A DNA stretch of 40,625 nucleotides from Candidatus Heimdallarchaeota archaeon (GTDB taxonomy: Archaea; Asgardarchaeota; Heimdallarchaeia; Heimdallarchaeales; JAJRWK01), in the NCBI GenBank assembly GCA_027061945.1, contig JAMOVR010000172.1, positions 1 through 40,625 of the forward strand, given 5' to 3'. Of the stretch, positions 1-40,625 are shown in pieces. The notes beneath the pieces are model-generated. The model made no database searches. It saw only the letters and a program-made list of their open reading frames with translations, and had not been told where the DNA came from. The translations under genes and the position numbers were made by a program. Each line of letters begins with the position of its first letter. Position 1 is the stretch's first letter.

Positions 1-1
1 T

Positions 2-1060
2 GAAAAATATCCCGGAAGAAAAATTAATGGTGTAAATTGTGAAATATTGCCCATTCGTGATTTATCCTTGTATGTTTATTCTACTAATTTTGATCAAAAT
101 TATCCTGTAAAGATTGACCGTGTAAGCAGACATGAAGCTCCTGAATTCTTTATTCAGATCATCTATGAAAACGGTGCTAAGATAACAGTAACTGAAGAGC
201 ATCCTATCTACGTATATAATAATGGAAAAATAGAAACACTTCCCGCAAACAATGTGAAAGAAGGTTATTATGCTCCGGCTCCAATAAAACTTGAAAACTT
301 AAAACACGATTCTCTAGAAAAAATTGGTTTAGGAAAGGTAATTACTAACTATAACTCATTAATTCGAATTCCTTCTGAAAAATTTATACTTCCAATTGAA
401 AAAAGAATAGAATTCTTAAAAGGGTTAGTTAAAAAATATGGTATAGAAAAACCCAAGCAAGCCTTTATTGTCCCATCTAAAACATTAGCAATGGATATAA
501 AGGATTTTTTGCTCACTTTTGGCATTCCCACAAAAGTAAAGTGGAAACCAAACAAAGGATTTGAAATAACTATAAATCCGGGCTATCAAGATAAGTTTAG
601 AGAATTACTAACAGCAACGGATAATTATCTTCTTCGGGATTCTCTTAATAACGAACATGATAAAAAAAAGATGAAAACCTCTTTGTCAACGCCTTTAATG
701 AATTATCTTAAAGATATTATGAAATATCTTAATATAAATAATAGTCTATTATTATATGATCAAGAAGAATACTTCTTAACGGACCTGGAAGAAATAATTA
801 ATGCAATTATACAAAAGCTAAAGGAAAGAGAAGAAATCGTTTCAACTTCAAGTAATTATCAATTAGTTTCTAAGCAAGGTAACAAGCTAAATTTAAAGAG
901 TTTCACTAAAACAATAAGACTTCTCTCAATATTTGATTGGACAAAAGTAGTTAAGGTTCGTAAGATCCCTAATAGTGATAAATACCGGTGTAAGTGGGTA
1001 TATGATGTTACCGTTGAACCAACTCAGAATTTCTATAGTAACGGTCTGCTTCTACATAAT
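2..1060 (+). other. Intein in MCM (N-terminus outside window)
   Basis: Protein-splicing element inside mcm. Visible splicing motifs are block B (ITVTEEHPIYV, the TxxH of Hint domains), a block F-like stretch (VYDVTVEPTQNFYSNG) and the C-terminal LLLHN followed by extein Thr, a legal +1 nucleophile. Between them, FLKGLVKKYG and then LAMDIKDFLLTFGI line up with the LAGLIDADG/DOD endonuclease pattern, but the acidic residue expected at the end of the motif is replaced by KYG. I infer a splicing-competent intein with a decayed homing endonuclease. Block A lies outside the window. Confidence 0.85.
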
Positions 1061-1870
1061 ACAGTATCAATTGCTAAAGCTGGAATCGTTGCTACTCTCA
1101 ATGCAAGAACTGGAATTCTTGCGGCAGCTAATCCTAGATTTGGGAGATATGATCGTACTAAGCCGGCAGTAGAAAATATTAATCTAAGTCCCACTATTAT
1201 TTCTCGTTTTGATCTCATATTTATAATTCAAGATATTCCTGATGAAGAAATGGATCGTAAAAGAGCGCGACATATTCTTGAACTTCACCGCTCAGGAATA
1301 CCAGCAGAAGCAGAAGCAGATATTACGCCTGATTTTCTTAAAAAATATATTTTGTATGCAAAAGAGCATTGTCATCCTGTGCTCTCTAAAGAAGCAGCAC
1401 ATGAAATAGAGGAATTTTATGTTGGAATGAGAAAATTAGGTAAAGAATCTGCGGATGGATTAGTTAGAATTCCAATAACCGCAAGACAGTTAGAAGGAAT
1501 AATTCGTTTAGCAGAGGCAAGAGCTAGAGTCGCTCTAAGAGATCAAGTAACAAAAGACGATGCAAAGGCGGCTATTGAATTAGTAAAGGCTTCCCTAAGA
1601 CAAGTCGGTTGGGATGAAGAGGCAAAACAATTTGACGTAGATCTTTTAGCTAGTGGGATTGGTGCTAGACAGAGAAGTGCTGCTGAAAAAGTATTAGATC
1701 TGGTGAGTGAGTTAAGTGGGCCTAAAAAAGAAATGATTGAAATTGAGGCTGTTTTAAAAAGAGCTAAAAAAGAGGGGATGAATCCTGAGCTTGTACGTTC
1801 CTTAATAGAACGTTACATTAGAGATGGATTGCTTTATCAACCAGAACCTGGAAAAATAAGAAGGCCATAA
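2..1870 (+). CDS. mcm: Replicative DNA helicase MCM, 3' part with intein (5' partial)
   Basis: The frame is open to the left edge, so the TTG at 47 in the ORF track is not a start and the gene begins outside the window. The first ~353 codons are intein. The MCM part resumes at T (1061) with VSIAKAGIVATLNAR, then the AAANPRFGRYD and SRFDLIFIIQD segments (arginine-finger/sensor region of the MCM AAA+ core), and a C-terminal winged-helix region ending near EPGKIRRP. MCM is the hexameric replicative helicase. The intein interrupts the conserved EQQ/TVSIAKAG region of the ATPase core. The gene is convergent with the M20 gene, with only 27 bp between the stops. Family assignment is secure; the N-terminal domain and Walker A cannot be seen. 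Confidence 0.96.
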   Translation, partial: EKYPGRKINGVNCEILPIRDLSLYVYSTNFDQNYPVKIDRVSRHEAPEFFIQIIYENGAKITVTEEHPIYVYNNGKIETLPANNVKEGYYAPAPIKLENLKHDSLEKIGLGKVITNYNSLIRIPSEKFILPIEKRIEFLKGLVKKYGIEKPKQAFIVPSKTLAMDIKDFLLTFGIPTKVKWKPNKGFEITINPGYQDKFRELLTATDNYLLRDSLNNEHDKKKMKTSLSTPLMNYLKDIMKYLNINNSLLLYDQEEYFLTDLEEIINAIIQKLKEREEIVSTSSNYQLVSKQGNKLNLKSFTKTIRLLSIFDWTKVVKVRKIPNSDKYRCKWVYDVTVEPTQNFYSNGLLLHNTVSIAKAGIVATLNARTGILAAANPRFGRYDRTKPAVENINLSPTIISRFDLIFIIQDIPDEEMDRKRARHILELHRSGIPAEAEADITPDFLKKYILYAKEHCHPVLSKEAAHEIEEFYVGMRKLGKESADGLVRIPITARQLEGIIRLAEARARVALRDQVTKDDAKAAIELVKASLRQVGWDEEAKQFDVDLLASGIGARQRSAAEKVLDLVSELSGPKKEMIEIEAVLKRAKKEGMNPELVRSLIERYIRDGLLYQPEPGKIRRP

Positions 1871-1897
1871 TATAAAATTCTGTGCCTTAGATAAAAA

Positions 1898-3082
1898 TTA
1901 AGAGGATAGATATTCTTTTACAACCTCACTCATTACTAAAACGCCAGTTTCTAATGCTTTTGGCCCTAAGTCAAACTTCGATGAATGATTCTCATAAATA
2001 TATCCTTTTTCTTTGTTGTATACCCCCACCCAAAACATTACGGCAGGAATCTTACCGCCATTGCTGAATTCAAAGAAATCTTCAGCCCCCATTATTGGCT
2101 TAATATCAGTAACTACGTTCTCCTCACCAATGGCCTTTTTGGCAGCTCTTACTACTAACTCAGTTAATTTGGGGTCATTATATCCCGGAGGATATCCTCT
2201 TATCATCTCAATTTCAACATCAGCACCAAATAATTCCGAAATGCCTTTTACTATCTCTTTTACTCTTTTATTAACATAATCTCGAACTTCCGGGTTAAAT
2301 GATCTAATTGTACCGTGAATTTCTGCTTTGTCTCCAATAATATTATGGCGTGTGCCTCCACTAAACTTACCAACTGTAATTACTACTGGTTCTAAAGGAT
2401 CAACTTCACGAGCTGTAATCATATTTAATGCTTGAACAACTAAACTCCCAATGGCCACTAAATCTTTAGTATTATGCGGTGCAGAACCATGACCACCCGG
2501 TCCTTTTAAAATCACATGAAATTCATCAGCAGCCGCAGTAAATTCTTTAGGTTTTGTAGCAATCATACCTTCCGGAATTAAGCCCGCAACGTGCAAAGCA
2601 ACTGCTGCATCTACCTTGGGATTTTCAAGAACACCCGCTTCAACCATTGGTTTTGCACCACCCGGTCCTTCTTCTGCAGGTTGGAATACAAATTTAATAT
2701 TCCCTTTTAATTGGTCCTTAATTCTCGCAAGTTTCATTGCGACACCCAGTGCAATGGCAATATGGGCATCGTGGCCGCACGCATGCATTTTCCCATCATA
2801 TATCGACTTGTATGAAACATCATTCATCTCTTGTAGTGGTAATGCATCAATATCTGCTCGTACAAGAATAGTTTTTCCTTCTCCCGCTCCACCTTTAAGA
2901 AGACCAACAACACCGGTCTTAGCGACGTTCTCTTGTACTTCAAACCCTAATTCCTTAAGTTTTTCAGCAATTAGTTTTGAAGTTCTGACTTCTTCAAACC
3001 CTAATTCCGGGTGCATATGTATGTCTTCTCTAATTTTTATAACTTCTTCAAGTATCTCTGGCTCTAATTTAGCTTCAGTCAT
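1898..3082 (-). CDS. M20 family metallo-amidohydrolase / carboxypeptidase
   Basis: 394 aa, the usual length for the M20D (hippurate/IAA-amino-acid hydrolase, CpsA-like) family. Metal-binding motifs appear in order: HMHPELGFEE near the N-terminus, DIDALPL, HACGHDAHIA, the catalytic-base region QPAEEGPGGA, and GAEDFFEF near the C-terminus with a late conserved His. A dimerisation domain is inserted in the middle (GPGGHGSAPHN). These cytosolic dizinc enzymes hydrolyse N-acyl amino acids or release C-terminal residues; the exact substrate cannot be read here. ATG start at 3082. It is divergent from hel308, sharing a ~160-bp AT-rich spacer. Probably monocistronic. Confidence 0.9.
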   Translation of the reverse strand: MTEAKLEPEILEEVIKIREDIHMHPELGFEEVRTSKLIAEKLKELGFEVQENVAKTGVVGLLKGGAGEGKTILVRADIDALPLQEMNDVSYKSIYDGKMHACGHDAHIAIALGVAMKLARIKDQLKGNIKFVFQPAEEGPGGAKPMVEAGVLENPKVDAAVALHVAGLIPEGMIATKPKEFTAAADEFHVILKGPGGHGSAPHNTKDLVAIGSLVVQALNMITAREVDPLEPVVITVGKFSGGTRHNIIGDKAEIHGTIRSFNPEVRDYVNKRVKEIVKGISELFGADVEIEMIRGYPPGYNDPKLTELVVRAAKKAIGEENVVTDIKPIMGAEDFFEFSNGGKIPAVMFWVGVYNKEKGYIYENHSSKFDLGPKALETGVLVMSEVVKEYLSS

Positions 3083-3245
3083 ATTTATAGCAAGTAAAAA
3101 GTATAACTATAAACATTTCTCCTCTTTTAGAACAAAGTATTATTTCTTTTTTCTTTTTTAGAGTAATAATAATTATTAATAGAATAAAACCAATATTTTT
3201 TTCTTATAATATTATTAATTTCAATAGAAAGAGGTTAATTGTAAA

Positions 3246-5468
3246 ATGTTGGTAGACTCTCTTCCCATAGACGACCAGATCATTGAGATATTAAAGAAAC
3301 AAGGTATACAAAAGCTATATCCCCCACAAGCAGAAGCTATAAAAACAAGATTTATTGAGGAGGGAAAAAATCTAGTAGTATCAATCCCAACGGCCTCTGG
3401 AAAGACTTTAATCGCGAAAATAGCTATTGCACAAAGACTATTAGATAATGGCGGAAAAGCGGTTTATCTTACTCCATTAAAAGCCTTAGCTAAAGAAAAA
3501 TATGACGAATTAAAAGCCTTTCTTACCCCTTTAGGATTTAAAACAATAATGACAACTGGTGATTATGATAGTGATGATGGTTGGTTGGGAAATTATGACG
3601 TAATAGTTACCACCAATGAGAAATTCGATTCTATATTGAGGAGAATTCCTGGTTGGCTAGAAACTTTAAGTATAATTATAAGTGATGAAGTTCATTTTAT
3701 GGGCTCTAAAGATAGAGGTCCTGTACTAGAAATTGTTTTAACTCAAATAAGAAGGAAATATCCTATTGCACAAGTCTTGGCTCTTTCTGCAACGATAAGT
3801 AATGCCAAAGAGATCGCAGACTGGCTAGATGCAGAATTAATAACAAGCAAATGGAGACCTGTAGAGCTAAAAGAAGGAGTTTATTTCGACAACGTAATTG
3901 AATTCAAAGATGGGGAAGAAATTGAATTAGAAAATGAATTCAAAGATCCTTACATCACTCTTGCAATAGATGCATATCGCCTAGGTGGCCAAGCACTTGT
4001 CTTTGCATCAACAAGAGCAAGTGCAGAAACTAGTGCGGAACAAATTGGTAAAAAATTAAAGCAGGAATTAAACGTAAATGAGAAAAAGGCTCTTAAAACA
4101 CTTGCAGAACAAATAGAAAATATCGGAGAGAAAACTTTGATTCGGGATAAACTAGTAAAGGTCATAAAAAATGGAACTGCTTTTCATCATGCTGGTTTAC
4201 ATTATACACACCGCGAAATAATTGAGCAAGCGTTTAAACAAAATATCTTGAAAGTAATATCTAGTACTCCGACTCTTGCTGCTGGTGTTAACTTACCTGC
4301 AAGAGTAGTAGTTATTCGTTCCTTGCGAAGGTATGAAATGGGTTATGGAAACACATGGATACCTGTGAACGAATATAAACAAATGGCTGGGAGGGCTGGA
4401 AGACCACAATATGATGACGTGGGAGAAGCAATAGTTACTGCAACAAATAAAAAAACTAAGGACTTTATTTTTAAAAACTATATTAACGCTGAGACAGAGC
4501 CTATAATGAGCAACTTAGGTGTTGAACCAGTTTTACGTAAGTTAACGCTCTCACTTATTGTGACAGGTGACTCCACAAATTTAGAGGAGATTCTGGAATT
4601 TGTTGAATTAACCTTCTTTGGATATGTTTACGGTTCAGCTATAAGCTATATTGAAACGAGGATTAAAGATGTGCTCTCGATGTTAAAAATTAATGGTCTT
4701 ATTAAACAAGGAATACCACTTGAACCTACTAGATTGGGAACGCGAGTAGCAGAATTATATGTCGATCCTCTAACTGCAGTGATAATTAAGGAAGGTCTTG
4801 AGAAGGCCAGTACATTGGTTGAAGTTCCAGAACTCTCATATCTACATTTAATAGCCACAACCCCTGATATGAGAACATTTTTCACTAAAAAAAGCGAAGA
4901 AGAACAATTAGATGAGATATACCAACAAATGATGAGTTATTTATTAACGGATCTACCGGAAACTAATTCTGAAGTGTTACTAGAATATCAAGCGTTAAAA
5001 ACTGCGTTAGTATTGAATGATTGGATAAATGAAGTCCATGAAAATGACATAATTCTGAAGTATGGCATAGGTTCTGGAGATATCTTATCCATAGTGAATT
5101 TAGCAGACTGGCTTTTATACTCTGCATCAGAGATAGCACGAGTTCTTTCATATGATGAAGAAAAAGAATTTTTAACAGAACTACAATTTAGAGTAAAATA
5201 TGGAGTTAAAAAAGAACTACTTGAATTAATCAAAATACCTGGCATCGGCAGAGTTCGTGCAAGAATATTATATGATAATGGTTATCCATCCATTCATGAG
5301 ATTGCTGCAGCTACCGTTGATGAAATTGCTCGGCTACCTAAATTTGGTAAAACACTTGCACAGCAATTAATAAAATATGCTAAAGGAGAAATAAATTCTA
5401 AGGACTTAGAACAAAAAATAACTTCGGAGAAGTATAATACTAAAAAAAAGCTTGATGAATATTTTTAG
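3246..5468 (+). CDS. hel308: Ski2-like DNA helicase Hel308 (Hjm)
   Basis: 740 aa, typical for archaeal Hel308. Motifs: Q-motif-like YPPQAEAI (~25-32), Walker A PTASGKT (~48-54), DEVH box in ISDEVHFMG, motif III LSATISN, motif IVa-V TPTLAAGVNLPAR, motif VI QMAGRAGRPQYD, then a winged helix and ratchet domain. The helix-hairpin-helix IPGIGRVRARILY lies near the C-terminus. The enzyme unwinds lagging strands at stalled forks and takes part in recombination repair. The extreme C-terminus KKKLDEYF resembles a PCNA-interacting peptide with K in place of Q. ATG start with upstream agaggtt as a likely ribosome-binding site. It ends 22 bp before the deacetylase gene, so the two are probably co-transcribed. 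Confidence 0.96.
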   Translation: MLVDSLPIDDQIIEILKKQGIQKLYPPQAEAIKTRFIEEGKNLVVSIPTASGKTLIAKIAIAQRLLDNGGKAVYLTPLKALAKEKYDELKAFLTPLGFKTIMTTGDYDSDDGWLGNYDVIVTTNEKFDSILRRIPGWLETLSIIISDEVHFMGSKDRGPVLEIVLTQIRRKYPIAQVLALSATISNAKEIADWLDAELITSKWRPVELKEGVYFDNVIEFKDGEEIELENEFKDPYITLAIDAYRLGGQALVFASTRASAETSAEQIGKKLKQELNVNEKKALKTLAEQIENIGEKTLIRDKLVKVIKNGTAFHHAGLHYTHREIIEQAFKQNILKVISSTPTLAAGVNLPARVVVIRSLRRYEMGYGNTWIPVNEYKQMAGRAGRPQYDDVGEAIVTATNKKTKDFIFKNYINAETEPIMSNLGVEPVLRKLTLSLIVTGDSTNLEEILEFVELTFFGYVYGSAISYIETRIKDVLSMLKINGLIKQGIPLEPTRLGTRVAELYVDPLTAVIIKEGLEKASTLVEVPELSYLHLIATTPDMRTFFTKKSEEEQLDEIYQQMMSYLLTDLPETNSEVLLEYQALKTALVLNDWINEVHENDIILKYGIGSGDILSIVNLADWLLYSASEIARVLSYDEEKEFLTELQFRVKYGVKKELLELIKIPGIGRVRARILYDNGYPSIHEIAAATVDEIARLPKFGKTLAQQLIKYAKGEINSKDLEQKITSEKYNTKKKLDEYF

Positions 5469-5490
5469 TTCTTGTAAATAGGCGGTTAAA

Positions 5491-6525
5491 GTGGGTCAGC
5501 AAATAATTGCTTTTTATCATGAGGATATGAAAAAACATTACATGGGAAAAAGCCATCTTGAAACTCCTGTACGACTTGATATTTTAATTAACAGTCTAAA
5601 GCAATCAGAATTCGATGTTAAATGGATAAAAGCGAAACAAGGATTAGAGGAAGATGTTTTCAGTGTTCATAGTAAAGAGCTTCTAAAATATATTAAATTA
5701 GCCACCGAGAAAGCACCAACATGGATCACAGCAGATACAAGAACAAACAAATATACATACTATTCTGCGATGCTTGCAGTTGGGGCAAGTAAACACGCGG
5801 CTTTAGCTTCTTTTAATGAGAAAAAAATAGCGGTCGCCTTGACAAGACCTCCTGGGCATCATGCTACTGAAAATGCTGCAATGGGCTTTTGTTTTTTCAA
5901 TAATGCCGCAGTAGCAGCTAAAACATTATTAAAAGAAAAAGGTCTAAATAAAGTGCTAATTTACGATATAGATAATCATTATGGAAACGGGACTGCATCT
6001 ATTTTCTTTAAAACAGATAAGGTGTTAACCACTTCAATTCATTGTGATCCTTACGAATGCTACCCTGGTGTTGGTTTCCCTAACGAAATTGGTTCTGGAG
6101 ACGGAATAGGTCATAACATTAATGTTCCAACGCCAGTGTATAGTAATAACAATGATTGGTTATATGCCCTTAAAAGTACTATTATCCCTGTAATTCAAGA
6201 ATATGAACCAGAAGCAGTAATTGTAAGTGCTGGTTTTGATGCTTTAAAAGGGGATCCTTATGGAAAACTTTCCCTAAATTATGATGCTTTTGAATACGCT
6301 GGTAAACTCTTAGTTGATTCTTTACCGAAAAAAGTAAGAAAAAAAATCGTCTTAGTGATTGAGGGCGGCTACAAACTTCCAGATCTCGGAGAAGCATTTA
6401 TCTATTTCTTGAGGGGTCTAACTGGTAAAGGCATGTCTCTTCCAAAACAAATGCCTGTATCAAGAATTGCTAAAAAATATACTTCGCACGCCCAGGGATA
6501 TATCAGAAAATATTGGAGAATATAG
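5491..6525 (+). CDS. Histone deacetylase-family (HDAC/AcuC/APAH) deacetylase
   Basis: 344 aa. Arginase-like deacetylase fold with the diagnostic motifs RPPGHHA (~119-125, tandem catalytic His), GFCFFNNAA, DIDNHYGNGT (Zn ligands Asp and His of the DxDxH motif) and SAGFDA (third Zn ligand Asp). A late GGY (EGGYKLPDL) matches the substrate-tyrosine region. The family removes acetyl groups from lysines, polyamines or small amides; substrate cannot be assigned. GTG start at 5491, chosen because aggcggt lies just upstream and it is the first start after the hel308 stop. Downstream of hel308 by 22 bp, suggesting one transcript. Confidence 0.93.
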   Translation: MGQQIIAFYHEDMKKHYMGKSHLETPVRLDILINSLKQSEFDVKWIKAKQGLEEDVFSVHSKELLKYIKLATEKAPTWITADTRTNKYTYYSAMLAVGASKHAALASFNEKKIAVALTRPPGHHATENAAMGFCFFNNAAVAAKTLLKEKGLNKVLIYDIDNHYGNGTASIFFKTDKVLTTSIHCDPYECYPGVGFPNEIGSGDGIGHNINVPTPVYSNNNDWLYALKSTIIPVIQEYEPEAVIVSAGFDALKGDPYGKLSLNYDAFEYAGKLLVDSLPKKVRKKIVLVIEGGYKLPDLGEAFIYFLRGLTGKGMSLPKQMPVSRIAKKYTSHAQGYIRKYWRI

Positions 6526-6652
6526 TACTTAACTTACTTAAAGTTACTAACTGAAATAAAGAAATAATAAATCTTCACAGCATAAGCTATTCGCATCAAA
6601 ACACACCATAAACAACTCAAAAACACAATTACATTGGTACCCAACGGAAAAA

Positions 6653-6661
6653 AATATATTT
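6653..6661 (+). promoter_or_regulatory. Possible TATA box for tRNA-Pro
   Basis: AATATATTT lies about 31-39 bp before the tRNA 5' end, preceded by an A-rich stretch that could serve as BRE. It is the best TATA-like match in the 165-bp spacer, but slightly farther from the mature end than usual, which leaves room for a short 5' leader. Confidence 0.4.
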
Positions 6662-6691
6662 CAAGCACAAATCAATTACAATAGCAAGCAT

Positions 6692-6768
6692 GGGCTGGTA
6701 GTCTAGCTTGGTAGGATACCACCTTGGGGTGGTGGTGATCGGCGGTTCAAGTCCGCCCCAGCCCACCA
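6692..6768 (+). tRNA. tRNA-Pro (anticodon GGG), CCA encoded
   Basis: Cloverleaf read by eye: acceptor GGGCTGG pairs with CCAGCCC (7 bp); D arm GTCT/GGAT with two wobble pairs; anticodon stem CCACC/GGTGG with loop TTGGGGT, giving anticodon GGG at 6726-6728; T arm GGCGG/CCGCC with loop TTCAAGT; discriminator A and genome-encoded CCA at 6766-6768. No intron. It decodes CCC/CCU proline codons. It stands alone between the deacetylase and gelsolin-like genes. Confidence 0.96.
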
Positions 6769-6950
6769 TTTCAAGAAAATAAGGGTAAAATTTTTCTTAA
6801 AGGAGATACTGCTTTTAAATACAAATTATTCTGGAAAATACAACAAATCTAAAATAGATATGTCTCAATTTTTTTCAATAAACAGTAATAAACCTAAAAA
6901 TCAGATATTGCCTTATTTTATAGTGTTTCTGGTGCACTTTTTTATTTCCT

Positions 6951-7646
6951 TTACTTTTCATATTTAAAAACACGATATTTCATTTCTCTGCTATCTTCAA
7001 CTGAAACTACAGAATCTTTTATCTCGCTGAGTTTATCTAATAACTCGTAGAATGCTTTTTCTCTTTTACCTCCTTCTCCTTCCTCAACATAATAAACTAC
7101 TGGAAAACGATGTTTTTCTTTATCAATTAGTTGGGCTAATTTACTTCCTTCTCTTCTCTCTTCAATGTTACAATTCTTACCAAACCATACATAGATAACA
7201 TCATTACCGTCTAAAACGAATACATCATCACTTTCCAAAGAGTCTTGAGAAATAGGTACTTCTTTGACGGTTGCTTTATCAAAGTAACGTGTCTGTTTAT
7301 CTGCTTCTACTTTGTACATCTTATATTCAACCATGTCTAGTTTTGCGTGTCTCAAAAATCCAGGTGTATCTGCATCAACAACTCTAAATTTTACTAATTC
7401 CAAGAACTCTTCAGGTTCTTCATCCTGAGTGACTGTTATGATTATTGGTTCACCACGTCTTTGCAGATCCATTTTATGACTGAGCCACGCCCCAATACCT
7501 TTTTCATCGATTCCTGAGTCTTTTCCTAACCAAATGTAAATAGTATCCCCATTGTCAACTATATACACATCTCCATCATAAAATTCGAATTCATTTCCTT
7601 CTAACTCTTTTAGTTCCTTACCTTCAATATGAAATACTTTAACCAT
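6951..7646 (-). CDS. Two-domain gelsolin-like protein (2DGel)
   Basis: 231 aa with two tandem gelsolin-type repeats. Repeat 1 (~1-105) carries FEFYDGDVYIVDNGDTIYIWLGK; repeat 2 (~110-231) carries SLESDDVFVLDGNDVIYVWFGKN. Both show the D-[VF]-[YF]-[IV]-[VL]-D-x-G/N-D-x-I-Y-[IV]-W-[LF]-G-K pattern and a following helix with the IDEKGIGAW or IEERREGSKLA register. Gelsolin domains bind actin, often with calcium. Two-domain versions are known from Asgard archaea, where they act on filament assembly or severing. No signal peptide; cytosolic. ATG start at 7646, next to tRNA-Ala on the other strand. No actin gene is in the window. Confidence 0.88.
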   Translation of the reverse strand: MVKVFHIEGKELKELEGNEFEFYDGDVYIVDNGDTIYIWLGKDSGIDEKGIGAWLSHKMDLQRRGEPIIITVTQDEEPEEFLELVKFRVVDADTPGFLRHAKLDMVEYKMYKVEADKQTRYFDKATVKEVPISQDSLESDDVFVLDGNDVIYVWFGKNCNIEERREGSKLAQLIDKEKHRFPVVYYVEEGEGGKREKAFYELLDKLSEIKDSVVSVEDSREMKYRVFKYEK

Positions 7647-7814
7647 TGTTAATCAAATAACCTACTTTTTCACCAATATTATTGTTTTGGTGTCCCTTCT
7701 CCTAATAAAAAACCAAACATGTCTTTAATGGGATTATGTATAACTGTTATACTAGTCCTACATTTGTTCAATAATGAATTTGTATTCAAACGTAAACCCT
7801 AAAAACCCTGGCAC

Positions 7815-7820
7815 TATAAA
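7815..7820 (+). promoter_or_regulatory. TATA box upstream of tRNA-Ala
   Basis: TATAAA centred about 31 bp before the tRNA-Ala 5' end, at an archaeal-type spacing, in an otherwise gene-free stretch. Confidence 0.5.
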
Positions 7821-7848
7821 GACCAATAGCTCGCAGTTTTTTTGCTGT

Positions 7849-7925
7849 GGGCCGGTAGCTCAGCCTGGTAGAGCGCCTCCTTGGCATGGAGGAGGCCCCG
7901 AGTTCGAATCTCGGCCGGTCCACCA
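7849..7925 (+). tRNA. tRNA-Ala (anticodon GGC), CCA encoded
   Basis: Acceptor GGGCCGG pairs with CCGGTCC and contains the G3:U70 wobble pair that marks alanine tRNAs. D arm GCTC/GAGC; anticodon stem CCTCC/GGAGG with loop TTGGCAT, anticodon GGC at 7883-7885; T arm CCGAG/CTCGG with loop TTCGAAT; discriminator A and encoded CCA at 7923-7925. The overlapping ORF 7774..7977 is a shadow of this gene. Confidence 0.97.
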
Positions 7926-7926
7926 A

Positions 7927-7932
7927 TTTTTT
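7927..7932 (+). terminator. T-tract terminator after tRNA-Ala
   Basis: A run of six T directly after the encoded CCA, followed by a second T-rich stretch, fits intrinsic archaeal termination at oligo-T. Confidence 0.5.
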
Positions 7933-7980
7933 ATCTTTTGCATAATTAATGAAGTCTTTTTCGTCATTTTTTTGTAAACA

Positions 7981-8041
7981 AGCACTCTCAGGCTACCTCG
8001 ATTTCATCATTATCAGAGGGGTGAGGTCATCATCGAGTGCT
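7981..8041 (-). ncRNA. C/D box sRNA (2'-O-methylation guide)
   Basis: Read 5' to 3' on the minus strand from 8041: closing stem AGCACTC, box C ATGATGA (8033-8027), a 10-nt guide CCTCACCCCT, box D' CTGA (8016-8013), TA, box C' ATGATGA (8010-8004), a 12-nt guide AATCGAGGTAGC, box D CTGA (7991-7988), closing stem GAGTGCT (7 perfect pairs with the 5' end). All four boxes match consensus and the 61-nt size is standard. By the N+5 rule, the D guide (complement GCTACCTCGATT) points to the C equivalent to E. coli 23S C2498. The D' guide (complement AGGGGTGAGG) points to about G2545. Both targets rest on remembered rRNA sequence. It lies 76 bp downstream of the HxlR gene on the same strand, so it may be processed from that transcript. 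Confidence 0.9.
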
Positions 8042-8117
8042 ATCTTAAATTAAGTAAAAACTCGTTTAATAGTATTGATAATTCTTAAAGAAAAATAAAA
8101 TAAAAAACAAATTTTAA

Positions 8118-8549
8118 TTATCCAAATGTCTCAATGAGTATTTTAAGTGCACAATGCTCACAGTGTTTGCTAAGCATAGCGTCCTTATCTTCTTTAGTCC
8201 ATCTTTTATTCCATCGACTAAATTCAATAAGCACATCTTTGAAATCTACTCCTTTTTCTGTAAGCTTATAGATCACTCTTACAGGTCTCCCTGATTTTAC
8301 TTTTCTAGTAATAATTCCCTCATCTTCAAGTTCTTTTAATCTGTCCGCCAACATCTTATTAGAAATCCTTTCTCCATGGCAACCAACAAGCTTTTTCTTC
8401 ATCTCAGAGAAAGTCATTTCTCCTTCTAAATATAAGTGTGCTATTATAAAAAGAGACCATTTTCTGGAGATAAGCTCAAATTGAGAAATAAAATAACATT
8501 TTAAATCTTCTTCAGTCCCTGCTTCTTTTTTTACTGAAGTTCTCGGCAT
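8118..8549 (-). CDS. HxlR-family winged-helix transcriptional regulator
   Basis: 143 aa. The HxlR pattern is clear: ISRKWSLFIIAHLYLEGEMTFSEM (helix 2-3), then ISNKMLADRLKELEDEGII (recognition helix) and the wing KSGRPVRVIYKLTEKG. The C-terminus adds KHCEHC, and with C near residue 29 the protein carries several Cys that could sense redox or metal. Such proteins are dimeric repressors or activators, often acting on neighbouring or own genes. ATG start at 8549 with an AT-rich TATA-like stretch just upstream. An inverted repeat at 8602-8638 is a candidate operator. No enzyme gene is divergent from it, so the regulon is unknown. Confidence 0.9.
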   Translation of the reverse strand: MPRTSVKKEAGTEEDLKCYFISQFELISRKWSLFIIAHLYLEGEMTFSEMKKKLVGCHGERISNKMLADRLKELEDEGIITRKVKSGRPVRVIYKLTEKGVDFKDVLIEFSRWNKRWTKEDKDAMLSKHCEHCALKILIETFG

Positions 8550-8601
8550 AATTGACCATATAAAAATACAATTGACGTGGTTTTAAATGTTAGACTTCTG
8601 A

Positions 8602-8638
8602 CTACTAAGTATTTGATCAGTTATCTTGTAATTAGTAG
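8602..8638. promoter_or_regulatory. Inverted repeat upstream of HxlR gene, possible operator
   Basis: CTACTAA at 8602-8608 and TTAGTAG at 8632-8638 form a 7-bp inverted repeat with a 23-bp spacer, about 55-90 bp upstream of the HxlR start. Position suits autoregulation, but the arms are AT-rich and could arise by chance. Confidence 0.3.
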
Positions 8639-8694
8639 AAATATAAACAAAATAGGTTTATAATAAACATATTTTCAAAAAACAATCATTGATA

Positions 8695-9234
8695 TTATAC
8701 TCCCAAACTTATGTCTAATACATTATTTGCCAAGATCAAGAAACTTTCCTCTACATTCTCACCAGTCTTTGCAGAGGTCTCCATGTAAGGAACGTTCCAA
8801 CCTAACCATTCTGATAGGCTTTCTGCGTATTTCTCAGCTCTTTCTTTAGACACTACTCGTTCGTTAACGAGGTCTATCTTGTTTCCAACAAGCATAAAGG
8901 GTATTTTCCCTGCGTTTTGAACAAGCATAGAAATCCATTTAGGAATAGACTGAAAAGTGCTTTCCCTAGTAACATCAAAAGCGATCATTGCACCTTTTGC
9001 ACCACGATAATAACTAGTGGCGATTTCTTTATATCTAGCTTGTCCTGCAATATCCCAAATTTGGAGTATTACTTGAAAATCATTTAATTCTAAAGTAACT
9101 CTGGCAAAATCTGCTCCAATAGTCATTTGTTCGATCGGATCAAATGTTTTGTAGACGAATCTTCTCTTGAGAGAAGTTTTACCAACAGCACCATCGCCTA
9201 ACAAGACGATTTTAGCAACAAACTTATTCCTCAC
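8695..9234 (-). CDS. Rab-like small GTPase of the Ras superfamily
   Basis: 179 aa with the complete G-box set: G1 GDGAVGKTS (~13-21), G2 Thr in MTIGADFA, G3 WDIAGQARY, G4 NKID, G5 TSAKTG. YYRGA after switch II and the TIGxDF switch I resemble Rab proteins more than Ras, Rho or Arf. The catalytic Gln of G3 is present. The C-terminus (LDISLGV) lacks a Cys motif, so no prenylation is expected. GTG start at 9234. Downstream partners (GAP, GEF) are not visible nearby. Asgard genomes encode many such GTPases, so this is a paralogue of unknown pathway. Confidence 0.93.
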   Translation of the reverse strand: MRNKFVAKIVLLGDGAVGKTSLKRRFVYKTFDPIEQMTIGADFARVTLELNDFQVILQIWDIAGQARYKEIATSYYRGAKGAMIAFDVTRESTFQSIPKWISMLVQNAGKIPFMLVGNKIDLVNERVVSKERAEKYAESLSEWLGWNVPYMETSAKTGENVEESFLILANNVLDISLGV

Positions 9235-9362
9235 TGATAATTATTCAAATCTTTTTGCTAATAAAAAAATCGAAATGAAACGATTTTCAATAACAATTGG
9301 TATAAAATATTCAAAGAAATAAACGTTGGTTGATGTTTTCAAAACCTTAATAATAATTTTAC

Positions 9363-9534
9363 TTTCTCGGCGGGAAATCCTCTTCCGCAAGGGAGGGGAT
9401 TAAATGAAAGCCGAAAACATCATATGTTTTTTTGTATATGTTTTTCTTGCAGGGCTGGGACGGCCCGTAGCGCCTGTGGAGAGAGTCTCCTCTGTGAAGC
9501 ATGAAGCCCCTCGCAAAAGAAAGGGGTAGTTCAC
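9363..9534 (+). mobile_element. TnpB-less IS200/IS605-like element, copy 1
   Basis: Follows TTTTAC (9357-9362). The left arm has an outer TCGGC/GCCGA pairing around a hairpin AATCC...GGATT. The right end is the hairpin GAAGCCCCT...AGGGGTAG followed by TTCAC. Just before it, a TnpB C-terminal frame is readable (9440-9529). No transposase is present. The right-end TTCA supplies the TGA stop of iorB on the opposite strand. Family members in this window share the left-end start, the ATATG/TTATG tract and the right hairpin. Confidence 0.8.
9440..9529 (+). pseudogene. TnpB C-terminal remnant overlapping the right-end hairpin
   Basis: Open frame of about 29 codons without a start, encoding GRPVAPVERVSSVKHEAP followed by a basic tail and a TAG stop in the hairpin. 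The SSVKxEAP ending just before the transposon end resembles C-termini of archaeal TnpB proteins (from memory of the family). In full-length elements this segment doubles as the 3' part of the omega RNA. Confidence 0.6.
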
Positions 9535-10175
9535 ATTGTTTTCTCTTTTTTATCTAATACATGGCTTAGTGTAGCACCGCCAGATTTTTCTAAGTACTCA
9601 TAACCGGCTTTTAAGGCTTTCAAGTTGACTTCTTTAGCTTTAGGCCATCTTTTAGCTACAGCGTCTTCCACGATCCCGTAATCAAATATAGGATTAAGTT
9701 TAATTAAAGCTCCTAGTAGTATCAAGTTTTCTGCTCTTGCAGAACCAATTTCTAAAGCCATGGATTCAGTTGGAATAACGTAAACAGTCTTTGCTCTTTT
9801 AGACACCACATCATAGATTTCTTCTAATTTAGGATATTTTTTGTTGATTATCTGTAATATGTTTGGATAGATTGTACGTGTACTCATTATGAGTGTGCCG
9901 TTAGGTTTTAAATACTCAATATATCGTGCAGTTTCCGCTAATTCTAAGGAAATTAGGAAATCAGCTTCACCTTTAGATATTAATGGGCCCATAACATCTC
10001 CGATCCTTGCATGGAATACTACGGTTCCTCCTCTCTGGGAGAGCCCATGTGTTTCAGCACCTTTTACTTTATAACCGCTGTTAATTGCGGATTGTAATAT
10101 TAAGTGTCCTAAACTGACAATCCCTTGGCCACCAACACCCGCTAAAAGAATATTTTGAATATCTTTCATTTCCAC
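9531..10175 (-). CDS. iorB: Indolepyruvate:ferredoxin oxidoreductase, beta subunit
   Basis: 214 aa, normal length. The 2-oxoacid oxidoreductase gamma-type domain is shown by GVGGQGIVSLGHLI near the N-terminus and GAETHGLSQRGGTVVFHARIG. It works with IorA to oxidise aryl pyruvates (from aromatic amino acids) to aryl-acetyl-CoA with ferredoxin reduction. It follows iorA by 22 bp in one operon. The GTG at 10175 is preferred because AGGTGAT lies 7 nt upstream; an internal ATG at 10169 is the alternative. The TGA stop is formed by the right-end TTCA of transposon-like copy 1, so the last few codons may have been replaced or trimmed. Confidence 0.94.
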   Translation of the reverse strand: MEMKDIQNILLAGVGGQGIVSLGHLILQSAINSGYKVKGAETHGLSQRGGTVVFHARIGDVMGPLISKGEADFLISLELAETARYIEYLKPNGTLIMSTRTIYPNILQIINKKYPKLEEIYDVVSKRAKTVYVIPTESMALEIGSARAENLILLGALIKLNPIFDYGIVEDAVAKRWPKAKEVNLKALKAGYEYLEKSGGATLSHVLDKKEKTM

Positions 10176-10197
10176 TCTTAATCACCTGTTCTTCTTC

Positions 10198-12051
10198 TTA
10201 CTCTAACTTTCTTTCAACAACATAAAATGCGTCTTTGGGGCAGATTACAGCACAGTAACCACAGCCTGTGCATAATGCTTGATCAACTTCCACTTTCTGT
10301 TCTTCAACATTTAGAGATATTGCGGGACATGCCATATCTTCATAACAAATTCCACAGAGAACACATTTCTCCATGTCTACTTCTACTGGTGGTGGAAGTG
10401 GCTCATTCTTCTTCTTTAGTTCATGAGTCTCGACAATTGCACATGCTCTTCTAGTAACAATGACTTTGACCCCTGGCATTTCTGCGGCTTCTTTAATCGT
10501 TTTTCTTAATGTCTTTTCATCAAAAGGATCTAATACCCATGTTTTGGCACCCATTGCTTCTGAAACTTTCTCAATGCTTAATTTGTCTCCCATTGGTAAA
10601 TATAATGCTGACGGGTTTTCTTGCATTCCAGTCATTGCTGTAACTTCGTTATCCATAACGATAACAAGCAAATTAATATTATGCCAAATTGCATTGGCAA
10701 GGCCAGGAAGTCCTGTATGCCAAAAAGTTGAGTCCCCGATTATTGAAATTATTGGTTTATTAGGATTACTTAATGCAAAGCCGGGGGCCATTCCTAAAGA
10801 AGCACCCATAGCTACTAATGCATCTGCTCCATGGAATGGTGGTAGAACACCCAAACTATAACATCCTATATCATTTGAAAAAATAGCGTCTTTTCGTTTA
10901 AATACTCTCTCTAACGCGAAATATGTTGCACGGTGAGGACACCCAGGACAGAATGTGGGGGGACGTGGAATAATTAAATCTTCTTTTACTACGAATTTCT
11001 CACTTTCGACTGGTTTGCCTAATGCTTTAGCAATGCCTTCAGCTACAATTTTAGTGTTAAATTCAAAGTCCCAAGGCATTACGTCTTTTCCATGGATCTC
11101 TACATTAACCCCATTATTAAACGCTAATAGCTTTATTTCACGTTCCAAAACATCGTCAAGTTCTTCAACAATAATTATTTTATCATGGGACTTTATGAAG
11201 TCAAGTACTTTTTGTTCTGGTAATGGATGTGTAATAAATGGAATTAAAAGATCAATTTTTTCTTCAAATCTTTTTATTGCTTCGTAAGAATATGCACCAG
11301 AAACACTAGTGGCAATTACCCCTATTTTGCCTCCGTTATTATATTCTTGCCAAAGTCCAGATGTCTCTACCCATTCTTTAAGAGAACTCCATACTTTATG
11401 ATGTCTAATTTTATTTTTCCTGGCATTCGCAGGGATTGTAACAAATCTTTGAGGATCTTTTTTGAATTCTGATTCTGGAGGTTCTACTCTTTCACTCCAT
11501 TCAACAGGCCCAAGACCGTGAGAAATACGAGTAGTTAACCTGAAGATTACAGGAATCTCAAATTTATGACTAATTTCTACCGCTTTTTTTGCTAAATCAT
11601 AAGCACTTTGTGCATCTATTGGCTCGATAATTGGTAAGTGGGAAAGACGACCATACCAGCGGGTATCTTGTTCATTCTGAGAGCTGTGCATTGCAGGGTC
11701 ATCTGCTATGCACATGACTAGTGCTCCTGGAACACCCATGTAAGAAACACTATTCAAAGGGTCAGAAGCTACGTTTAGACCAACATGTTTAGCAGCAAAA
11801 GCAGCAAATTTTCCAGACATCGCAGCAGCAATTGCTTCTTCTAAAGCGACAGCCTCGTTAGTAGACCAATGGGCTATAGCCCCATATTCCGGAGCAATTT
11901 TAATCGCTTCTTCCATTATTTCTGTGGAAGGAGTACCCGGGTAGGCAGCAAAATATCTCACACCACCATCCAAAAGCCCCCGAGCAGTAGCTTGATTTCC
12001 AAGTTGAAGAACCTTGGACTTAGAAACTGTCTCAGTACTGACTTCCGTCAT
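10198..12051 (-). CDS. iorA: Indolepyruvate:ferredoxin oxidoreductase, alpha subunit
   Basis: About 617 aa. N-terminal pyrimidine-binding domain (GNQATARGLLDGGVRYFAAY, PGTPSTEI), a central transketolase-like domain, then the TPP-binding segment GDSTFWHTGLPGLANAI...DNEVTAMTGMQ. The C-terminal ~55 residues hold two [4Fe-4S] motifs, CVLCGICYEDMACP (CX2CX2CX5CP) and CTGCGYCAVICP. TPP-dependent oxidative decarboxylation of aryl pyruvates in the cytosol, donating electrons to ferredoxin. The track start at 12060 is a TTG; I prefer ATG at 12051 (MTEVSTET). First gene of the iorA-iorB operon. Confidence 0.95.
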   Translation of the reverse strand: MTEVSTETVSKSKVLQLGNQATARGLLDGGVRYFAAYPGTPSTEIMEEAIKIAPEYGAIAHWSTNEAVALEEAIAAAMSGKFAAFAAKHVGLNVASDPLNSVSYMGVPGALVMCIADDPAMHSSQNEQDTRWYGRLSHLPIIEPIDAQSAYDLAKKAVEISHKFEIPVIFRLTTRISHGLGPVEWSERVEPPESEFKKDPQRFVTIPANARKNKIRHHKVWSSLKEWVETSGLWQEYNNGGKIGVIATSVSGAYSYEAIKRFEEKIDLLIPFITHPLPEQKVLDFIKSHDKIIIVEELDDVLEREIKLLAFNNGVNVEIHGKDVMPWDFEFNTKIVAEGIAKALGKPVESEKFVVKEDLIIPRPPTFCPGCPHRATYFALERVFKRKDAIFSNDIGCYSLGVLPPFHGADALVAMGASLGMAPGFALSNPNKPIISIIGDSTFWHTGLPGLANAIWHNINLLVIVMDNEVTAMTGMQENPSALYLPMGDKLSIEKVSEAMGAKTWVLDPFDEKTLRKTIKEAAEMPGVKVIVTRRACAIVETHELKKKNEPLPPPVEVDMEKCVLCGICYEDMACPAISLNVEEQKVEVDQALCTGCGYCAVICPKDAFYVVERKLE

Positions 12052-12263
12052 TTTTATCAAACAAGACTAAACAAAGAAAGGTAATATAATTGTTCATTCC
12101 TCAATGAAAAAAAGTAATTATCATTAATACAACCAAGGCAACCAAAAAAACAATATAATGAACAAAAAATAATAAAAAATTAACAAAAATGTCATCCTCT
12201 CATAGAAATCAAACAAAAACATAAACCTAAATTCAAAAACAATATGCATTAAATATTAAGACG

Positions 12264-13430
12264 ATGGGAAAAAAACGTTTCTCACAAAGAGTTAAGGATA
12301 CTCAACCTCCACCATTAGTTAAATTAGGAAGACTTGCTAGTGAAACTCCTGGATGCATTAGTTTAGGTCAGGGTGTACCATTTTATGGTCCCCCTAAAAA
12401 TATAATTGAAGAATTCGAACAACAACTTAAATTACTAGAGACTCATAAATATTCTCCAGACCCTGGAATACCAGAATTAAGACATAAATTAGCTAATAAA
12501 TTAAAAAAAGAGAATAATATTTCTGCTGATCCTGAAGAAATAATTCTGACCCCTGGAGCTAATATCGGGTTTCATGTGGCGTTAAACACTATTACAGATC
12601 CTGGAGATAAAATAATTCTAATGTCCCCATATTATTTTAATCATGTAATGGCAGCGACTCTTCTAAACGTAGAACCAATAGATATTCCTATGACACAAAA
12701 TTTTCAAATTCCAATCGAACAGATCCAGAAAACATTAGACTTAGATAAGAAAGGTCGTATTCGGGCAATAGTACTAGTTTCCCCTGGCAATCCTACTGGA
12801 CATGTATACGAAAAAAGTAATTTAAAGCAATTAGTAGAAATAGTTGAAAACAAAGAGTTATGGATTATTAGTGATGAAACATATGAGTATTTCACTTATA
12901 GTGGAAAAAAACATGTTTCTATAGCTTCTTTCAAAAGTATTTCGGATAAAACAATAACTATCAGTAGTTTTTCGAAAACTTATGGTATACCTGGTTGGAG
13001 ACTGGGATATTTCCATGCTCCCCTTGACTTTATTGAGCAAGCGATCAAAGTTCAAGATACAACTGCGATATGTGCTCCAAAGCCATCTCAATTATTAGCC
13101 TTAAAATTGCTAGAAAATAAAGACAAAATAATTAGAAACAATATTTCTAAAATGGAGAAAAACTATACGCTCTCAAGGGAATTAGTCTCGGAAGTGCCGT
13201 GGTTAAGCGAAACTTCTTCTTATGGTGCTTTTTACCTATTTCCCAAACAAACTACTGGGAAATCTTCAATGAAAATTGTGGAAAAAATAATTAAAGAAGC
13301 AAAAGTCTATATGGTTCCTGGTGAACCTTTTGGTAAAGCTGGAAAACATCACTTAAGAATTTCTTTTGGAAATACTTCTCAAGAGCAATTGATAGAAGCA
13401 TTTGATAGACTTAAAAAATATAAACCTTAA
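12264..13430 (+). CDS. PLP-dependent class I/II aminotransferase
   Basis: 388 aa. Fold type I aminotransferase: EIILTPGANIGFHVAL near the cofactor phosphate, SPGNPTGHVY (Asn binding PLP), ISDETYEYFTYSG (Asp and Tyr), and the Schiff-base Lys in SSFSKTYGIPGWRLGY (K238). C-terminal Arg in HHLRISFGN binds substrate carboxylate. Substrate not deducible; aspartate, aromatic or branched-chain activity are all possible. Aromatic aminotransferase activity would feed the nearby divergent IorAB with aryl pyruvates, but that is inference from position only. ATG start; the next gene begins 9 bp after the stop. Confidence 0.93.
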   Translation: MGKKRFSQRVKDTQPPPLVKLGRLASETPGCISLGQGVPFYGPPKNIIEEFEQQLKLLETHKYSPDPGIPELRHKLANKLKKENNISADPEEIILTPGANIGFHVALNTITDPGDKIILMSPYYFNHVMAATLLNVEPIDIPMTQNFQIPIEQIQKTLDLDKKGRIRAIVLVSPGNPTGHVYEKSNLKQLVEIVENKELWIISDETYEYFTYSGKKHVSIASFKSISDKTITISSFSKTYGIPGWRLGYFHAPLDFIEQAIKVQDTTAICAPKPSQLLALKLLENKDKIIRNNISKMEKNYTLSRELVSEVPWLSETSSYGAFYLFPKQTTGKSSMKIVEKIIKEAKVYMVPGEPFGKAGKHHLRISFGNTSQEQLIEAFDRLKKYKP

Positions 13431-13439
13431 ACAAAGCTT

Positions 13440-14870
13440 TTGACTGTCAACGTTAAATCATTATTTGAGATGTCTTCTATAAAACTTCGCTCTTCTCTTA
13501 ATAAGGCAATAAAATGTATACTCCAAAGTACAGATAATCAATTACCTAAAACGTCAGTAATAAAAAAGTTAATACATGAAAATAGGGCAATAAGTTCTGA
13601 AGAATTTCTCTCTAAACTTAGTAATCAAATACAAGAAACCAAAGATGACCCCTTAGCAATGTTTCTAATTTTAATAGATCGGCTCATTAATACTAAAGAT
13701 CAAACAGAGGCTCTAAACATTACTGAAGAAATTAATGATCTCTTCTCTCAAAATCCATTCCTCTTAAAAAATCCTTGTTACTACTCACTATACCTCGAAT
13801 ATCTTGTATTTAGAGGAGATCTTTTCTGGGAATTTAATATTTATCATACTGCAATTCATACATATGAAGAATTCTTAGGGTTATACGAGGCAAAACCGAT
13901 TACGGAATTAGAAGATACATACTTCTCAATTCTTATAAAACTTTCATCGCAAAACATTGAAGAACATGACTTACAAAAAAGCTTCTATTATCTAATAAGA
14001 GCCATTAAAACAGCTAACAGTTTGAATTCTGCATTATGGAGCAAAATGTTTTTAGATCTGATTGGCTCTTTAGGAATAAAAGTAGTAAAATACTATTCTT
14101 ATACCTCAATGGTGCTAATATGGGAAGGATACAAAAATGTGGCGTATGATGTTGCAATAAAGGCAATTCTAATTCTGTCAGAGATCTTGAATCTTTTACC
14201 CGAAAAAATAAATAACAAAGAAATTGTTGACGTTATTAACATTATTTTATCAGTTTTTCGCAAAAAAAGAAACCTCAACGACGCAGATATGGAACTAATA
14301 GAGATCTTATCAGTAATAACAAAGTATACCCCTGAACAAGTTGTTAAAACGGCTGCAGTCTTAAAAAAAGCGATTGGGATATTACATAAACCTCACATAC
14401 ATATGTTCCTATTTCTCTCTTCCATCTCAGGGGGGCCAATCTTCTCTCAGATATTAGATCCTAAATTATTAGAACAAGTTTCTTCATCACAAGAAAAAAA
14501 TGAAGATATGGAACAAATCTCTCTTAGCGCAAGTTACTTGTATGGTGGTTTAATTAATGCTTTAGATTCTATAATGGAGGTCAATGTTCAGTCTCGGACA
14601 GACTATAAAACAATTCATTATTCAAACATGTTACTAACGATTGTTAAAGGTGAAAAAACGATTGGTGTGGTGTTTACAGACAGAGAAAGTCAAACAATAA
14701 CGTATAATCTAATTCGTTATGTTAATAGTTGGGAAGAAAAATTCCCTGAATTTGATGGGGTTAGTTTCAAAGAAGAGTATAGGAGCTACGCAAAAAAAAT
14801 GTATTATGAATTATTTTCTGAATTTATTCCAGAAGAATGGGCTGAGAGCACTAAGTTACGCTTAAGATAA
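13440..14870 (+). CDS. Helical-repeat protein with C-terminal longin/roadblock-like domain
   Basis: 476 aa, not recognised as a named family. Residues ~50-310 are almost all amphipathic helices of 15-20 residues in pairs, with TPR-like spacing (for example the FNIYHTAIHTYEEFLGLYE and KSFYYLIRAIKTANSL helices). Residues ~317-445 read as beta-beta-alpha-beta-beta-beta-alpha: IHMFLFLSSISGGPIFSQIL, a helix LYGGLINALDSIM, then YSNMLLTIVKGEKTIGVVFT, and helix YNLIRYVNSWEEKFPEF. That is the layout of longin-like domains in Asgard proteins. The TTG at 13440 lacks a clear ribosome-binding site; ATG at 13470 is the alternative. Likely co-transcribed with the aminotransferase gene. Role unknown; scaffold for small GTPases is a guess. 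Confidence 0.75.
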   Translation: MTVNVKSLFEMSSIKLRSSLNKAIKCILQSTDNQLPKTSVIKKLIHENRAISSEEFLSKLSNQIQETKDDPLAMFLILIDRLINTKDQTEALNITEEINDLFSQNPFLLKNPCYYSLYLEYLVFRGDLFWEFNIYHTAIHTYEEFLGLYEAKPITELEDTYFSILIKLSSQNIEEHDLQKSFYYLIRAIKTANSLNSALWSKMFLDLIGSLGIKVVKYYSYTSMVLIWEGYKNVAYDVAIKAILILSEILNLLPEKINNKEIVDVINIILSVFRKKRNLNDADMELIEILSVITKYTPEQVVKTAAVLKKAIGILHKPHIHMFLFLSSISGGPIFSQILDPKLLEQVSSSQEKNEDMEQISLSASYLYGGLINALDSIMEVNVQSRTDYKTIHYSNMLLTIVKGEKTIGVVFTDRESQTITYNLIRYVNSWEEKFPEFDGVSFKEEYRSYAKKMYYELFSEFIPEEWAESTKLRLR

Positions 14871-14908
14871 TAATGCAAGAAAAAATAATTATAATTATTT
14901 TTTCTACT

Positions 14909-16549
14909 TTATTTTAATAAATTTTTAATGCTTTCTATAGACAGAGATACTAATCCCCTAATTAAATTAGTCCTATTTTTGTTTACAAAATTCACTACTT
15001 TCTGATGAATACTTACTTGTGAATATTCTAAAACAGTATTGTCAATTTTAGAACTAATTTTTAGAGCAACCCCAATATCGTTAATAAACGTTACCAGTAA
15101 GATTTGATTCTTTCTAGTTTTAATTACTAAATATTTACCTTCAATATTATTCAAAGTTGAGAAAATAATTAGTATTTTAGCAATAATTGCTTCATCTACA
15201 TCTAATTCTCTCCCTGAAGAGAGCTCATATCTTCCTAGCACTTCTCCAGATGGCAGAAAAAGCCAGATTTCCCTAAAAGCATTTTTTGGTAAAATAAGGA
15301 ATGATGATTTTTTATTTCCTTTTTTCCCAATAATTCGTCCTATTATAAGCCCAAGTAGAAATATTCCGCCAAAAATAACTAACTGTAAAATGCTTAATGA
15401 GAATTTTGTCGTTGATGTTATTCCTTGGCTATTCTTCTCAGGAATTTTTTTGTCAATTAGTACTAAGAGAGGATAAGATTGCTCAATTATTCCATTATCT
15501 GTTCTTACGTTTGCTATTACGGTGTAGTTACCTTTAGCTGGAGGTAAAATATATATAATAATATTTTCGACACCAATAACACTACGTGTTTCCTCAAAAT
15601 GGTTTAGTTTTGTTTCTCCAGAAATAATGTCCACTTTAATAAGTACGTGGTCAGGAATAGTTCCTTTGTTTGAGATGGTAACATTTAATGAAGCCGCTCT
15701 GTTTGCATCGTAAGTTGGTTTAAAATCAAATAAAATTGATGTGTCTGTTTTACCTACTACAAACATAAACTTCGAGCGGTCAAACAAAGAATTATTAGAG
15801 CTTATTATGATCTCACCATAATAAGTTCCTTCTACTAAAGATCCAAAACTAACTTGAAATACTTTCTGATAGTTTTCTTCATCAATAATTGAATTATTCA
15901 CATTAACTATCCCTTTTAAAATAGTTTTTTCAATAATTCCCGTAAAAACAATGTTATCACTATCATTTAGAAGTTTTAAATTTCCACTAATTTCTATTGT
16001 TTCTTTCCCTACATACGCAACTCTAAACGTTGCTTGTGATATCTCTCCAGTTTCTGTAGGTGGCGCACTAATACTGATTATAGATAAACCCATAACTGCA
16101 TATTTAAGTAAAACACTTGTCCCTACCGCAACAATTCCTGGTTGTTTTACTGACACAATGAAGTATGTTGCATATATCCCTGCTTTCGCATTATATGGTA
16201 CAATCCCCCAAAAATTAATTTTAACACTTTCCCCGGCATTTACATAAACTTCTTTTTTAATAACAAACACACCCGAAAATGCTCCAGAAACAAAAATTTC
16301 TATGTTATGATTTTGTGCCCCATGATTCTCTATTTCAAAAAATCCGGATATATTAGCACCTGGAATAATCGCACCATAATCAAAAAATGTTGGAGAAACA
16401 ATTAATTCACTATTTTCTGCGTAAGATGAATCAATACTTGGAATAGGATACATGTTGGGAATAAATAAAGTAATCCCGATCAATAAGACCAGCAATAATT
16501 GTTTTCGATGATTAATTGAAAATCTCTTTTTTAGAATCTTGCTGGTCAT
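14909..16549 (-). CDS. Membrane-anchored surface protein with Ig-like domains and a cytosolic tail domain
   Basis: 546 aa. N-terminal signal or anchor (~16-37, LLLVLLIGITLFIP). Residues ~45-375 are beta-rich with several Ig/ASH-like repeats (for example FDYGAIIPGANISGFFEIEN, SLNVTISNKGTIPDHV) and N-glycosylation-type NxS/T sites. A transmembrane helix (~384-408, ILQLVIFGGIFLLGLIIG) is followed by a basic stop-transfer KKGNKK, then a ~135-residue cytosolic domain. This tail (REIWLFLPSGEVLGRYEL, helix DEAIIAKILIIFSTL, KYLVIKTRKNQILLVTFI) has a longin/roadblock-like strand-helix-strand order. ATG start with GGTGATT 8 nt upstream. A surface-to-cytosol adaptor is a reasonable inference; family not recognised. 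Confidence 0.75.
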   Translation of the reverse strand: MTSKILKKRFSINHRKQLLLVLLIGITLFIPNMYPIPSIDSSYAENSELIVSPTFFDYGAIIPGANISGFFEIENHGAQNHNIEIFVSGAFSGVFVIKKEVYVNAGESVKINFWGIVPYNAKAGIYATYFIVSVKQPGIVAVGTSVLLKYAVMGLSIISISAPPTETGEISQATFRVAYVGKETIEISGNLKLLNDSDNIVFTGIIEKTILKGIVNVNNSIIDEENYQKVFQVSFGSLVEGTYYGEIIISSNNSLFDRSKFMFVVGKTDTSILFDFKPTYDANRAASLNVTISNKGTIPDHVLIKVDIISGETKLNHFEETRSVIGVENIIIYILPPAKGNYTVIANVRTDNGIIEQSYPLLVLIDKKIPEKNSQGITSTTKFSLSILQLVIFGGIFLLGLIIGRIIGKKGNKKSSFLILPKNAFREIWLFLPSGEVLGRYELSSGRELDVDEAIIAKILIIFSTLNNIEGKYLVIKTRKNQILLVTFINDIGVALKISSKIDNTVLEYSQVSIHQKVVNFVNKNRTNLIRGLVSLSIESIKNLLK

Positions 16550-16631
16550 CTTTGAATCACCAAATTACATTCTTTTATCGCTCAATTTTTAATTGTTTTT
16601 AGAAATGAATAGCATAAGAAAAAGAATTAAT

Positions 16632-17585
16632 TTAGGGTTGTTGTAGTCCTGTTATTGTTACTGTAAATGAATATGTCCCATAAGGGCCAAATGGTATTGC
16701 AAGCATAGCATAAAAGCTCATGGTGGTTCCTCCTACAACAGTATTTGTAGATTCATCAGTAAACCATCCAAAGTAAAGTTCTAGTGTTCCATCCGTAGAA
16801 GTAGGAATAGCAGAAGCAATAACAAAAGGATTGCCTAAAATATTTACCTGATCTCCTTGATTAGATGCAGATTGAATTGCATAACCAGTTTCTGTTGTTT
16901 CACTCATGTTTGAATCATCATCGAAGTAAAGAACACCATCAGTTCCTTTCAGAACATATAATATAAAGCTATTAACAGCCCATTTATTTCCATCACTACT
17001 GGACATATAAGTTACGGTTACTGAACCAGATACTTCTTCAGTTACACCACTTGGGGGAGTGATTGTAGCACCACCACTAGTTAACGTAACGTTATATTCG
17101 AAGAACACATAAGTACCATAACTTCCCCAAGTGGTTCCAACGTTCCACTCTGTACTATTCATAGTGTTTGTAGTATCTTTGAATAATACCCATGTTTTAG
17201 GATCGGGAATGACTCCTGAAGGTGCAGTAAAACTGGTTACGTTTAAATAGTAATATGCTTTGGCATTTGTAGTATCCTCATTGAAAGAAATAGAATCTGC
17301 TGAAGTAACACCATCATTTTCAGACTCAAAAATATAACGTGTTTCTCCAGAAATAGTAGCTGTTTCTGTTTGCCCAAAATCTAGATTTGTTAAACTAATA
17401 TTACTGTCTGTCACACTAATTGAAACTGTTCCAGTAAGATCTGCTGAAACTGTTGTGTCTGACGTGATTGCTAATGTCTGTGATGGGCCAAAACTTATGG
17501 AGAATACTAATCCTAAAAGGAAAACAACTACTATGCTGGAAACTAGTTTTTTCCAATTTTTAATAAATATCAAATTATCTACCAT
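16632..17585 (-). CDS. Secreted protein of unknown function
   Basis: About 317 aa from ATG at 17585; the track start at 17594 is a TTG without support. Clear Sec signal peptide: KNWKK, then a hydrophobic core SSIVVVFLLGLVFSI and probable cleavage after QTLA. The mature chain is rich in Ser, Thr, Gly and Asn, low in Lys, lacks Cys, and is predicted beta-rich (TVSADLTGTVSISVTDSNIS). Several NxS/T sequons suggest glycosylation. No C-terminal anchor, so a released or S-layer-associated protein. It lies just upstream of, and on the same strand as, the Ig-like membrane protein (82-bp gap), so they may form a surface pair. Confidence 0.7.
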   Translation of the reverse strand: MVDNLIFIKNWKKLVSSIVVVFLLGLVFSISFGPSQTLAITSDTTVSADLTGTVSISVTDSNISLTNLDFGQTETATISGETRYIFESENDGVTSADSISFNEDTTNAKAYYYLNVTSFTAPSGVIPDPKTWVLFKDTTNTMNSTEWNVGTTWGSYGTYVFFEYNVTLTSGGATITPPSGVTEEVSGSVTVTYMSSSDGNKWAVNSFILYVLKGTDGVLYFDDDSNMSETTETGYAIQSASNQGDQVNILGNPFVIASAIPTSTDGTLELYFGWFTDESTNTVVGGTTMSFYAMLAIPFGPYGTYSFTVTITGLQQP

Positions 17586-17721
17586 ACGTAACAAAATATA
17601 AAAATGCTTATTTTATTGCTTCTAATAGGTTCATTCAGTATATCAGCAATTAAAAATTTATTTATACAACATCGTAAAAAATTATTCAAAAATAAAAATA
17701 AATTAGTTTATAAATAGTGTT

Positions 17722-19053
17722 TCATATTTTTTCTTTAACATCTAAAACATCTAATTCCACGCATTTGCAGTTGTTATCTAATAATTCAGAAAAAGACGGC
17801 TTTGTTCGTCCTTCATCTCCAGAGATTAACTCTTTAACATAGAGTCCTCCTTGGCATTCAATAATAGCCACGAATTCTTGTTGATTAAGAATATCATCTA
17901 TCTTTACGGAGTATACTACTTTATGTCTAATCAGATCCGCTCTGCGATGGCTTACTCTGTTAGGTGTTCTCTGTTTAATAAGTTGCTGATCCGTGAATTT
18001 TTTTTCTAATATTTTTAGTCTCTCTTTATCTATTGGTTTTTCACAGTAAATCTTTGCACGGTATGTTTTTACAGCTTGTGACGCATTTTCTTTTAATGCC
18101 CTAACTAAGTCTTTATCGGTGTATTCCAACCTAGTGATCTCAACTTTTCCTTTGGCTTTTTCATTGATTTTTCTTGTAAGTTCTTCTAAGTCTGCATGTC
18201 TTTTTTTAGGAGAAATGATTTCTATTACAAATGGTCTTCCGCTACCTAACATTAAAGCATCTACATCTTCTCTGCCTGCACCATGAAATTTTGAGTCTTT
18301 GCCTTCAAAAGTCTCAACTACTAAAGGAGATATCTCTTCTTCAACACTTGTAGGATAGCGTTTACCAGTATAATTACAGGCTTCACATCCTATCCCGTCG
18401 CATTCATTACATGGCCAACGAGTCTGAGGAATATTACGGACTAGTTTTCGATACCTTGCCTTTAGAAAAATAGATGATACATATCTTTCTATTCTTATAT
18501 CCGGTATATGAACTATAAGAGTAACATCTGGTTTCTTTCGATCAAATTCTTTTCCCGTGATCTCACTGAATTTCTTTCCTACCTCTCGATTAAAATGCCC
18601 TTTAATACTTTCAGAAGTTGTTATGCCGTATTCAGTCCATAATTCTTCCTCTCGAACTAACCATTCAGGAGGAAATGAGGATCCAAATAAAAATGTCTCA
18701 AATTCAATATCGGAAACAGCATCTAAAGCTCGTTTAGCAATAAGCTCGATCTTATCAAAAATCCCTTCGCATAATCTGCATTTTTCTGTGGGAGTAAGTT
18801 CTTCTCCAGTAAGTTTCTTATATGTTTCTATTGCATAGGAATGCTTTGTTTTAGAAAAAATTTTTGAGCTTTTAATTGCTTTTTCTTCATCCTCTAACAA
18901 GTGATTCATAATAGTACTGATTATTACGGCACTACCACGCTCGTAGTTCGTGGTACCGCTCCCAATTAGAGCAAGTTGTCTACCTAAACAGTGAGTACAT
19001 AAAACATTGTTTTTTAAGATATTCAAAGCAATTTTAGAAGTTTTATTTGTCAT
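17722..19053 (-). CDS. pus10: tRNA pseudouridine synthase Pus10
   Basis: About 443 aa. N-terminal zinc-binding/THUMP-like region with CTHCLGRQLALIGSGTTNYERG and CRLCEG; a second Cys pair region CNECDGIGCEACNYTGKRYP; catalytic domain with GREDVDALMLGSGRPFVIEI, whose Asp is the pseudouridine synthase nucleophile. Archaeal Pus10 makes Psi54 and Psi55 in the T loop of tRNAs. The ORF can start at ATG 19080, overlapping trmY by 38 bp, or at ATG 19053, where GAGTGG sits 8 nt upstream; I chose the latter. Directly downstream of trmY, which acts on its product. Confidence 0.94.
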   Translation of the reverse strand: MTNKTSKIALNILKNNVLCTHCLGRQLALIGSGTTNYERGSAVIISTIMNHLLEDEEKAIKSSKIFSKTKHSYAIETYKKLTGEELTPTEKCRLCEGIFDKIELIAKRALDAVSDIEFETFLFGSSFPPEWLVREEELWTEYGITTSESIKGHFNREVGKKFSEITGKEFDRKKPDVTLIVHIPDIRIERYVSSIFLKARYRKLVRNIPQTRWPCNECDGIGCEACNYTGKRYPTSVEEEISPLVVETFEGKDSKFHGAGREDVDALMLGSGRPFVIEIISPKKRHADLEELTRKINEKAKGKVEITRLEYTDKDLVRALKENASQAVKTYRAKIYCEKPIDKERLKILEKKFTDQQLIKQRTPNRVSHRRADLIRHKVVYSVKIDDILNQQEFVAIIECQGGLYVKELISGDEGRTKPSFSELLDNNCKCVELDVLDVKEKI

Positions 19054-19684
19054 GTCTTGGGCCACTCTCTTTTCCCTCATTTGTGGAATAATTATCTATC
19101 CTAAAGTTGATTATGGTAATTGTCTGACTGAAACTTTCAACAGCAATTTGTTTGTAATTAGTAAAAAATAATGGATTAATATTCTTAGAAATAAAATCAA
19201 ATGTTATTGTTATTTTGTTTGTCAAATCTAGATTTAAAAACGTGTTAAATTTGTCTAACTCTAATTTGTCTCCTTCAACGAATATGGGATTAGAAAACTG
19301 GAATTCATCTATTTTATCTTCATTAAATAAGTGGACATGAACTCCGGGATTAACAAACATAATATCTTTTTTATGCATGTTTTCCTCGTTTTTCTTATAT
19401 TTCTTGAATGCTTTAACCAATAGAGCACCAGATGAAAGCCAGTCTGGAGATAAATAACGTAGTTTTTCTCCTGAAAATACAATTTTAAACAATAGTCTAT
19501 TTTTTTCATTAGGTGCAAGGAAAAAAACCTCAGCATTATTATTTTTTCTAAAATTATTTGATAATAAAAATACAGAGGGAATAAAACGAATTAATTGGTG
19601 ATAATAATTCAGAGCTTTAGAATCCGGGTTTCTAATATCCGCTCGAGTTAAAGATTCGTAAGTATACCACACTCTGAATAACAT
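19043..19684 (-). CDS. trmY: TrmY-like tRNA pseudouridine(54) N1-methyltransferase
   Basis: 213 aa. Divergent but recognisable SPOUT methyltransferase of the TrmY family. LLFKIVFSGEKLRYLSPD followed by SSGALLVKAFKKY matches the family's (V/I)xFxGxxLRYLxPDExSxAxLIxKAL signature, and the C-terminal ESFSQTITIINFRID matches its final SAM-knot strand. Known TrmY converts Psi54 of archaeal tRNA to m1Psi54 using SAM. The gene overlaps the start of pus10, which makes Psi54, so the two are translationally coupled and functionally matched. Lys/Asn-rich compared with neighbours. Context raises confidence in an otherwise weak match. Confidence 0.75.
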   Translation of the reverse strand: MLFRVWYTYESLTRADIRNPDSKALNYYHQLIRFIPSVFLLSNNFRKNNNAEVFFLAPNEKNRLLFKIVFSGEKLRYLSPDWLSSGALLVKAFKKYKKNEENMHKKDIMFVNPGVHVHLFNEDKIDEFQFSNPIFVEGDKLELDKFNTFLNLDLTNKITITFDFISKNINPLFFTNYKQIAVESFSQTITIINFRIDNYSTNEGKESGPRHDK

Positions 19685-19729
19685 CTTATATCATACCATT
19701 ATTCTCATATGGTCTTTATTCCGTGTAAA

Positions 19730-21103
19730 TTAAGGGAAAGTGCCGGGAGGGATTGCTCCGGGAGGTAATCCAGGCATTCCAGGCAATCCACCACCACCTC
19801 TTCTTTTTGCTTGTTTCATGAATGTTTTCATCATTTTCTTACTTTGCTCGAATTGTTGCAGTAACATTTTAACATCTTCCAGTGAAGTTCCACTCCCTCG
19901 AGCAATTCTTTCTTGTCTAGAACGATTAATCTTTACTTCACCATCAAGTTCCTCATCGGTCATCGAATTCATAATTATTTTAAATTTCTCAAGGTTCTCT
20001 TTTGAAACTTTTAACATTTCATCATCGACATTCATCCCCATACCGGGAATCATGGACAGGATTTTCTTTAGCCCTCCTAATTTATTCATTTGTTCCATCA
20101 TACTCATCATGTCCCTAAGGGTATATTTTCCTTTCAAAAATGCTTTTGCTTGGTCTTCTGAAGTATCGATTTTTGCGCGTTTAACTTCTTCTAGTAACGT
20201 CTCTAAATCTCCTAATCCTAAAATTCTGGATACTAACCTCTTGGGATCATATTTTTCGATATCTTCTATTTTTTCACCTGTTCCTATGAACTTAATTGGT
20301 GCTCCTGTGGCTACCGATGCACTGATTGCGCCTCCTCCTTTTGCAGTTCCATCTAGCTTAGTGACAATAATCGAACCCACAGGTGTCGCTTTAGCGAAGG
20401 CCTGGGCTTGGTTATAAGCAGCTTGACCTAATGTCCCATCAATTACTAATATTACCTCATGAGGTTTTAGTTCCTTTGAAAGCTTTTTCATTTCTTTAAT
20501 CAAGCTACTTTCTTCTTTATGTCTTCCTGCAGTATCTATTATTATTACGTTCTTCTTGTTCTTAACAAAGTAGTCTCTTCCTTTTTTAGCGAGTTTTATA
20601 GCGTTTTTCTCTTTCGGATCTCCCCAGACTTCAACATTAATCTTTTCGCCTAATTGTTTTAATTGTTCATATGCGCCAGGACGCCAATTATCAGCAGCGA
20701 CTAAACCTACTTTCCATCCTTGTTTTGACAAGTAATTTGCCAACTTTGCGGTTGTAGTGGTTTTACCAGACCCCTGAATACCTACCATCAAGATAATGTT
20801 TGTTCTTCCTTTCTGGAGATTAAGGGGATATGCTTTCTCGCCCATTACCTTAGTAAGTTCTTCATATACAATGTTAATGATCTGTTGTCTACGAGTAATA
20901 CCTTTTGGTAAGGGTTCGTTTAACGCTCTTTGTTCTACTCTTTCAGCAACAGCATACGCTATGTCAAAATCAACATCTGCATCCAATAATGCCCGGAAAA
21001 TCTCATTTTTTAATTCTTTAATTAAATTAGCATCTACTACGCCACGACCAACTAATCTTTTCATTATGCTTGAAAGAGATTTTCCAAGGGAGTCAAGTAC
21101 CAA
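19730..21103 (-). CDS. srp54: Signal recognition particle GTPase SRP54
   Basis: 457 aa. N domain helices, then G domain with G1 GIQGSGKTTTTAKLA (~108-122), DTAGRHKEE, TKLDGTAKGGGA and GTGEKIEDI. The M domain has the Met-rich segment DMMSMMEQMNKLGGL and the RNA-binding stretch of SRP54, and ends in a Gly/Pro-rich tail PGMPGLPPGAIPPG. It binds 7S RNA and signal sequences for co-translational targeting. TTG start at 21103, decided by GGAGGT with an 8-nt spacer. It heads a minus-strand run with trmY and pus10 (46-bp gap to trmY). Confidence 0.97.
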   Translation of the reverse strand: MVLDSLGKSLSSIMKRLVGRGVVDANLIKELKNEIFRALLDADVDFDIAYAVAERVEQRALNEPLPKGITRRQQIINIVYEELTKVMGEKAYPLNLQKGRTNIILMVGIQGSGKTTTTAKLANYLSKQGWKVGLVAADNWRPGAYEQLKQLGEKINVEVWGDPKEKNAIKLAKKGRDYFVKNKKNVIIIDTAGRHKEESSLIKEMKKLSKELKPHEVILVIDGTLGQAAYNQAQAFAKATPVGSIIVTKLDGTAKGGGAISASVATGAPIKFIGTGEKIEDIEKYDPKRLVSRILGLGDLETLLEEVKRAKIDTSEDQAKAFLKGKYTLRDMMSMMEQMNKLGGLKKILSMIPGMGMNVDDEMLKVSKENLEKFKIIMNSMTDEELDGEVKINRSRQERIARGSGTSLEDVKMLLQQFEQSKKMMKTFMKQAKRRGGGGLPGMPGLPPGAIPPGTFP

Positions 21104-21111
21104 GACAAGTT

Positions 21112-21117
21112 ACCTCC
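21112..21117 (-). promoter_or_regulatory. Strong Shine-Dalgarno deciding the TTG start of srp54
   Basis: GGAGGT on the minus strand, 8 nt before the TTG at 21103. Strong sites are uncommon here, so it supports a non-ATG start that would otherwise be doubtful. Confidence 0.75.
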
Positions 21118-21232
21118 AATACCTTCTATACGATGATGAGAAAACTCATTATTAAAAAAGGCGGTTGTTAATAAAAAACCAATCGAAAAAAGTGTTGATA
21201 TGACTACAAAAAATACGATTAAAAAGGATTCT

Positions 21233-21565
21233 TTAGTCAGAATCTAGTATTACTATAAATACTTGGTTATCATTAATTTCCACTTCGTAAGTATTAAGTG
21301 GCTTTTTTGGTGGTTTGTAAACTGCTTTCCCAGTACAAAGATCGAATCTCCCTAAATGTGCAGGACATACTATCTGCGGACATTTTCCTTCAAAACGAAG
21401 AATTTTCCCATCCGTAAGTTCTACTTCTTGATGAGTACAAATAGCATCAACCGCATAAAATTTATCGTCAATTTTAACAACTAAAATAAGCTTGTCATTG
21501 ATCTCTACACTTTCAGGTACACTGTCATCAAAGTCATCTACAAAACCCACCAATACTCTTTCCAT
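21233..21565 (-). CDS. Rieske-type [2Fe-2S] ferredoxin
   Basis: About 110 aa. Small soluble Rieske ferredoxin: CTHQEVELTDG (CxH) and, after ~18 residues, CPAHLGRFDLCTG (CxxH) supply two Cys and two His to the cluster. Similar to ferredoxin components of dioxygenases and nitrite reductase small subunits. The track starts at 21586 (MLYKVKK), but AAGGTGA lies 5 nt upstream of ATG at 21565 (MERVLVGF), which I prefer. Located after sufB-sufD on the same strand, separated by transposon-like copy 7. It may be a client of the SUF machinery; electron partners unknown. Confidence 0.92.
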   Translation of the reverse strand: MERVLVGFVDDFDDSVPESVEINDKLILVVKIDDKFYAVDAICTHQEVELTDGKILRFEGKCPQIVCPAHLGRFDLCTGKAVYKPPKKPLNTYEVEINDNQVFIVILDSD

Positions 21566-21586
21566 TTTTTTCACCTTGTATAACAT

Positions 21587-21885
21587 TGAACTACCCTTTG
21601 CATAATCAAGTTGCTTTCTGCTTCATTATAAAGAAGACTTGCTCCAAGATCACGTTCATTTAAAACATGATCTGAGATAGTTTTATTGCTTTCTTTCCAC
21701 AACTGCTATTGACGGTCCTAGTCTTGCCTTCAAAATATTCAAAGAAACGTTATATCTCTGTTCTGCTTCCCAGCCAAATAATAACCCATTATTTATTATT
21801 ATAATCCATGTGGTGTTTATATCAATGTTATAGGTTTTTATCCCCCGCCCCATCTTTACAGAAGAAAGAAGACTTGTCGAGAGAG
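21587..21885 (-). mobile_element. TnpB-less IS200/IS605-like element, copy 7 (degenerate)
   Basis: Minus strand: TTTAA (21890-21886), then CTCTCTCGAC left end, and a degenerate right end GAAGCAGAAAGC...GCAAAGGGTAGTTCA finishing at 21587. The element fills exactly the gap between the sufD stop and the first ATG in frame with the Rieske gene. The TAA of sufD is inside the TTTAA motif. The right hairpin has lost most pairing. No open frame remains inside. Confidence 0.65.
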
Positions 21886-23247
21886 TTAAATTTCCTCTTT
21901 ATTAATTGAAATAAGAGAAACAATTTCTTCTAAATTATCGTCCCATTTATTTTGAACTAATTTATTTGCCAAAAATTTTATTTCTTCTACACTATGTTTT
22001 TGTATTATTGGTGCTAAATACCCTCTAATCAGTAATTGTTCAGTATCTTCTTTAGGCAGCCCTCTACTCATTACATAAAAAACAAGATCTTCATCAAGTT
22101 TAGAAGTTGAAGCAGAGTGTCCAGCACGAACTTCTGCAGTATCAATCTCTAAAAATGGGAACGAATTGGCTGATGCCTCATCACCGACAATCAATGAGCT
22201 CTCAATCAAATTAGAATCAGAATATGGTGCTTGACGATGAACACTAGCAATTCCTATAGAGGATGCCGATGCTTGATCTTTGACTACGGTTCTGTTATAT
22301 GTATGCCCTATTGTATGTGGTGCTAAATGTTGAAGTTTTGTTACTATTATCATTTCTTGTTCATTATCACCAAAAAGACATTCATAATTAGTTAATTCTG
22401 CTCCTTCATGGTCTAAATAAAAATAGTTCTTAAGAAACATGGCTTTAGAGCCAATTTGTGTAGATAACCACTCCACTGCTGAATTTTTTCCTGATCTTAA
22501 AACAATTTGTCCTGTAAATAGTGTATTTTCAGATAACACATTCAAAATCCCTGTTTTCAAAGATGCACTTTCTTCAAGCTTAATTAAATAAAAGTCATTC
22601 CAAAAACGTTTTTCTCCTCTTTTAAATGGTACAGAATGAAATTCACGTACTAGTTTAATACTACTTTGTTCTCCAATAAAAATAAATGTTTGAGAAAAAA
22701 CGTGTTTAGTTCCCATCTCCGGAAAATCTAGATCAATAACATACAAAATTTCTTCAAGTTCTGTTCGAGAGGGAATAATAATTGTTAGAGGATGAAAGCT
22801 AAGTGCATAGTTTAATGCTGCAAATTTGTTTTTTTTGGCTTCTTTTAATCCTTCGTCAAATAATGTGGTTCCTTTTTTTCCTAAGGATAGTATTTCCTTA
22901 TGGTTATCTAATAAAAGAACGCCCTTTTCAGTCCAAGATCTTGGGAATTTAGAAAAAACAAGTCTCCCATTGATTCTAACAATTACCGCGTTAAGAGAAT
23001 TTATTTTATCCAAAAGCTCTGTGCTTAGCTCTAAAGGGCTACTTTCTAATGTTAGTTCTTTTCCTATCGAAAATGTATCTTCATCAACGTATTTTGCATA
23101 TAGAGGATCCGTCTCTACATCCAAATCAAAGAATGCTTCAAAAGCTTCTTTTTTCTTATTTAAGATCTCTTTTGGGATATCTAGTTTCAAAGAGCTAACT
23201 AATTTAGAGTAATCCTGTTTTTCTTCTAATGAGATTTCTACGTTCAT
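21886..23247 (-). CDS. sufD: Fe-S cluster assembly scaffold SufD
   Basis: 453 aa. The SufBD core beta-helix is in the C-terminal half: HLAPHTIGHTYNRTVVKDQASASSIGIASVHRQAPYSDS...EIDTAEVRAGHSASTSKLDEDLVFYVMSRGLPKEDTEQLLIRGYL, with the conserved ...(A/R)xGHxAxxxxLxxxxxFYxxSRGxxxxxA pattern. The N-terminal half is diverged. SufD pairs with SufB and the SufC ATPase to build Fe-S clusters. ATG at 23247 with GGTGAA just upstream, 71 bp after sufB. The stop codon coincides with the TTTAA motif at the left end of transposon-like copy 7. Confidence 0.92.
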   Translation of the reverse strand: MNVEISLEEKQDYSKLVSSLKLDIPKEILNKKKEAFEAFFDLDVETDPLYAKYVDEDTFSIGKELTLESSPLELSTELLDKINSLNAVIVRINGRLVFSKFPRSWTEKGVLLLDNHKEILSLGKKGTTLFDEGLKEAKKNKFAALNYALSFHPLTIIIPSRTELEEILYVIDLDFPEMGTKHVFSQTFIFIGEQSSIKLVREFHSVPFKRGEKRFWNDFYLIKLEESASLKTGILNVLSENTLFTGQIVLRSGKNSAVEWLSTQIGSKAMFLKNYFYLDHEGAELTNYECLFGDNEQEMIIVTKLQHLAPHTIGHTYNRTVVKDQASASSIGIASVHRQAPYSDSNLIESSLIVGDEASANSFPFLEIDTAEVRAGHSASTSKLDEDLVFYVMSRGLPKEDTEQLLIRGYLAPIIQKHSVEEIKFLANKLVQNKWDDNLEEIVSLISINKEEI

Positions 23248-23318
23248 TATTTTTCACCATTCTTCAATATATTGGTTGATTTTTTTCGTGTTTGCAGAGT
23301 CTTAATGTTTTGAATTTT

Positions 23319-25787
23319 TTACCCAACTGAGCCTTCCATTTCAAGCTTGATTAATTTATTAAGTTCTACAGCATATTCTAAAGGTAATTCTTTAGTGAAT
23401 GGTTCTAGAAATCCCATTACTACCATATTTAAGGCCTCTGCTTCGGGAATACCCCTGGTCATGGCATAGAATAGTATGTCCTCACTAATTTTTCCTACTG
23501 TTGCTTCATGAGTAATTGTAACGTCGTCTTCTTGTACTTCTATATATGGGTAAGTATCTGTCTTAGATTCATTATCTAAAATAAGTGCATCACATTGAAC
23601 ATTAACTTTTGCACCAACGCTTCCTGGAGCAACATGTACCAGACCGCGATAAGTAGTAATCCCACCATTATTGCTAACACTTTTGTTAATAATACGACTA
23701 CTAGTGTTGGGGGCCATATGAATTGCTTTTGCACCAGTATCTTGATGTTGTCCTGCTCCAGCATAAGCAATACTAATAACTTCTGCCTTTGCTTTTTCTC
23801 CTAATAAATATATAGCAGGATATTTCATCGTTATTCCAGACCCGATATTTCCATCAATCCACTCTACAAACGCTTCTTCATAAGCATGGGCTCTTTTTGT
23901 AACTAAGTTAAACACGTTTGTTGACCAGTTCTGAATAGTCGTATATCTTAGATGGGCCCGTTTTTTAGCAATAACTTCTACTACTGCTGCATGAAGACTG
24001 TTTGTACTATAAATCGGTGCGGTGCAATTATGAGAAACAACACCTTCACAAACATATGTCTCATCATTTTCTACTGAAAGATTATAAACAACTGTTTCGC
24101 CATTTTCGACTATAATTGAAGAAATTGGTACAAACAAGAAATATTTAGTAAGCTTAAATAAAACATCTCCATCACAATTAATTGCTTTTGCTTCTACACC
24201 GATAATTTCCCCAAATTTTTGGTTCCATGGCCTGCAAATGATAATTATGTAGTGCCCATCATCATAGTTTATTTTCGAAGCGATGCCAAGTCTTAATAAT
24301 GCATCTCTAAACAAGTAAATTACTTTAAGATTAACATGTCTGAAAGTGAATAAGCCTCTTTCTTTATCAAAAGAACCGTTACTATTCCACATCCCTTTAA
24401 TTAGCTCTATGAGCTGTTTATCAGAGGCATTAATTACCCAATCAGGGATCTTAAGCCCATAAATACTATCTCCAAACAAAGAAGATAATGATTTTGTAAA
24501 TGCTGGGATCTTATTAATAATTAATTCTGTATTATTCCTATTTATGGAACTAAAGTATTTATTATCTCCAAAATACCTTTCTAAAAGAGTATTCGAATCA
24601 ATTAACGCGTTTTCTCGATTTTTGACATTAGAATCAAAAATACTGCTTGCTGATAAATAATATCCTATCAACCGGAAAAAGTCATTATCAATAGTAATTT
24701 TTTTCTTAATTTCTCCACCGTTAGCCGTTATAATGAGCTCTTTAGGAGGAAGTTTTTCTAAATTTCTATTTGGGACAGGGATTGCTAAGTAATCTGTTTC
24801 TTTAATATCTGTAGCTTGTTTCCACATTGGTTTTAAGTTATTTTCTTTATCATTAATTCTTTCAGCTGGGAGGATTAAAAGAGGATGTTCCTCTGTCACC
24901 ACTAATTTCTTAGTACTATCTCCTTCATGCTTGATACTGAAAATTTGCCCATTATATTTTCGTCGTAATGTATTGTATACCCTCTCAAACCTCCCATTAT
25001 GAGTTAGCACTTCATCTCCTTTTTCTACAAATTCAATAGGTTTTTCTCCTTCCCTTGTCCTGACCATTGCCCCTTCTAAGAAACATCCTTCAATGTAGTG
25101 AGCATCACTTCCTTCTTCTACAATAATTAATGTTCTTTCAAATTGCCCCGCGCGTTGGGCATTAATCCTAAAATATGCTTGTAGTGGAAAGTCAACTTTA
25201 GTGCTTTTGGGTATGTAAACAAAAGACCCTCCACTCCATACTGCGCTATTTAGTGCTGTAAATTTATTATCTCCTGGAGGAACCACCGTGGCAAAATATT
25301 TCTTAAATATCTCAGGATATTCTTGTAAAGCTTGATCTGTACCTAAAAAAATGACTCCTTGTTGCTCTAGTTCTTTAGCAAGAGAATGATAAACTAGTTC
25401 GCTGTCGTACTGAGCACCAACACCTGCCAGAAATTTTCTTTCTGCCTCTGGAATCCCGAGCTTATCAAATGTTTCTTTAATTTCTTCGGGGACTTCTTCC
25501 CAAGTACGTTCTGAACGCTCAGTTGGGCGTAGGTAATATCTAATTTTTTCAAAATTAATTCGACTTAAATCAGGTCCCCATTTAGGCATTGGAAGTTTTT
25601 TGAAAATACGAAATGCTTTAAGTCTGAATTCGAGCATCCAGTCTGGCTCGCCTTTTATTTCAGATATTTCTCTAATGATTTCTTCATTTAGTCCTTCTGG
25701 GGTCTCATATACATATTTTACGTTATCTTTGAAATCATATTTGGAATAATCAAAATTCAAGTCTTCTTTATCAATAATTTTAATCAC
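23319..25787 (-). CDS. sufB: Fe-S cluster assembly scaffold SufB containing an intein
   Basis: 822 aa: extein halves 1-234 and 588-822 (469 aa together, normal SufB length) around a 353-aa intein. Extein motifs: PKSTKVDFPLQAYFRIN, RTLIIVEEGSDAHYIEG, then CTAPIYSTNSLHAAVVEVIA, IQNWSTNVFNLVTKRA, and the end region ISEDILFYAMTRGIPEAEAL. SufB is the scaffold on which [Fe-S] clusters are assembled with SufC/SufD. GTG start at 25787. An in-place C588 is the conserved Cys after EG. First gene of sufB-sufD; no sufC is adjacent on either side. Confidence 0.96.
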   Translation of the reverse strand: MIKIIDKEDLNFDYSKYDFKDNVKYVYETPEGLNEEIIREISEIKGEPDWMLEFRLKAFRIFKKLPMPKWGPDLSRINFEKIRYYLRPTERSERTWEEVPEEIKETFDKLGIPEAERKFLAGVGAQYDSELVYHSLAKELEQQGVIFLGTDQALQEYPEIFKKYFATVVPPGDNKFTALNSAVWSGGSFVYIPKSTKVDFPLQAYFRINAQRAGQFERTLIIVEEGSDAHYIEGCFLEGAMVRTREGEKPIEFVEKGDEVLTHNGRFERVYNTLRRKYNGQIFSIKHEGDSTKKLVVTEEHPLLILPAERINDKENNLKPMWKQATDIKETDYLAIPVPNRNLEKLPPKELIITANGGEIKKKITIDNDFFRLIGYYLSASSIFDSNVKNRENALIDSNTLLERYFGDNKYFSSINRNNTELIINKIPAFTKSLSSLFGDSIYGLKIPDWVINASDKQLIELIKGMWNSNGSFDKERGLFTFRHVNLKVIYLFRDALLRLGIASKINYDDGHYIIIICRPWNQKFGEIIGVEAKAINCDGDVLFKLTKYFLFVPISSIIVENGETVVYNLSVENDETYVCEGVVSHNCTAPIYSTNSLHAAVVEVIAKKRAHLRYTTIQNWSTNVFNLVTKRAHAYEEAFVEWIDGNIGSGITMKYPAIYLLGEKAKAEVISIAYAGAGQHQDTGAKAIHMAPNTSSRIINKSVSNNGGITTYRGLVHVAPGSVGAKVNVQCDALILDNESKTDTYPYIEVQEDDVTITHEATVGKISEDILFYAMTRGIPEAEALNMVVMGFLEPFTKELPLEYAVELNKLIKLEMEGSVG
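24027..25085 (-). other. Intein in SufB with degenerate LAGLIDADG endonuclease
   Basis: Residues 235-587. Block A CFLEGAMVRTREGEKPIEFV with Cys1; block B KLVVTEEHPLLIL (TxxH); terminal GVVSHN with penultimate His and final Asn; +1 Cys. All splicing residues are present. The two dodecapeptide motifs are LIGYYLSASS and LIKGMWNSNGSF, where functional copies would carry D or E in place of the S/A and N positions, so DNA cleavage is probably lost. It sits between EG and the Cys of EGCTAP, a conserved SufB core site. Confidence 0.93.
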
Positions 25788-26024
25788 CCATGGTGGTTGA
25801 TTTCGTCTTCCCTAAATATTTATTTAGTGTTAGATTTAAGAGGTCTTGCTTCTTTGTTAAATTTTTAGTAAATTCTTTTACTTAATTATCTATATCTCTC
25901 AACATATAACATAAAAGACAAGTTTGACTATTCTTTGCTTTATACATGAGTTTGTAATTAATTAGTTGATCTTAAGAGGAATTATATTCCAATACTTTAT
26001 CATATTCGAACTATTAGTATTGTT

Positions 26025-26139
26025 TTCTCTACGTAGCCACAATGGGCTTCCTAGCTAACTAATAATACTACTATAAAAAAAGCTATTAGTATCGAATCTC
26101 ATTATCTATTTCTCGTAAATAGAATTTTTAGCGACAGAG
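26025..26139 (-). mobile_element. Possible TnpB-less IS200/IS605-like element, copy 8 (weak)
   Basis: Minus strand: CTTAA then CTCTGTCGCTAAAAA, matching the left end of copy 5 (CTTAACTCTGTCGGTAAAAA). A short GAAGCC...GGCTA hairpin about 85 nt later may be a shrunken right end. The rest of the 376-bp spacer upstream of sufB (25788-26163) holds no gene that I can see. It does hold a TACTAATAG direct repeat (in 26015-26024 and 26080-26095) with outer ATTCGA/TCGAAT arms. Confidence 0.4.
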
Positions 26140-26163
26140 TTAAGATTAAAAAAAAGGTTAAAA

Positions 26164-26991
26164 TTAAAAATCAGGGTTTCTCCCAAAAACAAAAAATCGG
26201 GTTCTAGTTCCCGCTACAAACTTAATCCAATTCATTTCCCATCCCAGATCTATACCTTTAGAAAAAACTTTTTCAGCTCTAAATTTTTTATCAAGCATAA
26301 TAAAACAATACTTTATAATCCCAATCTCTTTTGCTTCAGATAAAATATTGATTGAAAACTCAATTCCCCCCCTACCACCAATTAGTTCTTTTTCTCTCCC
26401 TTGAAAACCTCTATCTTTAAAGACTAAATGTGTGTCTTTTGTTTCATAATATGGTGGGAATGTAAGTACAAAATCAAAGAGAGTATCAGCACTTGAAAAA
26501 TCAATAATCCCTTTAATTAGTTCCCCTTTACTTTTTAGCAAAGTTATTTTTTCAAAAAGATTGTTTTTAGCAATATTCTTCTGGGCCCAATAAAAGGAAT
26601 CCTCATCTATTTCTGTAGCAATCATGTTAAAATTATTTTTAGCCAATAACATAGTATTAATCGCAGTAGCCCCTGTCCCAATCTCAATTCCTTTTTTAAA
26701 CGGTTTTTTAGAATTCAAAATAACTTCTTTTATTATCTCTACGGCTTTAATTCTTAGCCCTGCAGTTGGAATCAAAAATCCTTCTGGAATAAAAACTTCA
26801 ATTCCTGCAAGTTCTGAAAAAATAAATCGATTGTATTCTCTTAAGGCGTGGGGATCTCCAAGATCAATCCTTCCATTATTATTCGCAAAACGTTCTAGTT
26901 TTTTGTCCATTTGAATGGCTTTTTTCAATGGAACCCCAAAGTTACGTAAATCAATAGTTTTTAGTGGTGCTCCCATTATACTACTACTCAT
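26164..26991 (-). CDS. METTL16/RlmF-like SAM-dependent RNA methyltransferase
   Basis: 275 aa. N-terminal region ALREYNRFIFSELAGIEVFIPEGFLIPTAGLR followed by SAM motif I EIGTGATAINTMLLA (~102-117), acidic motif II ATEIDED, and FPPYYE (~178-183) in the position of the family NPPF catalytic motif. GREKELIGGRGGIEFSINI matches the GGxxxF helix of PF05971 (RlmF, METTL16). Members N6-methylate adenines in rRNA or structured RNAs. The NPPF Asn is replaced by Phe, which is unusual. ATG at 26991 with GAGGT upstream. The gene lies 25 bp downstream of the thiolase gene on the same strand, so the pair may form an RNA-modification operon. Confidence 0.72.
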   Translation of the reverse strand: MSSSIMGAPLKTIDLRNFGVPLKKAIQMDKKLERFANNNGRIDLGDPHALREYNRFIFSELAGIEVFIPEGFLIPTAGLRIKAVEIIKEVILNSKKPFKKGIEIGTGATAINTMLLAKNNFNMIATEIDEDSFYWAQKNIAKNNLFEKITLLKSKGELIKGIIDFSSADTLFDFVLTFPPYYETKDTHLVFKDRGFQGREKELIGGRGGIEFSINILSEAKEIGIIKYCFIMLDKKFRAEKVFSKGIDLGWEMNWIKFVAGTRTRFFVFGRNPDF

Positions 26992-27016
26992 ATGTTAATA
27001 ACCTCTTAATTATCAA

Positions 27017-27979
27017 CTATGTATCTATTTTTGTTTTGAAATCTAATTCTCCTGCTTCATATAGTACCGCACATACTTTACAGATTTCTCCTGCAGTTGG
27101 ATTTCCACAAATTTTACATTCTTTTAGAGGCCTTTCCTTTCTTTCTTGTTGTTTTAATAGCTCAGAGAGCTCTGCACCCATTCTTACTAAATTGAATAAT
27201 GCCCCTGGATTTCTTTCCAAGTACATCTGGAGCATGTCTCTAATAACCCCCCTATCTGCTTCTACAGCATGTGGGCAAGGCATTTCTTGATATTGTAGGC
27301 CGTTAAAAACAGCATAGAGAACAATTTCAGGTTCAGGTGTAAGCATAAATGGTTTTATGCGTGGCACGAATTTCTCATGCTTAAAAACAGGTTCATAATC
27401 ATTTCTTCCGAATCTTCCTAAATCCCCGCGGAGCATGTTCATTAACACGGTTTGTGCTTCATCATCCAAATTATGAGCAGTTGCAAGTTTATTAGCACCA
27501 ACTCTCAATGCTGCCTCATTAAGTGCCCTGCGTCTTAAAATCCCACAATAAGCACAAGCACCTTTTCTATCACCTTGTTTATTTTCTAAAGTGACAAGCA
27601 AATCATCTAAACCTTGCCCAAAAAATTCTTCAAAACTAAAAATATTATGCTCGACTCCTAGTTCCTCCGCATGACGAATTGCTATTTCCAGGCTTTCTTC
27701 TCTATATCCCCTAATTCCCTCATCGATAGTAACTGCAATAAGTTTTGACCTTGGAAAGTTTCTCATTAATTTAGATAACACATGAAGCAAAACAACAGAA
27801 TCTTTTCCCCCACTAAGGCCAATTGCTACTTTATCATGAGGCTGGAGCATTTTGAATTTAGAGATAGTCCTTTTTACTCTATTAATAAATGATTTATTAA
27901 AGTGAGCTAAACATAGCGGTTTTTTCTCGTAAGGCCTTGAATATACAGCTTCCCGATTACAGTAATAACATTTAACCAT
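27017..27979 (-). CDS. tRNA 2-thiolation ATPase of the TtuA/NcsA (Ncs6/CTU1) family
   Basis: 320 aa. N-terminal zinc finger CYYCNREAVYS...LCLAHF; PP-loop GLSGGKDSVVLLHVL (~51-65); catalytic CAYCG; HNLDDEAQTVLMNMLRGD; C-terminal zinc finger CKICGNPTAGEICKVC. This arrangement is shared by TtuA (s2U54) and NcsA/Ctu1 (s2U34); motif reading alone does not separate them. The enzyme adenylates tRNA uridine for sulfur transfer, in many relatives using an Fe-S cluster held by conserved Cys. ATG start at 27979. Upstream of the METTL16-like gene; transposon-like copy 2 lies beyond its 5' end. Confidence 0.92.
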   Translation of the reverse strand: MVKCYYCNREAVYSRPYEKKPLCLAHFNKSFINRVKRTISKFKMLQPHDKVAIGLSGGKDSVVLLHVLSKLMRNFPRSKLIAVTIDEGIRGYREESLEIAIRHAEELGVEHNIFSFEEFFGQGLDDLLVTLENKQGDRKGACAYCGILRRRALNEAALRVGANKLATAHNLDDEAQTVLMNMLRGDLGRFGRNDYEPVFKHEKFVPRIKPFMLTPEPEIVLYAVFNGLQYQEMPCPHAVEADRGVIRDMLQMYLERNPGALFNLVRMGAELSELLKQQERKERPLKECKICGNPTAGEICKVCAVLYEAGELDFKTKIDT

Positions 27980-28034
27980 TCTATTCGCCAGCCTACAATC
28001 TTAATTAAACTTATTGACTTCTCTTATATTTTAA

Positions 28035-28200
28035 CTCTGTTAGAAGAAAGTCTTCTTCCAAAATGTAGGGATTAGATCTAACTATTTCATTTTTTATATT
28101 GTTGTGTTATAGTAGAGCATATACATATCGAATGTCGAACTGAGATCGCTCGTAACACCCTGTGGAGGAAAATCCCTTGCGAAAACAAGGGGTGATTAAA
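28035..28200 (+). mobile_element. TnpB-less IS200/IS605-like element, copy 2
   Basis: Preceded by TTTAA (28030-28034). Left end CTCTGTTAGAAG with outer GTTAGA/TCTAAC pairing, then a TTATATTGTTGTG tract shared with copy 5. The right part CTCGTAACACCCTGTGGAG and hairpin AATCCCTTG...AAGGGGTGATT parallel copy 1 but end in GATTAAA instead of AGTTCAC. About 166 bp, no open frame. Confidence 0.65.
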
Positions 28201-28472
28201 GCAATGGAAATTGGGCAAGAAATCCACTATTTCTAATGGTTAGAGGAATGCTCATAATAAACCTTAAAAACTACCATATAGGTTGGTTAATATTAGAGCG
28301 TATAACCACTTCCTATTCTGAATACTGTGAATACAGGTGCGAAATGGTATGTATTCTATTTATAAACACCTATACGACTAACTACACAACTTCAGGCGTT
28401 GGTGTATGTCAGCAATGGAGAAGCAGTTCCCCCACGAATACATTATTTTAGTCTCCGTTTTCTCCAAGAAAC
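28201..28472 (+). other. Gene-free spacer with possible transposon debris
   Basis: No convincing gene. ORF 28236..28451 has no family features. In another frame the short stretch LVYVSNGEAVPP, and at DNA level GGAGAAGCAGTTCCCCCAC, weakly resemble the TnpB end and right-end hairpin of the nearby elements. I regard this as possible decayed IS605-type sequence only. Confidence 0.3.
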
Positions 28473-28490
28473 TTGAACACTTCTTTATTT

Positions 28491-29750
28491 ATGAATATCT
28501 ACTTATTATCAATTTTCAGTTTGCTTCGAAAAAACTTTTTTGTTCGTCAAGTAGAAAACCTAATTTTATCTCGAGTTAATAAGTTTTCAGACATGAACTG
28601 GATTTGGTTTTTAATTATCATTGGGATTTTTTGGATATTTCTATACTTAATCTCAAAACAATTTGGTCTTTCAAAATATGGAATAATTGTAGCTCCTTTT
28701 ATTCTAATAATTAAAACTACAAAACTTAATAAGGCAATTGAAAAGATCTCTTTGAAATACCAAAAAGAATTCACATTACTTTTTAAAATAGGTACTTATC
28801 TTTATTACATATTACTAATAATCTCATTAACGGGTCTATCTATAAACATTATTCATCACTTTTTTTTCAGTAAAAGTGAAAGTGTTGGATTAGTACCCCT
28901 AATCCCTGGAATAACTCTTTCTTTGAAACGTTTTGTTTATTTTATCTTTCCCCTTAGCATAGCTCTTCTTGCCCATGAAATTGCCCATGGTATTGCAGCA
29001 ATTAACGAAAAGATTAGTGTAAAAGGAATAGGTATATTTATATTCTTAATTATGCTAATTGCAGCATTCGTTGAGCTAGATCAAGGGGAATTAGAAAAAT
29101 CTGACAAAAATTCAAGAAAAAGAGTATACGCTGCAGGAATTACTGCTAATATTTTATTAGCTACACTTTTTGTTCCTTTAATAGGGGTAAATAATATCTT
29201 TACTTCTCAGTTTTATGAACAAGGAGATGGTATTTTAGTAGTTGGAGTTAGAACTGATAGCCCCGCAGAAAAAGCTGGAATCAAGGAAGGAATAGTTATT
29301 ATCGGGATATTAATTACAAAAAATAATTCCTATATCCAAACTCCAACTGTAGAAAAACTGGTTTTTGTAATGAATTCTTTAGAAAACGGAGAAATAATAA
29401 TTATCCTCACATTAGAACAACAAAATTATACATTAGTTACTCCTCCAAGTACTCCTGTTAAAAACAGTATTGATGGTGGAAGATTTGGTTTGCTATTATT
29501 TCAGTACATGAAACCAAAGTACTCGTTTTTATCTCCAAAATTGCCTTATATTATACAAGAAGAAATATTTCTAACAATAAATCTAAACTTAGTACTTGCT
29601 TTGATAAATGTACTACCCATTATTGTTTTTGATGGAGGTAAATTTCTCTATTTAGTAGCAGAGGGTTCCCCCAATAGAAAAAAGTTATTTAATTTACTTC
29701 AATTATTAAGTCTTGTATTAATTGTCCTAAATGTATTCATTTCTTTTTAG
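28491..29750 (+). CDS. Site-2-protease-like M50 intramembrane metalloprotease with PDZ domain
   Basis: About 419 aa. Multiple membrane segments; zinc motif HEIAHG in a helix (SIALLAHEIAHGIAAI); a central PDZ domain (GILVVGVRTDSPAEKAGIKEGIVIIGI); and the third zinc-ligand region NVLPIIVFDGGKFLYL, where FDGG replaces the usual LDGG. It cleaves substrates within the membrane in regulated proteolysis or signal-peptide turnover. The track start (28473) is TTG; ATG 28491 is used, but ATG 28593, just before the first strong membrane helix (WIWFLIIIGIFWIFL), is equally plausible. Transposon-like copy 3 begins 12 bp after the stop. Confidence 0.88.
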   Translation: MNIYLLSIFSLLRKNFFVRQVENLILSRVNKFSDMNWIWFLIIIGIFWIFLYLISKQFGLSKYGIIVAPFILIIKTTKLNKAIEKISLKYQKEFTLLFKIGTYLYYILLIISLTGLSINIIHHFFFSKSESVGLVPLIPGITLSLKRFVYFIFPLSIALLAHEIAHGIAAINEKISVKGIGIFIFLIMLIAAFVELDQGELEKSDKNSRKRVYAAGITANILLATLFVPLIGVNNIFTSQFYEQGDGILVVGVRTDSPAEKAGIKEGIVIIGILITKNNSYIQTPTVEKLVFVMNSLENGEIIIILTLEQQNYTLVTPPSTPVKNSIDGGRFGLLLFQYMKPKYSFLSPKLPYIIQEEIFLTINLNLVLALINVLPIIVFDGGKFLYLVAEGSPNRKKLFNLLQLLSLVLIVLNVFISF

Positions 29751-29762
29751 TTTGATTTTTAA

Positions 29763-30004
29763 TTCTATCTGCGGGGAGTCCCCTTTTTTCTGGGAAGGTG
29801 AAGCAGGGATGAGCACTGATAATATTATATGTTTGTTTTAAGAAAGTTATCTTTGCATGGATGGGATGCCCCGTAGCGCTTGTGAAGAGGATCTCCTCGA
29901 AATCTGCCCCGAATGGTACATTGCAATAAATATAATGAAAGTTGTTTTAGGACAAAGCCTTTTTTATGAAACAGGAAGCCATTGCAAAAGCAATGGGTAG
30001 TTCA
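29763..30004 (+). mobile_element. TnpB-less IS200/IS605-like element, copy 3
   Basis: Preceded by TTTTTAA (29756-29762). Left end with GGGGAGTCCCC palindrome and CTTTTTTCTGG shared with copies 4 and 6. Middle retains GATGCCCCGTAGCGCTTGTG, parallel to CGGCCCGTAGCGCCTGTG in copy 1 (TnpB C-terminal region, here with stops). Right hairpin GAAGCCATTGC...GCAATGGGTAG then TTCA. Compensatory change in the hairpin (CCATTGC/GCAATGG against CCCCT/AGGGG in copy 1) shows the pairing is kept. The final TTCA forms the TGA stop of pelota. Confidence 0.8.
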
Positions 30005-31084
30005 ATTTAAAGAAAAGCGTAATAATGCAATAATTCCCGTTAATCCCTCAATTGTTTTCCCGGTATCATGTAAAGAGCTCATAATAGTAATTTTCCCCCC
30101 ACTATTTTTGACCAGTTTAATTATTTTTTCAACTTTTTCCCGCGTAGTTGGATCCATAAATAGCCTATCTAAAACTAATAAGTGCTCAACAGCGCCATAA
30201 GTTGCCGCTTTTTCTACTTCTTCCCATCCATAGGCGATAGTACCAAGGTTTTTTCCTAATCTTTTCAATACTTCTTTAACTAGTTCAGACTCATAACTTG
30301 CTCTTCTTTCTTCAGCTACTTTCGCAGGAAGACCTCGCGATAATACTTCTGTAATTCCCGTTTTACTACCAGTTGACGCTGAAACATCCATTATAATTGG
30401 TTTTAGTTCAGGGGCCCTTTTAATAGCATATTCTATGAAATCATTTTTCCAAAACCCTGGCCCTGCAATTACAATTAAATCAGGTTCATATTCTTTTTTC
30501 AGCTGTAATAAATAGTTAGTTAAGTAAGACCAGAACTGCTTTATATCTTCTTCATATTCATTCACAGAAGAACTTTTTCTAGTTAAAGATGGAGAAAAAT
30601 TAGATACGTATCTGGTAGAATAATTATTAACTAATGCAATAGTAGCTTCATCAGAATCTAAAGCCATGATTATTAACGGTGCCTTTTTAGAGGCCTGAAC
30701 TGCTTCTTCTAATCTCTCTAAATCGTTTTTTTCCCATTTTTCTTTTTGAATAGTTATTTGTTCTCGAGGAACAATAGTTAATGTGTGATGGGAATAAAGA
30801 TCTATTTTGTCTTCCGGCCCCTCAACAATAATTCCTTGTATTCTTATTGCTTCAGACATCCCTATTAGCTCAACTTTTTCAACCTTTATTCCCAAAGTAA
30901 AAGTTTCTCTACGCCCCTCATCAGGTCTAACGCTATCTTGAGACGTTCGTCTAATTCTCCTAGTGGTTTTTGCATAAACAATATCCTCTGGTTTAATTAT
31001 TAGCGAAAGTAAATAAATATCATCTGCATTTTCCGGGATGAGCTGTATAATTCCTTTTTTCAAGTCTTTTTTCTTAATATGCAT
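30002..31084 (-). CDS. pelA: aPelota, mRNA surveillance and ribosome rescue factor
   Basis: About 360 aa. Starts MHIKKKDLKKGIIQLIPENADDIYLLSLII, the typical Pelota Sm-like N-terminal domain; the track's earlier TTG start (31111) is not needed. The RRTSQDSVRPDEGRRETFTLGIKVE region and central VIAGPGFWKNDF, then C-terminal YGWEEVEKAATYGAVEHLLVLD match the eRF1 domain 2/3-like parts; there is no GGQ. Pelota with aABCE1 splits stalled ribosomes. The TGA stop comes from the TTCA end of transposon-like copy 3. Divergent from hjc with a 66-bp shared promoter region. Confidence 0.95.
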   Translation of the reverse strand: MHIKKKDLKKGIIQLIPENADDIYLLSLIIKPEDIVYAKTTRRIRRTSQDSVRPDEGRRETFTLGIKVEKVELIGMSEAIRIQGIIVEGPEDKIDLYSHHTLTIVPREQITIQKEKWEKNDLERLEEAVQASKKAPLIIMALDSDEATIALVNNYSTRYVSNFSPSLTRKSSSVNEYEEDIKQFWSYLTNYLLQLKKEYEPDLIVIAGPGFWKNDFIEYAIKRAPELKPIIMDVSASTGSKTGITEVLSRGLPAKVAEERRASYESELVKEVLKRLGKNLGTIAYGWEEVEKAATYGAVEHLLVLDRLFMDPTTREKVEKIIKLVKNSGGKITIMSSLHDTGKTIEGLTGIIALLRFSLN

Positions 31085-31150
31085 ATGTCTACAGATTAGT
31101 ATTATTAACAATAATTAATTTGTATGACGCAATAATATTAACAACTAGAA

Positions 31151-31606
31151 ATGAGCAAACCAGGCATTAATGCAGAACGCGAATTAGTTCATCTCCTATG
31201 GGATAATGGTTTTGCAGTAATGAGAGCTCCTGTCTCAGGAGGAGCAACAAAAATGCCTCGCCCAGACCTTATTGCAGGCAAATCTTTAATCGGAAAAATA
31301 TATGCAATAGAATTAAAAGTCACGAAGGCAAATAGAGTATACCTAGAACAAAAGGAAGTGGATGACCTAATATTCTTTGCTAAACGTTTCGGTGCAGAGC
31401 CATTAATATGCGTTAAATTTAAGGGGAAACGTTTGGGATATTTATTTATAAAACCAGAATTACTACGTAGGACTAAGAATGGAAATTACGTTGTGGACTT
31501 AGACTTTGCAATTTCAAGGGGAGATGATATAACTGCGATTTCAGAAGGAATCTTTCAACAAAGATTTGATGATTATTATAATAATGATGGAAACGAGGCG
31601 AAATAA
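31151..31606 (+). CDS. hjc: Holliday junction resolvase Hjc
   Basis: 151 aa. Archaeal Hjc nuclease fold: GINAERELVHLLWDNGFAVMRAPVSGG with catalytic Glu, PRPDLIAGK (catalytic Asp), AIELKVTKANRVYLEQKEVDDLIFFAKRFGAEPLICVKF with the ExK pair. It cuts four-way junctions as a dimer. Together with hel308 in the same window it covers recombination and fork repair. ATG start; its TAA directly abuts the ATG of the acetyltransferase gene, so they are co-translated from one message. Confidence 0.95.
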   Translation: MSKPGINAERELVHLLWDNGFAVMRAPVSGGATKMPRPDLIAGKSLIGKIYAIELKVTKANRVYLEQKEVDDLIFFAKRFGAEPLICVKFKGKRLGYLFIKPELLRRTKNGNYVVDLDFAISRGDDITAISEGIFQQRFDDYYNNDGNEAK

Positions 31607-32053
31607 ATGTTACAACCCATCTATGTTCGGAAATTGACTCCTAAAGATGCTAATTCAGTTATTTATCTAGAAAATATCTGTTTTGAATATCCACTTGGGG
31701 AATACACAATTCATGCTTATCTTAATGCTACTAATAACATAAGTATTGGCGCATTTGAAGGTGAACAACTTGTAGGGGCATTATTATGTAATTTTGATTC
31801 TCATGAGGGACATATTGTTTTAGTAGCGGTACATCCTAATTATCGGAGACGAGGAATTGCCAAGACACTTTTGCATACCATAGAAAAATACGCCTTAGAA
31901 AAGCTTACTAGGCATCTAAGATTAGAAGTGAATATAGCAAATACTCCTGCAATATTATTATATCGAAAATTAGGGTATAATGCAGTAAGTATCATTAATG
32001 AGTATTATGAAAATGGGGATGATGCTTATCTAATGATTAAACAATTATTATAA
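31607..32053 (+). CDS. GNAT acetyltransferase, RimI-like
   Basis: 148 aa. GNAT motif A VLVAVHPNYRRRGIAKTLLHTIEKYA (acetyl-CoA pyrophosphate loop RRRGIA) and motif B LEVNIANTPAILLYRKLGYNAVSIINEYYENGDDAYLM, with the LYxKLGF/Y and late Tyr typical of RimI/Naa10-type N-terminal acetyltransferases. Archaeal homologues acetylate protein N-termini. ATG immediately follows the hjc stop. Confidence 0.88.
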   Translation: MLQPIYVRKLTPKDANSVIYLENICFEYPLGEYTIHAYLNATNNISIGAFEGEQLVGALLCNFDSHEGHIVLVAVHPNYRRRGIAKTLLHTIEKYALEKLTRHLRLEVNIANTPAILLYRKLGYNAVSIINEYYENGDDAYLMIKQLL

Positions 32054-32123
32054 TCATAAATATAATCATAAACATAAATAACATGGTTAATTCAAAAATA
32101 AGTAAGAAGAATTTTAATTTTAA

Positions 32124-32335
32124 CTTGATTAGCGTGAATCTCTTTTTTCTGGAAAAATGTAGCAAGGATGAAAGACAATAATATTTTATATGGTTATATA
32201 ATTATTATGGATTGATTAGGAGTAATCATAGATCTATTCCGAGCCAGACCGTTTACTTACAATAAAGGGAGTGGTTTGGAGGCAAGTGTTCTTGATGAAA
32301 CAGGAAGCCCTTTGCCAAAGCAAGGGGTAGTTCAC
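32124..32335 (+). mobile_element. TnpB-less IS200/IS605-like element, copy 4
   Basis: Preceded by TTTTAA (32118-32123). Left ~120 nt (CTTGATTAGCGTGAATCTC... to GATCTATTCC) is nearly identical to copy 6 on the other strand. The right end GAAGCCCTTTGC...GCAAGGGGTAG then TTCAC forms the hairpin. A TnpB-like ending MKQEA with KG* is readable in the hairpin frame. The rest of the 377-bp spacer (32054-32430) shows no gene. Confidence 0.8.
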
Positions 32336-32430
32336 ACAAAAATAAACCACGTAAAAAATTGATAATGTAAATAATGTAAAAACATATCTAAAAATAAAAA
32401 CTAAGCATTAAATTTAATCTTGGAGGGCCA

Positions 32431-33321
32431 GTGGTGAAACTAAGTAAAAAAGGAGCAATAACTATTCCTTCTGTTTTTAGAAATGACTTGGGATGGGAAG
32501 CTGGGGACGATCTTTCAGTTACAAGAATTGGAGATATTATTATAATACAAAAATTGTTGAAAATAAATGAAAGCTTGGAGTTCCTTAGAAAAAATAAGGA
32601 TAAAATTTTGTCAAAAGAAGTTTCTCCTAAAGAAATAAAAGATCTTGTTTGGGGCTTAATCGGACAGCAACTAGTTTCCGCAGAAGATAAAGTAATAAAT
32701 AGAACTGAAAATAAGGCCGTAATTCTGCCTGGGATAAGTAAAATTTTCAATGAAACCGTGGAACAAATAGTTTCAACATGGCAATTGTGGAAACAAGGTA
32801 AATTTAATACTTTTTTCTATGAATTGTCTTCAATGTTTGAAATTTCTTATCCAAGTTTAATTACTCATTCTGTAACTCGCCTGAAAGTATTATTAGAAAC
32901 AGAAAAACGCAATGGTGACGTCGATCCCGTAGTTTTATTCTCAGTTCCTATAGGGAGGGCTCTTGAAATGTTCCAAAGAAAAACAGCAGATCTAGTTACG
33001 GCGGATCTTAAAGCATCATTAGAGCTTCAAGACAAAATAGAGATTAGTCAAACGGATCTTGAATCAATACTATACGGAATAAATGCTTTTGAATCTACTT
33101 TGTTACTATCCTTACAATTTGCTAGGCAAATTGCCAAAGTAGAAAGAAACGCTTTTGGCCTAATAGAATATCAAAAAGAAAAGAAAAAAGTCTTGGAAGC
33201 TGTTAAAATGGTCGTTATGGAGCCTAAAGAAAAGCGTAAAGCAATTAAATCTGCAAAAGAAAGGCTTGTACCTCCAGAGCCGCCTAATTTACCTTCAAAA
33301 AGTAATGATGGTAATTCCTAA
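32431..33321 (+). CDS. SpoVT/AbrB-type DNA-binding domain fused to a long helical region
   Basis: 296 aa. N-terminal swapped-hairpin domain VKLSKKGAITIPSVFRNDLGWEAGDDLSVTRIGDIIIIQK (~1-45). The remaining ~250 residues are almost entirely helical, with a basic segment EPKEKRKAIKSAKERL and a Pro/Ser tail. AbrB domains usually occur in short antitoxins or in archaeal PhoU-like proteins; the helical part could be PhoU-like, but I do not see the acidic metal motifs. GTG start at 32431 with GGAGG 4 nt upstream. Function unknown, probably a DNA-binding regulator. Confidence 0.72.
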   Translation: MVKLSKKGAITIPSVFRNDLGWEAGDDLSVTRIGDIIIIQKLLKINESLEFLRKNKDKILSKEVSPKEIKDLVWGLIGQQLVSAEDKVINRTENKAVILPGISKIFNETVEQIVSTWQLWKQGKFNTFFYELSSMFEISYPSLITHSVTRLKVLLETEKRNGDVDPVVLFSVPIGRALEMFQRKTADLVTADLKASLELQDKIEISQTDLESILYGINAFESTLLLSLQFARQIAKVERNAFGLIEYQKEKKKVLEAVKMVVMEPKEKRKAIKSAKERLVPPEPPNLPSKSNDGNS

Positions 33322-33447
33322 TCATCCCCATTTCTCAGATCGCTATTAATTCGTCCTCTATGCAATTAAAATCCCAATTTCATATTATTAATTATTTTCT
33401 TTTTGAAATCTTTATATCATTGTGTCAAGAATATTACGTTGACCTGA

Positions 33448-33900
33448 ATGTCATCAAAAGTTACCTTGTTACAATTCTTAGTGTTTCTACTTGACGCTCT
33501 TGGAAATAATAATCCAAAAACAAAGGATAGTGCTGTTACAAAGTTAGATGCATTACTAGGAAATAACTGGGCGTTGTTACCAGTTACTTCTTCAACAATG
33601 CTAGCAGTTATATTCGTCTTAATCCAGGTTCTTGAACCACTTGGTATCACTCCTAAAAATATTGCTTTGACTGCAATCGATCTTGCAGAACAATTAGGAG
33701 AATCTGAAGCCGCAAAAGAAGTAGGGGACAAAGTCAAAAATATGGCTAAAATAACATCTGAAATGTTTGAACAAGCCTTACAAAAAATAAATCTAAACAA
33801 AGCAAAAGAGACAATGAAAAAGAGCTTAGATAATGTTGCAGATAAGACAAAAGAAGCTTTAAATTCCCTGTCAAAGCTAAAAAAGAAGAAAAAAGAGTGA
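33448..33900 (+). CDS. Hypothetical small protein, hydrophobic segment and Lys-rich helical tail
   Basis: 150 aa, not recognised. Residues ~40-66 (WALLPVTSSTMLAVIFVLIQVL) form a hydrophobic helix that may lie in the membrane. From ~78 on it is amphipathic helix, with a likely coiled coil (KAKETMKKSLDNVADKTKEALNSL) and a tail KKKKKE. ATG start; no strong ribosome-binding site. It follows the AbrB-type gene by 126 bp on the same strand. Codon use is like its neighbours, so I take it as real. Confidence 0.6.
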   Translation: MSSKVTLLQFLVFLLDALGNNNPKTKDSAVTKLDALLGNNWALLPVTSSTMLAVIFVLIQVLEPLGITPKNIALTAIDLAEQLGESEAAKEVGDKVKNMAKITSEMFEQALQKINLNKAKETMKKSLDNVADKTKEALNSLSKLKKKKKE

Positions 33901-34165
33901 GACCTAAAAATGCAATGTTTTTATTAAAATTAAATTAAATTAGTTGTAAAAAACCTAATTGTTCTTGGGAACTAATCCTTTTTTATGTAGGTATAAATAA
34001 TATTTTATTTGATAAATTATAAACATAGAATAATATTTTCACATATAATAGAATTTTTTCAAGGAATACTGTGTTTAAAGTGCTATTATTAGTTCCACTA
34101 TTTTTAATTGGTGTGGAAATATTTTTCTGTAACTTCGTATCATACTTAAACGGTGGTCAAATAAA

Positions 34166-34393
34166 ATGACAATCGCGTTTATCCTAATTAATGCAGAAAC
34201 TGGAAAGGAACGAGAAGTCCTAGAAAAATTAAAACAAATACCAGTAACTAGGGAAGGACACTTGATTTTGGGCTCATTTGATATAATCATTAAAGTAGAA
34301 GTAGAAAGTACAAAACAATTACGAGAATTAATTACTGGTGAAATTCGTAAAATTGATGGCGTAGGTTCAACAATGACAATAATCGCAGTATAA
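34166..34393 (+). CDS. Stand-alone Lrp/AsnC ligand-binding (RAM) domain protein
   Basis: 75 aa. The whole protein is one RAM domain: AFILINAETGKEREVLEKLKQIP, EGHLILGSFDIIIKVEVES, LRELITGEIRKIDGVGSTMTIIAV. No helix-turn-helix is attached. Such domains form ring-like oligomers that bind amino acids and may modulate full-length Lrp regulators. ATG start with GGTGGTC about 8 nt upstream. Monocistronic in a long spacer. Confidence 0.85.
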   Translation: MTIAFILINAETGKEREVLEKLKQIPVTREGHLILGSFDIIIKVEVESTKQLRELITGEIRKIDGVGSTMTIIAV

Positions 34394-34407
34394 AAATCAT
34401 TGCTTAA

Positions 34408-34642
34408 CTCTGTCGGTAAAAAGACTTCCTCCGAAGAATAGGAAACAATAGCCGACAATTTAATATTTTATGTTGTGGTGTTGCATCAAAACATTTTGAA
34501 GGCAGACTAAGTTAATTCACCTTTAGCTCTTGTTCTGTGGAGATAAAAACTCTCTTTCGAATCATTTTTGCAAGGAAGTGGTTTTGGAGTAAGTTTTCTA
34601 TAAAAAGCAGGAAGCCCCTCGCAAAAGCAAGGGGTAATTCAC
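34408..34642 (+). mobile_element. TnpB-less IS200/IS605-like element, copy 5
   Basis: Preceded by GCTTAA (34402-34407). Left end CTCTGTCGG with outer GTCGG/CCGAC pairing around an inner hairpin, then TTTAATATTTTATG. Right end GAAGCCCCTCGC...GCAAGGGGTAA followed by TTCAC, the cleanest right hairpin with copy 1. In the TnpB frame the end reads KKQEAPRKSKG then stop. No transposase. It lies between the AsnC-like gene and the L1 operon. Confidence 0.8.
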
Positions 34643-34831
34643 ATGAAGATGCACATAATAATGCCCTGAAATCAACTTTTTTTCGCGAAATTATATATGG
34701 TATATATTTATTTCGGAAATGAAACGCTTTAAAACTATTTTTTTAGTTTGTAATCTTAGTTGTAATCTTTAGATAATTTTAAATCGTTTTATTCGATCTC
34801 GAGCTTAACTAAGAATCATTTACCGCATAGA

Positions 34832-34858
34832 CCGCTGGGCTTTGCCCATCGGTAGCGG
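34832..34858 (+). promoter_or_regulatory. Leader hairpin before L1, possible autoregulatory site
   Basis: CCGCT (34832-34836) pairs with AGCGG (34854-34858) and GGGC with GCCC around a TTT loop, leaving a 6-nt bulge ATCGGT on the 3' side. The stem runs into the GGGGGT ribosome-binding site of the L1 gene. Archaeal L1 is known to repress its own operon through an mRNA mimic of its 23S site; I see the right location and an asymmetric helix, not the exact known motif. Confidence 0.45.
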
Positions 34859-34868
34859 GGGTAATAAT

Positions 34869-35516
34869 ATGGACGATGAATCATTGAAAAAAGCAATTAG
34901 TAAAGCCATAAAAAAAGCTCCTAAAAGAAACTTTCTCGAGACAGTGGAGCTAGCAATAAATTTGAAAGACATTGACTTGCGTGATCCATCAAAAAGGTTT
35001 ACCGCGCAAGTATTGTTGCCACACAAGCCTAACAAAGACGTTTCAATCGCTGTTATCGGGGATGACGCTTTTCTGCAGAAAGCTAAAGATGCGGGATTCA
35101 ACGAGATGATTAGTAAGGAACGCTTAGATGAACTTGCTCGGAACCCTAAAGAAGCAAGAAAAGTAGTGAAAAGAAATGACTTCTTCATTGCTTTGGCCCC
35201 AATGATGCCTTTAGTAGGTAAAACTCTAGGTCGCTTCCTGGGTCCGAGAGGAAAAATGCCGACTCCTGTCCCACCAAATGCTGATCCCGCAGTTTTCTTA
35301 AATCGCTTATCTAGAACTGTAAGCTTAAGATTAAGGCAAAACCCTGTTATTCATGCGAAGATTGGGACAAAAGATCAACCCATAGAAGAACTAGTAGAAA
35401 ATGCCAAAGCGGTACTAAGAGAAGTTGAACGTCGCTTAGACCAAGGAGAACGCAACGTAAAGAGCCTTTATGTCAAAACGACTATGGGGCCTTCTGTAAA
35501 GGTTGGTGAAGCATAA
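34869..35516 (+). CDS. rpl1: Ribosomal protein L1 (uL1)
   Basis: 215 aa from ATG 34869, the normal archaeal length. The track's earlier start (34842) is a TTG inside the leader hairpin, while GGGGGT lies 6 nt upstream of this ATG. Domain II signature LAPMMPLVGKTLGRFLGPRGKMPTP and C-terminal KSLYVKTTMGPSVKV. L1 forms the mobile stalk near the E site. Its TAA overlaps the L10 ATG (TAATG), giving translational coupling. Confidence 0.96.
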   Translation: MDDESLKKAISKAIKKAPKRNFLETVELAINLKDIDLRDPSKRFTAQVLLPHKPNKDVSIAVIGDDAFLQKAKDAGFNEMISKERLDELARNPKEARKVVKRNDFFIALAPMMPLVGKTLGRFLGPRGKMPTPVPPNADPAVFLNRLSRTVSLRLRQNPVIHAKIGTKDQPIEELVENAKAVLREVERRLDQGERNVKSLYVKTTMGPSVKVGEA

Positions 35517-36544
35517 TGTCCGCAACAGCTCAAGCAACAAAAAAAATAGATCCCCGAAAAATCGAGACCGTCGATAATCTTGTCAAACTACTTGAACAAT
35601 ATTCAACAATAGCGCTAGTTAAAATCGAAGGTATTGTCTCTAGCGCAATGCATCAAATAAGAAAGGACCTTCGGGGAGAAGCTCAGATAGTAATGGCCAA
35701 AAATACGTTAATGAAGTTGGCCATTGATCGTGTGAAAGACAAAAAGCCGGGGCTAGAGGCTCTAAAAGAATACATAAAAGGCCCAGCAGCCTTTTTGTTA
35801 ACAAACACTAATCCATTTAAGATCGCGACTTTCTTGGATAAAAAGAAATTACCTGCACCTGCAAAGGCAGGGATGATCGCTCCAAATGACGTATTAGTGA
35901 CTAAAAGAAACACAGGTATCCCACCCGGCCCTGTAATTGGTGAGTTAAATGCAGTAGGTCTACCCACTCGTATCGAGCAGGGAACTATTGCTATTACAAA
36001 AGATACGGTTGTACTCAAAAAAGGAGAAAAAGTAAGCAGGACACTCGCAGCAGTTCTCAGCCGTTTAGAAATAATGCCTTTTCAGGTAGGTATTATTGTT
36101 GAAGCGGCATGGGACAATGGAGACGTAATTGATGGCGCTACACTAGTAGTAGATTTTGAAGAAATCCAACAATTAATGATTGCTGCACATCAACAAGCAA
36201 TGAATCTAGCTGTAAATGCTCCAATATATGTGTCCGAAGCAATGCCATTCATCATTGCGAAAGCCCAACGCGAAGCATTGTCCTTGGCAGCAGAAGCAGG
36301 TTATCTATCACCAGATACTGCTTCCTTCGTCCTTGGACGTGCAGAAGGCAAAGCAAGAGGCTTGATCGCTTACATCCTCTCCAAAAAACCCGATGCCTTG
36401 CCTGAAGACTATGCTCAACTAGCAGCGACTGCTGCAGTAGCCACAACCAGTACAACTACAGAGACCAAGGAAGAAGAAACAGAAGAAGAGAAAGAAGAAG
36501 AAATCTCCGAAGAAGATGTTGGTCTTGGAGGTCTCTTTGGCTAA
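35516..36544 (+). CDS. rpl10: Ribosomal stalk protein L10 (P0, uL10)
   Basis: 342 aa, archaeal/eukaryal P0 type. N-terminal rRNA-binding domain (VKIEGIVSSAMHQIRKDLRGEAQIVMAKNTLMKLAI), inserted P0 domain (LPAPAKAGMIAPNDVLV, TGIPPGPVIGELNAVGLPTRIEQG), spine helices that carry L12 dimers, then the acidic tail EEKEEEISEEDVGLGGLFG. The tail recruits GTPase translation factors and is almost the same as the L12 tail downstream. Start overlaps the L1 stop. Confidence 0.97.
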   Translation: MSATAQATKKIDPRKIETVDNLVKLLEQYSTIALVKIEGIVSSAMHQIRKDLRGEAQIVMAKNTLMKLAIDRVKDKKPGLEALKEYIKGPAAFLLTNTNPFKIATFLDKKKLPAPAKAGMIAPNDVLVTKRNTGIPPGPVIGELNAVGLPTRIEQGTIAITKDTVVLKKGEKVSRTLAAVLSRLEIMPFQVGIIVEAAWDNGDVIDGATLVVDFEEIQQLMIAAHQQAMNLAVNAPIYVSEAMPFIIAKAQREALSLAAEAGYLSPDTASFVLGRAEGKARGLIAYILSKKPDALPEDYAQLAATAAVATTSTTTETKEEETEEEKEEEISEEDVGLGGLFG

Positions 36545-36605
36545 TCTCTCAAACAAGTCAAATACCCAAATATCCAAAAACAAGTATGAAAGAGGTTGAA
36601 ACAAG

Positions 36606-36917
36606 ATGCAATACATATATGCTGCCTTAATACTCCACAAAAGTGGAAAAGAAATAACTGAAGAAGGAATCACAAAAATATTAGAAGCTGCAGGCATTGA
36701 GGTTGATGCTTCCCGCGTAAAACAAGTCGTAGCAGCACTCGCTGACATCGACATTGATGAAGCACTATCTCAAGCAGTCATGGCCGCTCCTGTCGCTGCT
36801 GCTGGTGCACCAGCAGGAGGAGGAGCAACAGCTGCTGCTGCAGAAGAAACAAAAGAAGAAGAGAAAGAAGAAGAAATATCTGAAGAGGATGTAGGACTCG
36901 GCAACCTCTTTGGATAA
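36606..36917 (+). CDS. rpl12: Ribosomal protein L12 (P1-type stalk protein)
   Basis: 103 aa. N-terminal dimerisation helices MQYIYAALILHKSGKEITEEGITKILEAAGIEVD, an Ala/Gly-rich hinge (AAPVAAAGAPAGGGATAAA), and the charged tail EEISEEDVGLGNLFG. Dimers bind L10 helices to form the stalk. ATG with gaggttg upstream; 61 bp after L10 and ending the L1-L10-L12 operon. Confidence 0.97.
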   Translation: MQYIYAALILHKSGKEITEEGITKILEAAGIEVDASRVKQVVAALADIDIDEALSQAVMAAPVAAAGAPAGGGATAAAAEETKEEEKEEEISEEDVGLGNLFG

Positions 36918-37060
36918 AATAAAAATAATAAACCTTCTTTTCTCTTCCTTTCTCATTTCCAAAAAATATTTTTTAATTTGATTTTATTTATTAACAAATT
37001 ATAAATTTATGACTTTTCAACCAAAAAAGGTTTATTTGTGAATAGACAAAGCAGTTATTG

Positions 37061-37903
37061 ATGTTCCTTTTATTGTCTAAAAACCGTAAAGCTACTCATA
37101 ATATTCTTTCAACAATGGTAATATTCCTTTTAATGACTATTGGAGTAACCTATATGACTGTCCAAGTTGCTCCGATATTAAGGACATTACAAAAAGGAAC
37201 ATCGGAAAAAACTCAAGAAGCTGTTTTTTATTCAATTGCAGAACAAATTGATGCGTTTCTATATGCTGACACGGGATATTCAATAACAGTTCCCATTAAC
37301 AATCCATATCACTTAAGATATAACTTAGACATGGATCATACATTAAAAATCCAGATTACAGGAACAACAAACACACCAACATTAACTTATAATTGGGGAT
37401 TACTAAATGCAACACTATTCACCAATCAAGCACAAAAAGCATTACCACCATATTTATTCCGTGGGGGCAGTGGTTTTGGACTTACCTCATTAATTAATGC
37501 ACAGTCAACTAATTCTGAGGGAGAAAATACCGTGTTTTTCATACAACAATTAAAAGATGGGACTATTCAATATGTTGTAATGCCTAGAGTATTTGCTACA
37601 ACAATTAGTTCTCGTGCAGGCTTCGCAGACTTAATAATTTATGTACTAACATTAGTAACTTTGGATGACGATACTGGAAAAACAGTTGGATTTCCAAATG
37701 ACTTACCCCAATTGACTTTAAATATGACCGTATCATCAAGAACCACTTTCCGCCAGGGGTTAGGAACAACAAATGGGCCATTAACACTCCAGCAAACTTA
37801 TGATGGTCATGAACTAGAAAACATTGTTTTTCCGGATGTCCCAACTGGAACAGTTATTACATTAAAACTTGTAGAAATCACTCTGCAATTAAGTACTCTT
37901 TAA
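37061..37903 (+). CDS. Membrane-anchored extracellular protein, pilin-like N-terminus
   Basis: About 280 aa, not assigned to a family. Short basic N-terminus (LSKNRKATHN), then one hydrophobic helix ILSTMVIFLLMTIGVTYMTVQVAPILR, and an extracellular beta-rich domain with NxT sites (LNATLF, LNMTVS). This layout is like archaeal type IV pilin-type or other N-terminally anchored surface proteins, but no clear class III signal-peptide cleavage site is visible. ATG at 37061; the track start one codon earlier is a TTG. It stands alone between L12 and the ThiL-like gene. Confidence 0.65.
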   Translation: MFLLLSKNRKATHNILSTMVIFLLMTIGVTYMTVQVAPILRTLQKGTSEKTQEAVFYSIAEQIDAFLYADTGYSITVPINNPYHLRYNLDMDHTLKIQITGTTNTPTLTYNWGLLNATLFTNQAQKALPPYLFRGGSGFGLTSLINAQSTNSEGENTVFFIQQLKDGTIQYVVMPRVFATTISSRAGFADLIIYVLTLVTLDDDTGKTVGFPNDLPQLTLNMTVSSRTTFRQGLGTTNGPLTLQQTYDGHELENIVFPDVPTGTVITLKLVEITLQLSTL

Positions 37904-37923
37904 AGACAAGATCAATTAAGGAA

Positions 37924-37958
37924 AGAATCTGTACTCGCATATTGCCCGAACAGATTCT
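37924..37958. repeat. Perfect 9-bp stem-loop just before the ThiL-like gene
   Basis: AGAATCTGT (37924-37932) and ACAGATTCT (37950-37958) form a perfect inverted repeat. An inner TCG/CGA pair adds three base pairs. It lies 24 bp before the ATG and immediately upstream of the ribosome-binding region. Could be an RNA structure or a protein-binding palindrome. Confidence 0.5.
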
Positions 37959-37981
37959 GAAAAGGAAAAGGAAAGAGTGGT

Positions 37982-38965
37982 ATGAGGTTAGCAGATATTG
38001 GTGAAAATAAAATATTACGACGTCTCCGAGAATTCATATCCAAAAAGAATCTGTTACCAGACGATGATTCCAGTGCAATGATCATTGAGGAGCTTGTAAA
38101 CTCCTTGAGTAATTCATCGATCGTTGTAAATACCGATGGTTTTGTTGAAAGTACCGATGCTCCTTTAGGAATGATGCCTATTCATTATGGGGAAAAAGTT
38201 GCTCATATGACTCTAAGCGATATTTTCGTTAAAGGAGTACAGCCTATCGGTTTTTTGTTATCTGCGTCCATACCCAAAAATGATTCTTTTATTAAATTAT
38301 ATGAGATAGTAGAAGGTGCCGTTAGTTTCTGCAAAAAATTTGATGTTGCTTTTTTAGGTGGAGACCTAAATGAATCAAAGGATTTGGTTCTGGATGGTTT
38401 TGCATTTGGTTTTTCACCAGAACAGTCTATAATTCCTAGAAGGGGGGCTAAAAAAACTAATCTAATAGTAACAATCCCTTGGTTTGGATATGCCTCAATA
38501 GGTCTTAATTTTTTACTAAGCCAAATTGACATTGATTTGTCAAGCGAATTACTAAAAAAAAGTGTTAAAGAAGTGTATTCTCCTACACCATGGTTTAAAG
38601 AATTCATGAATGTAAAAAATCTGGTAAAAATAACAAGTTCAATAGATTCTAGCGACGGTCTTGCAAAGTCTCTAAATATTTTAGCAAAACAAAATAATTC
38701 TGCAATAGCAATCCATACTCTTCCATTAGCAGACGAACTAAAAAATGCAGTTCCTAAACAATATCATTTTATGTTTACAATGTTTGGTGGGGAAGAATTT
38801 ATTCCAATATTTACTATTCCTAAAAAAGAAGAAAAAGACTTACCCGAGCCTTTCATAGTAATTGGTAAATTAACACGGAACAAGGGGCCACCCAAAGTCT
38901 ATTTTGAGAATGAAAACGGTAAAAAACAAGAAATCCCCGACAAAGGTTGGAGTCATTTTATATAA
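37982..38965 (+). CDS. thiL: ThiL-like (PurM-type) kinase
   Basis: 327 aa. AIR-synthase/PurM fold: LLPDDDSSAMI and VVNTDGFVESTDAP take the place of GDDAA and the DxxxEGxHF segment of ThiL; MTLSDIFVKGVQPIGFLLS matches DLAAMGAxPxxxxxS; GGDLNESKDLVLDGFAFG; SIDSSDGLAKSLNILA; and GGEEF near the C-terminus matches GGEDYE. ThiL phosphorylates thiamine monophosphate to TPP. Variation in the first two motifs leaves a related SelD/HypE-like or other kinase role possible. ATG start preceded by GGAAAGAGTGG. Confidence 0.72.
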   Translation: MRLADIGENKILRRLREFISKKNLLPDDDSSAMIIEELVNSLSNSSIVVNTDGFVESTDAPLGMMPIHYGEKVAHMTLSDIFVKGVQPIGFLLSASIPKNDSFIKLYEIVEGAVSFCKKFDVAFLGGDLNESKDLVLDGFAFGFSPEQSIIPRRGAKKTNLIVTIPWFGYASIGLNFLLSQIDIDLSSELLKKSVKEVYSPTPWFKEFMNVKNLVKITSSIDSSDGLAKSLNILAKQNNSAIAIHTLPLADELKNAVPKQYHFMFTMFGGEEFIPIFTIPKKEEKDLPEPFIVIGKLTRNKGPPKVYFENENGKKQEIPDKGWSHFI

Positions 38966-39009
38966 ACAAAGAAAACAAGAGAATCACTTTTTAGAACTTA
39001 TATAACAAA

Positions 39010-40143
39010 TTATTTTGTCAACGTTTCAATAGTGGAAAAAATAGTTTCAACTTCCTCTAAGGTATTATAGCCATGAGGAGAAAATCTGACTCCTTTTTCC
39101 CTGTGAGAAACAGCTATCTTCAATTTTTTAAGTTCTTCAACTATTTTAACAGCGTCTGGTATCATTACTTTTACAATCGCTCCTCTTTCTTTATCACTCA
39201 AGGGAGAACCAATCTCAAATCCCATTTCTTCAGATCTCTTAATTATTTCGTTTCCGATTTTTAAGGTTTGTTTTCTAATCTGATTAAGCCCTACATCCAC
39301 TAATAACTCTAAAGAAGGTCTCAAAGTAAAGGTCATAATGTTTATATGTGGTTGGAGTCTTCGACCACCTTTCAATGGTTCATATGAATGATGGGACATG
39401 TTTAAGTATTCCTTATCACTAAGCCAGGCTGCGACAATAGGGTTCAATTTATCGATCCACTCTTCACTTACAAAAGCAATTCCTGTCATAAAAGGACCCA
39501 ACAACCATTTATATCCCCCAGCAACGACTCCGTCGACACCCCAGTTGTCGGCTTTAAATTCCATAGTCCCCAAGCTCTGAATCGCGTCGACAATTAAGAA
39601 CCCACCTTGCTCGTGGATAAGTTCTGAAAGCTTTTTTAAGTCTGTCATATAACCATTAGAAAATTGTACATGAGAAACAGCTACTAACCTGGTATTCTCA
39701 TCTATTTTTTCTTCATATTTCTCAATTGGTAATTGTCCTTTTTCATTTTCTACGACTTTTAGTTCTCTGTCGGTTCTTTTTGCTAAGACTTGATATGGAT
39801 AAGAGTTCTGGGTAAACTCCATATCAGTTATAACAATATTTCCTTTTTTCTCTAAGGGAAGGCCCTCTAAAATTGAAATAATTCCTTGATGAGTTGAAGA
39901 GGGGAAGAAAATATTATTCCAGTTTTTAGTACCAATAATCTTAGCACCGATTTTCTGGAACTCTTCATAGTCTTGATCTAAAGTACTGAAGTCCTCTTTC
40001 ATACTCCCATGAAACATTTTGTTATTTAACGCCTCTAATTGAGCTAAAAAGGTCTCTTTAGGCAAAGGTCCAACGGAAGCATGATTAAAATAAGTCCATT
40101 CTTTTATAATATTCATCTGTTTTCTAAAATATTCGACATTCAT
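39010..40143 (-). CDS. Class V aminotransferase (cysteine desulfurase / isopenicillin-N epimerase-like)
   Basis: About 377 aa. Fold type I PLP enzyme: FNHASVGPLP at the N-terminus, SSTHQGIISILEGL near the phosphate site, LVAVSHVQFSNGYM, FLIVDAIQSLG (PLP-ring Asp), and the Schiff-base Lys in VAGGYKWLLGP. No evident active-site Cys loop, so desulfurase activity is uncertain; relatives include epimerases, lyases and kynureninase-like enzymes. ATG 40143 is preferred over GTG 40152 because GAGTG lies 6 nt upstream. Convergent with the thiL-like gene. Confidence 0.85.
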   Translation of the reverse strand: MNVEYFRKQMNIIKEWTYFNHASVGPLPKETFLAQLEALNNKMFHGSMKEDFSTLDQDYEEFQKIGAKIIGTKNWNNIFFPSSTHQGIISILEGLPLEKKGNIVITDMEFTQNSYPYQVLAKRTDRELKVVENEKGQLPIEKYEEKIDENTRLVAVSHVQFSNGYMTDLKKLSELIHEQGGFLIVDAIQSLGTMEFKADNWGVDGVVAGGYKWLLGPFMTGIAFVSEEWIDKLNPIVAAWLSDKEYLNMSHHSYEPLKGGRRLQPHINIMTFTLRPSLELLVDVGLNQIRKQTLKIGNEIIKRSEEMGFEIGSPLSDKERGAIVKVMIPDAVKIVEELKKLKIAVSHREKGVRFSPHGYNTLEEVETIFSTIETLTK

Positions 40144-40214
40144 AATAATCACTCAACAAGTGAATAATAAACATCTCTCTAAAATCTGTTCTAAATTAAA
40201 CAAAATAAAGTTAA

Positions 40215-40416
40215 GTAAACTACCCCTTGCTTTTGCTAGACTTCTTGCTTCACGGAAAATTTACCTTAAAATTGCTTCTTTATAAGGAATAATCTGGTTT
40301 GGAGTAGATCTATGATTACTCCTAATCAATCCATAATAATTATATAACCATTAAAATATTATTGTCTTTCATCCTTGCTACATTTTTCCAGAAAAAAGAG
40401 ATTCACGCTAATCAAG
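40215..40416 (-). mobile_element. TnpB-less IS200/IS605-like element, copy 6
   Basis: Minus strand: TTTTAA (rc of 40417-40422), then CTTGATTAGCGTGAATCTC and ~120 nt nearly identical to copy 4; right end with AAGCAAGAAGTCTAGC...GCAAGGGGTAG ending GTTTAC. The right hairpin is partly broken on its 5' arm. It occupies most of the 311-bp spacer between the class V aminotransferase and the molybdopterin oxidoreductase end; ORF 40375..40569 is a chance frame across it. Confidence 0.78.
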
Positions 40417-40463
40417 TTAAAATTGTTATTGAAAAAAAGAAAGTTTGTAGAACGTTTTATTTC

Positions 40464-40625
40464 TTACAAAGGATCAATTCTTACTGCGGCAACTTTAAAT
40501 TCAGGGATCTTGCTATATGGATCAAGAACGTCATTAGTTAGTAAATTAATAGCTGCTTCTTTAGAGTGAAATGTCATAAATACAGTACCTTTTAGTATTC
40601 TGTCTGTAACTTTAACTATTGTCTC
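40464..40625 (-). CDS. Molybdopterin oxidoreductase / formate dehydrogenase alpha subunit, C-terminal end (partial)
   Basis: Not in the ORF track because it runs off the window. The last 53 codons read [18 protein letters not shown], then [20 protein letters not shown], then [11 protein letters not shown] and TAA. This is the end of the molybdopterin-dinucleotide-binding domain of FdhA/FdhF-type enzymes (VTDRIxxGxVFMPFHF, NLLTNxxLDPxxKxPEFK). The family oxidises formate or related substrates using Mo/W-bis-MGD. Everything upstream is beyond the right edge. Confidence 0.88.

Follow-up and report, generated by a model that had tools for sequence, protein, structure and literature searches.

A C/D box sRNA gene in a Heimdall-type Asgard archaeon with a D guide complementary to the C2498 region of its own 23S rRNA

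Fibrillarin methylates the target base that is paired to the fifth nucleotide upstream of box D or D', and eukaryotic rRNA is methylated by the same guided route; the Asgard archaea are the closest relatives of eukaryotes. The C/D sRNA class, its mechanism and the standing of the peptidyl transferase region as a methylation hotspot are already known (PMC4644070, PMC7994747). A 2015 survey of archaeal C/D sRNAs covered seven species, none of them the present one, and Asgard or Heimdall archaea go unmentioned in the main text of a 2021 review on these RNAs. C2498 of the Escherichia coli 23S rRNA is methylated by RlmM, and in the cross-domain table of PMC11542601 the C2498 row has no archaeal or eukaryotic counterpart. 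The archaeal column of that table is a halophile with few modifications, therefore a C2498 guide may be known elsewhere under another number. A literature search, with supplements outside its scope and in a field where organism-specific numbering may hide sites, found no archaeal guide for C2498.

The sRNA gene described here lies in a stretch of 40,625 bases (the window), contig C172 of a 2.95-Mb metagenome-assembled genome (MAG; 377 contigs, 87% complete), and the host is a Heimdall-type Asgard archaeon. We propose that the locus is very probably an archaeal C/D guide sRNA gene, whose D guide directs 2'-O-methylation of the C2498 equivalent and whose D' guide has no assignable target.

Anatomy and genomic setting of the sRNA gene

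Direct reading of the minus strand confirmed the complete C/D box sRNA that had been proposed at 8041-7981, including all the boxes, the 7-bp closing stem and the 10- and 12-nt guides. The boxes follow the RUGAUGA/CUGA consensus in the order C-D'-C'-D, and the terminal stem, which would permit a C/D kink-turn, is found in the sequence as well as in the predicted fold. The features are as follows.

7981..8041, minus strand: C/D box sRNA gene, core including the closing stem (sequence reading, predicted fold, chance simulation, covariance model)
8035..8041, minus strand: 5' arm of the closing stem, AGCACTC, whose partner in the predicted fold is 7981-7987
Minus strand, between the 5' stem arm and box C: a single g (sequence reading)
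8027..8033, minus strand: box C, ATGATGA, with the same letters in two congeners
8017..8026, minus strand: D' guide CCTCACCCCT, 10 nt, with targets at chance level (CCGAACACCA and CCGAATACCA in the congeners)
8013..8016, minus strand: box D', CTGA (sequence reading)
8011..8012, minus strand: D'-C' spacer TA, 2 nt, 3 nt in the congeners (sequence and congener comparison)
8004..8010, minus strand: box C', ATGATGA (sequence reading)
7992..8003, minus strand: D guide AATCGAGGTAGC, 12 nt, pairing over 11 bp with GCTACCTCGAT of the own 23S rRNA; G7996, the fifth base from box D, is opposite the C2498 equivalent
7988..7991, minus strand: box D, CTGA (sequence reading)
7981..7987, minus strand: 3' arm of the closing stem, GAGTGCT (sequence and predicted fold)
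8065..8071, minus strand: TATA-like TATTAAA, 24-30 nt upstream of the sRNA, a possible archaeal promoter judged from sequence

The strict layout (C-guide-D'-spacer-C'-guide-D) has a single copy in the window, and 60 first-order Markov simulations of the window contained no instance of it, while a relaxed layout occurs 0.017 times per simulated window and never with a stem of at least 5 bp. In an Rfam search at the sRNA coordinates every C/D family remained below its gathering score, with archaeal C/D families among the best matches (sR11, 25.7 bits against a gathering score of 39; snoPyro_CD, 23.3 against 45); such scores are expected, since it is mostly the guides that define these families. 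Like the sub-threshold Rfam scores, two details of the anatomy speak against our explanation. In the predicted fold, ACCUC from the D' guide region pairs with GAGGU of the D guide over 5 bp, in the window's species only, and this pairing could mask the D guide. The D'-C' spacer, at 2 nt, falls short of both the 3 nt seen in the congeners and the 4 nt of the snoPyro_CD consensus.

On one side the sRNA is flanked by a tRNA-Ala gene (plus strand, 7849-7925) and on the other, upstream and on the same strand as the sRNA, by the gene of an HxlR-type regulator that ends at 8118. The window also encodes a histone-deacetylase-family protein (5491-6525, 259 bits) and, close to it, a protein with gelsolin repeats (6951-7646) and a GTPase of the Ras family (8695-9234); gelsolin-repeat proteins and Ras-family GTPases are typical of Asgard genomes. 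The fragmentation and incompleteness of the MAG weigh against our explanation. An IorA-like protein of the window shares 71-72% identity with its congener counterparts and at most 49% with those of other relatives, and the contig with the 23S gene is 96% identical to the congeners over 400 nt downstream of the target site. Both comparisons point to the same genus, which makes contamination by the sRNA contig or the 23S contig unlikely.

The genes for Nop5 (aNOP56; Nop domain, 226 bits) and fibrillarin (288 bits) are present in this genome and overlap on contig C362, in a cluster (L106) that continues with a small unknown protein and RlmE/FtsJ, so that a guided and a stand-alone 2'-O-methyltransferase adjoin. 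Two further C/D sRNAs were recognized by eye in the genome, L110 (C210:3685-3721) and L112 (C213:7373-7405); the D' guide of the latter pairs with the 16S rRNA around own position 1308 over 11 bp (10 Watson-Crick), a result equalled by 6 of 400 shuffled guides. The Nop5 and fibrillarin genes together with the further C/D sRNAs imply that this genome makes use of the class. On the C/D and C'/D' motifs of the predicted transcript, an RNP of L7Ae, Nop5 and fibrillarin would form.

The D guide and the C2498 equivalent of the 23S rRNA

Comparison of the D guide to the organism's own 23S gene (L001) revealed 11 contiguous Watson-Crick base pairs with GCTACCTCGAT, while the next-best site in the 16S rRNA, the 23S rRNA and 30 tRNAs reaches 8 bp (7 Watson-Crick and one G-U). 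Shuffled guides equalled the real one in 1 of 300 and 3 of 400 trials. G7996 forms a G:C pair with position C3729 in the own 23S gene, the counterpart of E. coli C2498 in an alignment to rrlH. With 12 nt, 11 bp to the own rRNA and a Watson-Crick pair at the fifth base, the D guide conforms to what is expected of the class (guides of 10-12 nt, at least one of them pairing over 9 bp or more). It would pair with domain V of the 23S rRNA beside the peptidyl transferase centre, where fibrillarin would methylate the 2'-O of the C2498-equivalent base.

The sRNA was found in two congeners (G001 and G002), in both of which the guide core ATCGAGGTAG is unchanged, with variation (C, G, T) confined to the base adjoining box D. 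The closing stem is kept despite base changes, being AGCACTC/GAGTGCT here and GTGCTC/GAGCAT in G001. A covariance model gave G001 and G002 81-83 bits, scores that come from a model built from the very congener sequences it scored, and gave the other genomes of the class at most 26 bits; in none of the remaining 56 genomes did this model find a homologue with a comparable score. Apart from the two congeners, a scan of named genomes with TGANGANATCGAGGWAGNCTGA returned just three stretches, all lacking C/D architecture (two bacterial, one from an archaeal MAG). The gene has been relocated: in both congeners (L004, L005) its neighbour is an mtnA-like gene, as we take it to be from its sequence, in place of the tRNA-Ala and HxlR genes found here, and the flanks do not align. 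The congeners also have a second C/D sRNA in common (L142 on G002:C106 and L143 on G001:C429), with the succession GATGAAGA..CTGA..GTGATGG..CTGA and the D guide ATGCAGCGGACA.

The strongest support for C2498 comes from G084, a genome of a separate Asgard class. Its C/D sRNA (locus L077) has the D guide ATCGAGGAAGG, which forms 10 Watson-Crick base pairs with GCTTCCTCGATG of the genome's own archaeal 23S gene (C62) and addresses the same base. G084 has U2497 in place of A2497 and its guide has A at that place where the guide of the window has T; the change in the guide matches the genome's own U2497 and is therefore compensatory. Besides the common aim at C2498, the G084 sRNA shows little other similarity to the sRNA of the window, and its D' guide is unrelated. 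A search of 228 genomes of the phylum with the pattern ATCGAGGWAGN{0,2}CTGA gave 40 listed matches in 39 genomes, little above the reversed-pattern control; among the matches listed, C/D architecture was recognized by eye only in the three species of the genus and in G084. The latter assembly contains a second, bacterial-looking 23S gene (L159, G084:C197:812-4088; GGCACCTCGATG), which probably belongs to a contaminating contig.

The sequence-only reading had assigned the D guide to the C2498 equivalent and had named, as what would refute it, the lack of complementarity of at least 8 bp to the organism's own rRNA or tRNA and of conservation in relatives. Both are present for the D guide: the 11 perfect base pairs, its retention in the two congeners (and the distinct G084 guide aimed at this base) and the guide/target covariation all agree, and the assignment of this predicted guide to C2498 holds.

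The D' guide and alternative explanations

The C'/D' half is intact as an assembly site, with a D' guide to which no target can be assigned. Against the 16S rRNA, the 23S rRNA and the 30 best-scoring of the 38 tRNAs, none of its matches rose above those of shuffled guides. Neither 9 bp nor 9 bp with one mismatch or G-U was found near the D target, the best nearby pairing being 7 bp, at chance level. The guide differs between the three species and is evidently fast-evolving; it may be a weak guide for the A loop, have its target elsewhere, or contribute only to the cohesion of the RNP.

An A-loop target is possible but weak. Here the D' guide pairs with GGGGGTG and would address G2551 (7 bp, one G-U), and the D' guides of the congeners pair with GGTGTTC and would address G2553 (7 bp, the pair at the site itself being Watson-Crick in G001 and G-U in G002). 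Among D' matches lying no more than about 100 nt from the C2498 site, the A loop ranks first in all three species, and for both congener guides it is the top 23S match by score. Shuffled guides, however, do as well there in 449 of 3000 trials for G001, 842 of 3000 for G002 and 1450 of 3000 for the window's own guide, and the species differ in register by 2 nt. A homologue of RlmE/FtsJ, the usual U2552 enzyme, is moreover encoded in the genome. Although methylation at U2552 and/or G2553 is reported for every organism studied (PMC7994747), the 7 bp fall short of the 9-bp rule of Dennis et al., and a double guide aimed at G2551 here and at G2553 in the congeners is doubtful.

An action of the D' guide on a different RNA is rather unlikely. 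The matches with the highest scores for CCTCACCCCT are indeed of this kind, namely AGGGGTGAAA in the 16S rRNA (8 bp, own position 643), position 1313 of the 23S rRNA (8 bp) and, among the tRNAs, position 7 of an initiator tRNA-Met-like tRNA (9 bp including one G-U). Shuffled guides, however, reach the tRNA score in 75 of 300 trials, 8 Watson-Crick base pairs in 182 of 300 and the rRNA score in 215 of 400.

The instability of the D' guide across species, together with a box D' that reads CGGA in G002, could also be signs of a decaying or unexpressed sRNA gene. This is very unlikely, as the boxes are all perfect here, the core of the D guide is invariant in three species despite the relocation of the gene, and the stem has been preserved with changed bases.

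The own 23S gene contains two insertions. One, of about 800 nt after E. coli position ~1923 (L001 reverse complement ~3533-4333), has a LAGLIDADG_1 ORF (61.9 bits) and group-I-like ends, with a sub-threshold Rfam group I score of 13.9 bits, and is probably a mobile intron in a Heimdall-type 23S gene. The other, of about 329 nt after E. coli ~2477 (L001 reverse complement ~4880-5208), contains no obvious gene, gave no match in an Rfam search and may be an intron or an expansion segment; it ends about 20 nt before C2498, is shared with both congeners and is absent at that place in G010, G019 and G084. The position of this insertion just 5' of the target in all three species of the genus, and the chaperone role proposed for C/D sRNAs (PMC4644070), would suit an sRNA that aids folding or splicing of the 329-nt insertion and does not guide methylation. 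That is highly improbable, however: G084 has a matching guide and an uninterrupted 23S gene at this place, and conservation of the fifth guide base is in keeping with methylation.

As for the D' target originally proposed, AGGGGTGAGG with methylation at about G2545, archaeal C/D sRNAs are often double guides whose targets lie no more than 100 nt apart (PMC4644070, PMC7994747), but for this 23S, and unless a further 23S gene missing from the assembly carries AGGGGTGAGG, we dismiss it, as AGGGGTGAGG is absent from the own 23S rRNA, the guide's best matches are no better than shuffled ones, the own sequence at A2541-G2550, AAGAGTGGGG, matches the D' guide at only 7 of 10 positions with one of the three mismatches adjoining the supposed methylation site, and the congeners, with a 23S identical there, carry different D' guides. 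With it falls the argument that two targets less than 50 nt apart support each other; of the two neighbouring 23S sites, compared with the own 23S, the D site (C2498) stands and the D' site (G2545) does not.

Comparison with known systems

The sRNA is a new but ordinary representative of a well-known class. It provides one concrete candidate site in the core of the ribosome, C2498, and guide/target covariation between two Asgard classes. A broader view, in which some Asgards would use an RNA-guided enzyme to methylate C2498, the guides of separate lineages would track rRNA changes and a D' guide would have been re-aimed by two A-loop bases within a genus, is speculative and, taken as a whole, improbable. 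With one of two proposed targets wrong, guide targets need comparison with the organism's own rRNA.

With the archaeal C/D sRNAs (sR11, RF01150; snoPyro_CD, RF00095) the sRNA of the window shares the box order, the closing stem, guides of 10-12 nt, a host encoding Nop5 and fibrillarin, and complementarity to rRNA in a register that puts the fifth base from box D opposite the methylation site. It differs from the Rfam C/D families in its scores below the gathering values, its Asgard host, its single convincing guide and its 2-nt spacer. Pyrococcus abyssi sR25 (cited in PMC2584109) is likewise a C/D guide in the peptidyl transferase region, a predicted U2552 guide, whose target is the A loop, whereas that of the window's sRNA is C2498. 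The enzyme acting on the same ribosomal base is E. coli RlmM, the 23S Cm2498 methyltransferase; RlmM is a stand-alone, guide-free protein, whereas in the system of the window specificity would come from RNA.
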